DNA of 64,000 nucleotides from Sinomonas sp. R1AF57 (GTDB taxonomy: Bacteria; Actinomycetota; Actinomycetes; Actinomycetales; Micrococcaceae), in contig NZ_CP022463.1 of assembly GCF_002224485.1 (NCBI RefSeq), positions 1,832,817 to 1,896,816 of the forward strand. The letters are read 5' to 3'. Under the pieces are notes generated by a model. It was not told the origin of the DNA. It saw nothing but the letters and a program-made list of their open reading frames with translations, and searched no databases. The number at the start of each line of letters is the position of its first letter. Positions within the stretch are counted from its first letter, which is position 1. Shown here in pieces: positions 1 through 64,000 of this stretch. Position numbers and translations under genes: made by a program.

Positions 1-339
1 CCCGTTCGCGGTGAGCTCGGCCTCGACCAGCTCGATCGTCCTGCCGGGACGGACCGTGCGGGTCGTGACCTCGAACTCGCCGGCGTGGATGAGTCCCAGG
101 ATCTCGTAGCCGATCCTGGCAATGCGCATGTCCGGGCGGGGCTCGTGGAGCGCGAGGCAGTGGGCGATGATGCCCGACGCCGGCGCCATGTGCTGCTCGT
201 GGGGGTTCCAGGCGCCCTGCGCGTGGATGGTCGAGCGGAACCTGCCGCCGCCGAGGTCCTCGTAGTAGAAGTCACCGTCGGCAAGCTCGGGGAGCTCCTG
301 CTGACTCCACCCAGACTGTGCCGATGCCTGCTGCGTCAC
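1..339 (-). CDS. Thioesterase-like (hotdog) protein, 3' end cut by window
   Basis: The minus strand encodes 113 residues starting at a GTG at 339 and running off the left edge. The start is preceded by an AGGAGAGGAG ribosome binding site at good spacing. The protein reads VTQQASAQSG...[23 protein letters not shown], then an H-x-x-P-A-S-G stretch, then a segment (EFEVTTRTVRPGRTIELVEAEL) typical of the hotdog strands of acyl-CoA thioesterase-like proteins. The GTG overlaps the stop codon of the upstream membrane protein gene by four bases (GTGA), so the two are probably translationally coupled. The fold assignment rests on recalled family patterns; the substrate cannot be told. Confidence 0.65.
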   Translation of the reverse strand, partial: MTQQASAQSGWSQQELPELADGDFYYEDLGGGRFRSTIHAQGAWNPHEQHMAPASGIIAHCLALHEPRPDMRIARIGYEILGLIHAGEFEVTTRTVRPGRTIELVEAELTANG

Positions 340-902
340 GTCCCGCTCCTCTCCTGGTCCGCCCCTCCTCGGGCGACCCCGTCCACACTAGCCGCCCCGC
401 CGCCGTCGTGCGTCGCCGCGCCCTTGCGGGCCCGTCTCAGCAGGGCCACGCGCACGACGGCGACGAGCACCGCCGCGGCGACGATCACCCACAGCCACGG
501 GGAGGCCGAGGCGTGCTCGAACCAGAGGTCGAACGCGGCGAGCCCGACCGTCGCGTAGAGGAACGCCCAGACCACGGACCCGACAGCCGTCGCCGGGATG
601 TAGTAGCGCAGGTGCATCCGCCCGAGGCCGGCGGCCAGGTTCACCGCCGTCTGGAGCCCGACGGTGAGGAACGTCAGCACGATCGCGAACGGGCCCCAGC
701 GGTCCAGGAGCTTCTGCGCGCGGGCGATCCTGCGGGCCGAGGCCGGCCGCTCGAGCCTCTCGGCGATCCGGGCGCTGCGCGCGGCCCCCGCCGCGATCCC
801 GCGGCCGAGCCAGTAGGTGGCGTTCGTCCGGGCGAGGACGATCACGAAGAGGACGGCCCAGGCGACCCCGAAGGGCAGCGAGAGGATCTGGTCCACGCAC
901 AC
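336..902 (-). CDS. VTT/DedA-type membrane protein
   Basis: A 188-residue integral membrane protein. Hydrophobic segments lie near residues 8-26, 72-92, 108-125 and 136-155. The motif ARTNATYWLGR near residues 24-34 and the G-L-x-x-x-x-N-L-A-A-G-L-G-R-M segment are typical of VTT (SNARE-associated, DedA-like) proteins, which are thought to act in lipid scrambling or membrane homeostasis. The C-terminus is basic and Gly/Ala-rich. The start could be GTG 902 or GTG 896; a run of six G just upstream fits 896 slightly better. It is the first gene of a two-gene unit with the thioesterase-like gene, divergent from the exporter at 1003. Confidence 0.75.
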   Translation of the reverse strand: MCVDQILSLPFGVAWAVLFVIVLARTNATYWLGRGIAAGAARSARIAERLERPASARRIARAQKLLDRWGPFAIVLTFLTVGLQTAVNLAAGLGRMHLRYYIPATAVGSVVWAFLYATVGLAAFDLWFEHASASPWLWVIVAAAVLVAVVRVALLRRARKGAATHDGGGAASVDGVARGGADQERSGT

Positions 903-912
903 CCCCCTGAAC

Positions 913-942
913 TGATTACGGCAGGAACTACTGCCCTAATCA
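913..942. promoter_or_regulatory. Large inverted repeat, probable operator
   Basis: A 30-bp interrupted palindrome in the 100-bp divergent spacer. The outer arms are TGATTA (913-918) and TAATCA (937-942), the inner arms GGCAG (920-924) and CTGCC (931-935), and the centre is the 6-nt GAACTA. Only positions 919/936 fail to pair. Size and symmetry fit a TetR- or MarR-type dimer site. No regulator gene is adjacent. Confidence 0.55.
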
Positions 943-948
943 TTCAGC

Positions 949-973
949 TTAGTCCACCCGTCGCCGGGACTAA
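949..973. promoter_or_regulatory. Second inverted repeat in the same divergent spacer
   Basis: TTAGTCC (949-955) and GGACTAA (967-973) form perfect 7-bp arms around an 11-nt spacer. Its outer half-site (CTAAT/ATTAG) resembles that of the neighbouring palindrome, so the same regulator may bind twice between 913 and 973. It lies 30 bases before the exporter start codon. Confidence 0.45.
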
Positions 974-1002
974 TCCGCGCCTCTGCGCGGTTCTACGCCA
1001 CC

Positions 1003-2457
1003 ATGAGCATCTCTCGCGCCGACGTCGGCCTCCGTTCCGAGCGCGGCCCCATCCTGGCGGCCCTGATGCTGACCACCGGGCTCGTGGCGATCGACGCGAC
1101 GATCGTGGCGACCGCCGTTCCCTCGATCGTGGCGGACGTCGGCGGGTTCTCCTCGTTCCCCTGGCTCTTCTCGGCGTACATGCTCGCCCAGGCCGTCTCC
1201 GTGCCGGTGTACGCGAAGCTCGCGGACACGCTGGGCCGCAAGCCGGTGGTCCTCGCCGGCATCGGACTGTTCCTGGCCGGGTCCGTGCTGTGCGGGATCG
1301 CGGGCTCCATGGGGGCGCTCATCGCGTTCCGGGTCATCCAGGGCCTCGGCGCCGGCGCGGTCCAGCCGATGTCGATCACCATCGCCGGGGACATCTACAC
1401 GGTCGCCGAGCGGGCGAAGGTGCAGGGATACCTCGCGAGCGTGTGGGCCGTCTCCTCGGTGGTGGGGCCGACGCTCGGCGGGGTCTTCGCCCAGCTCGGC
1501 ATCTGGCGCGGGATCTTCCTCGTCAACATCCCGCTCTGCGTGCTCGCCGGGTGGATGCTCGCACGCACGTTCCATGAGTCGGTCCCGCGCTCGCGGCACC
1601 GGATCGACTACCTCGGCTCGGCGCTCCTGACCGTCTCCATGACACTGCTCATCCTCGGCGCGCTCGAGGGCGGCCAGGCGTGGGCGTGGGACTCACCGCT
1701 GAGCATCGGCGCGTTCGCGGCCGGCGGGCTGCTGTTCGCAGCCTTCCTGGCGGCCGAGCGGCGGGCCGCCGAGCCGGTGCTCCCGCTCTGGGTGGTCTCC
1801 CGGAGGCTCCTGCTGACCACCACGCTCGTGTCCTTCGGCGTGGGGGCGATCATCCTGGGGCTCACCTCGTACGTGCCGACCTTCCTCGAGGGGGCCCTGT
1901 CCGCGTCGCCTGTGGTGGCCGGACTCGCGCTCGCGGCGCTCACCATCGGGTGGCCGATCAGCGCGTCGCAGTCAGGCAGGCTCTACCTGCGCATCGGCTT
2001 CCGGCGGACGGCGGTCATCGGCGCCGTCACAGCGGTCGCCGGAACGGCCGTCCTGGCCGCGACGGCCCTCACGCCGAATGTGTTCCTCGTCGCCGCGAGC
2101 TGCTTCGTCACCGGCCTGGGCATGGGCCTCGTCGCCTCCCCGACCCTCATCGCCGCCCAGGCGAGCGTCGACTGGAACGAGCGCGGCGTGGTCACCGGCA
2201 CCAACCTCTTTGCCCGTTCGATCGGCAGCGCGCTCGGCGTGGCCATGTTCGGAGCGGTCGCCAACGCGGTCTACGCGCGGGGGGCGGCCGACCACGCGGC
2301 CGCCGTCGTCCCCGCCTCCGCCGCGGTGTTCCTCTCGGTCCTGGTAGCAGCGCTCCTCGCCGTGGTCGCCGTCCTCGCCATGCCGCGGGACCGGGGGCGT
2401 CCGACGGCGGCCGGCGCAGCGGTCGGGGACCAGTCCGAGAGCGGGGGGCGGGACTGA
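1003..2457 (+). CDS. MFS multidrug exporter, DHA2 (14-helix) family
   Basis: A 484-residue transporter of the EmrB/QacA type, expected to expel drugs or toxic organics by proton antiport. Visible family signatures are LVAIDATIVATAVPSIV in helix 1, ADTLGRKPVVLAGIGLF in the loop after helix 2 (motif A), RVIQGLGAGAVQPM (motif B), and SSVVGPTLGGVFAQ in helix 5 (motif C, the antiporter signature). Length and about 14 hydrophobic segments match DHA2. No Shine-Dalgarno sequence is visible before ATG 1003 (preceding bases TTCTACGCCACC), so the mRNA may be leaderless or weakly initiated. Two palindromes directly upstream suggest inducible repression. Its stop is one base from that of the convergent FUSC gene. 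Confidence 0.9.
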   Translation: MSISRADVGLRSERGPILAALMLTTGLVAIDATIVATAVPSIVADVGGFSSFPWLFSAYMLAQAVSVPVYAKLADTLGRKPVVLAGIGLFLAGSVLCGIAGSMGALIAFRVIQGLGAGAVQPMSITIAGDIYTVAERAKVQGYLASVWAVSSVVGPTLGGVFAQLGIWRGIFLVNIPLCVLAGWMLARTFHESVPRSRHRIDYLGSALLTVSMTLLILGALEGGQAWAWDSPLSIGAFAAGGLLFAAFLAAERRAAEPVLPLWVVSRRLLLTTTLVSFGVGAIILGLTSYVPTFLEGALSASPVVAGLALAALTIGWPISASQSGRLYLRIGFRRTAVIGAVTAVAGTAVLAATALTPNVFLVAASCFVTGLGMGLVASPTLIAAQASVDWNERGVVTGTNLFARSIGSALGVAMFGAVANAVYARGAADHAAAVVPASAAVFLSVLVAALLAVVAVLAMPRDRGRPTAAGAAVGDQSESGGRD

Positions 2458-2458
2458 G

Positions 2459-3592
2459 TCAGGCCTCCGGCTGGCCGTCTGTCCGCGACCGGACGCCCCG
2501 GACGATGCGGGCGAGGTCGAGACTGACCGAAGCCGCCGACGCGACCGGCGCGTCGCGCACGGCAGCGCCGTGGACGGCGACGGCGAGCGCATCGATCGCC
2601 TCCTGCGCGCTGTCGAGGTGGCCGTCGACGTCGTCCGACTCCCCCCACGTCCGCAGCACGGTGCCCGTCGCGGCGAGCGCGTCGGCGAGCTCGTTCGCTA
2701 GATCGGGTGGCACCGAGGCGACGGCGTTCTCGTCCCAGATGACGCTCGCCAGCACGTCGGTGATGTCCTCCACCTGGAAGGTGGCCCGTTCCACGGTGCG
2801 CAGGTCCGCGAGGTCCGCCGAAAGGTCCCGTCGGTGGCGTCTACGGCGCGGATTCGCTCGCGCGCTCAGGTCGGCGCGGTCGACGGCGGCGCGGACCTCG
2901 GCGGCGGTCTGCGCGAGGATGCCCTCGCGTTCGGCCCAGTCCTGGTGGCTCGGCGGCCACGGCTCGGTCATGGCCGCCGCCATGTCCTCGAGCTGCCCGG
3001 CCAGCGCGTGCCGCAGCCGCCTGAAGGCGGGGGTGACGGCCCGATAGTGCAGTGGCGGCAGGATGAACCAGTTCACGGCGAAGCCGATGGCCACGCCGGC
3101 CGCCATCTGGAGGAGGTAACCGAGAGAGAACTCGTCCCGGCCATTGACGCCGATCACCAGCACGAACAGTGCGGCCATGGGGACCCAGTCCGCAGCGGAC
3201 CCCATCCGGGGAAGCCCGCCCACGAGGACGCCGGTGCCGACCACGAGGGCGACCGCGAGCGCCGTCGGGCCCGAGAACGTGCCGACGGCGATCGCGACCC
3301 CGATGCCGAGCGTGAGCCCCAGCAGGCTCTGGAGTCCCCTCTGGAAGGAGTCGGCGACGGTCGGGTACATGCTCACCAGGGCGCCGAGCGGGGCGTAGTA
3401 CGGATAGTTCGCGGCTGGTCCGGGCATGTACTGGGCCACGATCCAGGCGAGGCCGGCGGCAAAGGCGCTCTTCGCCGCGAGCAGGAGCCGCTCGCGGGAG
3501 GCGGCCTGGCGGACGCCTGCACGGAGGGCCGTCGCCCGCCATGCAAGGGTCCGCCTGGGCGCCGGGGAATCAGGGCGTGGCATGGGGGGCAT
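2459..3592 (-). CDS. FUSC-family membrane protein (aromatic acid exporter-like)
   Basis: A 377-residue protein with an N-terminal bundle of about six hydrophobic segments (residues 35-175: FAAGLAWIVAQYMPG, YPYYAPLGALVSMYPTV, LLGLTLGIGVAIAVGTFSGP, ALVVGTGVLVGGLP, VPMAALFVLVIGV, AAGVAIGFAVNWFILPP) followed by a soluble helical half. This is the FUSC/aromatic acid exporter arrangement, with the characteristic Y-x-P-L-G-A-L-V-S-M-Y segment. The start at 3592 has GGAAGG nine bases upstream. It ends one base from the convergent exporter. The substrate is unknown; about half the length of the two-domain YccS/AaeB proteins, consistent with a single-domain member. Confidence 0.8.
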   Translation of the reverse strand: MPPMPRPDSPAPRRTLAWRATALRAGVRQAASRERLLLAAKSAFAAGLAWIVAQYMPGPAANYPYYAPLGALVSMYPTVADSFQRGLQSLLGLTLGIGVAIAVGTFSGPTALAVALVVGTGVLVGGLPRMGSAADWVPMAALFVLVIGVNGRDEFSLGYLLQMAAGVAIGFAVNWFILPPLHYRAVTPAFRRLRHALAGQLEDMAAAMTEPWPPSHQDWAEREGILAQTAAEVRAAVDRADLSARANPRRRRHRRDLSADLADLRTVERATFQVEDITDVLASVIWDENAVASVPPDLANELADALAATGTVLRTWGESDDVDGHLDSAQEAIDALAVAVHGAAVRDAPVASAASVSLDLARIVRGVRSRTDGQPEA

Positions 3593-3716
3593 GGGTCAAG
3601 CCTTCCACCTGCCCGCGGGGAGCGTCGAGTCGGCCGGGTTCCGTGTGCACCCTCGACAGCCGGGGGCGGCGCTGTTAGACAGAGGCCCTGAGTGGCGCTG
3701 ACCTCCAGGAGCACGC

Positions 3717-5444
3717 ATGCGCATCACAGACACGTCCGACCTCTGGTGGAAGACCGGGGTCATCTACTGCGTCGACGTCGAGACGTTCTTCGATTCCGAC
3801 GGCGACGGAATCGGCGACCTCGCCGGACTCGCCCAGCGCGTCGACTACCTCGCCGAACTCGGGGTGACCTGCCTGTGGCTCATGCCCTTCTACCCCACCC
3901 CAGGCCGGGACGACGGGTACGACATCACTGACTTCTATGGTGTCGACCACCGGCTCGGCCACCACGGGGACCTCGTCGAACTCATCAGGACCGCCCGCGA
4001 CAGGGGGATGCGCGTCATCGCGGACCTGGTGGTCAACCACACCTCGGACCGCCACCCGTGGTTCAAGTCGGCGCGATCGTCGAAGGACAGCCCCTACCGG
4101 GACTTCTACGTCTGGCGTTCCGACCCGCCCCCGGACACCTCCCGGGAGGTGGTGTTCCCGGACCAGGAGCAGTCCATCTGGACGCTGGATGACAAGACCG
4201 GCGAGTGGTACCTGCACCACTTCTACAGGCACCAGCCGGACCTGAACGTCGCGAACCCGCAGGTCCGGGACGAGATCGCCAAGGCGATCGGGTTCTGGCT
4301 CGAGGTCGGACTGAGCGGTTTCCGTGTCGACGCGGTGCCCTACTTCCTCTCGATGCTCGGCGTCGACAGCAAGGAACTGGCCGAGTTCGCCAACCCGCAC
4401 GAGTACCTGCGGGCGCTGGCAAAGTTCATGGGACGCCGCTGCGGCGACGCGGTGCTCCTCGGGGAGGTGAACCTGCCGTACAAGGAGCAGCTCGAGTACT
4501 TCGGCGGAGCCGAGGGCGGGGAGCTGACCATGATGTTCGACTTCATCCTCATGCAGAACACGTACCTCGCCATGGCCCGTCAGGACGCGCGGCCGCTGGC
4601 CCGGGCCCTCAAGGACCGCCCGCAGACGACGCCCGACTGCCAGTGGGCCACCTTCGTCAGGAACCACGACGAGCTCACGCTGGACAAGCTCAGCGACAGC
4701 GAGCGCCAGGAGGTCTTCGACGCGTTCGGGCCGGACCCGTCGATGCAGGTCTACGGCCGGGGGCTGAAGCGGCGCGTCCCTCCCATGATGGACGGGGACC
4801 CGCGCCGGATCCGGCTCATGTACTCGCTCCTGTTCACCCTCCCCGGCACACCAGTGCTGTACTACGGCGAGGAGATCGGGATGGGCGAGAACCTCGAGGC
4901 CGAAGGCAGGATGGCGGTGCGCACTCCGATGCAGTGGACGGCGGACGCCAGTGCGGGCTTCTCGACGGCGCCCCCGCACCGCCTGGTCGCCCGGGTCACG
5001 GGAGGCGGGTACGGGCCGGAGCATGTGAACGTTGCCGGGCAGCGGCGCGACGAGGGATCGCTCCTGAGGTTCATCACGCTCCTGACCCAGCGGTACCGCG
5101 AGTGCCCCGAGCTGGGCTGGGGCCACTATGAGGTCCTCTCGCACCGCACGCCCTCAGTCCTCGCGCACCGGTGCACGTGGGACGACGCGAGCATGCTCGC
5201 CGTGCACAACCTGTCGTCGGAAGCTGTGACGGTTTCCCTCGTGCTCGGCGACCCGCCGCTCGGGCCCTCCGGTGAAACGGATCAGGGGTGGCGCGGCGTC
5301 GTGCTCGTAGACCTCCTCCCCTCGGGCGACTATCCCGAAGACGGCATCCCCGTGGCGGACGACGGCGCGGTGACAGTGCCGCTCGCGGGCTACGGCTACG
5401 CGTGGCTGCGGATCCAGCACCCGGCGCAGCGGCGCCTGATCTGA
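3717..5444 (+). CDS. GH13 alpha-glucan enzyme, trehalose synthase-like
   Basis: A 575-residue alpha-amylase superfamily enzyme. The opening (DLWWKTGVIYCVDVETFFDSDGDGIGDLAGLAQRVDYL) and length resemble maltose alpha-D-glucosyltransferase/trehalose synthase (TreS). GH13 conserved regions are visible in order: DLVVNHTSD, GFRVDAVPY (catalytic Asp nucleophile), LLGEVNLPY (acid/base Glu), and RNHDE (third acid). A C-terminal beta domain follows. GGAG six bases before ATG 3717 supports the start. No treY, treZ, glgE or maltokinase gene is adjacent, so pathway membership is not shown by context. It could be a related alpha-glucosidase rather than a true TreS. Confidence 0.8.
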   Translation: MRITDTSDLWWKTGVIYCVDVETFFDSDGDGIGDLAGLAQRVDYLAELGVTCLWLMPFYPTPGRDDGYDITDFYGVDHRLGHHGDLVELIRTARDRGMRVIADLVVNHTSDRHPWFKSARSSKDSPYRDFYVWRSDPPPDTSREVVFPDQEQSIWTLDDKTGEWYLHHFYRHQPDLNVANPQVRDEIAKAIGFWLEVGLSGFRVDAVPYFLSMLGVDSKELAEFANPHEYLRALAKFMGRRCGDAVLLGEVNLPYKEQLEYFGGAEGGELTMMFDFILMQNTYLAMARQDARPLARALKDRPQTTPDCQWATFVRNHDELTLDKLSDSERQEVFDAFGPDPSMQVYGRGLKRRVPPMMDGDPRRIRLMYSLLFTLPGTPVLYYGEEIGMGENLEAEGRMAVRTPMQWTADASAGFSTAPPHRLVARVTGGGYGPEHVNVAGQRRDEGSLLRFITLLTQRYRECPELGWGHYEVLSHRTPSVLAHRCTWDDASMLAVHNLSSEAVTVSLVLGDPPLGPSGETDQGWRGVVLVDLLPSGDYPEDGIPVADDGAVTVPLAGYGYAWLRIQHPAQRRLI

Positions 5445-5471
5445 CCCCGGCCGGTTGACGCAGGTTCCGCG

Positions 5472-6488
5472 TCAGGGCAGCTGCGCGAGCCGGTCACGGG
5501 CCCGCTGGACCGCCCGGCGCCCCTGCTCCGCGAGCCGGGAGGCGAGCCGCCGGGCGCGGTCTGCGTGGGCGCCCTCGCGCTCGGCAGCGGCGAAATCCTC
5601 CTCGAGCTCATCGATGCGGCGGTGGAGCCTGTCCAGCTCGTCCGCGATCTCGTTCCGTCGAACGGCGGCCGCGTCAGCCTGCGCCTGCGCATCGGCCAGC
5701 TCGGCCTCGGCCTCCTCGAGGCCCTGCTCCGCGTCGGCGAGGTCCGACTCTGCCTGATCCCGCACGCGGCGCCTTGACTCCTCGGCTTCGCGCTGTTCGG
5801 CTTCCCGCTGCGCTGTCTCCTGCTGCGCTCTTTCCCGCGCCCGCGCTTCGGCGTCGACGTTGGCCCGCCGCGTCGGTGGCGTCTCGGTGCCCTCTGGCTC
5901 GCCGCCGCGGGCGGGGCGATGCGGGGCTGGACGTTGCTGGGCGGCCGCCGGGGCGGCGGGCTCGGGCAGCGCGCCGGGGACGGCAACGGCACCGGCGAGG
6001 TCAACCGGTTCGAGGCCGCTGCCCGTCAGCGTCCGCACCAGCAGGCCGCTCCGTACGGCCTCCGCCGCCTGGGGGTCTGCCATCGCCGCATGAAGCGTCT
6101 GTTCCATCTCCTCCGCGGCGGCGTCGGAGACCTTCACCCCGAGCTCGCCGGCCGCTTCCCTGCCGTCGCGCACGACTGCGGCGAGGAGCCTCGAGCGCTC
6201 ACGGCCCAGCGCGCGCATGGCGGCCGAGTCGAGGTCCGCCTGCGCCTCGCGCAGCGACGCCCCGAGGTCGAGGACCTGGCCCAACTCCTCGCGCCGGCGC
6301 CGCGCCAGAACGTTCACCGCCCACGCCGCCGTCGACGGCTTGGGCAGCTTCGCGATCTGCTTGGCGAGGAGGGGCTGGCCCTCGGAGCGCGCCCGCTTGG
6401 CCCGGGCGTTCCGCGCTCCGGTGAACTCGACAAGCGGCAGGGCGTACAGTTCGACGGCGACGTCGGCCAGGTCCATGGGAGGCATCAT
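5472..6488 (-). CDS. Coiled-coil hypothetical protein
   Basis: A 338-residue soluble protein that I do not recognise by function. Residues 1-150 form a globular-looking region (LYALPLVEFTGARNARAKRAR...LPKPSTAAWAVNVLARRRREEL). A Pro/Ala-rich linker follows (about 165-205), then a long charged helix from about 210 to 320, dense in Glu, Arg, Gln and Ala, typical of a coiled coil. The N-terminal segment resembles a recurrent actinobacterial protein family of unknown role. Start codons at 6488, 6485 and 6476 are all possible; none has a clear ribosome binding site. It converges with the GH13 gene (27-bp gap). Confidence 0.7.
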   Translation of the reverse strand: MMPPMDLADVAVELYALPLVEFTGARNARAKRARSEGQPLLAKQIAKLPKPSTAAWAVNVLARRRREELGQVLDLGASLREAQADLDSAAMRALGRERSRLLAAVVRDGREAAGELGVKVSDAAAEEMEQTLHAAMADPQAAEAVRSGLLVRTLTGSGLEPVDLAGAVAVPGALPEPAAPAAAQQRPAPHRPARGGEPEGTETPPTRRANVDAEARARERAQQETAQREAEQREAEESRRRVRDQAESDLADAEQGLEEAEAELADAQAQADAAAVRRNEIADELDRLHRRIDELEEDFAAAEREGAHADRARRLASRLAEQGRRAVQRARDRLAQLP

Positions 6489-6530
6489 AGGGTCAGCGCG
6501 CCCATGGACCCGGCCTTTGTCACGAGGGGA

Positions 6531-7412
6531 CTACGGAGTCGACGTGGAGCTCGGCTTCGACGTCGCGGTCGCGCTCGACGTGCCGGGCTCGCCGCCCATG
6601 CTGCTGGAGCTGCTGCTCGAGCTGGTGCTCGGGGAACTCGTCGAGGACGAGCTGCTCGAGCTGCTGCCCGAGGACGACGACGAGGACGTCGACGTGGATC
6701 CGGTCGAGGACGAGTCGGCCTTCTTCAGGACGTCGTTCACAAGGCCCTCCAGCTCCTTGCGCTCCTGGTCAGCAAGATTCGACCCGCTCTTGGTCGCGAC
6801 CACCAGCAGGCGGCCCTTGGCGCCGGAGATCTGCATGAGCATGTCCTCATTCTTGCCGTCACGGGTGCTGACGGTGCCGAACGTCTCCGTCGCGTCGGTC
6901 TTCGCGTCGAGCTTCTTGCTCGAGACGCTGACCTTGTTGGTGAGGACCTGGACGCTGAAGTTCGCGCACTTGTCCATCTTGCCCTCGATGTCCTTGAGCA
7001 CCTGGACCGCATCGGGGCCGTCGGAGCCCGACTGCGCGGACACCGTCCGGGGCTGCTTGCTGTCCGAGATGGCCACGGCCACCGACCCGCTGTCCACGCT
7101 CGTCTTGAGGCCCGCGGTCGCGATGGACTTGCAGTCCGACGGGTCCACGGTGGCGGTGTTCAGGAGGAGGTCGCCGATGCTCTTGCCCTGGGCGACCTGG
7201 TCCTGGGAGTACAGCTTGAGTTCGTTGCCGTCGCCGTCCTTGAGGCCCGAGATCATGCTGCGCAGCTCGTTCTCGCTGTACACCTTGTCCGTCTTGGAGG
7301 GGCTGGCCGAGGACGAGGACGCTCCGCCTCCCCCGCCTCCGCCGGTGCATGCCGCCAGCGCGACCGCGGCGGTCGCAGCAAGTCCAGCCGAGCCGAGTTT
7401 CCTGATGTCCAT
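6531..7412 (-). CDS. Secreted lipoprotein with Ser-rich tail
   Basis: A 293-residue predicted lipoprotein. The signal peptide MDIRKLGSAGLAATAAVALAAC ends in a lipobox (L-A-A-C, Cys22), followed by a run of Gly and Ser. The folded part spans about residues 42-225 and resembles extracellular sensor-type domains of actinobacterial lipoproteins, but I cannot name it. The last 65 residues are almost all Ser, Thr, Gly and Pro, encoded largely by TCG/AGC repeats, and probably form a flexible or wall-spanning tail. A GGAGGAG site six bases upstream sets the start. It is divergent from the DUF2254 gene. The Ser tail at the C-terminus is unusual, since lipoprotein linkers normally sit just after the lipidated Cys. 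Confidence 0.8.
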   Translation of the reverse strand: MDIRKLGSAGLAATAAVALAACTGGGGGGGASSSSASPSKTDKVYSENELRSMISGLKDGDGNELKLYSQDQVAQGKSIGDLLLNTATVDPSDCKSIATAGLKTSVDSGSVAVAISDSKQPRTVSAQSGSDGPDAVQVLKDIEGKMDKCANFSVQVLTNKVSVSSKKLDAKTDATETFGTVSTRDGKNEDMLMQISGAKGRLLVVATKSGSNLADQERKELEGLVNDVLKKADSSSTGSTSTSSSSSSGSSSSSSSSTSSPSTSSSSSSSSMGGEPGTSSATATSKPSSTSTP

Positions 7413-7559
7413 GGTGTCTCCTCCGGTTGCCGTCTTGGTGATGCCGGAGCACTACCCCGACGTCGAGACCGTGACACCAAGCGCCCCACGGGCAGCGCAG
7501 CGCCGCAGATCCGCGTCTTCCTTCTTGACCGCCGAGGCAGCTCGGCCGAGAGTTGCGCT

Positions 7560-8858
7560 GTGAGACGTGAGGCCATCAGGGAGTACCTGGCCAGCGCCCT
7601 GTGGGCGATGCCGACCGCCGCCGTCATCCTCGCCCTCATCGCGGGAGCCGGGGTGTCGTCGATCCGGATCGACCCGGCCTCTCCTCTGGCCGTCCTCGTG
7701 TTCCAGGGCACGTCCGACGACGCGCGGAGCCTCCTCATCAGCATTGCGAGCACGATCGTCACGGTCATCGCCCTCGTCCTGGGCCTCACCATCGTCGCCC
7801 TCCAGCTCGCGTCGACGCAGTTCAGCCCCCGGCTGCTGCGCAGCTTCCTCCGGGACATTCCCAACCAGCTGACGCTCAGCGTCTTCGTCGCGACCTTCGC
7901 GTACAGCACCGCGGGCCTCTACACCGTCGGCGTCGCCAGCGGCCAGCGCATCGAGGACTTCCCGCGCATCGCTGTGAGCGGGGCGCTGCTCCTGCTGTTC
8001 GTGAGCATGGTCATGCTCGTCTTCTTCGTGCATCATCTCGCTCACTCGATCCAGATAGACCAGGTGATGAAGGGCGTCGAGAGAGGGACCCTGAGAGTGC
8101 TCGAGCGGTCGTTCGCCGAGGGAGACCCTGATCTCCGGGTGCCGGAGCCGCCGCGCGGTGCGGTGGCGCTTCCGGCACCGGGGTCGGGGTATGTCCAGGC
8201 GTTCCACGTCGAGGCCTTCGTCGCAGCCTTGTCGAGGCGCCGCCTCACGGCCCGGATCGTTCCCGTGGTGGGCCGCCATGTGGTTGCGGGCACGCCCATC
8301 GTGTGGGTATGGGAGGACGACGGCGCGCGTCCACCGCTGCAGGAGGCGATCGCCGAGCTGCGGAGGGCGCTGCCGACGATGGTGCGCGTGGGCTACGAAC
8401 GGACCCTCGAGCAGGACGTCGCCTTCGGTATCCGACAGCTCGCGGATATCGCCTCCAAGGCGCTCTCGCCCGCCGTCAACGACCCCTACACGGCCAACCA
8501 GGCCGTCGACCACTTGGCCACGATCCTGGCGGCCCTCACGGAGCGGCAGCATGGCCCGCGAGCAGCGAGGGACGCCCGCGGCGTCGTCAGGCTCTACGTG
8601 CCTGCGAGGGATTTCGGCTACCTTCTGGAGCTCGCCCTGGGGCAGGTGCGCCGCTATGGGGCGAACGAGCCGCGCGTCGTGAGGGCCCTCCTGCGGGTCT
8701 GCAGTGACCTCGCAGGGCTCGGGGACGAGTCGCATCGGGCCGTGGTCCGGCGCTATGTCGAGACCCTTCTGGACGATGTGCGCCGGATGGTCCCCCAACC
8801 AGCCGACCGCGAGCCCCTGCTCGCGGAGGGAGCAGCCTTGCTGGCGTCCCTCCCCTAG
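7560..8858 (+). CDS. DUF2254 membrane protein
   Basis: A 432-residue protein of the DUF2254 family. Four hydrophobic segments lie near residues 10-30, 60-85, 105-125 and 140-160 (ALWAMPTAAVILALIAGAGV, ISIASTIVTVIALVLGLTIVALQLAS, QLTLSVFVATFAYSTAGLY, GALLLLFVSMVMLVFFVHHL). A soluble C-terminal half contains the conserved DIASKALSPAVNDPYTANQAVDHL segment. The best start is GTG 7560 (VRREAIREYLASALW), because translation upstream of it does not look protein-like; its ribosome binding site is weak. The function of the family is not known. A strong hairpin follows the stop. Confidence 0.8.
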   Translation: MRREAIREYLASALWAMPTAAVILALIAGAGVSSIRIDPASPLAVLVFQGTSDDARSLLISIASTIVTVIALVLGLTIVALQLASTQFSPRLLRSFLRDIPNQLTLSVFVATFAYSTAGLYTVGVASGQRIEDFPRIAVSGALLLLFVSMVMLVFFVHHLAHSIQIDQVMKGVERGTLRVLERSFAEGDPDLRVPEPPRGAVALPAPGSGYVQAFHVEAFVAALSRRRLTARIVPVVGRHVVAGTPIVWVWEDDGARPPLQEAIAELRRALPTMVRVGYERTLEQDVAFGIRQLADIASKALSPAVNDPYTANQAVDHLATILAALTERQHGPRAARDARGVVRLYVPARDFGYLLELALGQVRRYGANEPRVVRALLRVCSDLAGLGDESHRAVVRRYVETLLDDVRRMVPQPADREPLLAEGAALLASLP

Positions 8859-8874
8859 GGCCGTCGACGACAAA

Positions 8875-8915
8875 GCCGCCGGCCTGCGGGGAGCAGTTCC
8901 CAGCAGGCCGGCGGC
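8875..8915. terminator. Bidirectional terminator hairpin
   Basis: A perfect 13-bp stem, GCCGCCGGCCTGC (8875-8887) with its complement at 8903-8915, and a 15-nt loop. It sits between the convergent DUF2254 and nrdF genes, so it can end both transcripts. Confidence 0.75.
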
Positions 8916-8928
8916 TCATCACGCAATC

Positions 8929-12115
<3,187 letters not shown>

Positions 12116-12611
12116 AATGCGTCCAATCCCTTGGTGACTCGGTCCACGTCCTCGGACGTGCCCATGAGCTCGAATCGGTAGAGGTGGGGAACATGGCACT
12201 TGACGGCGACGATGTCGCCCGCAGCGCAGTAGTTGTCCCCGAAGTTCGTGTTGCCCGCGCTGATGACGCCTCGGATGAGGCCCCTGTTCTGCGGATCGTT
12301 GAGGAATCTGATGACCTGCTTCGGGACCGAGCCCGCTCCCCCGGTCCCGCCGTACGTGGGCACGACGAGCACGAACGGCTCGGTGGCGCGCAGCGGGCGT
12401 TCGTTGGCATGGAGCGGGATCCGCTCGGCATCCAGACCGAGCTTGCCCACGAACCGGTGGGTGTTGCCGGAAGCAGAGGAGAAGTAGATCAGGCGGCTCG
12501 CCACGAGGCGGGGCCCGGAATCCGAGCCCGTCGCCCCGACGCTGGCCGTGTCCACGATGACCTGGGAGGCCATCTCAAGCACCCCCTGGAAGCGAAGCGG
12601 ATGACGGCGGC

Positions 12612-12860
12612 TCAGGCCACCGACGCGGAGGCGCTGCCCTGGGCGAGGGCAGCGATCTTGTCCGGGCGGAACCCGGACCAGTGGTCACCGTCGGCGACGA
12701 CGACCGGGGCCTGCATGTAGCCCATGGCCTTGAGGCGCGCGAGGGCCTCAGGGTCCTGGGTGACGTCAACGCTCTGGTAGGCGATGCCCTTCTTGTCGAG
12801 GGCGCGGTAGGTAGCGTTGCACTGCACGCACGCCGGCTTCGTGTAGACCGTGACGTTCAT
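12612..12860 (-). CDS. nrdH: Glutaredoxin-like electron donor NrdH
   Basis: An 82-residue NrdH-redoxin that reduces the class Ib reductase using thioredoxin reductase. The active site is C-V-Q-C at residues 11-14 ([21 protein letters not shown]), followed by the NrdH-type [25 protein letters not shown] and the [10 protein letters not shown] motif near the C-terminus. ATG 12860 follows AAAGGAACC. It is the first gene of the nrd operon; two NrdR-box-like sites lie about 110-155 bp upstream. Confidence 0.93.
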
Positions 12861-12966
12861 GGTTCCTTTACCCCTTACGCGAAAGCTCTGCCCGGCCGAG
12901 GCGTCCTCTCCGCCGCTGCCGCACCGACGGCTGCCCCTCATCCTGATGGCCGCCCCGGTGCCCTCG

Positions 12967-12982
12967 ATACTACATGTAGTGC
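12967..12982. promoter_or_regulatory. NrdR-box-like site 1
   Basis: Contains the perfect palindrome ACTACATGTAGT at 12969-12980, which fits the AT-rich core of NrdR boxes (two 16-bp sites upstream of RNR operons bound by the nucleotide-sensing repressor NrdR). Located upstream of nrdH. Confidence 0.6.
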
Positions 12983-12998
12983 ACGGCGCCGCTGCGGA

Positions 12999-13014
12999 CC
13001 CCAAGATGTTGTCT
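12999..13014. promoter_or_regulatory. NrdR-box-like site 2
   Basis: An imperfect palindrome with core CAAGATGTTG (13002-13011). Its centre is 32 bp from the centre of site 1, the three-helical-turn spacing typical of paired NrdR boxes. The spacing is what supports the call, as the sequence match is weaker than at site 1. Confidence 0.5.
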
Positions 13015-13212
13015 TACAAGTATGTCATTCTTCGGGCCGTGAGTCCACAGAATCCACACACTTAATGCACCGGGAAGACCCGCGTATTCCCGCGGTTCAG
13101 GGCCCGTCGTCCACACCCTGTGGACGCGGCGAACGCACAGCGCGCTGTGTTGGCGTGTCGTTAATCTCTCGGCGTGTCGTACGCTGGAGCGGCCCACAGG
13201 AAGGGAGCGAGC

Positions 13213-14127
13213 GTGGTCAACCCGGTCCATCTCCAGACCCTCCTGGAGGTCGTCCGCCTCGGAAGCTTCGCCTCAGCCGCCTCCCAGCTCGGGTACACGC
13301 CGTCGGCCGTGTCCCAGCAGATGGCAGCGCTCGAGCGGGAGACCGGCGTCGAGCTCTTCCACCGCACGGCCCGCAGCATCGTCCCCACCGAGGCCGCCCT
13401 CGTCATGACCCGGCACGCCGCCAAGGTCCTCACGGACATCGACGCGCTGCGCGCCGCCACGGCCCGCGCCGCAGAGGCAGCCGGGCGGGAGCTCCGCCTC
13501 GGCATCTTCCCGAGCCTGGCGACCTATGTCCTGCCCTCGGTCCTGCGCAGCGAACGCTGGCGGCGGCTCGGCCTCGACCTCCACGTGTCGGTCGCGGAGC
13601 CGGGCCAGACCATCCGGGGACTGCACGACCGCGGCGACCTCGACGTCGTCCTCGTCTACCAGGTCGGGCAGAGCGGGCTGGCGTGGCCGCACACCATGGA
13701 CCGGCTCTGGGTGGGCGACGACCCGTTCCGCGTGGTCCTGCCGGAGTCCTGGGGCATCGCCGAAGGGGTGCAGGTCAGCGCAGACCAGCTCGGCGACATG
13801 CCCTGGATCGTCCACCATCCGGGGACGAGCGATGCGACCGTGATCGACCGCCTCTTCGCCAGCTGCGGGCTCCAGCCCCGCGTCGTGGCCTACAGCGACG
13901 ACTTCAACGCGAGCCTCGGCCTCTCCTCCGCGGGGCTCGGCGCGGCGCTCGTGCCCGAGCTGGCCCTGCAGTCGCGGCCCGGCGGGGTGGTCGTGGTCGA
14001 CGTGCCGGAGATCAGGCTCGCCCGGACGATCTTCGGGCTGCGCCCCGGTGGGGCCGCCGACCCGCAGGCACGGATCTTCCTCGACCTCGTCGCCGAAGCG
14101 CTCACCGGCCTGGTGCGGCACGCATGA
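13213..14127 (+). CDS. LysR-family transcriptional regulator
   Basis: A 304-residue LysR-type regulator. The N-terminal winged helix-turn-helix is clear: LQTLLEVVRLGSFASAASQLGYTPSAVSQQMAALERETGVELFHRTARSIVPTEAA. A periplasmic-binding-protein-like effector domain follows from about residue 90. GTG 13213 is preferred because AGGAAGGGAG lies just before it; the frame is open 13 codons further upstream. Its stop overlaps the start of the DUF72 gene (ATGA), so the two are coupled. The target and effector are not evident; the adjacent nrd operon has its own NrdR-like sites, so a link with nrd is not assumed. Confidence 0.9.
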   Translation: MVNPVHLQTLLEVVRLGSFASAASQLGYTPSAVSQQMAALERETGVELFHRTARSIVPTEAALVMTRHAAKVLTDIDALRAATARAAEAAGRELRLGIFPSLATYVLPSVLRSERWRRLGLDLHVSVAEPGQTIRGLHDRGDLDVVLVYQVGQSGLAWPHTMDRLWVGDDPFRVVLPESWGIAEGVQVSADQLGDMPWIVHHPGTSDATVIDRLFASCGLQPRVVAYSDDFNASLGLSSAGLGAALVPELALQSRPGGVVVVDVPEIRLARTIFGLRPGGAADPQARIFLDLVAEALTGLVRHA

Positions 14128-14966
14128 GGGCGCCGGGAGGTGGGCGGGCCCGGGGCCGCGCCTTCGTGGGCGTCTCCGGCTGGCGCTACGCACGCTGGCG
14201 CGGCGACTTCTACCCCACTGGGCTCAGGCAGCGGGACGAGCTCGCCTACATCGCCGGACGCATGCCCTCGGCCGAGATCAACGGCTCGTTCTACTCCCTC
14301 CAGCGGCCCTCCTCGTACACCGCCTGGCGCGACGCGACCCCCGGGGACTTCGTGTTCGCCGTCAAGGGCGGCCGCTACATCACCCACCTCCTGAAGCTGC
14401 AGAAGGCGGAGACCGCGCTGGCGAACTTCTTCGCCTCCGGGGTCCTGGCGCTCGGGGGGAAGATGGGCCCGTTCCTGTGGCAGCTGCCGGAGCGCCTCGC
14501 GTTCGACGCCGAGCGCCTGGCCGGGTTCTTCGACCTCCTCCCGCGCACGGTCGCCGAGGCGGCCGAACTCGCCAGGCGGCACGACGAGAAGGTCCCCGAG
14601 GACCGGGCCTTCACCGAGGCCCTGGCCGACGGACCGCTGCGGCATGCCCTCGAGCCGCGCCACGAGAGCTTCGGTTCGGAGGCCGCAAGGAGCCTGCTCG
14701 AGCAGGCCGGGATTGCGACCGTGGTGGCGGACTCGGCCGGCCGCTTCCCCCAGTTCCGGCACCCGGGCGCCGACTTCCGGTACGTCCGGCTGCACGGCGA
14801 GACCGCGCTCTACCACGGCGGGTACTCCGCCGCGTCCCTCGACGCGTGGGCCCGCGAGGCCCGGGGATGGATGGACGACGGCTTGGACGTCTACGTCTAC
14901 TTCGACAACGACGCCGACGGGCGGGCGCCGCACGACGCCGTCGCCCTCCTCGAGCGCCTGGCGTGA
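14124..14966 (+). CDS. DUF72 (YecE-like) protein
   Basis: A 280-residue DUF72 protein, a TIM-barrel-like family of unknown function. Typical motifs are FVGVSGWRYARWRGDFYPTGL near the N-terminus, AEINGSFYSLQRPSSYTAWRDATPGDFVFAVKGGRYITHLLKL, ALEPRHESF, and YVYFDNDADGRAPHDA near the C-terminus. ATG 14124 overlaps the LysR stop codon by four bases. The coupling suggests the regulator and this protein are made together. Confidence 0.88.
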   Translation: MRAPGGGRARGRAFVGVSGWRYARWRGDFYPTGLRQRDELAYIAGRMPSAEINGSFYSLQRPSSYTAWRDATPGDFVFAVKGGRYITHLLKLQKAETALANFFASGVLALGGKMGPFLWQLPERLAFDAERLAGFFDLLPRTVAEAAELARRHDEKVPEDRAFTEALADGPLRHALEPRHESFGSEAARSLLEQAGIATVVADSAGRFPQFRHPGADFRYVRLHGETALYHGGYSAASLDAWAREARGWMDDGLDVYVYFDNDADGRAPHDAVALLERLA

Positions 14967-15004
14967 CGCTGGCCCCATCGGGGGTCCGGGACTATCGTGA
15001 TGCC

Positions 15005-15505
15005 ATGGAGGCAGTCAGCCAGCATTTCGGCCCCGTAGTCCTCTCCACGTCAGGCAGCCGGGCCGTGCCGGGAACGTTCAGCGTCGAGGGCGCGCACGTG
15101 CCGCTCGAGCTGACGATCTCCGACCACGACCACCTCGACGAAGCGGCCGTGCACAAGGTCGACTACCGCCTCCGCTTCCTCCCCGAGCTGATCGACTCGG
15201 TCCGCGAGCGCATCACCCAGGAGCTCGACGACGACGAGAGCGCCGCGAGCCAGTTCCGCCACTTCCACTGCCAGAACCTCGGCAACGGCTCGGTGAAGAA
15301 GGTCTTCGGCGTCGAGGACCCGGCCGAGCTGACGCCCGAGGTCTTCGTCCGGGCGCTGCGCCTCGCGCGGGTCGGGATCTACCCGGGCCAGCCCGAGCGC
15401 TACTTCGTCCTGAACCTCACGCTCGGCGAGGGCTTCACGGACGAGATGCTGGTGGCCGCCGCCGATGCGGACGGCGTGGTGGACGACGAGATCCTCTGGG
15501 ACTGA
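15005..15505 (+). CDS. Hypothetical protein, DUF2004-like
   Basis: A 166-residue acidic soluble protein. The sequence (LPELIDSVRERITQELDDDES... and RYFVLNLTLGEGFTDEMLVAAADADGVVDDEILWD) resembles DUF2004 proteins, but this is from memory and tentative. No signal peptide or membrane segment. It starts 38 bp after the DUF72 stop and may belong to the same unit; a GATGCC stretch rather than a clear ribosome binding site precedes ATG 15005. A very strong terminator follows. Confidence 0.65.
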   Translation: MEAVSQHFGPVVLSTSGSRAVPGTFSVEGAHVPLELTISDHDHLDEAAVHKVDYRLRFLPELIDSVRERITQELDDDESAASQFRHFHCQNLGNGSVKKVFGVEDPAELTPEVFVRALRLARVGIYPGQPERYFVLNLTLGEGFTDEMLVAAADADGVVDDEILWD

Positions 15506-15538
15506 CCGGCGGCCGCTGCGCCGCGCCCAGCGGACGCC

Positions 15539-15576
15539 CGAGGGGCCCCGGTTCGAGGACGAACCGGGGCCCCTCG
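15539..15576. terminator. Bidirectional terminator hairpin
   Basis: A perfect 17-bp stem (15539-15555 with 15560-15576) and a 4-nt AGGA loop, located between two convergent transcription units, the unit ending at 15505 and metE. Confidence 0.85.
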
Positions 15577-15596
15577 CGGTGCTGGCAGCCGCTGCC

Positions 15597-17987
15597 TCAG
15601 ACCTTCGCGAGCGCCGCGCGTGCCACCTTGGCGGCCTCGACGAGGTTCCGCAGGGACGCCTCGGTCTCCGCGTAGCCGCGGGTCTTGAGGCCGCAGTCCG
15701 GGTTGACCCAGAGCTGGCGCGCCGGGACATGCTTGACCGCGGTCTCGAGCAGCTCCTCGACCTCGGCCTGGCTCGGGACGCGCGGCGAGTGGATGTCGTA
15801 CACGCCCGGTCCGACGCCGCGGCCGAACCCGTGCGCCTCGAGGTCGTTGACGACCTCCATGCGGGAGCGGGCCGCCTCGATCGAGGTCACGTCGGCGTCG
15901 AGGCCGTCGATCGCATCGATGATGACGCCGAACTCCGAGTAGCACAGGTGGGTGTGGACCTGGGTCGCGTCCCGGGCGCCCGCCGTCGCGAGCCGGAATG
16001 ACTTCACGGACCAGTCAAGGTACGCGGGCTGGTCGGCACGGCGCAGCGGGAGCAGCTCGCGCAGGGCAGGCTCGTCCACCTGGATGATCTTGATCCCGGC
16101 GTCCTCGAGGTCGGTGATCTCGTCGCGCAGGGCGAGGGCCACCTGGTTGGCGGTCTCGGCGAGCGGCTGGTCGTCGCGGACGAAGGACCACGCGAGGATG
16201 GTCACGGGGCCGGTGAGCATGCCCTTGAGCGGCTTCTCGGTGAGCGACTGAGCGTAGGCCGCCCACGGGACGGTGATCGGTGCGCCGGTGGAGGCATCGC
16301 CCCACAGGATCGAGGGTCCAGCCGCGCGCGAGACGTCGCCCCACAGGATGGACGGGCGGGTGCAGCGCGAGCCGTAGGACTGCACCCAGCCGTGGACGGT
16401 GACGTCGAAGCCGTCGAGGTTCTCGGCGAAGTACTGGACCATGTCGTTGCGCTCGGGCTCGCCGTGCACGAGGACGTCGAAGCCGAGCTCCTCCTGCAGG
16501 TCGACGACGCGCTTGATCTCGTCCTTCATGAGTCGCTCGTACTCGGCCGCGTCGATCGCGCCCCGGTTCAGGCGGGCGCGAGCCCCACGGACCTCCGCGG
16601 TCTGCGGGAAGGAGCCGATCGTCGTCGTCGGCAGGGGCGGCAGGTTCAGGACGGCGTCCTGCGCGGCGGCGCGCACGGCATAGTCCGAGCGGGAGAAATC
16701 GGCCGCGGTGAGGGCCGCGGTGCGCTCGCGGACCTCGGGGCGGCGCACGCCCGGTGCCTGGGCGCGGGAGGCGATCACGCGGGTCGCCTCGTCGAGGGCG
16801 GCCTGCGCCGAGGCCGGGTCTGCCAGGTAGGCCGCGAGCGTGGCGACCTCGCGCACCTTCTGGTCGGCGAACGCGAGCCAGCTGCGCAGCGCGTCGTCCA
16901 GCTGGGTCTCCTCCTCGACGTCGTGCGGGACGTGGAAGGTCGAGGTCGAGGTCGAGACCGCGACGGCGAATCCGTGCTCGGCGCCGGCCGCCCGGAGGGC
17001 GTCGAGCTTCGCCGCCGAGGCCGCGAGGTCGTTGCGCCAGACGTTATGGCCGTCCACGACACCGGCGACGAGCGTCTTGCCGGCGAAGCCGGCCAGCTCG
17101 GCGTCGGACGGGAGCGCACCCTTGAAGAGGTCCAGCGCCACAGCCTCGACACCGGTGGCCGCGACGGCCGAAGACTGGGCACCGAGGCCACCGTACGGGG
17201 CGGACAGGAGGATCTGCGGACGGGCGGCGGGGGCGGTCAGTGCGGCGTAGGCGCGCTCGACGGCGTCGCTCACCTCGAGCGCGGGGGTGTCGAGGTCTGC
17301 CACGAGCGCCGGCTCGTCGAGCTGGACCCACTCGGCGCCGGCGGCGGCGAGCTTCTCCAGGAGCTGCGCGTACACGGGGAGGATGTCCTCGAGGCGGGAC
17401 AGCGGCGCGAAGTCGGCCGGAGCGTCGTCGGAGGCCTTGGACAGGAGCAGGAACGTGACGGGGCCGACGAGGTAGGGGCGGGTCACAATCCCTTGGGCCT
17501 TGGCGAAGGCGAAGTCCTCGACCACGCGCTCTGAGGAGAGCGAGAAGGACGTCTCGGGGCCGATCTCCGGGACGAGGTAGTGGTAGTTCGAGTCGAACCA
17601 CTTCGTCATCTCGAGAGGCTGCTGCTCCGCGTTCCCACGGGCCAGCGTGAAGTAGGCATCGAGGCCGAGGGTCCCATCGGCGTCGTGCAGCGCCCCGAAG
17701 CGGGCGGGCACCGCGCCGAGCGCGACCGCGGTGTCGAGCACCTGGTCGTAGAAGGAGAAGGTGCCGGGGACCGAGGAGCGCTCGGTGAGGCCGAGCCCGG
17801 CGAGCCGGGCCAGCGTCGCGGCCTGGATCTGCTCGGCGGCGGCGTGCAGCTCGGCGGCGGTGGAGGCGCCGGCCCAGTAGGCCTCGACGGCCTTCTTCAG
17901 CTCGCGCCGGCGGCCGATGCGGGGGTAGCCGAGGATGGTCGCCGACGGGAAGGAGGGCGCGGCGGAGGAAGGGTTCTGTGCAGTCAT
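15597..17987 (-). CDS. metE: Cobalamin-independent methionine synthase
   Basis: A 796-residue MetE that transfers methyl from 5-methyltetrahydropteroyltri-L-glutamate to homocysteine. The catalytic zinc ligands are visible: His680 and Cys682 in [10 protein letters not shown] and Cys765 in NPDCGLKTR; the 83-residue Cys-Cys spacing equals that in E. coli MetE (643/726). The C-terminal half begins near [19 protein letters not shown]. An unusual in-frame 13-residue duplication, PSILWGD at 545-551 and again at 558-564, follows [12 protein letters not shown] in the normally single-copy stretch before [16 protein letters not shown] 17987 has GGA upstream. metF lies 43 bp upstream on the same strand and supplies the methyl donor. 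Confidence 0.95.
16297..16349. repeat. 39-bp tandem duplication inside metE
   Basis: TCGCCCCACAGGAT occurs at 16297-16310 and 16336-16349, exactly 39 bases apart, with diverged flanks. The result is the repeated peptide PSILWGD(V/A)S in MetE. Confidence 0.85.
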
Positions 17988-18030
17988 GGGAAGTCCTTGT
18001 GTTCAGGCGAAGCGTGCGGAAGGGACGGAA

Positions 18031-18984
18031 TCAGTGCGCGGCCCGGCGCCGGGCAGCCAGGGAGGGCCGGCTGGGACGCGGGAGGCTGAGCCTCGCGAGG
18101 ACCTCGAGCGAGGCCTCGTGCTCGTTGAAGGTGTAGAGGTGGAGGCCCGGGGCGCCTGCCTCGAGCGCGGCCTCGGCGAGCGCGACGCTCGCCTCGATGC
18201 CGATGCCGCGCGCGGCAGCCTCGTCGTCGCCCGCGGAGCGGAGGCGGTCGACGAGCGACGCGTCGGGGAGCACCCCGGACAGGCTCGCGAGCTTCTCGAT
18301 CCGACGGACGCTCGTGAGCGGCATGATGCCGGGGATGACCGGGATCGTCACGCCCGCCCGGCGCGCCCGGTGCAGGAGCGAGGCGTACTGGTCCGTGTGG
18401 AAGAAGACCTGCGTGATCGCGAAGTCGGCACCCGAACGCTGCTTGGCCAGGAGCACCTCGATGTCGTGGGCCTCGCTCGGCGATTCAGGGTGCTTGGTGG
18501 GGTAGGCGGCCACACCGATCGCGACCTTGCCGGCGGCGAACTGCGCGGAGCGCCGCAGCTCGACCCGTCGGATGAGCTCGATGAGGTCCTGGGCGTACCG
18601 CAGCGCGCCCTGAGGCAGCACGCCGTCGCGGGGCGTGTCCCCGCGCAGGGCGAGGATGCCGCGGACGCCGCGGTCGAGGAGCTCGTTGACCACGGTGCTC
18701 AGCTCGGCTGGGCTGCCGCCGACGCAGGTGAGGTGCGCGAGCGGCCGCAGGGTCGTCTCGAGCTGCAGGCGGTCGACGAGGTCCAGCGCAGTGTCGTGGT
18801 TCGAGCCGCTCACCCCGTACGTGACCGAGACGTAGTCCGGGTCGGTGGCCTCGAGCTCGCGGATGGTCTTCCACAGGGTCTCGGAAGCGGCCGGGCTCCT
18901 GGGCGGGAACAGCTCGTAGGAGAGGGCCACAGGGGCTGGTGCGGCGATGGATGTGGGGGCGTCGATCAGGGTTGGTGGAGACAT
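18031..18984 (-). CDS. metF: Methylenetetrahydrofolate reductase
   Basis: A 317-residue MetF flavoenzyme reducing 5,10-methylene-THF to 5-methyl-THF, the cofactor substrate for MetE. Family motifs: LSYELFPPRS near the start with the catalytic Glu, YVSVTYGVSGS, LAHLTCVGGS, ILALRGDTP, and FAITQVFFHTDQY with VTIPVIPGIMPLTS. ATG 18984 is preceded by AGGA at good spacing; the open frame extends 14 codons further but lacks family similarity there. It is first in a metF-metE operon with a long structured leader. Confidence 0.95.
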   Translation of the reverse strand: MSPPTLIDAPTSIAAPAPVALSYELFPPRSPAASETLWKTIRELEATDPDYVSVTYGVSGSNHDTALDLVDRLQLETTLRPLAHLTCVGGSPAELSTVVNELLDRGVRGILALRGDTPRDGVLPQGALRYAQDLIELIRRVELRRSAQFAAGKVAIGVAAYPTKHPESPSEAHDIEVLLAKQRSGADFAITQVFFHTDQYASLLHRARRAGVTIPVIPGIMPLTSVRRIEKLASLSGVLPDASLVDRLRSAGDDEAAARGIGIEASVALAEAALEAGAPGLHLYTFNEHEASLEVLARLSLPRPSRPSLAARRRAAH

Positions 18985-19199
18985 TTGCGTCCTTTGGCGG
19001 TCCAGTCCGTCCCTGCGCAGCGGCATGCGCGTTGCAGGGCAGAGGTGTCTTCAGGAACGCAGGGTGCACTGCCCGTGGGGCGCCGCCGCGGCTGGCGCCC
19101 GGCATGGAGGGCAGTTTCCCTGCGGCAAATGTCAGGCCCACACGGGGGCACCCACATCCCCGGGACCGGGGATCGCTGACACGTTGCAGAGGCAACTTG
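18985..19199 (-). ncRNA. Structured 5' leader of metF-metE (unassigned riboswitch-like RNA)
   Basis: About 215 nt separate a plausible promoter from the metF start. On the minus strand I see, in order: a small hairpin (19183-19196); a helix TGTCAG (19176-19181) paired with CTGACA (19130-19135) closing a junction with two hairpins (19156-19173, 8-bp arms, and 19136-19149); a long two-part hairpin with arms 19109-19115/19068-19074 and 19118-19123/19059-19064; and a CCCTGC/GCAGGG hairpin (19011-19039) just before the ribosome binding site. The GCAGGG element at 19118-19123 could also pair with the CCCTGC at 19034-19039, so alternative folds exist. I do not recognise SAM-I, SAM-II, SAM-IV, SAH or cobalamin consensus. 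Confidence 0.5.
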
Positions 19200-19205
19200 G
19201 TTACG

Positions 19206-19235
19206 AGCCTAGGAAGCGGAGCCGGTGCGCTTCAA
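19206..19235 (-). promoter_or_regulatory. Probable sigma-70 promoter of metF-metE
   Basis: On the minus strand TTGAAG (19230-19235) and TAGGCT (19206-19211) are separated by 18 bp. Initiation would fall near 19199, at the 5' edge of the folded leader. Confidence 0.5.
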
Positions 19236-19281
19236 GGAGATTCCGCAATGTGTCAGACCGTGACGGCGTGTGACGCCGGGC

Positions 19282-20121
19282 TCACCACGGGCGGTCGACG
19301 GGCGCAGCCGGCGGGTTCTGCAGGTAGTCCCGCCGCTGGTCCCCCTCGGAGCGCTCCTGCTGGCCCGCCTCCGAGGAGCGCTCGAGCGCGTCCACCCGAC
19401 CGTCCTGGGCCTGCTGCTCCGGGGTGCGGGGCGGTGCGGCACTGGGCTGGGACTGCGGCGGCGTCCCCTGCCCCGGCTGCTGGCTCTGGTTCCCGCTGGC
19501 CTGCTCCTCGGCGCGCTTGCGCTCGAGGCGGTCGCGTGCCTCGCCGAGCCGGTCTCCCTGCTGCTGCTGGTTCTGTGGGCTGTCAGGTTCGAAGCAGCCC
19601 TCGGGGGCCTGCTTGATGACCGTCGCGGCGTCGGCATACAGCCGGTCGGCCGACACCGCGTCCCCGCCGTCGCGCGCGGCGTCCCCGAGCTTCTCCGTGG
19701 CCAGGACGAGGTTCACGCGGATCGTGCATTCGTCGTCGCTGCCGGTGCGGCGCAGGGCCTCCTCGAACGCGGAGCGCGCCCCGGCGAAGTCCCCGGCGAG
19801 GACGAGGGCATCGCCGCGCGCGAAGTGGGACTTGTGGGTCTCGACGACATCGGCCGTGCCCATCCAGTCAGCGGCCCCGGAGACGCCTGAGCCGTCCTTC
19901 GCGTCGTAGGCCCAGATCGCCTGCTGCGCGGCGGCGGACATCGTCAGGAGCTTGGCCGCGACCACGAGGGCGAGGAGCACGAAGGGGAATCCCCAGGAGA
20001 GCAGGCGCGCGCGTCGGCGGAGCCGGGCGGCCCGGGCCCCGTCGGTCTCGCGGGGCTGCGCTCCCCCGGGTCCGCTCCGTTCGGGGGCCGGGGCCTTCCG
20101 TCTCCGGTCCAGGAGTGTCAT
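19282..20121 (-). CDS. Membrane-anchored TPR-like protein of the MoxR/VWA locus
   Basis: A 279-residue protein. A basic cytoplasmic start (MTLLDRRRKAPAPERSG...RLRRRARLL) leads to one membrane helix near residues 41-60 (WGFPFVLLALVVAAKLL). A helical domain (about 75-175: HFARGDALVLAGDFAGARSAFEEALRRTGSDDECTIRVNLVLATEKLGDAA) looks like one or two TPR units. The C-terminal 100 residues are Gln/Pro/Glu-rich and probably disordered. ATG 20121 overlaps the stop of the preceding VWA gene (ATGA). Such TPR-bearing proteins are common last members of MoxR-VWA operons; its own function is unknown. Confidence 0.8.
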   Translation of the reverse strand: MTLLDRRRKAPAPERSGPGGAQPRETDGARAARLRRRARLLSWGFPFVLLALVVAAKLLTMSAAAQQAIWAYDAKDGSGVSGAADWMGTADVVETHKSHFARGDALVLAGDFAGARSAFEEALRRTGSDDECTIRVNLVLATEKLGDAARDGGDAVSADRLYADAATVIKQAPEGCFEPDSPQNQQQQGDRLGEARDRLERKRAEEQASGNQSQQPGQGTPPQSQPSAAPPRTPEQQAQDGRVDALERSSEAGQQERSEGDQRRDYLQNPPAAPVDRPW

Positions 20122-21116
20122 GGCTTCTCCCTCCGCCGCGGCCTGAGCTCTGCGAGCGCTGCGCCCGATCGGACCACTTCGGCCAGGACGAGGGCGAACC
20201 CCGCGAGGGCGAAGGCCCAGTACAGCTCGAAGCGGCCGAACAGGCCGGATTCCTCGCTCGCCTTGAGCGCACCCGGCTGCGCCTCGACGAGCGCGGCGTC
20301 CACCGCATCCCCGGGCGCCCGGTGCACGTACGGGACGCCCAGCTGGCCCGCGATGCCGCGCAGCGCGCCCTCGTCGATCCTGCTGAGCGCGTCGGCCCCC
20401 GTGGTGGGGTCCTTGATGTAGCCGGTGTTCTCGCTCTCGCGCGGCGAGTTCTCCAGCATCCGGCCGCCGGACTCCGTCCCGTAGCCCAGGACGGCGCCGC
20501 CGCTGATGAGGCTGCGGTCGATCCCGAAGGGGGCCGCGGGCTGCGGGCTCGTCTGCTCGCCGTCCCCGAGGTAGAACACGATGCGCGCCCGCTCGGGCGA
20601 GTCGTGGGCTGAGGCCTCGAGGCGGGCCTTGAGCACGTCCGCTCCGGCGGAGATGCTCGAGCCCTTCGAGTACAGGTAGTAGGCCGGGCGCATGACGTCG
20701 GCCGTCGCCTCGAGCGCGGCGGTGTCGGTGGTGAGGGGCATCCGGACCGCACCCTTCGTGTCGAACGTGAGGACGGCGAACTTGGCGCCTGCGAGCCGGT
20801 CGGCGATCGCCTCCATGTCCGCCCGCACGCCGTCGAGGCGCGGCCTGCCGCCGTAGTCCTCGGCGGAGGCGCTCGTGGTGAGGTCCACGACGAAGAACAC
20901 GTTGAGGTCGTTGACGGCGCCCTGCGCCTCGGCCCCGGGGATGCCGGGGCGCCAGGCGGCAGCAACGAGGCACACGGCGAGGACGCTGCGCAGCACCCAC
21001 GGGGTCCGCGGGCGGCCGGACCGGACGGCCCGGAACGCTGCCCAGCCCACGAGGCCGAGGATGATCAGGCTCAGGGCCAGGGCCGCCCACCACGGCACGA
21101 CGGGGAGCACGGTCAT
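20118..21116 (-). CDS. VWA-domain membrane protein (variant MIDAS)
   Basis: A 332-residue protein with N-terminal membrane helices (WAALALSLIILGLVGWAAF and TPWVLRSVLAVCLVAAAW), a von Willebrand A domain from about residue 70, and a C-terminal helix (YWAFALAGFALVLAEVV). The metal-ion site reads D-L-T-T-S (VVDLTTSAS) where the usual form is D-x-S-x-S; Thr can also ligate metal, so activity may be retained. ATG 21116 overlaps the previous stop by four bases. The batA/batB-like layout suggests an envelope complex chaperoned by the MoxR ATPase. Confidence 0.85.
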   Translation of the reverse strand: MTVLPVVPWWAALALSLIILGLVGWAAFRAVRSGRPRTPWVLRSVLAVCLVAAAWRPGIPGAEAQGAVNDLNVFFVVDLTTSASAEDYGGRPRLDGVRADMEAIADRLAGAKFAVLTFDTKGAVRMPLTTDTAALEATADVMRPAYYLYSKGSSISAGADVLKARLEASAHDSPERARIVFYLGDGEQTSPQPAAPFGIDRSLISGGAVLGYGTESGGRMLENSPRESENTGYIKDPTTGADALSRIDEGALRGIAGQLGVPYVHRAPGDAVDAALVEAQPGALKASEESGLFGRFELYWAFALAGFALVLAEVVRSGAALAELRPRRREKP

Positions 21117-22090
21117 GAGCGGACCCTCCAGAGCCCGAGCGCGAGGACGGCGCCGGAGGCGAGGGCGATGCCGAGGGGCACGTCGGGGTGGTCCGCGACC
21201 AGGCCCTGGGCGGAGCCGCGGGTCGCGGTGGCCTCGCTCGCCTGGATCTGTCCGATGATGGTGCGCGCCGCCGTCGCGCTGCGGAGGGGGAAGTAGGCGC
21301 CCCCGGTCGACTCGGCGGAGTCGCGCAGCTCGCGTGCCTCCGTCTCGGCGATCCCGCCGCCGAAGTCCGCGGGATTGAGCGCGAAGACGCGCACGGCCTT
21401 CTCCTTCGCGAGGTCGGTGGCCTGCGCGAGCGTGAAGATCGGCTTGCCGGCGAGGTAGTTGTCCGTGGAGAAGATCACCGAACGGGAGCGCTTCTCGGTG
21501 GCCAGCTTCGGGAAGTCCTGGACGCACGAGGCCAGGCCGTCGCCGATGAGGGAGGTCCCGCGCCCCTGCCACGTCCCCTCGAAGAAGGCCGGGTCGGAGC
21601 TGCGCCGGTCGAAGGCGGCGCGGGCGCGCTGGAGCTGCTCCTCGATGTACGAGTAGTCGTCGGTGAGCGGGAAGACCTGCACGCCGCTGCCGTCGAAGAT
21701 CGTCATGCCGATCCGTTCCCCGCGGAAATCCCTGACCATGCCGGCGAACACGTCCACGATGGCCGAGTCGGCGCGGCTCATGGACCCCGAGGTGTCGAGG
21801 CACAGGATGATGTCCCGGCTGCGCTCCTCGGGCCGCTGCGAGGACGTCAGCACCGGGCGGGCGGCAGCGAAGAGGAGCGCGCCCGCGAGGACCAGGGCGG
21901 CGAGGACGACGGCGGCAAGCCAGAAGCGCTGCCTCCTCACCAGGCGCTGGTAGCTGGTCAGGGAGGCGAGCCGGTCGCCGTGGGCGACCGGAACGGCGTC
22001 GTGCGTGCCACGGCGGCGCAGCGCGACCACGACGGCGCCCACGATCGCGAGCGCCCCGGGGACCAGGAGCCAGGCGGCCATCAGCTCCAT
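21113..22090 (-). CDS. VWA-domain membrane protein (canonical MIDAS)
   Basis: A 325-residue BatA-like protein. Two membrane helices lie at about residues 8-25 and 57-80. The VWA domain starts at IILCLDTSGSM (D-T-S-G-S, intact metal-ion-dependent adhesion site) and includes RIGMTIFDGSGVQVFPLTDD, SVIFSTDNYLAG and VRVFALNPADFG. A final helix near residues 300-320 anchors the C-terminus. ATG 22090 overlaps the upstream stop by ten bases; no strong ribosome binding site is seen, so coupling is likely. Confidence 0.88.
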   Translation of the reverse strand: MELMAAWLLVPGALAIVGAVVVALRRRGTHDAVPVAHGDRLASLTSYQRLVRRQRFWLAAVVLAALVLAGALLFAAARPVLTSSQRPEERSRDIILCLDTSGSMSRADSAIVDVFAGMVRDFRGERIGMTIFDGSGVQVFPLTDDYSYIEEQLQRARAAFDRRSSDPAFFEGTWQGRGTSLIGDGLASCVQDFPKLATEKRSRSVIFSTDNYLAGKPIFTLAQATDLAKEKAVRVFALNPADFGGGIAETEARELRDSAESTGGAYFPLRSATAARTIIGQIQASEATATRGSAQGLVADHPDVPLGIALASGAVLALGLWRVRS

Positions 22091-22548
22091 TGGCCCACCA
22101 CCGTCCGCGCGGCCTCGATCGAGGCCCGGGCGTCCGCCTCGCCGTCCCGCGAGAACTCGCCGGGGTAGAAGTGCTCGACGGCGGCGGCGACTGCGGGCGT
22201 GGACTGTTCGCGGAGCTCGTCCAGGGTCATGCGGGAGGCCCGGACCCCGGTGACCTCCTGCACGAAGCCGCGCACGATCCGGGACATCTCCTGGGCGGCG
22301 GTCCGGGGGCCGATCTCCCCGAGGTCGAGGAGGGCGGCGACCTGGTCGATCTCCCCGAGGTACTTGCGCCGCAGGCCCACGGGCGCGTGGAAGCGCGGAA
22401 TCGGGACGTCGCGGCCGAGCCGCGGCGCGCGCGTGCTCGAGACCGCGTACCACACCCACGCGAGGGCGGCGGCGACGAGGGCGAGTCCGAGGAAGAGCCA
22501 GAACCCGGAGTAGCCCAGCGGCCCGTAGAAGCCCGGATCAGCGCCCAC
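22081..22548 (-). CDS. Small membrane protein of the MoxR/VWA locus
   Basis: A 155-residue protein with one N-terminal membrane helix (residues about 14-37: SGFWLFLGLALVAAALAWVWYAV) and a cytosolic helical part (YLGEIDQVAALLDLGEIGPRTAAQEMSRIVRGFVQEVTGVRASRMTLDELREQ). It occupies the slot held by DUF4381-like proteins in comparable operons, but I do not claim the family. It overlaps the DUF58 gene by 11 bp and the following VWA gene by 10 bp. Confidence 0.75.
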   Translation of the reverse strand: MGADPGFYGPLGYSGFWLFLGLALVAAALAWVWYAVSSTRAPRLGRDVPIPRFHAPVGLRRKYLGEIDQVAALLDLGEIGPRTAAQEMSRIVRGFVQEVTGVRASRMTLDELREQSTPAVAAAVEHFYPGEFSRDGEADARASIEAARTVVGQWS

Positions 22549-23422
22549 GGCGGTGCCTCTCGAGCAGCCGGAAGATCGCCGGCAGGACCCCGTCGACCGA
22601 GTCGACGTGGCCCTCGACGATTCCCAGACGGGTCAGGAGCGCCTCGCGGCGGGCGTTCCGCTCCTCCACGAGCCGGCGGTACTCGGCCAGGACGTCCCCG
22701 GCGTCGGCCAGCAGGCTCAGGAGCACTCCCCCGTCCGCCACGTCGTAGCTGCGGCGGGGTGCGTCCGGCCCCGCGAGCTCGGCGTCCCGGACCGTGAGCC
22801 ACAGGATCTCGTGCTGCGCGGCGAGGCGCCTGATGAGGGCCTCGTCCTCGTCGTCGAGGGCGGCCTCGTCCGCGACGACGACGAGCAGGGTCCGCTGCGC
22901 CACCGTCTTTGCGACGTGGGCGAGCTGCGCTGTCAGGTCGCTGCGGCCCCCGTCGGGCGCGACCGCTCCGTCGACCCGGCGCAGGAGGACTTCGAGGTGG
23001 GCCTCCCCGCCGCGCGGCGGAAGGCTCGAGGAGGATTCCGCGTCTCCCGAGACGAGCGCGATGTGGTCGCCGTGCCGGTGGGCCAGGTAGCCCAGCACCC
23101 CCAGCGCCATGACGGCGACGTCCTTCTTCGCGTCCCCGCCGCGGGAGACGGCGGCCATGTTGCGGCCTGTGTCGGCGACGAGGAGGACGGTCTGCCGCCG
23201 CACGGCGGCGTAGCGCTTGACGAGCGGCGACCCGTAGCGCGCCGAGGCCTTCCAGTCGATGTCGCGCACCTCGTCCCCGGCGGTGTAGGCCCGCAGGTCG
23301 TCGAAGTCGAGGCTCCTGCCGCGGAACACCGAGCCGTACTCGCCGTCTAGCATGGTCCGGGCCCTGCGGTGGGCCACGATGAACATGCGCGACTTGACCT
23401 TTGCGACGAGGCTCGTGGTCAT
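22538..23422 (-). CDS. DUF58 protein of the MoxR/VWA locus
   Basis: A 294-residue DUF58 protein. The family signature is clear: GEYGSVFRGRSLDFDDLRAYTAGDEVRDIDWKASARYGSPLVKRYA near residues 27-72. Beyond it lies a VWA-like fold (TVLLVADTGRNMAAVSRGG...). DUF58 proteins almost always sit beside MoxR ATPases and are thought to be their partners. ATG 23422 lies 7 bp after the moxR stop, with AGGA in between. It has no N-terminal membrane segments, unlike longer DUF58 proteins. Confidence 0.88.
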   Translation of the reverse strand: MTTSLVAKVKSRMFIVAHRRARTMLDGEYGSVFRGRSLDFDDLRAYTAGDEVRDIDWKASARYGSPLVKRYAAVRRQTVLLVADTGRNMAAVSRGGDAKKDVAVMALGVLGYLAHRHGDHIALVSGDAESSSSLPPRGGEAHLEVLLRRVDGAVAPDGGRSDLTAQLAHVAKTVAQRTLLVVVADEAALDDEDEALIRRLAAQHEILWLTVRDAELAGPDAPRRSYDVADGGVLLSLLADAGDVLAEYRRLVEERNARREALLTRLGIVEGHVDSVDGVLPAIFRLLERHRRGR

Positions 23423-23429
23423 GGCGTTC

Positions 23430-24449
23430 CTAGGGGGTCTGGACAGCGGCGATGATCGCGTCCACGACGGTCTCGACGGGGACCTGCTCGGCGACAGCCT
23501 CGAAGCCGAGGATGATGCGGTGCCGCAGGACCCGGTGCGCGAGGGACTTGACGTCCTCCGGCACCACGTAGTCCCGGCCCGCGAGCAGCGCCGCGGCGCG
23601 CGCGGCGGCGCTGAAGGCGATCGAGGCCCGCGGGCTCGCCCCGAACTCGATGAACCGCGCGAGCCGGGGCTCGATGTAGGTCTCGGCGTGCCGGGTCACG
23701 TAGGCGAGGCCGACGATGTAGCGGGTGATGGCCGGGTCAAGGTACACCCGCCGTGCGGCGTCCTGGAGGGCGCGCACGTCCTCGAGCGTGGCCGCGGGCG
23801 CGACAGCCCGTCCCGGGGCGTAGACCCCGCGGTCCATCCGGTGCAGGACCTCGGCCTCCTGCTCGGGGCTCGGGTAGTCCAGGACGTCCTTGAGCATGAA
23901 CCGGTCCATCTGGGCCTCGGGCAGACGGTAGGTGCCCTCGTGCTCGATCGGGTTCTGGGTTGCCAGGACGAGGAAGGGCTCGGGGAGGCGGTGGACTTGG
24001 CCGCCGATACTGGTCTGCCGCTCCTGCATCGCCTCGAGCATGGCGCTCTGGGTCTTCGCGCTCGAGCGGTTGATCTCGTCGAGCAGCACGATGTTCGCGT
24101 GGACGGGTCCGAGCTGGGTCGTGAAGCTCGCGTCCCGGGCGTCGTAGACCTGCGTTCCGACGATGTCGCTGGGCAGGAGGTCCGGGGTGCACTGGATCCG
24201 GCTGAAGGATGCCTGCACGGACTCGGCGAGGGTGGCCGCAGCGGTGGTCTTGGCGAGGCCGGGGACGGATTCGAGGAGGACGTGGCCGCCGGTGAGCAGG
24301 CCGATGAGCAGGGTCTCCCGCAGCCGTTCCTGCCCCACCACCTTGGCCTCGAACTGGGCCGTCACGGCGGCGATCACCTCGGCAGAGCGCGCGAGCTCAT
24401 GCGCGGCGAGCGGCGCGTTCGCCTCGGCGGTGTCGGCAGAAGTCGGCAC
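23430..24449 (-). CDS. MoxR-family AAA+ ATPase
   Basis: A 339-residue MoxR ATPase, a chaperone-like AAA+ protein that with VWA partners is thought to promote metal insertion or assembly of target proteins. Motifs: VVGQERLRETLLIGLLTGGHVLLESVPGLAKTTAA (Walker A variant GLAKT), NIVLLDEINRSSAKTQSAMLEAMQERQ (Walker B plus following helix), LATQNPIEHEGTYRLPEAQMDRFM (sensor 1 and Arg finger). GTG 24449 is favoured by an AGGGGGA site five bases upstream; ATG 24515, one base after the ROK stop codon, is a possible longer coupled start. It heads the five downstream overlapping genes. Confidence 0.9.
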   Translation of the reverse strand: MPTSADTAEANAPLAAHELARSAEVIAAVTAQFEAKVVGQERLRETLLIGLLTGGHVLLESVPGLAKTTAAATLAESVQASFSRIQCTPDLLPSDIVGTQVYDARDASFTTQLGPVHANIVLLDEINRSSAKTQSAMLEAMQERQTSIGGQVHRLPEPFLVLATQNPIEHEGTYRLPEAQMDRFMLKDVLDYPSPEQEAEVLHRMDRGVYAPGRAVAPAATLEDVRALQDAARRVYLDPAITRYIVGLAYVTRHAETYIEPRLARFIEFGASPRASIAFSAAARAAALLAGRDYVVPEDVKSLAHRVLRHRIILGFEAVAEQVPVETVVDAIIAAVQTP

Positions 24450-24516
24450 AGATTCCCCCTCGAGTGCACGGTGGGAGGGCCCGTGCGCGGAGCTCGCGGC
24501 CCTCGTGTGTTCCATG

Positions 24517-25776
24517 CTACCCGCCCAGCAGGAGGCGCTCAGCGCGCGGGGCGAGGGCCCGCTCGAGGACGAGGCACGCGGCGCCGACCGCACCGACGTC
24601 GTCGCCGAGGCCGGTCCCCATCAGCTCCACGCGGTAGATCCCCCGCGTGGCGAGGAGCTCGTTGACCATGTCGGGCATGACGGAGAGGCAGAAGTCCGCG
24701 ACCGGTTCCCAGAACGGGCCGCCGAACACCATGCGCTCGACGTCGAGCATGTTGCCCACCACCGCCGCCGCCCATGCGAGGTTACGTGCGGCGGCACGGA
24801 GGATCTCCACGGCCCGCTCGTCCCCGGCGTTGACGAGCTCGCACAGTCGGGCGAAGGCCTTCTGGAAGTCGGGTGCCGTGGGGTCCTGCGGGAGCGGCGG
24901 CAGGACCCCCGCGTCGATGGCCTCGCCGACGATGCGGACGGGTTCGAGCACGGTCGCGATCGTCCCGCGCATGCCGCAGCCGTCGAAGCAGGGGGGACCG
25001 TCGGGGTCCACGATGATGTGCCCGATCTCGCCGACATTGCCGGAACTGCCGCGGTAGATCTCGCCGTTGAGGGCCAGGCCGCAGCCCAGGCCCGTGCCGA
25101 GGTAGAAGAAGGCGAACGTCTCGGACCCACCGGGGCCCCCGGCCCAGATCTCGGCGACCGCTGCGCTCGTGACGTCCTTGTCCATGGTCGTCTCGATGCC
25201 AGTGGCCTCCTGGACCATCTCCTGGAGCGGGACGTCGACCCAGCCGCGCAGGAGCGGCGGCCCGACGACGGCTCCGCGGTCAAGGTCGATGGGGCCGGGG
25301 GCGGCGACCCCGATGCCGCCGACGAGCGCGCGTGGCACGCCCGAGGTGGTGATGAGCCGCCCGACGCACTCCGCGATCGCCTCGACGATCTCCTCGGGCT
25401 CGTGCGAGCGGGGCGTCAGGAAGGTCTCCTTGGCGACGATGGCACCGACGAGGTCGAGGAGGACGAGCGTGATGATGCTCGGGTCCAGGTGGACCCCGAC
25501 GGCATACATGCCCTGGGGGTTGAGCCGCAGGATGGTCCGCGGCTTCCCCGGGCCGCTGCCCTCCTTGCCTGCCTCGAAGATGAGGCCCTGGTCGAGGAGG
25601 CGGCGGGAGATGTTCGAGATGGTCTGCGGCGAGAGCCCCACGATCTGGGCGAGTTCCACACGGCTGAGCCCTGACTCCGAGCGGCGGATGGCATCGACGA
25701 TCACCGTGAGGTTGAAGTCCCCCATCCGCGGCAGGTTCGTCCCCCGGCGGGCAGCGGGCTGACGTGGCTCCGTCAC
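24517..25776 (-). CDS. ROK-family regulator with altered zinc motif
   Basis: A 419-residue ROK protein with an N-terminal winged helix (about residues 20-75: GLSRVELAQIVGLSPQTISNISRRLLDQGLIFEAGKEGSGPGKP) and a sugar-kinase-like domain (VGGIGVAAPGPID, FYLGTGLGCGLALNGEIYRGSSGNVGEIGH). The usual zinc signature C-x-C-G-x-x-G-C is here C-F-D-G-C-G-M-R-G-T, so the first Cys is displaced and the last replaced by Thr. Family members repress or activate sugar genes, but no sugar genes are adjacent. It ends one base before a possible moxR start, so it may be transcribed with the MoxR/VWA operon. Confidence 0.88.
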   Translation of the reverse strand: MTEPRQPAARRGTNLPRMGDFNLTVIVDAIRRSESGLSRVELAQIVGLSPQTISNISRRLLDQGLIFEAGKEGSGPGKPRTILRLNPQGMYAVGVHLDPSIITLVLLDLVGAIVAKETFLTPRSHEPEEIVEAIAECVGRLITTSGVPRALVGGIGVAAPGPIDLDRGAVVGPPLLRGWVDVPLQEMVQEATGIETTMDKDVTSAAVAEIWAGGPGGSETFAFFYLGTGLGCGLALNGEIYRGSSGNVGEIGHIIVDPDGPPCFDGCGMRGTIATVLEPVRIVGEAIDAGVLPPLPQDPTAPDFQKAFARLCELVNAGDERAVEILRAAARNLAWAAAVVGNMLDVERMVFGGPFWEPVADFCLSVMPDMVNELLATRGIYRVELMGTGLGDDVGAVGAACLVLERALAPRAERLLLGG

Positions 25777-25861
25777 TGGGTCCTCTCTGCAGTTCAGGGC
25801 GTGTCTAGAAGTACGTTACCCCGTGCGGCACACAGGAGGGCACAAGGACTCTGGCGTGCGC

Positions 25862-27007
25862 TCAGCCGCGCCGCATGGATCTGGTGACCGTGAACTTCCT
25901 GTTCCGCCCCATGACCTCAGTGGGTCCGACCTGCGCCTGCAGCGCGCGGCGGTAGTCCAGATGGGTGTTGAAGACGCACCAGAGCTCGCCGCCGGGCCGC
26001 AGCAGCCTGGCGGCGGCCGCGATGAGCTTGAGTCCCGCCCCCGCGTGGACGCTGGCACCGAGGTGGAAGGGCGGGTTGAGGAGCACGACGTCGGCGCTCG
26101 CCTCGCCCAGCTGCGCCGCGGCGTCGTCGTGCTCGACGGCGACCCTGCCGGCGAGCGCGTTGGCCTCCATCGTCGCGCGCGCGGAGCGGACGGCCGCCGC
26201 GGACCTGTCGGTGGCCACCACCTCGGCGGACGGGTGACGGAGCGCGTAGGCCGCCGCGAGCGCCCCGGTGCCGCAGCCGAGGTCGACCGCCCGCCCCGAT
26301 GGCATGCGGTCCACGAAGCCGAGGAGGAAGCGCGTGCCGATGTCGATCCGTGGCCCCGCGAACGCGGCGCCGTGCGCGCAGACGGTGAGGCCCACGTCGT
26401 CGTGCGCCGCGCAGACCGGGAAGGGCGGCCGGTCGGGAACGGTCAGGGGCCCCGACGCGGTGAGGAGCCGGGACTTCTGCGCGGCGAGGCCTGCGGAGAC
26501 CTCGCCGAAATGACTGCGGAGCATGTCGTTCATGGCCAGGCTCATGTGCTTGATCCGCCCGCCGGCGATGAACGTGACGTCCGGCGCCGACCAGCGGGCG
26601 ACGGCGTCGGCCACCTCGTCGAGCTCGGCGAGGCCGCGGGGAAGCTGGGCGAGGACGAGCCGTGCGCCAGCCAGCAGCGACGGGCCGAGTTCGCAGGGCA
26701 CGAAGGTCCCGGAGAGCCTGAGCGCGTCGGCGTTGCGGGCGAGGGCTGCGCGGCCGGTCACGAGGTCCTGGTGGACGCGCAGGCCGCGCAGGCCCGCGGC
26801 GGCGAGCTGGAGGGTCAGCGCGCCGTACGCGTCCCCCACCACGGCGACGTCACCGCCGGCGAGCCCCCGTGCGGCCGCCTCGCCGAGCCCGCGCGTTGCG
26901 AGGAGCCTGTCCGTCGCGTCGTAGGCCTGGAGGTTCTCCGCTTCGACGTCGGGGAAGCGCCGGAGCGCCTCGAAGGGGAAGGGCGCCGGGGCGGGGTGGT
27001 CGTGCAC
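25862..27007 (-). CDS. Class I SAM-dependent methyltransferase (RsmC/RlmG-like)
   Basis: A 381-residue protein with two tandem Rossmann-like halves as in the rRNA guanine-N2 methyltransferases RsmC/RlmG. The C-terminal half is catalytic: AVDLGCGTGALAAAYAL (SAM-binding motif I, about residue 240) and VVLLNPPFHLGA (N-P-P-F motif IV that positions the exocyclic amine). The N-terminal half looks degenerate, as in that family. The start is GTG 27007, 9 bp after the upstream oxidoreductase stop, so the two are likely co-transcribed. The target rRNA base cannot be assigned. Confidence 0.82.
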   Translation of the reverse strand: MHDHPAPAPFPFEALRRFPDVEAENLQAYDATDRLLATRGLGEAAARGLAGGDVAVVGDAYGALTLQLAAAGLRGLRVHQDLVTGRAALARNADALRLSGTFVPCELGPSLLAGARLVLAQLPRGLAELDEVADAVARWSAPDVTFIAGGRIKHMSLAMNDMLRSHFGEVSAGLAAQKSRLLTASGPLTVPDRPPFPVCAAHDDVGLTVCAHGAAFAGPRIDIGTRFLLGFVDRMPSGRAVDLGCGTGALAAAYALRHPSAEVVATDRSAAAVRSARATMEANALAGRVAVEHDDAAAQLGEASADVVLLNPPFHLGASVHAGAGLKLIAAAARLLRPGGELWCVFNTHLDYRRALQAQVGPTEVMGRNRKFTVTRSMRRG

Positions 27008-27016
27008 CCGTCCACC

Positions 27017-28435
27017 CTATCGGCGGGCGAGCCACCTGAGCGCGGCGGAGGCGGCCCGGTAGCCGCCCATGCCGTGGGTTCCGGCACCGGGCGGGGTCGA
27101 GGCGGAGCAGAGGTAAACGCCCGGCGCGCCGGTGGCGTAGGGGTCCGGCGTGAGGCGTGGGCGGGCGAGGAGCTGCAGCCCGGTGTTGGCGCCGGCGCCG
27201 ATGTCGCCGCCCACGTAGTTCGCGTTGTGGGCCTCGAGGGCGGCTGGCCCGCGGACCGCTGTGGCCCGGACCGTGCGCCGGAAGCCCGGTGCGAAGCGCT
27301 CGATCTGGCCGACGAGGGCCTCGGTGGCGTCGCCGGCGAAGGCGTGCGGCACGTGTGCGTAGGCCCACACGGGGTGGACGCCGTCCCTCGATCTTCCCGG
27401 ATCGGCGAGGTACTGCTGGCCGACGAGCACGAAGGGGCGCGCGGGCATGCGGCCGCGGGCCGTCGCGGCCTCCGCCTCGGCGATCTCCTCGAGCGTCCCC
27501 CCGACATGGACTGTTCCGGCCCGCCGGGCGAGCTCGGACGCCCAGGGGATGCCGCCCTCCACGGCGAAGTCCACCCTGTAGGCGGCGGGGCCGTGGCGGA
27601 AGCGGCGGTAGCTGGCGGCGACGCGCGGCGGAAGGCGGTCTCCCAGGATCCTCGCGGCAGCGGACGGGGTGACGTCGAGCAGGACCACGTCGGCGCCGTC
27701 GAGCTCGCGGACGTCCTCGACCCGCCGGCCCGTCTCGATGGAGCCGCCGAAGCGGGCGAGCCGGGCGGCCAGGGCCGCCGTGATCGCGCCGGAGCCGCCC
27801 TCGGCCACGGGCCACCCCACCGTGTGGGCCGCTGCGGCGAGGACGATCGCGACCGAGCTCGTGAACGGGGAGTCGAGCGGCGCGAAGGCGTGCGCCGCGA
27901 TCCCGCCGAACAGCGCACGGGCCTCGTCGGTCCGCCAGCGGCGAGCCGACAGGGTGGCGGGGAGGACCGCGTCGAGGCCGAACCGCGCGAGCGCGAACGG
28001 GTGCCGGGGGACGGCGACGAGGGGGCCCAGGATGTCCTCGACGAGGGTGCCGAAGCTGCGGGCGGCACGGCCGATCAGCCTGTCCCAGGCGGGACCGTCG
28101 GGCCCGAGGCCGGAGGCGGTGCGCGCCTCGTCCCGCCAGAGGGCTGCCGCGCGGCCGCCGTCCAGCGGGTGGACGAGCTGGACGTCGGGCTCCCGCCACC
28201 GCAGGCCGTGCTCCTCGAGCCCGAGGCCCGAGAGGTAGGGCGAGGCCGCGGCGAACGGGTGGAACGCGGAGCACTCGTCGACGAGGAGGCCCGGCAGGTC
28301 CTCGACCGACGAGCGGCATCCTCCCCCGATGGTGGGCTCGGCCTCGAGCACACGCACGTCCAGTCCGTGCATGGCAAGGTGCACGGCCCCTGCGAGCCCA
28401 TTGGGCCCGCTCCCGACCACGACAGCGCTGCTCAC
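27017..28435 (-). CDS. FAD-dependent oxidoreductase, phytoene dehydrogenase-like
   Basis: A 472-residue flavoprotein of the CrtI/phytoene desaturase-related amine-oxidase superfamily. The FAD-binding motif is at the extreme N-terminus (SSAVVVGSGPNGLAGAVHLAMHGLDVRVLEAEPTIGGGCRS). The family C-terminal segment GVYLCSASTPPGAGTHGMGGYRAA is present. GTG 28435 follows GAGGATGGAGGG and gives a start directly at the Rossmann motif; the open frame upstream is not protein-like. No carotenoid genes are nearby, so the substrate is unknown. Probably the first gene of a unit with the methyltransferase. Confidence 0.85.
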   Translation of the reverse strand: MSSAVVVGSGPNGLAGAVHLAMHGLDVRVLEAEPTIGGGCRSSVEDLPGLLVDECSAFHPFAAASPYLSGLGLEEHGLRWREPDVQLVHPLDGGRAAALWRDEARTASGLGPDGPAWDRLIGRAARSFGTLVEDILGPLVAVPRHPFALARFGLDAVLPATLSARRWRTDEARALFGGIAAHAFAPLDSPFTSSVAIVLAAAAHTVGWPVAEGGSGAITAALAARLARFGGSIETGRRVEDVRELDGADVVLLDVTPSAAARILGDRLPPRVAASYRRFRHGPAAYRVDFAVEGGIPWASELARRAGTVHVGGTLEEIAEAEAATARGRMPARPFVLVGQQYLADPGRSRDGVHPVWAYAHVPHAFAGDATEALVGQIERFAPGFRRTVRATAVRGPAALEAHNANYVGGDIGAGANTGLQLLARPRLTPDPYATGAPGVYLCSASTPPGAGTHGMGGYRAASAALRWLARR

Positions 28436-28501
28436 CCCTCCATCCTCGCACCAGCACCAGCGCCACTGGCGTGGGGCGCGGCCCTGGACCATGATTCCGG
28501 C

Positions 28502-30349
28502 ATGGGCAGGACCGAGGCGCGGCGCACGACGGCGCGCGCCCGCCTGCCCTCGTGGGTCCCAGTCGCGCCGTGGGTCGCTGACTACCGGATCGCGTGGCTG
28601 CGCAGCGATGCCGTGGCGGGGGCGGCCCTGTTCGGGCTGCTCATCCCCTCGGGCATGGCGTATGCGCAGGCCGCCGGGCTCCCGCCGGCTACCGGTCTGT
28701 ACGCGACGATCGTGCCGATGATCGTGTACGCGGCCATCGGGCCGAGCCGCGTGCTCGTGCTCGCACCGGATTCGTCCCTGGCTCCGCTCATCGCCGCGGC
28801 CGTGCTGCCCCTTGCTGCGGGCAGCGAGGCACGCGCCGTCGCGCTCGCCGGCCTGCTCGCGATCCTCATGGGGCTGGTCATGGCCGCGGGAGCCGCGCTG
28901 CGGCTCGGTGCCGTCACGCACCTGCTCTCTCGGCCCATCCGGCTCGGCTACCTCGGCGGCCTCGCCCTCGTCGTGGTGGCCTCCCAGCTGCCCGTGCTCC
29001 TCGGCGTGGAGGCCCAGGGGGACACGCCCTGGCAGAAGCTGGCCGCCACGGCGGGGGTCCTCGGCGAGACGAACCTCGTCGCCCTCGCCCTCGGCGGCGG
29101 CGCCCTGGCCCTCATCGGAGCCGTGCGGGCCTTCGGGTGGAAGCTCGCGGGCGTGCTCCCCGCCGTCGTGCTCTCGGCACTGGTCACGTGGGCGGCCGGC
29201 CTCGGGGAGCGTGTCCACGTTGCCGGCGCACTCCCCCGCGGGCTGCCAGCGCCCGCGCTCGGCGGGATCACCCTCGCTGACGCGGTGGCGCTGCTGCTGC
29301 CCGCGGCGGGCATAGCCCTCATGGCGTTCGCGGACACGGGCGTGCTCTCGCAGAGCCTGGCCCGGCAGCAGGGCCAGTCCGTGTCCGGCAACCGCGAGAT
29401 GGCCGCGGTGGGGATCGCCAACGCATCCGCGGGGCTGTTCGGCGGGTTCCCGATCTCCGGCAGCGGGTCCCGGACCCCGGTGGCCGTGGCGGCGGGGGCC
29501 AGGAGCCAGCTTGCAGGGGTCTTCGCCTCGCTGCTCGTCGTGGCCTTCATGCTCGCCGCCCCGGAGGCCACCGCGTACCTGCCCACGGCGACCCTCGCCG
29601 CCGTCGTGATCGCCGCGGTCATAGGGCTCGTCGACGGGCCGGCGATCGTCCGGCTCGCGCGGATGAGCCTGACGGAGACGGCGCTCATGGCCGCCGCGTT
29701 CGTGGGCGTGACGACGCTGGGCGTGCTTCCCGGGATCCTCGTCGCGGTGGGCCTGGCCCTGCTCGAGTTCGTGCGGCGGGCCTGGTCGCCGTACCGTGCC
29801 GAGCTCGGGGACCTCCAGGACGTGCCGGGCTATCACGACCTCTCGCGCCACCCGGAGGGCGTCCGCGTGCCGGGCCTCGTGATCGCCCGCTTCGATGCGC
29901 CGCTGTTCTTCGCCAACGGCGCGGTCTTCACCGGGTTCGTGCGCTCCCTCGTCGAACGGGCCGACCGCGACATCCGGCATGTCGTCATTGCGGCCGAGCC
30001 GATCACGGGGATCGACACCACGGCGCTCGACGAGCTCGTGGACCTCGACGAGTGGCTCGACGGGCACGGGATCGAGCTGGTGTTCGCCGAGCTCAAGGGA
30101 CCGGTCAAGGACCGGCTCCTGAAGTTCGGCACGCGGGCGCGCTTCGGGCCCGGCCACTTCTACCCGACGGTGAGCGCCGCCGTCCGCGCCCTCCGCGCGG
30201 ACCGTGGGGACCGCGCGGACCCTGAGGAGCGGAACCATGACGATGGGCGCGACGAGGGCGACGGTCGCAGCCAGGGCCGCGCGTCCGACGCCGGCGGCGA
30301 GCCGCCGGGGGACGGCTCGCCTTCCCGCAGTGGTCCTCCTAGGGGGTGA
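28502..30349 (+). CDS. SulP-family anion transporter with STAS domain
   Basis: A 615-residue SLC26/SulP transporter. About 10-12 membrane segments occupy residues 35-430, including LLIPSGMAYAQAAGLPPATGLYATIVPMIVYAAIG (SulP signature) and GNREMAAVGIANASAGLFGGFPISGSGSRTPVA. A STAS domain follows at about 450-565 (VIARFDAPLFFANGAVF...AAEPITGIDTTALDEL). The last 50 residues are Asp/Gly/Arg-rich and look disordered, an unusual extension. ATG 28502 lacks a clear ribosome binding site. Likely substrates are sulfate, bicarbonate or other anions. The upstream open frame that continues to 25823 is a high-GC shadow. Confidence 0.88.
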   Translation: MGRTEARRTTARARLPSWVPVAPWVADYRIAWLRSDAVAGAALFGLLIPSGMAYAQAAGLPPATGLYATIVPMIVYAAIGPSRVLVLAPDSSLAPLIAAAVLPLAAGSEARAVALAGLLAILMGLVMAAGAALRLGAVTHLLSRPIRLGYLGGLALVVVASQLPVLLGVEAQGDTPWQKLAATAGVLGETNLVALALGGGALALIGAVRAFGWKLAGVLPAVVLSALVTWAAGLGERVHVAGALPRGLPAPALGGITLADAVALLLPAAGIALMAFADTGVLSQSLARQQGQSVSGNREMAAVGIANASAGLFGGFPISGSGSRTPVAVAAGARSQLAGVFASLLVVAFMLAAPEATAYLPTATLAAVVIAAVIGLVDGPAIVRLARMSLTETALMAAAFVGVTTLGVLPGILVAVGLALLEFVRRAWSPYRAELGDLQDVPGYHDLSRHPEGVRVPGLVIARFDAPLFFANGAVFTGFVRSLVERADRDIRHVVIAAEPITGIDTTALDELVDLDEWLDGHGIELVFAELKGPVKDRLLKFGTRARFGPGHFYPTVSAAVRALRADRGDRADPEERNHDDGRDEGDGRSQGRASDAGGEPPGDGSPSRSGPPRG

Positions 30350-30471
30350 TGGCCGTGAAGACGGCGTCGGTCCTGTTGGCGGTCGAACGGGCAATACACG
30401 TGGCTTTCGTTCGCGGACGCTGCCCCACCCGCCGCGGATGAGGTGAACCAGTAGTGGTCGACCGCCTTGGC

Positions 30472-31149
30472 CTAAGCCCGCGGGGCGTGCTCCCTGACGA
30501 ATGCGGCCGTGGGCTCGGCCAGGGAGGCGCCGATGGCGTAGGGGGTCCGTTTCGCGCCCTTGACGGCGAAGGAATGGTCCCCGCCCTCCTGCCAGGCGAG
30601 CGTCGCCGTCGGCAGCTTCGAGACCACGCCCTGAAGCAGATCGGCGGACGCGAGGGTGTCGCGCGTCCCCTGGAGGAACAGCATCGGCAGCCTGAGCGCG
30701 TAGAGGTGCTCGTCGCGGAGCCTCTCCGGCTTGCCCGCGGGATGCAGCGGGTAGCCGAGGAACACGAGGCCGGCCGGCTCGATGATCCCCTCGGCGGCAG
30801 CCATGGATGCCATGCGGCCTCCGAACGACTTGCCTGCCGCCCACAGCGGCTCCCCTGCCGAACGCCGTCGCGCCTCGTCCATCACGGCCGCCCACACCGG
30901 GATCGCCTTCGGCGCCCGGTCGGGCACCTTCTTGCCGGCTTCCATGTAGGCGAAGTTGAAGCGGAGCGTCGCGACGCCCACCTCGTTGAGCGCGTCGCAG
31001 TAGCCCACCATGAAGGGGTGGTCCATGCCTGCACCGGCGCCGTGGGCCACGAGGACCGTCGCGTCCGTCCCATCGGGCCGGGAGAAGACCGCGGAGACAT
31101 CGCCCGACGGGGTGGGGAGGGTGATCCGGGTGCCGTGCTCGCGCGTCAT
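30472..31149 (-). CDS. Alpha/beta hydrolase (KANL3/Tex30-like)
   Basis: A 225-residue alpha/beta hydrolase. The fold is marked by VLVAHGAGAGMDHPFM (oxyanion-hole region), AGKSFGGRMAS (nucleophile elbow G-x-S-x-G, Ser about residue 109), LFLQGTRDTLAS (acid Asp) and EGGDHSFAV (catalytic His). The pattern and short length match the KANL3/Tex30-like hydrolases, often annotated as dienelactone hydrolase-like. It diverges from the cupin-like gene with a 52-bp spacer. Substrate unknown. Confidence 0.82.
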   Translation of the reverse strand: MTREHGTRITLPTPSGDVSAVFSRPDGTDATVLVAHGAGAGMDHPFMVGYCDALNEVGVATLRFNFAYMEAGKKVPDRAPKAIPVWAAVMDEARRRSAGEPLWAAGKSFGGRMASMAAAEGIIEPAGLVFLGYPLHPAGKPERLRDEHLYALRLPMLFLQGTRDTLASADLLQGVVSKLPTATLAWQEGGDHSFAVKGAKRTPYAIGASLAEPTAAFVREHAPRA

Positions 31150-31201
31150 ACGACCATCATGCCCGCCCCGGCCGGGCGGCCGGGACGCCTAGAGTGTGGT
31201 C

Positions 31202-31585
31202 ATGGCAGAGACGTCCGGCACCGGCCTCCCCCGCATCCTGGCCGACACGAGCGTGCTGGCCCAGACGCACGACGCCGCGGCGTCGGGTGCCGTCTTCCGG
31301 CTCACCATGGATCCGCGCGACCTCGACGCGAACGTGATCGCCCTCCCGGCGGGCGGAACCATCGAGGACCACGTCGGGCCGGACCTGGACGTCCTCCTGC
31401 ACATCGTCTCGGGCGGCGGAGTCCTCTCCACCGACGGTGGCGACGTCCGGCTATCCCCGGGGAAGCTCGTGTGGCTGCCGCGTCGGTCGCGGAGGGCGTT
31501 CGCCGCGGGACCGGACGGGCTCAGCTACCTCTCCGTCCACGGGCGCAAGCCCGGGCTGGGGCTCTCGCAGCGTCCCGGGCCCTAG
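31202..31585 (+). CDS. Cupin-like small protein
   Basis: A 127-residue single-domain protein. The segment VIALPAGGTIEDHVGPDLDVLLHIVSGGGVLSTDGGDVRLSPGKLVWLPRRSRRAFAAGPDGLSYLSVH has the spacing of cupin motifs 1 and 2, but the usual metal-binding His pair is mostly absent (only His in EDHVG and LLHIV), so metal binding is doubtful. ATG 31202 is chosen over GTG 31196. No obvious partner; divergent from the hydrolase gene. Confidence 0.7.
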   Translation: MAETSGTGLPRILADTSVLAQTHDAAASGAVFRLTMDPRDLDANVIALPAGGTIEDHVGPDLDVLLHIVSGGGVLSTDGGDVRLSPGKLVWLPRRSRRAFAAGPDGLSYLSVHGRKPGLGLSQRPGP

Positions 31586-31652
31586 GGCGCCCCCGGCGGC
31601 AGGGGCGGGCCGGCCCGGAGCGCTGTTCGAGCGTGCGGTTCCGGTGCGGTGT

Positions 31653-32069
31653 TCAGGCGCTGAGGTTGTCGATCATCGCCTCGAGGGCACGCAGGGTCCG
31701 CTCGTACTCGCCGTCGTCGAGCCCCTTGACCGTGGCGTCCCGGAGCCCCTCGACCGACTCCCTGGCCGTGCGCAGCTCCGCCCGGCCGGCGTCCGTGAGA
31801 CGGTAGACGCCGGCCTTCTCGGCCACCAGGCCGCCGCTGAGCAGCGGTTCGAGGTAGCGCTCGGAGGTCTCCCCGGCAGCGGTGTTCAGGAACGGGGCAA
31901 TGGCCTCGTCGAGCTGCCCGAGCGTTTCCTCCCCCTCCGCGAGGACGTTGAGGAGCTGCCACTGGCGCCGGCTCAGCCGATGCCGCTCGAGGGCCTCCTC
32001 GAAGCGCTCCTCGAGGAGCCTGTCGAGGGTCCTGAGCAGGTAGCCCAGCGGCTTCTGGGGGTCGGTCAT
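31653..32069 (-). CDS. MarR-type winged-helix regulator
   Basis: A 138-residue protein with MarR/winged-helix features: a first helix (YLLRTLDRLLEERFEEALERHRLSRRQWQLLNVLAEGEETLGQLDEAIAPF), then the wing (LLSGGLVAEKAGVYRLTDAGRAEL) and a dimerisation helix. ATG 32069 has GGGAGGAAG at ideal spacing. The regulon is unknown; the palindromes at 913-973 are a far-off candidate type of site, but nothing in the sequence links them. Confidence 0.75.
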   Translation of the reverse strand: MTDPQKPLGYLLRTLDRLLEERFEEALERHRLSRRQWQLLNVLAEGEETLGQLDEAIAPFLNTAAGETSERYLEPLLSGGLVAEKAGVYRLTDAGRAELRTARESVEGLRDATVKGLDDGEYERTLRALEAMIDNLSA

Positions 32070-32129
32070 GGCTTCCTCCCGGGTCGTCGGCACCACTATG
32101 CCGCCGGCGCCGGGCGATGCCTAGGGCCT

Positions 32130-32276
32130 TCAGTCCACAGCTGCCCCGGTCTCATGGCGTACTTCCCTGCCCATCGCCTTGACGGTCTGGGCGAGGCTCG
32201 AGGCGGCTGCGGCGTCCCCGTCCAGGACTGCGGACGTCAGGTCTTCCACAAGGTCGATGTACTCGAGGAGCTTCAC
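32130..32276 (-). CDS. Candidate 48-residue small protein
   Basis: A short frame, GTG 32276 to TGA 32130, coding VKLLEYIDLVEDLTSAVLDGDAAAASSLAQTVKAMGREVRHETGAAVD. It has an AGAGGGA ribosome binding site seven bases upstream, amphipathic helical character, and third-position G/C bias like its neighbours. It lies 60 bp upstream of the MarR-type gene on the same strand. No family is recognised. It could be a real small protein or chance. Confidence 0.4.
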   Translation of the reverse strand: MKLLEYIDLVEDLTSAVLDGDAAAASSLAQTVKAMGREVRHETGAAVD

Positions 32277-32414
32277 GGCACGTTCCCTCTCGGAGGCGAG
32301 CGGATCATCGGATCGTTCTGGCCAGGCCTGGGCAGCGCCAGTCTAGGGAGGCCGGGCGACGACGAGGTGAATGCCAGCGGTACACCGAGCGCACAGGCGC
32401 GAGCGGGAATGCAG

Positions 32415-32442
32415 AAAGGGCCGCCCTTCCGGACGGCCCTTT
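32415..32442 (-). terminator. Terminator after the tRNA-Ala pair
   Basis: AAAGGGCCG (32415-32423) and CGGCCCTTT (32434-32442) form a 9-bp stem, directly downstream of the second tRNA on the minus strand and ending in TTTC. Confidence 0.65.
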
Positions 32443-32450
32443 CATTTGGG

Positions 32451-32523
32451 TGGAGGTAAGGGGATTCGAACCCCTGACCTTCTGCATGCCATGCAGACGC
32501 GCTACCAACTGCGCCATACCCCC
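32451..32523 (-). tRNA. tRNA-Ala(GGC), second copy
   Basis: A 73-nt cloverleaf starting GGGGGTA and ending TACCTCC plus discriminator A. The anticodon loop ATGGCAT gives anticodon GGC. The G3:U70 wobble pair, the alanine identity element, is present. CCA is not encoded. Confidence 0.95.
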
Positions 32524-32524
32524 G

Positions 32525-32597
32525 TGGAGCTGAGGGGACTCGAACCCCTGACCCCCTGCATGCCATGCAGGTGCGCTACCAGCTGCGCCACAGCCCC
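32525..32597 (-). tRNA. tRNA-Ala(GGC), first copy
   Basis: A 73-nt cloverleaf with acceptor GGGGCTG/CAGCTCC, G3:U70, anticodon loop ATGGCAT (GGC), T-loop TTCGAGT and discriminator A. It lies one base from the next tRNA, so both come from one transcript. CCA is not encoded. Confidence 0.96.
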
Positions 32598-32665
32598 GCG
32601 AGTCGCATTCCAAACGGTGTGGAGGAGACCGATGATCACCGCTCCCCGTCCGGAGCAACTCGAAT

Positions 32666-32695
32666 ATCTTAGAACGATTCGGCCCGTGCGCACAA
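32666..32695 (-). promoter_or_regulatory. Probable promoter of the tRNA-Ala pair
   Basis: On the minus strand TTGTGC (32690-32695) and TAAGAT (32666-32671) are 18 bp apart, in a locally AT-rich patch about 70 bp before the first tRNA. Confidence 0.55.
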
Positions 32696-32736
32696 ATCGA
32701 TGGGCCGGGTTTCGACTCCGCTCAACCGCCGTGGGC

Positions 32737-33414
32737 TCAGCCCTCCTCGACGGTCACAGGCACCGGCAGGGTGCCCGCATTGTGCTCGCCGAGGCGCCAC
32801 CGAGGCGTCCCGTCGTCGTGCGGGCGCCGCTCCTCGAGGATGGACCATGAACAGTTCGACAGGCCCGAGAGAGCGCCCCACAGTCCGTGCGGGAGGCCGA
32901 GGAGGTGCGCGAGGCCCACGCGGATCGCTCCGCCGTGGCTCACGACGACGAGTGTCCCGTCCGCGGGCACGCCGGCCAGGGCGCGGTCCACCGCCCGGTG
33001 CACGCGTGCGGCGACGTCGAGACGGGTCTCGGCACCGCCAGCGGGGAGGTGGACATCGCCCTCTTCCCAGCGGTGCAGGCCCTCCGGATCCATCGTCCGA
33101 ATGACGTCGAAGGTGTGGCCCTGCCACACGCCGGCATTCGTCTCGCGCAGGCCCGAATCCACGGCCACCGGCAGTCCCGTGAGCGAGGCGAGCGCGTCCG
33201 CCGTCGTGCGTGCCCGTTCGAGGTCCGAGGCGACGATGCCGCTCGGCTGGAGGGACGCGAGGCGTCGCGCGGCCGCAACAGCCTGACGCTGCCCTTCGTC
33301 GTTCAGCGGGATGTCAGTCTGGCCCTGGAAGCGGCCGGCGGCGTTCCAGTCGGTGCGGCCGTGGCGCCAGAAGACGATGCGGCGTCCGACGGCGCGGAAG
33401 TGGTCAGGCTTCAC
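32737..33414 (-). CDS. Histidine phosphatase family protein
   Basis: A 225-residue phosphoglycerate-mutase-like phosphatase. The catalytic R-H-G motif is in IVFWRHGRTDWNAAGRFQGQTDIPLNDEGQRQA (His about residue 18), with the second conserved His in VVVSHGGAIR and the catalytic acid in LRETNAGVWQG. GTG 33414 lies 4 bp after the rsfS stop, so it is the last gene of the nadD operon. The substrate is not evident; broad-specificity phosphatase and glucosyl-3-phosphoglycerate phosphatase are family possibilities. Confidence 0.88.
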   Translation of the reverse strand: MKPDHFRAVGRRIVFWRHGRTDWNAAGRFQGQTDIPLNDEGQRQAVAAARRLASLQPSGIVASDLERARTTADALASLTGLPVAVDSGLRETNAGVWQGHTFDVIRTMDPEGLHRWEEGDVHLPAGGAETRLDVAARVHRAVDRALAGVPADGTLVVVSHGGAIRVGLAHLLGLPHGLWGALSGLSNCSWSILEERRPHDDGTPRWRLGEHNAGTLPVPVTVEEG

Positions 33415-33418
33415 CGGC

Positions 33419-33811
33419 TCAGCCCGCGGCGGGCGCGGCCGCTCCCGAGCCGTCCAGGCCGAGGTCCAGGACCGGGCAGTCCTTCCAGAGCCGCTCGAGC
33501 GCGTAGAAGGCGCGGTCTTCGGCGTGCATGACGTGGACCACCACGTCCCCGAAGTCGAGGAGCACCCAGCGCCCCTCGGAGCGGCCCTCGCGGCGCACGG
33601 GGCGCCGGTCCAGCTGCTCGATGAGCTCGTCCTCGATGTTGTCCACCACCGCGTTCACCTGACGCTCGGTCTCGGCGGACGCGATGACGAAGATATCCGT
33701 GATGGCGAGCCGTTCGCTCACGTCCACGGCGACGATGTTCTCCGCCAGCTTGTCGGCGGCGGCATGGGCTGCCGTGCGGGCCAGCTCGATGGCCGAGTCT
33801 GTTGCGCTCAC
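33419..33811 (-). CDS. rsfS: Ribosome silencing factor
   Basis: A 130-residue RsfS (YbeB/Iojap family), which binds ribosomal protein uL14 and blocks subunit joining in starved cells. Typical segments: DKLAENIVAVDVSERLAITDIFVIASAETERQVNAVVDNIEDEL and GRWVLLDFGDVVVHVMHAEDRAFYALERLWKDCP. The GTG start has AAGGAG five bases upstream. It is downstream of nadD, the usual bacterial neighbour. The C-terminus adds an Ala/Gly tail. Confidence 0.95.
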   Translation of the reverse strand: MSATDSAIELARTAAHAAADKLAENIVAVDVSERLAITDIFVIASAETERQVNAVVDNIEDELIEQLDRRPVRREGRSEGRWVLLDFGDVVVHVMHAEDRAFYALERLWKDCPVLDLGLDGSGAAAPAAG

Positions 33812-33841
33812 TCTTCTCCTTGGAGGCTTGGTCGCGGGCAG

Positions 33842-35152
33842 CTAGCTGCTGCCCAGCACGATGATGACGATGGCGACGATGAGGGCCAGGATGCCCACGG
33901 CGCCGATGCCCAGCAGGATGAGCCGCTCGCGCTCCGCTCGGCGTGCCCCGGACTGCGCGGCATCGAGCGGAGTGAGGCCGTGGGCGCTGCGGGCCGAGAC
34001 GGGTGCGCCCTCCGGAAGCTCCGCCGGGGCCCGCCGTTCGGCCGGCCGCCTCTGCTGGCGGTCCGTCTGGCCGGTGGTGATGGGCACGTGCGTGGTCGTC
34101 GGGGGCTTCATGACGGGGTGCGGGACCCCGGGCACGTTGACGAACTCGAGCGGCGTCACCATCGCGAGGTTGTCCGTCGCGGTGGGCGTTGGCGCCTTCC
34201 GCGCGGGAGCGGCGGTCTCCCGCCGGCTCTCCTCGGCCAGACGCTGCTTGGCCTGGGCACGACGGTTCAGGATGGCGGCACGTTCGGCCATCCTGACCTG
34301 CTCTGCGAGCACCTCCGGGTCGACGTCGGTGCCGTCGCCCCCGCGCTGGCCCTCGAGCATTGCGGCCTGGTTCTTCGCCTGCTCCTTGAGCAGCTCGCGC
34401 GCCGCGGCGATCTGCTCGTGGCTGAGCTTGCGGAAGGACCCGGTCTCGGGGCCCAGCGCGGGCGTGACGGTGAGCCCCTGCGGGACGATTCCCTGCATCG
34501 CCGTGGGCGGCGCGGGGTCGACGCCCGGGACCGGGAACCTCGCTTGGGGCTGGGCCTGGGGCTGGGCAGGCGACACCGCCGGCTGCGGAGCTCCCGAGCC
34601 CGCGAGGCGTCCGCGGGCCGTCTCGCTCTCGGAGGCATCGGGCGCCTCGGAAGACGCCTCCCGCGGGGTGACCCGGGGCACCTTGCCGGTCTCCCGCTCC
34701 CGCAGCGCCCGGCGCGAGGGATAGGGGCTGGACGAGCCCTGGACTGCCTGCTCCTTCTCCGCGAGCTCACGGAGCTTGCGCTGCGCCGCCCGATCGCGGG
34801 CCCTCGCCTGCGAACTGCGCTCGGGTCCGCCCTGTCGGACGCTGTCAGCCGGCACGTCCAGCGCGCGGCGGGCACGCACAGCGGCCGTCCGGTCCGTGAG
34901 CGGCTCCGACGGCTGAGCAGAGGGCTGGGTCCCTTCTCCGAAGGGCCGCGCCTGCGCCTCCGCGGCAGCATGGGCGGCCGCAACTCCCGCTGCGTGCGCC
35001 CGCGCAGCCTCGGCCTGCGCCGCGGCCTTGGCGCGGGCCTCGGCCTCGGCCTGGGCTGGAGTGAGCCGCGGCTCCTGCCCGGTCGCTGCAAGTCCAGCCT
35101 GCGCGAGACGCCGCTCGCGCCGGCTCGTGATGGGCTTCTCCTCGTTGCTCAT
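33842..35152 (-). CDS. Long disordered, C-tail-anchored membrane protein
   Basis: A 436-residue protein with no recognised domain. Most of it is low-complexity Ala/Arg/Gln/Pro with short charged helices (EAEARAKAAAQAEAARAHAAGVAAAHAAAEAQARP; SHEQIAAARELLKEQAKNQAAMLEGQRG). A single hydrophobic segment at the very C-terminus (ERLILLGIGAVGILALIVAIVIIVLGSS) marks it as tail-anchored with the bulk in the cytoplasm. ATG 35152 lies 5 bp after the nadD stop. A similar unknown gene between nadD and rsfS is, from memory, common in relatives. Confidence 0.78.
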   Translation of the reverse strand: MSNEEKPITSRRERRLAQAGLAATGQEPRLTPAQAEAEARAKAAAQAEAARAHAAGVAAAHAAAEAQARPFGEGTQPSAQPSEPLTDRTAAVRARRALDVPADSVRQGGPERSSQARARDRAAQRKLRELAEKEQAVQGSSSPYPSRRALRERETGKVPRVTPREASSEAPDASESETARGRLAGSGAPQPAVSPAQPQAQPQARFPVPGVDPAPPTAMQGIVPQGLTVTPALGPETGSFRKLSHEQIAAARELLKEQAKNQAAMLEGQRGGDGTDVDPEVLAEQVRMAERAAILNRRAQAKQRLAEESRRETAAPARKAPTPTATDNLAMVTPLEFVNVPGVPHPVMKPPTTTHVPITTGQTDRQQRRPAERRAPAELPEGAPVSARSAHGLTPLDAAQSGARRAERERLILLGIGAVGILALIVAIVIIVLGSS

Positions 35153-35157
35153 GGCTG

Positions 35158-35832
35158 TCACCGCGCAGCTGGCGCTGCGTCTCCTGCCTCTCCGTGCTTC
35201 TCTTCTGCCGCGTCCCCGTCCGGGCCGTCCCGGTACAGGCCGTACTTGGCGATGTACTGCACGACTCCGTCGGGCACGAGGTACCACACCGGTTCGGCGA
35301 CGGCGACGCGGGCTCGGCAGTCCGTCGACGAAATGGCCATGGCGGGCACCTCGAGCAGGCTCACGTCCTTGCGCCCCAGGTTGTGGAGCTCATGGCCCGG
35401 CCTCGTCACGCCGACGAAGTGTGCCAGCTCCCACAGCTCGTCGACGTCCTTCCACGAGACGATCTGTGCCATCGCGTCCGCGCCCGTGATGAAGTACAGG
35501 TCGGCCTCGGGGCGCAGGCGCCTCAGGTCGCGCAGGGTGTCGATCGTGTAGGTGGGCCCGGGACGGTCGATGTCCACCCGGCTGACCGTGAAGCGCGGGT
35601 TCGAGGCCGTCGCGATCACCGTCATGAGGTAGCGGTGCTCGGGCGTGCTGACGCGGCGCTTGGACTTCTGCCACGGCTCACCGGTCGGCACGAACACAAC
35701 CTCGTCGAGGTTGAACTTGGACGCGACCTCGCTCGCGGCCACGAGGTGGCCGTGGTGGATCGGGTCGAAGGTGCCGCCCATGACTCCCAGGCGGACTCGA
35801 CGTCCGCTCCCGCGCTGTCCTGACGGCGCCAC
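35158..35832 (-). CDS. nadD: Nicotinate-nucleotide adenylyltransferase
   Basis: A 224-residue NadD joining nicotinate mononucleotide and ATP in NAD synthesis. Signature motifs: [23 protein letters not shown] (the nucleotidyltransferase G-x-F-x-P-x-H-x-G-H motif), [22 protein letters not shown], and [14 protein letters not shown] (the I-S-S-T motif). GTG 35832 is the most plausible start because it keeps the first beta strand; AGAGG lies close upstream. First gene of nadD-(tail-anchored protein)-rsfS-phosphatase. Confidence 0.93.
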
Positions 35833-35861
35833 AGCCTCTGCCGGGGCCAACGCCAGAGGGC

Positions 35862-36104
35862 TCAGTGGCCCTGGCCGCGGTCGTGCTTGTTCGGGTGCTG
35901 GCGGTGCGGGTCCGCGTGCTCCTCGATCGCCGAGTGACGGCGGCCCAGGTTCGAGTACGACATCGTCACGAACATGAGCACGACGAAGATCGCGAACAGC
36001 GTGACGCCGATCACCCACGGCTCGGCGATGAGCGGAGCCTTCTCCTCGTGCCCACCGGCCTGGCCGGACGCGATGACTGCGGTGCTGATCAGCGTTGCCA
36101 GCAT
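35862..36104 (-). CDS. Small single-pass membrane protein
   Basis: An 80-residue protein. The N-terminus ([18 protein letters not shown]) looks signal-like, one membrane helix spans about residues 30-50 ([21 protein letters not shown]), and the tail is His/Asp/Arg-rich ([18 protein letters not shown]). GGGGAGACC before ATG 36104 is a good ribosome binding site. It sits between proA and nadD. The histidine-rich tail might bind metal, but that is only a guess. Confidence 0.72.
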
Positions 36105-36141
36105 GGTCTCCCCTTCAGAGTCGTTCTCACGGCGTCCGCAG

Positions 36142-36167
36142 GGCCGGGGACCGTGCGGCCCCCGGCC
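36142..36167 (-). terminator. Possible terminator after proA
   Basis: GGCCGGGG (36142-36149) pairs with CCCCGGCC (36160-36167) around a 10-nt loop, 40 bp beyond the proA stop. No T-tract. Confidence 0.45.
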
Positions 36168-36206
36168 TCGCGGCGCCTGTTGCTGAAGATCATCCTACCC
36201 CGCGGC

Positions 36207-37556
36207 TCAGGCGCGAACCTGCCCCTCGCCCTGCACGATCCACTTCGTGGTCGTGAGCTCGGTCAGGCCCATCGGGCCGCGCGCGTGGAGCTTCTGCGTG
36301 GAGATGCCCACCTCCGCTCCGAGGCCCAGCTCGCCGCCGTCGGTGAAGCGGGTCGACGCGTTGACGATCACCGCCGCGGAGTCGATCTCGGCGATGAACC
36401 GCTCGGCGTTGCGGAGGTCGTTCGTGATGATCGCCTCGGTGTGGCCGGTGCTCCAGCGGCGGATGTGCTCGAGGGCGTCGTCGATCGAGTCGACCGTGGC
36501 CACGGCGAGGTCGAGGTCCATGTACTCGGTGGCCCAGTCGTGGTCGGTCGCGGCCTCTGCGCTCACGCCCTCCGGGAGTGCGGCCATCGTGCGGCCGTCG
36601 ACGTGCAGCCGGACGCCCTTCTCGGCGAGCGCCCGGGCGACGGCGGGCAGCACCGTCGAGTCGCGGTGGACGAGCACCGTCTCCACGGTGTTGCACACGC
36701 TGGGGCGCTGCGTCTTGGCGTTGAGGAGGATCTCCACTGCCATCTCCTCGTCGGCAGACGCGTCGACGAAGATGTGGACGTTGCCCTCGCCGGTCTCGAT
36801 GACGGGGACGGTCGAATTGAGCACGACGCTCTGGATCAGCTCCCGGCCGCCGCGCGGAATGAGGACGTCCACGCGGCCACGGGCGCGCATGAGGACATTC
36901 GCGCCCTCGCGCCCGTACGCGTCGACGCTCTGCACAGCGTCGGCGGGAAGCCCGACCGAGTCGAGCGTGTCGCGGAGGATCGTGACAAGGGCGCTGTTGG
37001 TGTGGGCGGCCGCACTCCCGCCCCTGAGGATCACGGCGTTGCCGCTCTTGAGCGCGAGCCCGGCGATGTCCACGGTCACGTTGGGGCGGGCCTCGTAGAT
37101 GGCGGCCACGACGCCCATCGGGACGTTCACCTGGCGCATCCGCAGGCCGTTGGGCAGCGTCTGGCCCCGGACCACGGTGCCGACGGGGTCGGGCAGGCCC
37201 GCGAGGTTCTCGAGTGCGGCGACGAGCCCGTCGATGCGCTGGGGGGTGAGCGCGAGCCTGTCGAGCAGGGCCTTCGACGTGCCGCCGGCGCGCCCGGCCT
37301 CGAGGTCCTTCGCGTTGGCCGCGAGGATGGCGTCCTCGTTCTCCTTCAGGGCCGCACCGATCGCGCGCAGCGCGCGGTCCTTCCAGGCCCGGTTGGCGCG
37401 TCCGATGGTCCGCGACGCCCGGCGTGCGCGGTCGCCTATGGCGAACACCGCCGACTCGACGTCCGCTGGCGAGAGCCTCGGCTGCTCGGAGGCCGCGGGT
37501 GATGCTGCGGCGCTCGCCTGCTCGGCGGGGACGGTCTCGTGGGCGGTGTCAGTCAT
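36207..37556 (-). CDS. proA: Gamma-glutamyl phosphate reductase
   Basis: A 449-residue ProA, the NADPH-dependent second step of proline synthesis. The catalytic Cys is Cys288 in TQRPSVCNTVETVLVH. Other motifs: NVPMGVVAAIYEARPNVTVDIAGLALKSGNAVILRGGSAA (cofactor site), DVLIPRGGRELIQ and the C-terminal AVIVNASTRFTDGGELGLGAEVGISTQKLHARGPMGL. The first 25 residues are an extra Ala/Ser/Glu-rich stretch. It lies 44 bp downstream of proB. Confidence 0.96.
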   Translation of the reverse strand: MTDTAHETVPAEQASAAASPAASEQPRLSPADVESAVFAIGDRARRASRTIGRANRAWKDRALRAIGAALKENEDAILAANAKDLEAGRAGGTSKALLDRLALTPQRIDGLVAALENLAGLPDPVGTVVRGQTLPNGLRMRQVNVPMGVVAAIYEARPNVTVDIAGLALKSGNAVILRGGSAAAHTNSALVTILRDTLDSVGLPADAVQSVDAYGREGANVLMRARGRVDVLIPRGGRELIQSVVLNSTVPVIETGEGNVHIFVDASADEEMAVEILLNAKTQRPSVCNTVETVLVHRDSTVLPAVARALAEKGVRLHVDGRTMAALPEGVSAEAATDHDWATEYMDLDLAVATVDSIDDALEHIRRWSTGHTEAIITNDLRNAERFIAEIDSAAVIVNASTRFTDGGELGLGAEVGISTQKLHARGPMGLTELTTTKWIVQGEGQVRA

Positions 37557-37600
37557 GGATCAAGTCTACCGAGCCTGCCCGCCGCGCGAGGCGCTCTGCG

Positions 37601-38737
37601 TCACACCAGCACGAGGTCGTCCACGTGCACGAGGACGCGCTCGTACTCGGGCCCGAGCTCCCGCCCGAGGTCCTTCGTGGAGCGCCCGAGCATGGCCGGC
37701 ATCTCGCCGGCGGAGAAGTTCACGAGTCCGCGGGCCACCACGGTCCCCGCGGAGTCGGCCAGTTCCACCGGGTCGCCCGCCTCGAAGTCTCCCGCGACGG
37801 ACGTCACCCCGGCGGGCAGCAGCGACCGGTGGCGGTCCCGCACGGCGCGGACGGCGCCGTCGTCCAGCACGAGGGTTCCCCGGGTCGCGGCGAGGTGGGC
37901 CAGCCAGAGGAGCCGCACCGGCTTCCGGCGGCCGTTGACGCTGAACCAGGTGCCCACGTCCTCGCCCGCGAGCGCCCGTCCGGCGGCGGCGGTCGAGGTC
38001 ACCAGCGCGGGGATGCCCGACCCTGCGGCGATGGCGGCGGCCTCGACCTTCGTGGCCATGCCGCCCGTCCCCACACCGGCCTTGCCGGCGCTCCCGATCC
38101 GCACGCCCTCGAGGTCATGGGAACCGCGCACATGCTCGATCCGCTCCCCGCCCTCGGATGGAGGCCCGGTGTAGACGGCGTCGACGTCCGAGAGCAGCAC
38201 GAGCGCGTCCGCGTGGACGAGGTGCGCCACGAGGGCCGCGAGGCGGTCGTTGTCGCCGAAGCGGATCTCGTGCGTCGCGACGGTGTCGTTCTCGTTGACC
38301 ACGGGCACGACGCCGAGGTGCAGGAGCTTCTCGAGCGCGCGGTGCGCGTTGGCGTACTGGGTGCGGCGGACGAGGTCGTCCGCGGTGAGCAGGACCTGGC
38401 TCACCGTGACGCCGTGCGCGCCGAAGGCCTGGGTGTAGCGGGCCATGAGGAGGCCCTGGCCCACGCTCGCGGCTGCCTGCTGGGTCGCCAGGTCCTTCGG
38501 GCGCCGCTCGAGCCCGAGGGGCGCGAGGCCCGCGGCGATGGCTCCCGAGGACACGAGCACGATCTCCGCACCGGCGTTGGCGCGGTCGGCGAGCGTGTCG
38601 ACCAGGGCCGCGAGCGCGCGCTCGGAGATCCCGCCCCGGATGGTCGTGAGCGAGGAGGAGCCGACCTTCACCACGATCCGCTGCGCCTGGGGCAGCCATT
38701 CGCGCCCGCGCACGAGCGGCTCAGCGGTCATCGTCAT
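37601..38737 (-). CDS. proB: Glutamate 5-kinase
   Basis: A 378-residue ProB phosphorylating glutamate, the feedback-regulated first step of proline synthesis. The amino-acid kinase domain ([99 protein letters not shown]) is followed by a C-terminal PUA domain from about residue 285. ATG 38737 (with GGGGAG seven bases upstream) overlaps the end of obgE by 17 bp; ATG 38731 is also possible. Confidence 0.95.
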
Positions 38738-40322
38738 CGGCCCACTCCCCCTCGTCGGCCTGCTCCCGCGCCGCGTCGCGCTGCGAGGCACGACGCCGCG
38801 TGGACTCGGTCCAGATCCCGGCGCGCCGCTCGGCCTCGAGCTCCTCGCGCGCCGCGGCCTTGGCGGCCTTGCGGTCCTCGTACTCCTCGCGCTTCTGGGC
38901 GCGGGTGGGCCGCTCCCAGTCGGCGAAGCGGATGTCCGTTCCGCGCGGCCCGGTGAGGACCTCGGCCCCGGTCATCATGGTCGGCTCCCAGTCGAACACG
39001 ACGGCGTCGTCCTCGCCGATCACCACCGTGTCGCCGGGCTTCGCCCCGACCTTGAACAGCTGGTCCTCGACACCGAGGCGGTTGAGCCGGTCGGCAAGGT
39101 AGCCGATGGCCTCCTCGTTCGTGAAGTCGGTCTGCTTGACCCACTTCTCGGGCTTGTCGCCGAGCACGCGGAACAGCGGCTCGAGGTTGCGCTCCTCGCG
39201 CCGGATCGTGAACCCGGCCTCGTTGACGGCCCGTGGACGCAGGACGGCGGGAGCCACCTTGGGCGGGGCGGTCGCGACGGCGTCGCGGGCGGCCTGGACG
39301 ATCTCGGCCATCGCGAAGCCGAGGGCCCGGAGCCCGGCGTGGGATGTCGCCGAGACCTCGAACACCCGGTAGCCGCGCCGCTCGAGCTCGGGCCGGACCA
39401 TCTCCGCCATGTCCTTCCCGTCGGGAAGATCGGTCTTGTTCAGCGCCACGAGCTTGGGGCGCTGGTTGAGGGGGACCACCTCGCCGTCGACCCCGGCGTA
39501 GCTCATGTCCACGGCGTACTTCTCGAGCTCGCGCTCGATCACGTCGAGGTCGTCGATGGGGTTCCGCTCCGCCTCGAGGCTCCCGCAGTCCAGGACGTGG
39601 ACGATGGCCGCGCAGCGCTCGACGTGGCGGAGGAAGTCATGTCCCAGGCCGCGGCCCTCGCTTGCGCCTTCGATGAGCCCGGGGACGTCGGCGATGGTGA
39701 AGCGCACGTCGCCGGCCTGCACCACGCCGAGGTTCGGCACGAGGGTCGTGAAGGGGTAGTCGGCGATCTTCGGGCGCGCCGCGGACATCGCGGCGATGAG
39801 GCTCGACTTGCCCGCCGAGGGGTACCCCACGAGCGCGATGTCGGCAATGGACTTGAGCTCGAGGACGATGTCGCGGGTGTCCCCCGGGATGCCGAGGAGG
39901 GCGAATCCGGGCGCCTTGCGCTTGGCGGAGGCGAGCGCGGCGTTGCCGAGGCCGCCCTGGCCGCCGGCGGCAGCGACGAACTCGGCCCCTTCCCCGACGA
40001 GGTCCGCGAGGACCTTGCCATCGGGCGACTTCACGACCGTGCCGTCCGGCACCGACAGGACGAGCGTCTCGCCCTGGTGGCCGACCCGCCAGTCGCCCAT
40101 GCCCGGGCCGCCGTTCTGGGCGTGCCGGTGCGGCGAGTGGTGGTAGTCCAGGAGGGTCGTGGTCTGGTGGCTCACGCGCAGCACGACGTCGCCGCCGTTC
40201 CCGCCGTTGCCACCGTCGGGCCCGCCGAGCGGTTTGAACTTCTCGCGCTTGACAGAGACGCAGCCGTGCCCGCCGTTCCCGCCCGAGACATGCAGGACCA
40301 CGCGGTCCACGAAGCTGGCCAC
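38721..40322 (-). CDS. obgE: Obg-family ribosome-associated GTPase
   Basis: A 533-residue ObgE/CgtA GTPase acting in 50S maturation and stress control. The glycine-rich Obg domain occupies residues 1-160 ([37 protein letters not shown]). The G domain follows with [10 protein letters not shown] (G1), [26 protein letters not shown] (G3) and [10 protein letters not shown] (G4). A C-terminal Obg-C (OCT) domain lies at about 360-440 and an acidic tail ends the protein. GTG 40322 has AAGGAG at good spacing. Downstream of rplU-rpmA as in most bacteria. Confidence 0.96.
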
Positions 40323-40405
40323 TTCATTCTCCTTAGCTGTTCGGGTCTGACCCGATTCTAGTGTTCGCTGCCGCCGGGCCCCAGAAGGACCCCGGACGCA
40401 GCAAA

Positions 40406-40436
40406 GGGTGGAGCGGGCCGAAGGCCCACTCCACCC
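40406..40436 (-). terminator. Terminator after rpmA
   Basis: A 14-bp stem (40406-40419 with 40423-40436, one G-T pair on the minus strand) with a 3-nt loop and TTT after it on the minus strand. It separates rplU-rpmA from obgE; some read-through would be needed for a full operon. Confidence 0.7.
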
Positions 40437-40497
40437 TGATGCTCACCTGTGCGCCCGAAGGCGCAGGCCGCGTGCGCGGCCTTCGCGTCTGTGCCTG

Positions 40498-40749
40498 CTA
40501 GGCAGCGACGATGTCGACGACGCGACGGCCACGGCGGGTGCCGAACTGGACCGCGCCGGCCGTGAGTGCGAAGAGGGTGTCGTCCTTGCCGCGGCCCACG
40601 CCGTTGCCGGGGTGGAAGTGCGTGCCGCGCTGGCGGACGAGGATCTCGCCGGCGTTGACGGACTGGCCGCCGAAGCGCTTCACGCCGAGGCGCTGGGCGT
40701 TCGAGTCGCGGCCGTTGCGGGTGGAGCTTGCGCCCTTCTTATGTGCCAT
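40498..40749 (-). CDS. rpmA: 50S ribosomal protein L27
   Basis: An 83-residue L27. The start [62 protein letters not shown] is diagnostic. There is no N-terminal pro-sequence of the Firmicutes type. It lies 53 bp downstream of rplU. Confidence 0.98.
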
Positions 40750-40802
40750 GAGCTGTGCCTCCCTGGGAGAATCGTGTCAGGTCTGGGTGAACCGGTGAGG
40801 GT

Positions 40803-41114
40803 TCAGGCGTTGATGCCGGTGATCTTGACCTTGGTCAGCTCCTGGCGGTGGCCCTGGCGCTTCTTGTACCCGGTCTTGTTCTTGTACTTCTGGATGATGA
40901 TCTTCGGGCCGCGGAGGTCCTCGAGGACCTCGGCGGTGACCGTCACGTTGGCCAGCTCGGCCGCTGCGGAGGTGACCTTGTCACCGTCGACCACGAGCAG
41001 GGCGGGCAGCTCGACGGTGCTGCCGGCCTCGCCGGCCACGCGGTTGAGGGTCACGAAGTCTCCGACAGAGACCTTCTCCTGGCGGCCGCCGGCGCGGACA
41101 ATCGCGTACACCAC
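40803..41114 (-). CDS. rplU: 50S ribosomal protein L21
   Basis: A 103-residue L21 ([27 protein letters not shown]...[28 protein letters not shown]). The start is the first of two adjacent GTG codons (41114), with AGAAGTGAG as a modest ribosome binding site. The long 5' leader (about 160 nt from the predicted promoter) may allow autogenous control. Confidence 0.97.
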
Positions 41115-41281
41115 TTGGGAACTCACTTCTCTCGACGATATTTCTAAAGCTCTTTGCGCGCAGCGCCCGGGTCCCACACCGAAGCATGGTCCGTCAGGCG
41201 CTCTTGCTGTGCTTCTGCCGTGAGTCCGCGAGGGGAATCCCTGGGATGACACCCAAGTGACGGCGCAAGCACCGAGGATCA

Positions 41282-41311
41282 AGGATACGCCAGTCCTCCG
41301 CCCGGTCGCAA
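41282..41311 (-). promoter_or_regulatory. Probable promoter of rplU-rpmA
   Basis: On the minus strand TTGCGA (41306-41311) and TATCCT (41282-41287) are separated by 18 bp. It lies in the 271-bp spacer between the thiD-tenA gene and rplU, predicting a 5' untranslated region of about 160 nt. Confidence 0.55.
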
Positions 41312-41385
41312 ATGCGCCGGGGCCAGCCGCTCAGGCCGGAAAGCACGCAGGGTCCAGTCTAGCCCATCCCGAGCCCGGCACGGAC

Positions 41386-42912
41386 TCACGCGAAGCGGCG
41401 CGGCGCGTCGAAGAACTCGCGCTCGTAGACCGCTGAGGAGGTGAAGGCCGTGCGCATCGCCTCCCGCTCGACGGCGGAGGCCCGGCGGCCCGCCGCGTCC
41501 GTGAAGGAGATGGCCCGCCGTGTCGCCTCCGCGAACCGTTCGTCTGCGTAGGTGCCGATCCACTGGGCGTACGGGTGGGATTCCCTGTCCTCGCGGGCCG
41601 CGTGGCGCGCATGGAGCGCGGCGCCCACCTCGGCGTAGATCCAGTAGCAGGGAAGGGCCGCTGCCGCGAGCACGCCGTAGGAGCCGGACGCCGACGCAGC
41701 GAGCAGGTGGTCCACGTACGCCTTCGTCACCGGGCCGGGGACCGCGCCGCCGGTGCCCCGGCCGCCGCCGGAGGACGCGGCGTCGTGCGCGACGTGGCGG
41801 CTGAGCCAGGTCCTGTGCAGCTCCGCCTCGACCTCGAGGCACACGCGTGCCCCTTCCGCCCAGAAGGCCTGCTCGGCCTCGGACGGCGCCAGCGCGCTCG
41901 CCCGGGCCAGGACCCGCGAGTAGCCGTTCAGGTACAGCGCGTCCTGGGAGAGGTAGTAGGCGAAGTGCTCCTCGGAGAGGCTGCCCTCGTCGAGCTGCGC
42001 GACGAACGGCAGGGCATCGATCTCGGCGCGGACCTTGGCCGTGGACTCCCACAGCGAGTCGGCGAACTCGCCGGGCGCCAGGGGGACCGCGGCGCGCGCG
42101 TGGTGGAAGTGGTGGATGGGCCCGTGCCCCGAGCCGACCTCGAGCTCGTCGGAGGCCTCGAGGGCGCCGCGGAGCCACTCCTTGACCACGGCGAGCGAGC
42201 TCGCCCAGTCGCCCGTGCGGGCCTGGACGGTCGCGATCGCCGAGGACAGCGAGCAGCCCGTCCCGTGCGTGTTGCGGGTCGGCACGCGCTCGCCAGGGAT
42301 CTCGGCGACGACCGGCGACCCCACGGCCCGGGCGTCCACGAGGGCATCGGGGCACTCCGCGCCGTCGAGGTGGCCGCCCTTGACCAGGACGGCTGCGCCT
42401 GTGCGCTCGGACAGCCTCCGGCCCTGCTCGAGGGCCTCACCCCACGTCGCGGCCACCGGCTCGGCCAGCAGCGCGGCCAGCTCGGGCAGGTTGGGCGTGA
42501 CCAGGTGCGCGCGGGTGAGCAGGTCGCGGAGTGCGTCCTCGGCGTCGGCCTCCAGCAGCCGGTCGCCGCTCGTGGCGACCATGACCGGATCGAGCACGAC
42601 GACGCCCGGCCTGGTGGCGTCGAGCCACTCGCGCACCGTACCGATCACCGCGGTGTCGGCGAGCATGCCGACCTTCACGGCGTCGACCGCGATGTCGTCG
42701 GCAATTGCCTCAAGCTGCGCCACGAGGAACTCCGCCGGCGGGGTATGCACCGCGGTGACGCCCCGGGTGTTCTGCGCGGTGAGCGCGGTGATGGCGCTCA
42801 TCCCGTACCCGCCCATGGCAGCGATGCTCTTGAGGTCGGCCTGGATGCCGGCCCCTCCCGAGGGGTCGGAGCCGGCGATGCTGAGGACCCGGGGGACGCG
42901 GGCCACGCTCAC
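41386..42912 (-). CDS. thiD: Bifunctional HMP(-P) kinase / TenA-family protein
   Basis: A 508-residue fusion for thiamine metabolism. Residues 1-265 are ThiD ([93 protein letters not shown]), which phosphorylates hydroxymethylpyrimidine and its phosphate. Residues about 285-508 are TenA-like ([52 protein letters not shown]...[10 protein letters not shown]), an aminopyrimidine/thiamine salvage hydrolase. GTG 42912 overlaps the rne stop codon (GTGA). No TPP riboswitch precedes it, since it is coupled to rne. It interrupts the usual rne-rplU adjacency. Confidence 0.92.
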
Positions 42913-45900
42913 AGCTCCGACGCCGGGACGCCGACGCCCAGGATGAGGGGCTCGTCGCCGGACCCGGATGACGCCGTGGCCGACTTCGCCGCGGCCTTGG
43001 CCGAGCTCGTCTGCCCGCCGACCGCGCCCTCCGCCGCGTCGACGCGCGTGACTTCGGCCGATCCCTGGCCGCTCCGCGCGCCGCGGCTGCGGCGGCGTCG
43101 GCCGGTCTTCTCCTCGCCCGCGGGGGCGTGGCGCTCCCCCGTGAGCTGGTCGAAGGCGTGGGTCAGCGCGTCGAGGCTCAGTGCCGGAGCCGGGGCCGGT
43201 GGCACCGGCACGCTCTCGCCGTGGGGCAGTTCGATCCGCTCGCCACCGATCGTCAGCACGGCGGGGGCCAGCTCCGCCGCAGCCGAGGCGGCCGCCGGTG
43301 TCTCCGACGTGTGGACGTGCTCGACAGCTGGGGCGACGGGCGACACCACCGGCTCCGGGGCCTCGGCCTGCCGGGCGTCCTCCCGGGCCGGGGCCGCGCC
43401 GGCAGGCCCGGCCTCGTGGGCCGGCGCCGGGGCCTCGGTTCCCGAGCCCCTCGAGGCGGCCACCTCGTCGTCGTGCACGTGTGCAGCGTGGGCGGCGGCG
43501 GCGACCGCGGCGAGTGCCGCGCGGGTTGCCTCGGCGCGGGCCTTCCGTTCGGCGTCGTCCGCCGGCGGCGCGGCTGCGGGTGCCGGGAGCGGCTGAGGCT
43601 GGACCTCGCCGTTCTGGGCACCTCCGCGGCGGCGGCGCTTGCGGCCGCCTGCCGCGCCGCTCTCCGTGCGGACCGGCTGCTGCTCGGCAGCGGGGACCGC
43701 GGGACGGGCTCCCCCGCGCTCGACCGGCTCGTCGTGGGTGATGACGCCGCGGCCGGCGCACACCTCGCAGGTCTCGCCGAAGACCTCGAGCAGGCCCGTG
43801 CCCATGCGCTTGCGGGTCATCTGGACCAGCCCCAGAGAGGTCACTTCTGCGACCTGGTGCTTTGTCCGGTCGCGGCCGAGGCACTCGACCAGGCGCCGGA
43901 GCACGAGGTCCCTGTTCGACTCCAGCACCATGTCGATGAAGTCGATGACGATGATGCCGCCCACGTCGCGCAGGCGCAGCTGCCGGACGACCTCCTCCGC
44001 GGCCTCGAGGTTGTTCTTGGTGACGGTCTCCTCGAGATTGCCGCCGGAGCCCGTGAACTTGCCCGTGTTGACGTCGATGACCGTCATGGCCTCGGTGCGG
44101 TCGATCACGAGGGAGCCGCCGGAGGGCAGGAAGACCTTCCGGTCGAGGGCCTTGTGGATCTGCTCGTCGATGCGCCACTGGGCGAAGATGTCCTCGTCGC
44201 CCTCGTACTTCTCGAGGCGGCCCAGGAGATCCGGCGCCACATAGGTCACATAGGCCTCGATGGTGTCCCACGCCTCTTCGCCGCTCACAATGAGCTTCGA
44301 GAAGTCCTCGTTGAACACGTCCCGGACCACCTTGATGGTCAGGTCCGGCTCACCGTAGAGCAGCTCAGGCGCGAGCACCTTGGTCGAGGCCGCCTGGGTC
44401 TGGATCGACTCCCACTGGGCGCGCAGCCTGTTGATGTCGTGGGTGAGCTCCTCCTCGCTCGCACCCTCGGCTGCGGTGCGCACGATCACGCCCGCGTCCT
44501 CGGGGAGGCGGTCCTTGAGGATCTTCTTGAGGCGGGTGCGCTCGACGTCGGGCAGCTTCCGCGAGATGCCCGTCATCGACCCGCCCGGCACGTAGACGAG
44601 GTAGCGGCCGGGGAGCGAGATCTGGCTCGTCAGGCGCGCGCCCTTGTGGCCCACCGGGTCCTTCGTGACCTGCACGAGCACAGAGTCGCCGGACTTGAGG
44701 GCGTTCTCGATCCGGCGCGGGGCACCATCGAGGCCCGCCGCGTCCCAGTTGACCTCGCCGGCGTACAGCACGGCGTTGCGGCCGCGGCCGATGTCGACGA
44801 ACGCCGCCTCCATGGACGGCAGGACGTTCTGGACCTTGCCGAGGTACACGTTGCCGATGAGCGAGTCCTGCTGCGTCTTGGAGACGAAGTGCTCCGCGAG
44901 CACCCCGTCCTCGAGGACGGCGATCTGGATGCGGTCCTCCTTCTGCCGGACGACCATCTGGCGGTCCACGGATTCGCGCCGCGCCAGGAACTCAGCCTCG
45001 GTGATCACATGGCGCCGGCGGCCCGACTCGCGCGACTCCCTGCGGCGCTGCTTCTTCGCCTCGAGGCGCGTCGAGCCCTTGACGGTCGCCACGCGGTTCC
45101 CCGCTGACTCCGACGGCGTGCGCGGAGCGCGCACCCGGGTGATGGTCCCGGGCGGGTCGTCGTCGAGGCCGCCCTCGAGCTCAAGGTCGGCCTCTCCCCT
45201 GCGGCGGCGACGACGGCGGCGCGAGGTGACCTCTTCGCCGTCCGCCTCGGCTGCCTCCGAGTCGCCGTCGCCTTCGTCACCGGCCGACTCGGCATCCTCG
45301 CCGCCCGTCCGTGTGCGGGCGCGGCGGCCGCGGTTGCGGCGTCGGCGGCGGCTGCCCGCGCCGGCCTCCTCGTCCTCGTCCTCTTCGGCTTCCTCCTCCG
45401 GCTCCGGCTCCGGCCGGACGATTGCGCTGAGATCGGGTGCCTGGAAGATCATCGAGGTCGGCGAGAGCGCCGAGCTGAAGAGCCCGGTGAAGCCGGAGGC
45501 CTGCTCCTCGTCGTCCACCCCGTGCTCCTGGGATGCCGCCGCCTCCGGGGCGGCCGCGGTCTCCGCGCTCACCGCTTCCGGCTGGGCGGGCGAGAAGCTC
45601 TCGGCCGCGGGCTGGTTCGCCGCGGCCATCGGGGCGGACGCGGTCTCCAGAGCGGCAGGCGCCGCCGGAGCGGTCTCCCTAACCACCGTCTCAGTGCGGC
45701 CGGCCGCTTCCTCCGCGGGGGCGGTCTGCGTGGGGTCGGTCTGCGTGGGGTCGGTCTGCGCGGCGGCGGAGCCGCCTGCCGCCGAGCGGGACACCGTCGC
45801 GCGGCGGCGCGCACGGACCGAGCTCTTCGCCCGCGGCGCCGAGGCGCCTGGGTCCGCCTGGGCCGTCTCCGGCTCGCTGGCATCCGGCGCCGCCGGCGTC

Positions 45901-46310
45901 GCCGCGGCGGACTGTGAATCGGCCTTGGCCGCAGCCGCCCGGGCAGAGGTGCGCCGCCGCGAGCGCGACGGCACCTCTGCGGGGGCCTCCTGCTGTACGG
46001 GCGCAGCAGCCGTCGCAGACGGTGCCGCCTCCTCGCTGGGGGCTGCCGGGCCGTCGGACGGGGCGCTCTGCCCGGCCCCGGCGGTATGTTCCTTGGTGGG
46101 TTCCTCGGCTGCCGGGCCTTCTGCCTTGCGGCGGCTCCGCGTCGCCCGCTTCGGCTTGGCGGGCGCCTCCTCGGCAGTGCCCGTGTCCCCCTCGTCGGGA
46201 CGGGCGTTCTCGGCGGCCCGACGCCGCGTGCTGCGGCGGGGCTTGTCCTGTTCCACCTCGGCGGGGGACGTTTCAGGAGCCGTTTCGCCGGCCTGCTGTT
46301 CGATATCCAT
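42909..46310 (-). CDS. rne: Ribonuclease E/G
   Basis: A 1133-residue Rne/Rng ribonuclease with the actinobacterial layout: a catalytic core (about residues 385-900) between long disordered arms. The core shows the S1 domain ([55 protein letters not shown]), the DNase I-like part with catalytic acids ([24 protein letters not shown] and [12 protein letters not shown]) and the zinc-link C-E-V-C-A-G-R-G. The N-terminal arm is Ala/Pro/Glu-rich with Arg-rich patches and a 15-bp tandem repeat coding QTDPT. ATG 46310 has GGAG nine bases before it. The arms probably scaffold a degradosome. Confidence 0.93.
45723..45760. repeat. 15-bp tandem repeat in rne
   Basis: Two exact copies of a 15-bp unit (45723-45737, 45738-45752) plus a partial third, coding repeated Q-T-D-P-T in the N-terminal disordered arm of RNase E. 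Confidence 0.8.
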
Positions 46311-46700
46311 CTGTGCGTACTCCAAAGCCGCCCCGGGCAACCCCCACATACGGCACCCGTGGCGGCGCCACGAGCCGGCACCCGCGGGCGCCGACGAAAG
46401 TCAGTCCGTTGCCCGTGCGACTCGGTCGCGCGGGCCGGTGCCGCGTGCAACCCGCCTCCCGTGAGGGCCGGCCAGGTGCCGCTCCTGCCCAGAGCCCCGC
46501 GGGGGATCTGTGGATCCCGGAGGGGCGTGCATGGGCCGGCGGTCTTCTCGCTGTACACCGGACCGGCCACTGCATGTGGGGCAGTGCCCGGCCACAGGCA
46601 TTGTCTCACACACCGGCGAGCCGGTGACGGACCTTCGGCCCAGCTTCCCACCAGACCGCGCGCCTACAATCGAGGCATCCGCCCAGGAAGGACCTCCTGA
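46311..46700. other. Divergent spacer rne / VKOR gene
   Basis: A 390-bp non-coding region. On the VKOR side TACAAT (46665-46670) is a good -10 about 30 bp before the start, with only a weak -35. On the rne side the leader is long and rich in self-complementary GC stretches, such as the paired CACTGC/GCAGTG near 46568-46590. Long leaders allow feedback control of RNase E in other bacteria, but no conserved element is recognised here. Confidence 0.45.
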
Positions 46701-47378
46701 ATGACACCCCATACCGACACGGGCCGCGCGCAGACCGTGCCCCGCAGCAGCGATGCGGACTCCCCCGCCAGCACCGGCGCTGCCGACGTCCCCACGATGG
46801 CCAGGCGCGTCCCGTTCGCGTGGCTCGTGCTCGTCACGAGCGTCGGTGGCTGGATCGCCTCGGGCATGCTCGTGCTCGAGAAGATCGAGAAGCTCCGGGA
46901 CCCCGGACACGTGACGGTCTGCGACGTCAACCCGTGGATCTCGTGTGGCGAGGTGATGGACACGTGGCAGAGCCAGGCGTTCGGCTTCCCCAACATGTTC
47001 ATCGGCATCGTGGCGTTCGCGGTCACGCTCACGACGGCGATGGGCCTCCTCGCCGGCGCCACCTTCAGCCGCTGGTACTGGATCGGCCTCCAGGTCGGCG
47101 TGACGCTCGGCTTCGCCTTCGTCGTGTGGCTCTGGAGCCAGGCGCTCTACGCGATCGGCATCCTCTGCCCGCTGTGCATGGTCGTGTGGTCCATGATGAT
47201 CCCCCTGTTCGTGTGGACCACAGTCCGCAACCTCGTCCACGGCGTGATCCCCGCTCCCCCGGCGCTCGCGCGCGGTCTCGCGGACTGGGGATGGATCATC
47301 GTCGCCGTCCTCTACGTCGGTGTGATCGCCTCGATTTTCTTCCGCTTCATCCACATGTTCATCCCGTCCACGATGTAG
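46701..47378 (+). CDS. Vitamin K epoxide reductase family protein
   Basis: A 225-residue membrane protein of the VKOR family, which reoxidises DsbA-like proteins with quinone to form disulfides in actinobacteria. Loop cysteines are in VTVCDVNPWISCGEVMDTW, and the redox C-x-x-C is CPLC in GILCPLCMVVWSMM. Five membrane segments are visible (about residues 40-60, 95-118, 125-150, 152-175, 195-218). The N-terminal 35 residues are a soluble Thr/Ala/Asp-rich extension. ATG 46701 follows AGGAAGGACCTCC. No periplasmic DsbA is adjacent. Confidence 0.92.
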   Translation: MTPHTDTGRAQTVPRSSDADSPASTGAADVPTMARRVPFAWLVLVTSVGGWIASGMLVLEKIEKLRDPGHVTVCDVNPWISCGEVMDTWQSQAFGFPNMFIGIVAFAVTLTTAMGLLAGATFSRWYWIGLQVGVTLGFAFVVWLWSQALYAIGILCPLCMVVWSMMIPLFVWTTVRNLVHGVIPAPPALARGLADWGWIIVAVLYVGVIASIFFRFIHMFIPSTM

Positions 47379-47395
47379 CGCGCCCCGCACCGGGG

Positions 47396-47443
47396 ACGAC
47401 GGCGGCCGGTGACTTCCGCGCGGAAGTCACCGGCCGCCGTCGT
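47396..47443. terminator. Bidirectional terminator hairpin
   Basis: A perfect 22-bp stem (47396-47417 with 47422-47443) around a 4-nt GCGC loop, between the convergent VKOR gene and ndk. It is the longest perfect stem I found in the window. Confidence 0.85.
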
Positions 47444-47460
47444 GCGCCGGAACGGGCCGG

Positions 47461-47880
47461 TCAGGCGCCGAACCAGATGCCGATCTCGCGCTCGGCCGAT
47501 TCCGGCGAGTCCGAGCCGTGGACCAGGTTCTGCTGGACCTTCAGGCCCCAGTCGCGGCCGAAGTCGCCGCGGATCGTGCCGGGGGCGGCGGCCGTCGGAT
47601 CCGTCGCACCGGCGAGGGCGCGGAAGCCCTCGATGACGCGGTGGCCCTCGAACACCGCGGCCACCACGGGCCCGGACGCCATGAACTCGAGGAGCGGCTC
47701 GTAGAACGGCTTACCCTCGTGCTCGGCGTAGTGCTGGGCGAGGAGCTCACGGCTGGCGGTGAGCTGCGCGAGCTGGGCCAGCCGGTAGCCCTTGGCCTCG
47801 ATGCGGGCGAGGATCGTGCCGGTGAGGCCGCGGGACACGCCGTCCGGCTTGACGAGGACGAGGGTGCGTTCGGTAGTCAC
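47461..47880 (-). CDS. ndk: Nucleoside diphosphate kinase
   Basis: A 139-residue NDK that balances nucleoside triphosphates. It has [27 protein letters not shown] at the start and the active-site region with phospho-accepting His in [22 protein letters not shown]. The start is GTG 47880. It is the final gene of the ileS-folC-DUF4233-ndk group, 58 bp after the DUF4233 gene. Confidence 0.97.
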
Positions 47881-47938
47881 AGAATCTCCTGGGGGTAAGG
47901 CAAGGGGGTCCGGGGCAAGTCTACTTTTCCCGGCCCAG

Positions 47939-48382
47939 CTACTTCTCCTGCTCGGGATGCTGGCGCTCCCATTCGGCCTGGGCCCTGTCCCTCTCGACGT
48001 TCTCCCGGTCCAGCTTCGCCCCGGTGCGCAGGGCGTACCACCAGGTGAGGGCCACGATGGCGCCGACGAAGAACATCATGGGCTCGAGGAAGCCGAGTGC
48101 GATGAGCACGAGCTGCAGGAGCCAACCCAGGCCGCGTCCCCAGGGCTTGGAGACGACGGCGCAGGCCAGGATGAAGACGGCCATGAGTCCGAACCCGCCG
48201 CCCAGCACGAGTCCCGCACCCAGCTCACGGCCCCGCAGCCCGAACAGGACGAGCGTGGCGAAGAACGTCACGAATGCCTCCATGAGGAGGATCACGGACG
48301 CGAACATCACCCGCACCGAACGGCGCTTCTTCGGCATGCCGGGCCGCCACTCGCGCTGGGCCCTCGTCAGCCGGGCCATCAT
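47939..48382 (-). CDS. DUF4233 membrane protein
   Basis: A 147-residue protein with about four membrane helices ([86 protein letters not shown]) and a charged C-terminal helix. This matches DUF4233, which in actinobacteria sits between folC and ndk, exactly as here. ATG 48382 (or 48379) overlaps the folC stop codon. Function unknown. Confidence 0.85.
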
Positions 48383-49752
48383 CCCTGGTCCTTCCCGAGC
48401 AGGGTGCGGGCTTCGCCGACCACGGTGATGGACCCGGTGATCAGGACTCCACCGCCGAAGTCTCCCACCGCGTCGGCGCGCTCGACGGCGTACTCGATCG
48501 CGTCGTCGAGCTTCTCCGCGACGTGCACGGCCTCCTCGGCGTAGCCGAGGTCGAGGGCGATCTCGCTCAGTTCCTCAGCCGGGATCGCCCGGGGCGAGGC
48601 CGACTGCGTGAAGCAGAATTCGACCGGGACGTCGGCGAACTCGGCCTGCAGCGTGCGCAGGATCTCCTCGGCGTCCTTCTCCCGCAGGACCCCGAGGACG
48701 ATCACGAGCGTCGAGAAGTCGAAGGCCTCCTTGAGGGCCCGCGCGCTCACCCGGATGCCGTCCGGGTTGTGCGCGGCGTCGACCACGATGGTCGGGGACG
48801 TGCGCACCACCTCGAGCCGTCCGGGCGAGGAGACCTCGGCGAAGCCCTCGCGCAGGACGTCGGCGTCCAGCTCCCGCTCTCCGCCGCCGAGGAACGCCTC
48901 GAGCGCCGCCACGGCGACCGCGGCGTTCTGCGCCTGGTGCTCCCCGTGCAGCGGGACCGCGAGGTCCGTGTAGCGGCCGGCGAGCCCCTGGACGGTCACG
49001 ACCTGGCCTCCGACCGCCACAGCCCGGGACTCGACCCCGAACTCGACGCCCTCGAAGCGGAACGGCACACCCACCTCGCGCGCCTTGTCGAGGAGCACCT
49101 GCGCGGCGTCGACCGGCTGGGCAGCGCTCACGAGGAAGCCGCCGGGCTTGATGATCCCGGCCTTCTCGCGCGCGATGTCCTCGGTCGTGTCCCCGAGGAG
49201 GTCCGTGTGGTCCAGGGAGATCGGCGTCACGACCGAGACCGCGCCGTCGCCGACGTTGGTCGCGTCGGTGATCCCGCCGAGGCCGACCTCGATCACCGCG
49301 ACGTCCACCGGTTCGTCGGCGAACACCGCGAACCCGAGGATGGTCACGCACTCGAAGTAGGTCAGGCGCGGCTGCCCGGCGGCGACGAGCTCGGCGTCGA
49401 CGATGGCCAGGTACGGGGAGATCTCGTTCCAGATCCGCACGAAGGTGGCGTCCTGCACGGGCGCGCCGTCGACGCTGATCCGCTCGGTCACGCTGGACAG
49501 ATGGGGGCTCGTGTACCGGCCGGTGCGGAGGCCATGGGCGCGGAGCCCGGCCTCGATCATGCGTGCCGTGGACGTCTTCCCGTTGGTGCCCGTCACGTGG
49601 ATGATCGGGAAGGCCCTGTTGGGCTCTCCCAGGACGTCCATGGCGCGGAACAGCGGTGCGAGCCGGGGCTCCATCTTGTTCTCGGGGGCGCGGGAGAGGA
49701 GTTCGGCGTAGACCTCCTCGACGGTGGACAGCTCGCTGAGCGGGGAGCTCAC
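48379..49752 (-). CDS. folC: Folylpolyglutamate / dihydrofolate synthase
   Basis: A 457-residue FolC adding glutamate to folates. Motifs: [34 protein letters not shown] (ATP-binding P-loop and omega loop), [45 protein letters not shown] (here VTPISLDH...), SSPGRLEVV, and [13 protein letters not shown] 49752 overlaps the ileS stop (GTGA), so translation is coupled. Polyglutamylated folate is the MetE cofactor form. Confidence 0.95.
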
Positions 49753-52700
49753 TGGGCGCCCTCCCCCGCCGAAGCCTGCTCCGCGTCGACGCGCTCGACG
49801 ACGGCCGTCGGGTCGACGTCGGCGGTGAGCAGCTCGAGGTCGACCGTGAGCGTCTCAGCCTTGAGCAGGTCGGAATGCGCCATGGCGGCCTCGATCACGG
49901 CATGGCGCGCCGTGACGCTCGTGCGGATCCTGTCGGTCACCTCCAGGTCGGCCTCCTTGCGCGCCTGCTGGACGGTCCGGACGAGGTCGCGGGCGAGTCC
50001 TTCAGCCGCGAGCTCGGGCGTGACCTCGGTGTCGAGGACCACGAATCCGCCTCCGGGAAGCATCGCCACGGAGGCGTGCTCGCCGGCCTTCGCCGGATCG
50101 ACCACCGTCTCCAGGGTGTACTCGGCCGGTTCGAGCGCGAGGCCGCCGGCGGTCACGGTTCCGTCCTCGGCCACGGACCAGTCGCCCGACTTGGAGCCCT
50201 TGATGGCCTGCTGGACCTCCTTCCCGAGGCGTGGGCCGGCCGCGCGGGCGTTCACCACGAGCTTGCGCTCGATCCCGAACTCCTCCTCGCTGGCCTCGGC
50301 GGCGTCGAGCAGGCGGACCGACTTGAGGTTGAGCTCGTCGGCGATCACCGCCTCGCTGCCGGCCAGCGCCGCTGCCGCGGGCACGACGACGGTGAGCTCC
50401 TTGAGCGGCAGGCGCACCCGGAGCTTCGCGGCCTTGCGCAGGGACGATCCGGCGGAGCACACGGCCTGGGTGCGGTCCATCGTCTCCACGAGGGCCTGGT
50501 CGTCGGCGAAGAGCGCCGGGTCGGGCCAGTCGGTGAGGTGCACCGAGCGGCCGCCGGTCAGGCCCCGCCAGATCTCCTCGCTGACCAGCGGCAGGAGCGG
50601 CGCGGCCACGCGGCACACTGCCTCGAGCGCTGTGTACAGGGCGTCGAACGCATCGGCGTCCTCATCGAAGAACCGCTGCCTGGACCGGCGCACGTACCAG
50701 TTGGTCATCATGTCGAGGTAGCCGCGCAGGTCGTCGCAAGCGCTCGAGATGTCGTACGCGTCGAGGTGTTCCTGCATGCTGCCCACGAGCCGGCCGGTCT
50801 CGGCCATGAGGTAGCGGTCCAGAGGATCGCTGTAGCCCCCGTACCGCAGCGTCGCGTCGTAGCCGGCGCGAGCGCCGCCGTCGTGCTCTGCTGGCGCGGT
50901 GCCCGTCGACGCGTTCGCGTAGAGCGTGAAGAAGCTGTACACGTTCCACAGCGGCAGGATGACCTGGCGGACGCCGTCGCGGATGCCCTGCTCAGTGACG
51001 ATGAGATTCCCGCCGCGCAGGATGGGGCTGGACATGAGGAACCAGCGCATCGCGTCGGAGCCGTCGCGGTCCAGCACCTCGGAGACGTCCGGGTAGTTGC
51101 GCAGGCTCTTGGACATCTTCTGCCCATCCGAGCCCAGCACGATCCCGTGGCTGATGACGTTGCGGAACGCCGGCCGGTCGAACAGGGCGGTGGCAAGGAT
51201 GTGCAGCGTGTAGAACCAGCCGCGGGTCTGGCCGATGTACTCGACGATGAAGTCGCCCGGGTTGTGCGTGGCGAACCACTCCCGGTTCTCGTGCGGGTAG
51301 TGCACCTGGGCGTACGGCATCGAACCGGAGTCGAACCACACGTCCAGCACGTCCGGGACGCGGCGCATGGTGGACTGGCCGTCCTCCGGCGTGCGCGGAT
51401 CGTCCGGATTGGGGCGGGTGAGCTCGTCGATGAACGGGCGGTGCAGGTCCGGCTGCCCGTCGTGGTTGAGCGGAAGCCTGCCGAAGTCCGCCTCGATCTC
51501 CGCGAGCGAGCCGTACACGTCGGTGCGCGGATACGCGGGGTCGTCGGAGACCCACACGGGGATCGGCGAGCCCCAGTAGCGGTTGCGGCTGATCGACCAG
51601 TCACGCGCGTTCTCGAGCCACTTGCCGAACTGGCCGTGCTTGACGTTGGCCGGGATCCAGTTGATCTGCTCGTTGAGCTCGAGCATGCGGTCCTTGATCT
51701 TGGTGACCTCGACGAACCAGCTCGATACCGCACGGTAGATCAGGGGGTTGCGGCAGCGCCAGCAGTGCGGGTAGCTGTGAACGTAGCTCGCCTGCTTGAC
51801 GAGGCGTCCCTGCTCGCGCAGCACCCGCGTGATGGGCTTGTTGGCCTCGAAGACCTGCAGGCCCGCGATCTCGGCCAGCGGCGCCTGCCCGTTGACAGGG
51901 GAGGCGAACATGGGCAGGAACTTGGCGCCCTCGTCCACCGAGAGGATCACGGGGATCCCCGCCGCCTCGCAGACCTTCTGGTCGTCCTCGCCGTACGCGG
52001 GGGCCTGGTGCACGACGCCGGTGCCGTCGGTCGTGGTCACGTAGTCCGCGACGAGGATCTGCCAGGCGTTCTCGGTGCCCCACGTCTCCGTGTCCGTGTA
52101 GTAGTCCCACAGCGGCTCGTAGCGGATCCCGGCGAGCTCGGAGCCGAGGACGGTGCGCTCGACGGCGTCGGCCGCTGCCGCGCCGTCCCCGTACCCGAGG
52201 TCCTTGGCGTAGGAGCCGAGGAGGTCCTCGGCGAGGAGGAAGCGCCACCCGGGGCCGAACTCCGACACGCCCGACTTCACCCCGTCGGGGCCGAGAGGCA
52301 CGACGGCGTAGCGCACCTCGGGCCCGACGGCGAGGGCGAGGTTCGTGGGGAGCGTCCAGGGCGTTGTGGTCCAGGCGAGGGCGAGGACGCCGGCAAGCTC
52401 CTGCGAGAGCGCGGACTCCCCCGCCTTCAGCGGGAAGGTGACGGTGACGGTCTGGTCCTGACGGTCCTTGTAGACGTCGTCGTCCATCCGCAGCTCGTGG
52501 TTGGAGAGGGGGGTCTCATCCTTCCAGCAGTACGGCAGGACCCGGTAGCCGTTGTAGGTGAGGCCCTTGTCGTAGAGCGTCTTGAACGCCCAGATGACGC
52601 TCTCCATGTACTCGACGTTGAGGGTCTTGTAGTCGTTCTCGAAGTCCACCCAGCGGGCCTGGCGCTTGACGTACGCCTCCCACTCGTGGGTGTACTTCAG

Positions 52701-53120
52701 GACCGAGGCGCGGCACGCGTCGTTGAACTTGTCGATCCCCATCGTCTCGATGTGGGCCTTGTCGCTCATTCCGAGCTGCTTCATGGCCTCGAGCTCTGCG
52801 GGCAGGCCGTGCGTGTCCCAGCCGAAGCGGCGCTCGACGCGGCGGCCGCGCTGCGTCTGGTAGCGCGCCACGAGGTCCTTGGCGTAGCCGGTCAGAAGGT
52901 GCCCGTAGTGCGGGAGCCCGTTGGCGAACGGCGGGCCGTCGTAGAAGACGAACTCGTTGGAGCCGTTCCTGCCCGCGTCGCGGTTGTCGACGGAGGCCTG
53001 GAAGGTCCCGTCATGCTCCCAGTAGGAAAGGACGCGCTCCTCGAGTTCGGGGAAGCGCACGGACGTGCTCGACGCCTGCGCGGCGTCCGCTGCTGTGCTG
53101 GCCTTGGGGTACACGCTCAC
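49749..53120 (-). CDS. ileS: Isoleucyl-tRNA synthetase
   Basis: A 1123-residue class I synthetase of the long type common in actinobacteria. The HIGH motif is HYGH in [23 protein letters not shown], and KMSKS is in [25 protein letters not shown]. The CP1 editing domain lies between ([41 protein letters not shown]). GTG 53120 is favoured by AGGA upstream; the first 26 residues are a low-complexity extension. Expression is controlled by the T-box leader upstream. Confidence 0.95.
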
Positions 53121-53124
53121 TCGG

Positions 53125-53345
53125 ATCCTGGCTCGCTTGATGCTGCTGGACGGGAGGACGGCGTTCGCCCGGATCGGCCGGACGGCACCGCGGTACCACC
53201 TCACTTGCCCGCGGCCGCATGCGGCCGGGGCCCCTCATTCACGGCTGTGACGGGCCTGCCCGTCCGGTTCTACTGGGCTCTGCCGCTGCGCGGCGCGCCG
53301 TTCTTCCGGAAGCTCGCCGGTGATGGCCGGGTCAACGCTTTGTGT
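53125..53345 (-). ncRNA. T-box leader of ileS
   Basis: The minus-strand leader contains the T-box core AGGTGGTACCGCG (complement of 53189-53201), which binds the 3' end of uncharged tRNA. An ATC isoleucine codon at 53322-53324 lies in a short GC-rich 5' hairpin region and is the likely specifier. No poly-T terminator lies between the T-box and the start, so control is probably translational, through pairing of the ribosome binding site, as known for actinobacterial ileS T-boxes with an ultrashort Stem I. Confidence 0.85.
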
Positions 53346-53347
53346 CA

Positions 53348-53377
53348 AGTCTACGCACGGCGCGCATTTCCTGTCGA
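53348..53377 (-). promoter_or_regulatory. Probable promoter of ileS
   Basis: On the minus strand TCGACA (53372-53377) and TAGACT (53348-53353) are 18 bp apart, just upstream of the T-box leader. Confidence 0.5.
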
Positions 53378-53465
53378 AGAGCTTTTTGTCCACCGTCTGG
53401 AATAACCGCCGTCGCAGGCGGATACTGACGGCATCATCGACCGAGGTGCACTTGAGGAGGATCCC

Positions 53466-53972
53466 GTGACCACCGTGGCGCAGCACCGAACAGCCCCTCT
53501 GGCGGACCGCGTCCGGGCCGCCTTCCAGCGGCTCAGGCTGAAGCACCCTCCGGGCGGAAGGACCGATCGCCGGGATGCGCTCCCGGCCGCGCGAGGGCCT
53601 TCGCCCGCCGCCGCAGCTTCGAGCCGTGGACTCCGTCTCGTCATTGCGCAGTCCGGATGCCCGGTCCGCCTGGCGCGGGGCGCCACCGACGCCGCAGTCC
53701 GGGCCGTCAGCGAGGGCATTGCGCAGGTCGCCGAGCAGGCCGACGCCGCGGTCCCCCTCCGTCTGGAGCTGCGGTGGTCCCCCAGGGGGCTCGACCTCCG
53801 CCTCGTCAACGCCCCGGGTGAGACGGGCTTCCAGCAGCTGCTCGCACTGGGCCGGGGCGTGCAGGACGTCGAGACGCGGCTCCTCGGAGAGGGCTGCGGC
53901 GCCCGTGCCGGAATGAGCCCCGACGGCTTCGCGATCGAGGTGCACTTCCCCGCGTTCAGCCGCGCCGGATGA
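53466..53972 (+). CDS. Standalone degenerate GHKL (histidine-kinase ATPase-like) protein
   Basis: A 168-residue protein with a GTG start five bases after AGGAGG. An N-terminal basic/Pro-rich part (1-55) precedes a region that resembles the ATPase end of NarX/DesK-type kinases: GATDAAVRAVSEGIAQVAEQADA (N-box position), LRLELRWSPRGLDLRLVNAP (D-box position) and the terminal strand DGFAIEVHFPAF. The N-box Asn and the D-box D-x-G are absent, there is no phosphoacceptor domain, and no response regulator is adjacent. The relation is inferred from pattern only. It overlaps the convergent SDR gene by 17 bp. Confidence 0.6.
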   Translation: MTTVAQHRTAPLADRVRAAFQRLRLKHPPGGRTDRRDALPAARGPSPAAAASSRGLRLVIAQSGCPVRLARGATDAAVRAVSEGIAQVAEQADAAVPLRLELRWSPRGLDLRLVNAPGETGFQQLLALGRGVQDVETRLLGEGCGARAGMSPDGFAIEVHFPAFSRAG

Positions 53973-54735
53973 GCTTGTGTGCCGCGGCCTGGGCGACGGG
54001 ACGCACGACGATCTCGTCGAGGTTGACGTGGTGCGGCACGCTGACGGCATACCGGACGATGTCGGCGATGTCCTCCGACGTCAGCGGTTCCTCCACGCCC
54101 GCGTACACCTTCTCCGCGGCCTCTGCGTCGCCGCCCAGGCGCCGCAGCGAGAACTCCTCCGTCTTCACGAGGCCGGGAAGCACCTCGATGACGCGCACGT
54201 TGTGCTCGGCCTCCTCGAGCCGCAGCGCCCGGGTCATCCCGCGCTCTGCGAACTTGGCGGCGTTGTACCCGCCACCGCCCTCGTAGGCGACGAGTCCCGC
54301 CACCGACGTCAGGTTCAGGACCGTCCCGTGCCCCGTGGCCCGCAGCATCGGCAGGAAGGCACGTGTGATCTTCATGGTGCCCACCACGTTGACCCTGAGC
54401 ATCCACTCCCAGTCCTCGGTCTTCGACTCGGCGACCCAGTCCGTGCCCCTCGCGCCGCCGGCGATGTTGACCAGGGTGTCGATGCCGCCGCCGGCCTCGA
54501 CCTCCCCGAGGAGGCGGGCGACGTCGTCGTCCTCGGCAATGTCGGCGGCCACCGCGACGGCCCCTGTCTCGGCGGCGAGACGCTCGAGCCGCTCTGCGCG
54601 GCGGGCGACCGCATACACGCGCCAGCCGTCCGCGGCGAGTGCCCTCACAGTGGCCTCGCCGATGCCTGTGCTGGCTCCAGTGACGACGGCGGAGCGCTGC
54701 TGATGGGTCGTGTTCATGGGCGCAGGGTTGGTCAT
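53956..54735 (-). CDS. Short-chain dehydrogenase/reductase
   Basis: A 259-residue classical SDR. The cofactor site is SAVVTGASTGIGEATVRALAADGWRVYAVARR; Arg after the second strand suggests NADP(H). NIAGG stands in the N-x-A-G position, and the catalytic Y-x-x-x-K is in GGGYNAAKFAERGM. The C-terminus (ADIVRYAVSVPHHVNLDEIVVRPVAQAAAHK) matches the NADP-dependent YdfG-like group. ATG 54735 is chosen (GGTTGGGGGC upstream); ATG 54717 is an alternative. It lies 9 bp after the DUF488 gene. The substrate is unknown. Confidence 0.9.
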   Translation of the reverse strand: MTNPAPMNTTHQQRSAVVTGASTGIGEATVRALAADGWRVYAVARRAERLERLAAETGAVAVAADIAEDDDVARLLGEVEAGGGIDTLVNIAGGARGTDWVAESKTEDWEWMLRVNVVGTMKITRAFLPMLRATGHGTVLNLTSVAGLVAYEGGGGYNAAKFAERGMTRALRLEEAEHNVRVIEVLPGLVKTEEFSLRRLGGDAEAAEKVYAGVEEPLTSEDIADIVRYAVSVPHHVNLDEIVVRPVAQAAAHKLIRRG

Positions 54736-54744
54736 GCCCCCAAC

Positions 54745-55098
54745 CTACAGCGACTCCTCGCCCAGGAGCCCGAGCAGGACGACCGCCTGATTGTGCTCAG
54801 TGTCCTTCGCCGAGTAGGCGAGCTCCACGTCGTCGTGCGCCCGGGCCTCCTCGACGAGCCGCGCGTAGGCCTCGGACCCGGCGAGCTCGTCGCGGTAGCG
54901 CCGGGCGAACTCCTCGAACCGCTCGGGATCGTGGTTGAACCACTTCCGCAGCTCGGTCGAGGGGCCCACCTCCCTGAGCCAGAGGTCGACGGCCGCGTCC
55001 TCCTTGCTCAGTCCGCGGGGCCAGACGCGGTCGACCAGGATGCGGTGCGCGCCGGCGGCGGGTGGCTCGTAGACACGGCGGATGCTGATGCTGCCCAT
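54745..55098 (-). CDS. DUF488 protein
   Basis: A 117-residue DUF488 (YeaO-like) protein: IRRVYEPPAAGAHRILVDRVWPRGLSKEDAAVDLWLREVGPSTELRKWFNHDPERFEEFARRYRDEL, then AYSAKDTEHNQAVVLLGLL. The family has conserved Arg, Trp and His residues but no established function. It diverges from valS (65-bp spacer) and precedes the SDR gene. Confidence 0.88.
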   Translation of the reverse strand: MGSISIRRVYEPPAAGAHRILVDRVWPRGLSKEDAAVDLWLREVGPSTELRKWFNHDPERFEEFARRYRDELAGSEAYARLVEEARAHDDVELAYSAKDTEHNQAVVLLGLLGEESL

Positions 55099-55163
55099 GG
55101 CGCCATGCTAGGCACCGCAGCGCCCATGGGAAGCCCCGCGCAAAACATGGAAGAATCAAGGAC

Positions 55164-57794
55164 ATGCCTGAAGCAGACACCACGGGTACAGACACGCCCG
55201 CTACGCAGCCCACGGCGGCCGCCGCCGCTACCGTCCCGGACAAGCCGGCCCTCGAGGGACTCGAGGCGAAGTTCAGCGAGCGCTGGGTCGCCGAGGGAAC
55301 CTACCGGTTCGACCCTGCGACGACGCGCGAGGCGGTCTACTCGATCGACACTCCCCCGCCCACCGCCTCGGGTTCGCTGCACGTCGGCCACATGTTCTCC
55401 TTCACGCAGACCGACCTGCTCGCGCGCTACCAGCGCATGACCGGCAAGAACGTCTTCTACCCGATGGGCTGGGACGACAACGGCCTGCCCACCGAGAGGC
55501 GCGTCCAGAACTACTTCGGCGTGCGCTGCGATCCGGCCGTCCCGTACGACGCCGACTACCGTCCGCCCGCCCAGCCCGCCAAGAACCAGCGCGACTTCGA
55601 CGTGGTCTCCCGCCGGAACTTCATCGAGCTCTGTGAGGAGCTCGCGGTCGAGGACGAGAAGGTCTTCGAGCACCTCTTCAAGACTCTCGGCCTCTCGGTC
55701 GACTGGGACATGACGTACCGCACGATCGACGGCACCTCCCGCGCCGTCTCCCAGCGGGCCTTCCTGAAGAACTTCGCGGACGGCGACGCCTACCTCGCTG
55801 AGGCCCCCACCCTCTGGGATGTCACGTTCCGCACCGCTGTCGCCCAGGCGGAGCTCGAGGACCGCGAGGTTCCCGGCGCCTACTACCGCTACGCCTTCAC
55901 GACGCACGACGGCGCCCCCGTCCATATCGAGACGACCCGCCCCGAGCTCCTGGCCGCGTGTGCTGCCCTCGTGGCGCACCCGGACGACGAGCGGTACCAG
56001 CACCTGTTCGGCACCACGGTCACCTCCCCCCTGTTCGGAGTCGAGGTCGAGGTCAGGGCGCACCCGCTGGCGAAGCCGGACAAGGGCTCCGGAATCGCCA
56101 TGGTCTGCACCTTCGGCGACCTCACCGACGTCACCTGGTGGCGCGAGCTGGACCTCCCCACGAGGGCGATCATCGGACGCGACGGGCGCATCCAGGCGGA
56201 GACGCCCGAGTGGATCACGACCGACGAGGGCACTGCGGCCTACGCGGAGATCGCGGGCAAGACGGCGTTCTCGGCCAAGGAGGCCGTGGTGAGCATGCTG
56301 TCCGCGCGCGGTCTGCTCGACGGCGAGCCGAAGAAGATCCTCCACCCGGTCAACTTCTACGAGAAGGGCGACAAGCCGCTCGAAGTCGTGACCTCGCGAC
56401 AGTGGTACATCCGCAACGGCGGCCGCGACGAGAACCGCCGCGCGACCTTCATCCAGCGCGGCCGCGAGCTGGAGTGGCACCCCGGCTTCATGCGCTCGCG
56501 CTACGAGAACTGGGTCGAGGGCCTCAACGGCGACTGGCTCGTCTCCCGCCAGCGCTTCTTCGGGGTGCCCATCCCCGTCTGGTATCCGCTGGACGCCGAC
56601 GGCAATCCGGACTACGCCCACCCGATCGTCCCCGACGACTCCGCCCTGCCCGTCGACCCGGTCGCCGAGCCTGCCCCGGGCTACGACGAGTCGCAGCGCG
56701 ATGCGCCCGGCGGCTTCACCGGCGACCCGGACGTCCTGGACACCTGGGCGACGTCCTCCCTCACCCCCCAGATCGTGGGGCGGTGGAGCCACGACGACGA
56801 GTTCTTCGCCAACGTCTTCCCGTTCGACCTCCGGCCGCAGGCCCACGAGATCATCCGCACCTGGCTCTTCTCGACCGTGGTCCGGGGCGAGGAGCTCCAC
56901 GGCACCGTCCCGTGGAAGCACGCGGCGATCTCGGGGTGGGTCCTGGACCCCGACCGGAAGAAGATGTCCAAGTCGAAGGGCAACGTCGTCGTGCCGACCG
57001 ACATCCTCGAGGAGTACGGCGCCGACGCAGTCCGCTACTGGGCGGCCTCGGCGAGGCTCGGCGCGGACACCGCATACGAGGTCGCCCAGATGAAGATCGG
57101 ACGCCGGCTCGCGATCAAGATCCTCAACGCGTCCAAGTTCGTCCTGGGCCTCGGTGCGACCGAGGCGGATGTGCTCTCCGACGGCCAGGACCCGGTCCTG
57201 GTCAACGCACTGGACCGGGCGCTGCTCGCGCAGCTGGCCGACGTGGTCGAGCAGGCCGGCACGGCGTTCGCGGCCTACGACCCGGCCCGCGCACTCCAGC
57301 TCACCGAATCGTTCTTCTGGCAGTTCACCGACGACTACGTCGAGCTCATCAAGGACCGTGCCTACGGCGCCCAGGGCGAGGAGCAGAAGGCTTCGGTCCT
57401 CGCTGCGCTGGCGACCACGCTCGACGCGATCCTGCGGCTCTTCGCACCGATCCTCCCGTTCGCCACCGACGAGGTGTGGAGCTGGTGGCGTCCGGGCTCC
57501 GTGCACCGCGCCGCGTGGCCCGCCCCGCTGCCCGTCGCCGATGGGGACACCGGGATGCTGCCCACGGTCGGCCAGGCGCTCTCCGGCATCCGGAAGGCGA
57601 AGTCCGAGGCCAAGGTGAAGCAACGCACGGAGGTGCTCTCCGCCGTCGTGTCTGCCCCCGCCGAGCTCTTGGCCCAGCTGCAGGCCGGGCTCGGGGACCT
57701 TCAGGCGGCGGCGAACGCGCGCTCCATCGAGCTGCGGGACGGAGCTGACGCCCTCGTGGTGAGCGACGTCGAACTGGCGCCGACGGAGGCCTAG
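55164..57794 (+). CDS. valS: Valyl-tRNA synthetase
   Basis: An 876-residue ValS. The HIGH motif is HVGH in TPPPTASGSLHVGHMFSFTQTDLLARYQRMTG; KMSKS is in DRKKMSKSKGNVVVPTDILEEYGADAVRYW. The editing domain lies between, at about residues 210-390. A C-terminal anticodon-binding part ends with a short helical arm. ATG 55164 follows AAGGAC closely. An Ala/Thr/Pro-rich 25-residue extension opens the protein. It is a single-gene unit with a terminator 36 bp after the stop. Confidence 0.96.
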   Translation: MPEADTTGTDTPATQPTAAAAATVPDKPALEGLEAKFSERWVAEGTYRFDPATTREAVYSIDTPPPTASGSLHVGHMFSFTQTDLLARYQRMTGKNVFYPMGWDDNGLPTERRVQNYFGVRCDPAVPYDADYRPPAQPAKNQRDFDVVSRRNFIELCEELAVEDEKVFEHLFKTLGLSVDWDMTYRTIDGTSRAVSQRAFLKNFADGDAYLAEAPTLWDVTFRTAVAQAELEDREVPGAYYRYAFTTHDGAPVHIETTRPELLAACAALVAHPDDERYQHLFGTTVTSPLFGVEVEVRAHPLAKPDKGSGIAMVCTFGDLTDVTWWRELDLPTRAIIGRDGRIQAETPEWITTDEGTAAYAEIAGKTAFSAKEAVVSMLSARGLLDGEPKKILHPVNFYEKGDKPLEVVTSRQWYIRNGGRDENRRATFIQRGRELEWHPGFMRSRYENWVEGLNGDWLVSRQRFFGVPIPVWYPLDADGNPDYAHPIVPDDSALPVDPVAEPAPGYDESQRDAPGGFTGDPDVLDTWATSSLTPQIVGRWSHDDEFFANVFPFDLRPQAHEIIRTWLFSTVVRGEELHGTVPWKHAAISGWVLDPDRKKMSKSKGNVVVPTDILEEYGADAVRYWAASARLGADTAYEVAQMKIGRRLAIKILNASKFVLGLGATEADVLSDGQDPVLVNALDRALLAQLADVVEQAGTAFAAYDPARALQLTESFFWQFTDDYVELIKDRAYGAQGEEQKASVLAALATTLDAILRLFAPILPFATDEVWSWWRPGSVHRAAWPAPLPVADGDTGMLPTVGQALSGIRKAKSEAKVKQRTEVLSAVVSAPAELLAQLQAGLGDLQAAANARSIELRDGADALVVSDVELAPTEA

Positions 57795-57829
57795 TCCGGC
57801 CCCCCGCGCAGGTCCGTCCGGGCAAAGGG

Positions 57830-57866
57830 GAAGCCCCATCAGCGTTCATCGCGTTGGTGGGGCTTC
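57830..57866 (+). terminator. Terminator after valS
   Basis: GAAGCCCCA (57830-57838) pairs with TGGGGCTTC (57858-57866); the loop partly pairs as well (CAGCG with CGCGTTG). It lies 36 bp after the valS stop. Confidence 0.7.
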
Positions 57867-58106
57867 GACTTTGTCGGCTGCTCGGTGACGTTCTCGCAGT
57901 CTGGTGGACTCCTCGGCGTCCAGGTCGTGCCGACCCGTCACTGGCGGCCAGTCGTTGACTTTGCCTGAGGCTGCGTCAGGGCGACTGTCACTGAACCTTC
58001 GGTGTCCACGTCCTCATCCTTGCGGATCAGGTACTAACGATTGTGATCCTGGCCACAGGTGGAATCAAGGCCTCCGGGCGAACTACAGGAGAGTAGTTCC
58101 GGGGGC
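57867..58106. other. Intergenic region, no gene recognised
   Basis: About 240 bp between the valS terminator and the convergent nitroreductase relative. The base composition is visibly less GC-rich than the surroundings. A minus-strand frame ending in ...LIRKDEDVDTEGSVTVALTQPQAKSTTGRQ looks protein-like but has no start, so it could be the decayed end of a gene. GAACTAC/GTAGTTC (58080-58099) forms a hairpin that may end the minus-strand transcript. Confidence 0.35.
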
Positions 58107-58727
58107 TCAGTCGACCTTGGGCCGCTCGGTGCGGGTGCGCTTGAGCTCGAAGAAATGCGGGAACGAGGCGAGCCCGACGGCGGCGTCCCAGAGCTTCCCG
58201 GCCTCTTCCCCGCGCGGCACGCGCGTGATCACGGGACCGAAGAAGGCAGTCCCGTTGATGGCCACGATCGGGGTGCCGACGTCCTGGCCGACGAGGTCGA
58301 TACCCTTCCTGTGGCTTGCGCGCAGCTGCGGGTCATACTCGTCGGAGTCGGCGTACTCGGCGAGCTCGGGTGGAAGCCCCACCTCGTCGAGCGCACGCCG
58401 GATCACCTCGGAACGGTCGGTGACGTTCTCCTGGTGGATGAGCGTGCCCATCGCGTCATAGAGCGGCTTGATGTGCTCGGCTCCATGGAGTTCGGAGGCA
58501 GCGACGATGACCCGCACCGGCCCCCAGTTCTCGTCCATGGAGCGCTGGTAGTCGTGCTCGAGCTCGCGGCCCTCGTTGAGGACGGAGAGGCTCATCACGT
58601 GCCACTCGGTCTGGATTGTGCGGACCTTCTCGACCTCGCCGATCCAGCGGGACGTGGCCCACGCGAAGGGGCACGCGGGGTCGAACCAGAAGTCGGCCCT
58701 CTGCTGGGCGGTGGCGTCAGTGGACAC
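58107..58727 (-). CDS. DsbA-fold mycothiol-dependent nitroreductase-like protein
   Basis: A 206-residue thioredoxin-fold protein closely resembling Mycobacterium tuberculosis Rv2466c: DFWFDPACPFAWATSRWIGEVEKVR, HVMSLSVLNEGRE, GTPIVAINGTAFFGPVITRVPRGEEAGKLWDAAVGLASFPHFFELKRTRTE. Rv2466c has a C-P-W-C active site; here it is C19-P-F-A22, so only one active-site Cys remains, as expected for a monothiol mycothiol-conjugating mechanism. GTG 58727 has GAGGAG eight bases upstream. It lies downstream of clpX on the same strand with an 83-bp gap. Confidence 0.88.
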   Translation of the reverse strand: MSTDATAQQRADFWFDPACPFAWATSRWIGEVEKVRTIQTEWHVMSLSVLNEGRELEHDYQRSMDENWGPVRVIVAASELHGAEHIKPLYDAMGTLIHQENVTDRSEVIRRALDEVGLPPELAEYADSDEYDPQLRASHRKGIDLVGQDVGTPIVAINGTAFFGPVITRVPRGEEAGKLWDAAVGLASFPHFFELKRTRTERPKVD

Positions 58728-58810
58728 GGATCAGCTCCTCGGTCGCACGACAGCAGCCGGCAGCAACACTGCCGCTGCGGTCTTCGGTCAGGGTCAGGGC
58801 GATGCCGCCG

Positions 58811-60100
<1,290 letters not shown>

Positions 60101-60174
60101 TCGTCAATTCCCTTCGAAAGAAGCTTCTGACCATCCCACTGTAGGCCACCGCACCGTCACTCGTGGGACACCAC

Positions 60175-60212
60175 GGCGCCGGTGTCCGGGCTGTTACCCG
60201 GACACCGGCGCC
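60175..60212. terminator. Strong hairpin between clpP2 and clpX
   Basis: A perfect 16-bp stem (60175-60190 with 60197-60212) and 6-nt loop CTGTTA. It lies in the 131-bp gap, so clpP1-clpP2 and clpX are probably separate transcription units despite shared orientation. Confidence 0.8.
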
Positions 60213-60231
60213 AGCACACCCGGTACGTGGG

Positions 60232-60891
60232 TCAGCGGGTGATCGCGCTCGACCGGATCTTTCGGGATTCGAGCACCTCGTCGACGAGGCCGTAGTCCTT
60301 CGCCTCGGCAGCCGTCAGGAACAGGTCGCGCTCGATGTCCCGGCTGATGTCGTCGGGGGTCTTGTTCGAGTGCTTGGCCCACGTGTGCTCGAGCCACTCG
60401 CGCATGCGCAGCACCTCACGGGCCTGGATCTCGAGGTCGGTGGCCTGGCCGCCGGACCCGCCCGCGAGCGAGGGCTGGTGGATCATGACCGTCGAGTTCG
60501 GCAGGGCCAGGCGCTTGCCCGGCGTGCCGGCGGCGAGGATCACCGCCGCCGCGGACGCGGCCATGCCCAGGCACACCGTCTGGATCTCGGGACGGATGAA
60601 CTGCATCGTGTCGTAGATCGCGGTCATGGCCGTGAACGAGCCGCCGGGGGAATTGATGTACATCGTGATGTCCCGGTCGGGGTCGTTCGCCTCGAGCACG
60701 AGCAGCTGCGCCATGATATCGTCAGCGCTCGCATCGTCGACCTGGACGCCCATGAAGATGATGCGGTCCTCGAACAGCTTCGTGTACGGGTCCTGGCGCT
60801 TGAAGCCGTACGGCGTGCGCTCCTCGAACTGCGGGAGGACATAGCGGCTGGTCGGAAGGCTCGCCGGGTTGACGCCCATGCTGAAATTCAT
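60232..60891 (-). CDS. clpP2: ATP-dependent Clp protease proteolytic subunit (ClpP2-type)
   Basis: A 219-residue ClpP serine protease. The catalytic Ser is in VCLGMAASAAAVILAAG, the His in NSTVMIHQPSLAGG, and the Asp in DISRDIERDLFLTAAEAKDYGLVD. The N-terminal extension is longer than in ClpP1, which fits the actinobacterial ClpP2 that docks ClpX/ClpC in the mixed ClpP1P2 barrel. ATG 60891 lies 27 bp after the clpP1 stop. The numbering follows actinobacterial usage and is inferred from gene order. Confidence 0.95.
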   Translation of the reverse strand: MNFSMGVNPASLPTSRYVLPQFEERTPYGFKRQDPYTKLFEDRIIFMGVQVDDASADDIMAQLLVLEANDPDRDITMYINSPGGSFTAMTAIYDTMQFIRPEIQTVCLGMAASAAAVILAAGTPGKRLALPNSTVMIHQPSLAGGSGGQATDLEIQAREVLRMREWLEHTWAKHSNKTPDDISRDIERDLFLTAAEAKDYGLVDEVLESRKIRSSAITR

Positions 60892-60918
60892 TGCTTGCTC
60901 CTTGTTCCTCAGCGCCGT

Positions 60919-61539
60919 CTACTTGTCCGTCCCGCCGCCGCCGGACACGTGCCCGGCTCGCGCGGCGATCTTGTCGAAGAAGCCGTACTCGAGGGCTTCC
61001 TGCGCCGTGAACCACTTGTCACGGTCGTTGTCCTTGAGGATCTGCTCGACGGGCTGGCCCGTCTGCTCCGCCGTCAGCTCCGCCATGACCTGCTTCATGT
61101 GCAGGATCAGCTCAGCCTGGATCTTGATGTCCGAGGCCGTGCCCCCGATGCCGCCGGACGGCTGGTGCATGAGGATGCGCGCGTGCGGGGTCGCGTAGCG
61201 CTTGCCCTTGGTGCCCGAGGAGAGGAGGAACTGCCCCATGGAGGCGGCGAGTCCGGTGGCGACGGTGACGACGTCGTTCGGGATGAACTGCATCGTGTCG
61301 TAGATGGCCATGCCCGCGGTCACCGAGCCGCCGGGCGAGTTGATGTAGAGGTAGATGTCCTTGGCCGGATCCTCCGCCGACAGGAGGAGGAGCTGGGAGC
61401 AGATGGCGTTGGCGTTGTCGTCGCGGACCTCCGACCCAAGCCAGATGATCCGCTCCTTGAGGAGCCGCTGGTAGATGTAGTCCTGACCGTTCCCCTCGGT
61501 CGGCCCTGCCATGCTCGGCGTCTTCTCCTGCTGGTGCAT
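60919..61539 (-). CDS. clpP1: ATP-dependent Clp protease proteolytic subunit (ClpP1-type)
   Basis: A 206-residue ClpP. Catalytic residues: Ser in [18 protein letters not shown], His in [14 protein letters not shown], Asp in [26 protein letters not shown] 61539 has GAGAGG nine bases upstream; ATG 61512, preceded by GGAGAAG, is an equally credible start. It forms a two-gene operon with clpP2. The long open frame further upstream is not ClpP-like. Confidence 0.94.
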
Positions 61540-61680
61540 GGTGCGATACCTCTCGATCTGGTGCACATGGGCTGTTGCTGCTACAGGGACACTAGCCTTT
61601 TTCCACGGCCGATTGTTCCGCATCCGGCCCCTGTTCGCTTCCAGCGCATGGGGCCGCGCAATCCGCGGGAGAACGGCGAA

Positions 61681-61721
61681 GGCCGCCGTCCGTTCCCCTG
61701 TCCGGGGAACCGACGGCGGCC
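61681..61721. terminator. Terminator after tig
   Basis: GGCCGCCGTC (61681-61690) pairs with GACGGCGGCC (61712-61721), with an inner TTCCCC/GGGGAA helix. It lies just beyond the tig stop on the minus strand. Confidence 0.75.
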
Positions 61722-61735
61722 TTCGAAGCGCTCGG

Positions 61736-63112
61736 TCAGAACTTGGCGGCTGCGGGGTCGTCGCTCGGGACGATCTCGGCCTCGGCGCTCTCGTCGGCCT
61801 GCGGCACGTCCTCGCCGGCCGGCTTGACGAACTCGGAGAGGTCGACGGCGTTGCCCTCCGAGTCGGTGACCTCGGCCTTGCCGAGGACGGCGGCGAGCGC
61901 CTTGCGGCGGCGGACCTCGCCGACCATCATCGGGACCTGGCCCGACTGGTCCATGATCTGGGCGAACTGGTTCGGGTCCATGCCGTACTGGCTGGCCGTC
62001 GTCACGAGGTACTCGATGAGCTCGGACTGGGAGACGCCGATCTCCTCCTTGTCCGCGATCGCGTCGAGGATGACCTCGTTCTTGAAGGCACGCTCCGTGT
62101 TGGCCTTGACCTCGGCGCGGTGCTCCTCGGTGTCGTGGTCCTCGCCGGCGGCGTGGCCGCCGTTCTCCGGGTTGAAGTGCGCCTCGACCTGCTCGGCGAG
62201 AACGCCCTCGGGGACGGGGACCTCGACGAGCTCGACGAGCTTGTCCAGGACCTTGTCGCGGGCCTCGACGCCCTGCGAGACGACCTTGGACTGCGCCGCC
62301 TGCTTGGCGAGGTCCTCGCGGAGTTCGGCGATCGTGTCGAACTCGGAGGCGAGCTGCGCGAAGTCGTCGTCGGCCTCGGGGAGCTCGCGCTCCTTCACGG
62401 CCGTGACCTTGACGGTCACAGATGCGTCCTGGCCCGCGTGCTCGCCACCGGCGAGCTTGGTCTCGAAGACCGTCTCCTCATCGGCCGAGAGGCCGGTGAC
62501 CGCCTCGTCGAGGCCCTCGAGCATGGTGCCGGAACCGACCTGGTAGGACAGGCCGGACGCGGTGTCGACCTCCTCGCCGTCGACCTTCGCCGTGAGGTCG
62601 ATCGTGAGGAAGTCGTCGGCCTCGGCCGGACGGTCGACGGCCTTGAGCGTGCCGAAGCGGCCGCGCAGCTCGTCGAGGGCCTTCTCAACGTCCTCGTCGC
62701 CCGCCTCGGCCGCAGCGACGTCGACCTTGAGGCCGGCGTAGTCAGGAAGCTCGATCTCGGGGCGCACGTCCACCTCGACGGAGAACTTGAGCTCGCCCTC
62801 GGTGGCGGCGGGGTCGGGAACCTCGGTGATCTCGACCTCGGGGCGGGACAGCGGGCGGATGCCGGTCTCGGCGACGGCCTGCTGGTACCAGTCGTTCAGG
62901 CCCTCGTTGATGGCCGTCTCGAGGACGTAGCCGCGGCCGACGCGCTGGTCGATGAGGCGAGCGGGGACCTTGCCCTTGCGGAAGCCCGGCACCTGGATCT
63001 GCTCGGCGACGGCCTTGTAGGCGGCATCGATGTTCGGCTTCAGCTCGTCGAGGGCCACCTCGACGTTGAGCTTGACCCGCGTGGGGCTGAGGTTCTCGGC
63101 AGCGCTCTTCAC
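61736..63112 (-). CDS. tig: Trigger factor
   Basis: A 458-residue ribosome-bound chaperone. The N-terminal ribosome-binding domain holds the [32 protein letters not shown] segment (the G-F-R-x-G-K signature). A PPIase (FKBP-like) domain follows at about 150-245 ([43 protein letters not shown]), then the helical C-terminal domain. The tail is acidic. GTG 63112 has AGGAGAG nine bases upstream. It lies between the clpP genes and two tRNAs, as in many actinobacteria. Confidence 0.96.
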
Positions 63113-63180
63113 AGCGTGGCTCTCCTGGATGGTCGGATGATGGGTGCCGCCCTCGGGCGAAATGCCTCAGGACGCGACTG

Positions 63181-63255
63181 TCGGGGTGACAGGATTTGAA
63201 CCTGCGACTTCCTGCTCCCAAAGCAGGCGCTCTAGCCAAGCTGAGCTACACCCCG
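63181..63255 (-). tRNA. tRNA-Pro(TGG)
   Basis: A 75-nt cloverleaf, acceptor CGGGGTG/CACCCCG with C1-G72 as usual for proline, anticodon loop TTTGGGA (TGG), T-loop TTCAAAT and discriminator A. CCA is not encoded. Confidence 0.95.
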
Positions 63256-63323
63256 GTCTAGTGCACAGACCACGATACAGGGCCGCGACAAGCCAATGCA
63301 CATCAGGCCCCGGGCACGGAAAC

Positions 63324-63347
63324 GGCCCCTCCGGCGTCGGAAGGGCC
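63324..63347 (-). terminator. Hairpin between tRNA-Gly and tRNA-Pro
   Basis: Arms at 63324-63332 and 63339-63347 form a 9-bp stem with one wobble pair and a 6-nt loop, followed on the minus strand by GTTTCC. It may terminate or help process the tRNA-Gly transcript. Confidence 0.5.
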
Positions 63348-63360
63348 CTGGGCGCCAACG

Positions 63361-63431
63361 AGGGGGCGACGGGAATCGAACCCGCGTATCCAGTTTGGAA
63401 GACTGGCGCTCTACCATTGAGCTACGCCCCC
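63361..63431 (-). tRNA. tRNA-Gly(TCC)
   Basis: A 71-nt cloverleaf, acceptor GGGGGCG/CGCCCCC, D-arm GCTC/GAGC, anticodon loop CTTCCAA (TCC), T-loop TTCGATT and discriminator T, the base typical of bacterial tRNA-Gly. CCA is not encoded. Confidence 0.95.
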
Positions 63432-63442
63432 GGGGCCCTCCA

Positions 63443-63472
63443 ACTAAAGCGAACGCGAGCCGAGCGTGTCAA
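63443..63472 (-). promoter_or_regulatory. Probable promoter of tRNA-Gly
   Basis: On the minus strand a consensus -35 TTGACA (63467-63472) and TTTAGT (63443-63448) are 18 bp apart, ending 11 bp before the tRNA gene. Confidence 0.65.
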
Positions 63473-63511
63473 ATCCCGCCCAGCCCCGGGCGCCCTATGT
63501 CAGGGGGAAGC

Positions 63512-64000
63512 ATGGACCAGCCCGACCACCCGCACGCCCGGCCCGCCTTCAGGGGCATCCTCAGGAGAGGGGCCGCGGCCTACGCCGTCCTGGCCTGCGC
63601 CGTGCTGCTCCTCCTGGGCGTCCCCGCCCAGCATGCCCACGCAGACGATCCCGGCGCCGCGATCAGCACGCGGGCCTCGCAGCTGGGCCTGGGTTCCGCG
63701 ACCGGCGGGCTGGTCTGCGGGCTCAGGGACGGCGGCTGCTACCAGTGGTACGGGACGGTCGGGATCCTGTGGTCCCCGGCGTCGGGCGCGCAGCCGAGCT
63801 CCCCCGGCGCCATCCGCCAGGCCTGGGTCGCCCAAGGGTACGAGAACGGTCGTCTGGGCTACCCGACCTCGGCCGAGACCTGCGGTCTGGCCGCTGGCGG
63901 ATGCCGCCAGACCTATCAGGGCGGGACGCTGTACTGGACGGCGTCGACCGGCGCGAACGCGGCCACCCCGGGGGCGATTCTCCAGGCCTGGACTGCGCAG
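63512..64000 (+). CDS. Secreted LGFP-repeat protein, 3' end cut by window
   Basis: The first 163 residues of an exported protein. ATG 63512 follows AGGGGGAAGC. A basic start (HPHARPAFRGILRRG) and a hydrophobic stretch (AAAYAVLACAVLLLLGVP) end in AQHAHA, a likely signal peptidase site. Then come LGFP-type repeats: IRQAWVAQGYENGRLGYPTSAETCGLAAGGCRQTYQGGTLYWTASTGANAATPGAILQAWTAQ, with paired cysteines in each unit. Such repeats occur in cell-wall-associated actinobacterial proteins. The frame is still open at 64000, so the downstream enzymatic domain, if any, is unseen. Confidence 0.85.
   Translation, partial: MDQPDHPHARPAFRGILRRGAAAYAVLACAVLLLLGVPAQHAHADDPGAAISTRASQLGLGSATGGLVCGLRDGGCYQWYGTVGILWSPASGAQPSSPGAIRQAWVAQGYENGRLGYPTSAETCGLAAGGCRQTYQGGTLYWTASTGANAATPGAILQAWTAQ

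Follow-up and report, generated by a model that had tools for sequence, protein, structure and literature searches.

The leader of the metF-metE genes of Sinomonas sp. R1AF57 is a strong candidate for an undescribed class of riboswitch, since it contains a conserved fold, is able to cover the metF start codon, belongs to no catalogued family and sits at the place where relatives carry a SAM sensor. It appears to us almost certain that this leader is a cis-regulatory RNA which is conserved and controls the translation of metF, and probable that it acts as some kind of riboswitch. The more specific reading that we prefer, to which we give somewhat less than an even chance, is a translational riboswitch of an undescribed class that most likely binds SAM, represses, and stands in for a SAM riboswitch. 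The window, by which we mean the whole 64,000-nucleotide stretch of DNA analysed, contains the following features of this locus:

15597 to 17987, minus strand: metE, cobalamin-independent methionine synthase (PF01717 and PF08267; TIGR01371 above its cut-off)
18031 to 18984, minus strand: metF, methylenetetrahydrofolate reductase (PF02219, E = 3.7e-73)
18980 to 18988, minus strand: start-codon strand GCAAAUGUC, with the ATG at 18982-18984 and nine of nine pairs with 19125-19133
18990 to 18995, minus strand: Shine-Dalgarno-like AAAGGA, putative, from the sequence
19058 to 19124, minus strand: long hairpin P4, with a predicted outer stem of CGCAGGG (19118-19124) and CCCUGCG (19058-19064)
19125 to 19133, minus strand: conserved anti-start strand GACAUUUGC, perfectly complementary to 18980-18988 and sharing bases with the 3′ strand of P1
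19125 to 19182, minus strand: conserved 58-nt core (models R1 and R2; 82.2 bits and E = 1.2e-17 with R2, whose training set includes the window's own sequence)
19131 to 19180, minus strand: modelled junction-closing helix P1, GUCAG (19176-19180) with CUGAC (19131-19135)
19137 to 19155, minus strand: near-invariant P3 region GUGGGUGCCCCCGUGUGGG, CCC (19144-19146) with GGG (19151-19153) or GGG (19137-19139)
19157 to 19172, minus strand: hairpin P2, UCCCC/GGGGA, with covariation
19183 to 19196, minus strand: predicted hairpin P0, GUUGC/GCAAC
19206 to 19235, minus strand: promoter-like sequence, -35 TTGAAG (19230-19235) and -10 TAGGCT (19206-19211) with an 18-nt spacer

A covariance model built from the 58-nt core, R1, identified the element in 89 of 295 Micrococcaceae genomes, with a single match in each (E from 8e-10 to 2e-17) and a spread over 11 of the 32 genera of the family. 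At the level of DNA similarity, every one of 14 further genomes tested from the same genus has the leader, as do 4 of 21 genomes from elsewhere in the family. Outside the family, two weak matches were obtained in an order-level search of 297 genomes (G367, and G342, where by eye the match lies inside an open frame) and one in a class-level search of 394 genomes (G639, E = 0.009), both samples including family members. A pattern scan across 84,980 species, represented by one genome each, gave 108 stretches. Among the 80 of these that were listed with names, 68 were true by R1 and 12 fell below 17 bits or were unscored; of the remaining 28, 21 had the full core by a stricter pattern and were left out of later counts. 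The pattern is blind to the window's own genus, which has GATGTGGG at that place. Most of the named true records are Arthrobacter, Pseudarthrobacter and Paenarthrobacter, accompanied by Renibacterium, Acaricomes and Haematomicrobium. An Arthrobacter-type element was also seen in a record named Sporosarcina beigongshangi (L141), a name that is probably wrong.

Together, the 75 loci from genome searches and the 68 named loci form a set of 143, within which distinct sequences were counted because the two sources overlap in part. In 141 of these loci metF follows 3′ of the core on the same strand, the other two stretches ending too soon, and metE was found in 127 (the remaining loci were not individually checked). 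Among the loci studied, the element was seen ahead of no other gene. It is a conserved folded core in the 5′ leader of a metabolic gene, a leader whose transcription is predicted. The promoter that an initial annotation of the window had placed at 19206-19235 was found as TTGAAG/TAGGCT, and in 113 of 122 distinct relatives the best -10-like hexamer recurs 30-34 nt 5′ of the core (a count made without a shuffled control). From these signals, the transcript is predicted to start just before P0, far from the metF ATG, which lies at 18984-18982 on the minus strand and not at 18985. A P0 hairpin was predicted in all 122 distinct relatives, likewise without a shuffled control, with stems that differ among them (for example GUUAC/GUAAC or CACGUU/AACGUG). 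Upstream of the -35 (window 19236-19275) the DNA looks conserved by eye, resembling CGTCAC/GTCACATT within the genus of the window and, at the corresponding position in other genera, GCGTCTTAATTCG. This may be a transcription-factor binding site, in which case metF is perhaps also under transcriptional control.

The core shows covariation in P2. All five P2 pairs change on both sides. Such two-sided changes fill 75 cells, where shuffling gives 19.5 on average and none of 500 shuffles reached as many; the test used 70 distinct rows from 75 matches, in an alignment made with the model and fitted to the tested structure. When the P2 partners were slid by one to three columns, at most 13 two-sided cells were obtained. 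Inserts of tens of nucleotides were seen in the P2 loops of L018, L051, L065 and L077-L082, some of which look capable of forming hairpins. P1 is 100% paired in the 70 distinct rows and four of its five pairs never vary, so that covariation is uninformative on this helix. For P3 and its alternative pairing, 99.1% and 98.6% of cells are satisfied and two-sided changes occur in neither (70 rows). A rival hairpin, GUGGGUGCC/GGGCCUGAC, is preferred to P1 by RNAalifold and, in the isolated 5′ part of 112 distinct sequences, reaches a median of 0.56 against 0.09 for P1. Because of this near-invariance, and because the rival hairpin is predicted more often than P1, we treat P1 and P3 as models, not results.

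Several structures proposed in the initial annotation can be placed in this framework. The helix-closed junction with its two hairpins (19130-19181) is able to form and corresponds to the conserved core. The two-part long hairpin at 19059-19123 (P4) can also form, and each of 108 distinct leaders is predicted to have a stem starting within 10 nt of the anti-start strand, its sequence taking dozens of different forms (without a shuffled control). GCAGGG had been noted to pair with either of two CCCTGC segments; both pairings are possible, and only the partner at 19058-19064 has counterparts noticed in relatives, an informal look having revealed none for the CCCTGC at 19034-19039. What stands out as conserved is the pairing with the start codon, instead of the suggested exchange of CCCTGC partners. 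The sequence for a hairpin near the ribosome binding site, at 19011-19039, is present, but this region varies in length (51 to 189 nt lie between the two strands of the start helix, depending on the leader) and the hairpin was for that reason left out of the element. The fold stability of the 219-nt leader, ending just after the ATG, is no argument either (z = -1.26, with 22 of 200 shuffles folding as well) and was dropped; the evidence lies in conservation and covariation.

The core ends in the nonamer GACAUUUGC, which is perfectly complementary to GCAAAUGUC at the start of metF, a match that the initial annotation had missed. A start could be assigned in 140 of the 143 loci (the exceptions being L064, L131 and L174), which yielded 63 distinct combinations of start and anti-start strand, the usual form accounting for 57 and a relocated mask for 6. 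Complete nine-position pairing (allowing G-U) is seen in 52 of the 57 distinct cases of the usual form. Four cases have one mismatch (L015, L019, L057 and L068), and L073, with three mismatches and six of nine pairs, has the most divergent start helix of this form and may carry a shifted or shorter mask. Overall, 506 of 513 cells are paired, compared with a maximum of 501 and a mean of 497 in 1000 shuffles, in counts that take no account of relatedness. At the ninth position, 46 of the 57 distinct pairs have C-G and 8 have U-A; since five of the U-A cases belong to one genus, g52, and the other three come from named records of unplaced genus, the covariation of the start helix represents few independent events.

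In the relocated form, found at eight loci (six distinct; five loci in g52 and three in records named Arthrobacter), UUCGUAC takes the place of the usual core strand and can pair with GUACGAA immediately upstream of the Shine-Dalgarno sequence; the predicted probability of this pairing is 0.82-0.96. The helix is kept here although the start codon is elsewhere. Conversely, CAAATGTC was absent at the metF start in 12 of 12 start candidates from 13 element-lacking metF loci, so that this start context tracks the element as far as tested.

Folding was predicted for 108 distinct leaders, each taken from P0 through the start region and 20 nt further, and selected for CA(A/G)(A/G)TGTC; of the 143 loci, 2 without metF, 16 without the motif (including the relocated form) and 17 repeats were left out. 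In these selected leaders the predicted probability of the mask has a median of 1.00 and is at least 0.9 in 98, while the median for P1 is 0.00; values below 0.5 were obtained for five (L049, L091, L107, L119 and L160). Opening the start is calculated to cost about 10 kcal/mol (median), and when P1 is forced a shortened mask is still favoured by 2.6 kcal/mol, all these figures applying to folding that excludes pseudoknots, tertiary contacts and co-transcriptional folding. Taken at face value, the predictions would make the mask the default state. The GAC of the usual mask is common to the modelled P1, which, if formed, would compete with the full 9-bp mask; in the relocated form, the mask no longer overlaps P1.

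We also determined what precedes metF in relatives without the element. metF was sought in 97 element-lacking family genomes (sets of 20 and 80, with 3 in both), giving 38 strong matches (6 and 32). The loci of 36 of these were scanned, leaving out G095 and G117, along with the weak metF-like matches of G020 and G034 and the second one of G030. This analysis revealed a SAM-I or SAM-IV riboswitch directly upstream of metF in 33 of the 36 element-lacking Micrococcaceae genomes, comprising 6 of 6 in the first set and 27 of 30 in the second (26 SAM-I and 1 SAM-IV). Five of the SAM-I matches fall below the Rfam cut-off (L215, L226, L245, L247 and L259). When the first set is taken together with seven order-level loci, the count is 11 of 13 (10 SAM-I, 1 SAM-IV), with neither element nor SAM riboswitch at metF in the order-level loci L220 and L221. 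The three family exceptions, L232-L234, all belong to genus g52 and likewise have neither. By eye, their metF lies closely behind what appears to be another frame, with no leader left, and one of the three genomes, G148, has a second metF behind a SAM-I riboswitch. A further g52 locus, L262, was grouped with them, as cases in which metF has moved behind a frame with loss of its leader or a second metF stands under SAM-I.

R2 detected the element in none of the 30 scanned metF loci of the second set. Across 43 element-lacking metF loci, the majority of which have SAM-I or SAM-IV, its best match had E = 0.56 and was not convincing. Within a single genus, g7, four genomes have SAM-I at metF (G072, G118, G137 and G166) and four have the new element (G096, G153, G191 and G203), a mixture that might reflect transfer of the whole operon with its leader. 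The Sinomonas genome itself carries two SAM-I riboswitches elsewhere (L231, 236500-254500), one ahead of SfnG and O-acetylhomoserine sulfhydrylase and one ahead of an ABC transporter that is called sulfonate-type on NCBIfam scores below curated cut-offs. Since these SAM-I riboswitches precede other sulfur genes in the same genome, SAM sensing by RNA is at home here.

Searches with Rfam 15 gave no match in the window's leader at gathering score and, when relaxed, a sole leader match on the opposite strand (E = 8); the leaders of 20 diverse homologues had none up to E = 1, and we therefore rejected a known Rfam class for the leader. The window's only matches at gathering score are four tRNA genes (32451-32597 and 63181-63431). 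Combined with the comparative evidence for a cis-regulatory RNA, this supports the proposal of the initial annotation that a structured metF-metE leader lies outside the known riboswitch classes. SAM-I and SAM-IV (RF00162 and RF00634) share the gene and the position with the element, standing directly before metF in most element-lacking relatives, and the physiological role is probably the same. However, none of 20 element loci matches these models up to E = 1, in a search whose validity at the metF locus follows from the fact that the same kind of search finds SAM-I and SAM-IV in relatives. The GGGUGCC of the core resembles the GGUGCC strand of SAM-I and SAM-IV, a likeness that we set aside as no model match supports it. 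Cobalamin riboswitches (RF00174) commonly control metE in actinobacteria; this candidate was rejected, as the leader has no RF00174 match and none was found in 35 family genomes under stricter filters. The SAH riboswitch (RF01057) is of the ON type, and the element differs from it in lacking an Rfam match and in not being seen at ahcY.

As modelled, with a start mask that the comparisons support and a P1 that is almost invariant and has a rival, the element would resemble SAM-VI and SAM-III (the SMK box) in being a small RNA with something like a three-way junction that acts on translation initiation. Unlike them, it lies at metF rather than metK, has P4 between core and start, and gives no Rfam match up to E = 1 in 20 diverse homologues. 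According to PMC6914780, SAM-VI occurs in Bifidobacterium, with a conserved six-nucleotide J2-3 and a model that builds the AUG into P1. The main texts of PMC8632094, PMC11109978 and PMC6429828 do not mention metF, and in the parts available neither these nor PMC2864571 show a matching motif. No published description of the element was found among the matches listed in a mainly open-access literature, outside which falls a 2017 survey by Weinberg with reportedly 224 candidate RNAs. We call it undescribed on the strength of this and the missing Rfam 15 match: apparently a new class within riboswitch-like RNAs, not a categorically new kind of RNA.

In the mechanism we propose, the transcript would begin near P0 and the 58-nt core would fold first. 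The last strand of the core, CUGACAUUUGC, would be common to the core and to the 9-bp helix with the metF start, P4 being looped out between the two. With this helix formed, the ribosome could not reach the metF start, and metF, probably together with metE behind it, would be off. Ligand binding in the core would then decide the partner of the shared strand; by analogy with the relatives, the ligand would most likely be SAM and the outcome repression. We prefer SAM and repression because the element stands where relatives have SAM-I or SAM-IV and because the relocated mask is not excluded by P1.

The sign of this response could be the reverse. The same RNA might be switched on by a compound that accumulates when the cell needs to make methionine (SAH, homocysteine or a folate substrate of MetF), with the start helix as the default OFF state and a ligand-stabilised P1 breaking the mask, a reading that we consider rather unlikely overall even though the folding speaks for it: in the 108 selected leaders, without ligand, the start helix has its median of 1.00 and P1 of 0.00, and P1 and the GAC:GUC part of the mask are mutually exclusive. 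A mask predicted as the ligand-free ground state would fit a default-off, ligand-ON switch more easily than repression by SAM, and from the replacement of SAM-I it follows that the gene under control is the same, not that the signal is. Known SAH riboswitches moreover have ahcY and metF as their core regulon in proteobacteria, as stated in PMC4239095. Against ligand-dependent activation, the mask of the relocated form (eight loci, six distinct) has lost its overlap with P1, so that simple competition by P1 would leave it in place. SAM riboswitches, which the element replaces, also repress as a rule, and the element is seen at no other gene. The predicted folding and the overlap of P1 with the usual mask would favour the opposite sign, with SAH or homocysteine as ligand.

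A related proposal takes the core for a new aptamer outside the SAM and SAH architectures (of which PMC9971707 counts six), whose ligand might for instance be homocysteine or a one-carbon folate. Such a switch would be off by default and turned on by its ligand, the nearly invariant CUGACAUUUGC choosing between GUCAG (P1), GUGGGUGCC in a local hairpin and the metF start codon; we regard this as unlikely. We are more doubtful still that the core is the binding site of a protein or small RNA which itself sets the start mask. A near-invariant primary sequence over about 30 nt is compatible with recognition by a protein, yet most of the element-lacking relatives examined have a SAM riboswitch at this position, and a junction-like arrangement in which P2 varies is reminiscent of small aptamers. 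A passive structure with no specific signal, whether thermosensor-like or a constitutive translational damper, would agree with the stable start-codon mask that is predicted; it leaves unexplained both the near-invariant core, most of which is unneeded for a 9-bp mask, and the placement where relatives have SAM riboswitches, and is very improbable. Already disfavoured, and barely credible, is the idea that a DNA operator or a translated leader peptide underlies the conservation, for while a palindrome-like GTGTCAG...CTGACAT is present and the DNA before the -35 looks conserved by eye, the P2 loop varies in length by tens of nucleotides as its arms covary, which argues against an operator, and third codon positions look as invariant as the others with frames not kept (by eye, in the alignment), which argues against a peptide.

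Should the preferred reading hold and the element bind SAM, it would add one more independent way in which RNA recognises a ligand with several known RNA sensors, and would provide a clean natural case of one riboswitch class replacing another at the same gene, even within genus g7. Binding of SAH, homocysteine or a folate would instead make it a sensor that is unusual or new. With the alignment, the masking helix and the relocated form at hand, either possibility can be tested directly, and simply, in cultured bacteria of the Arthrobacter type.
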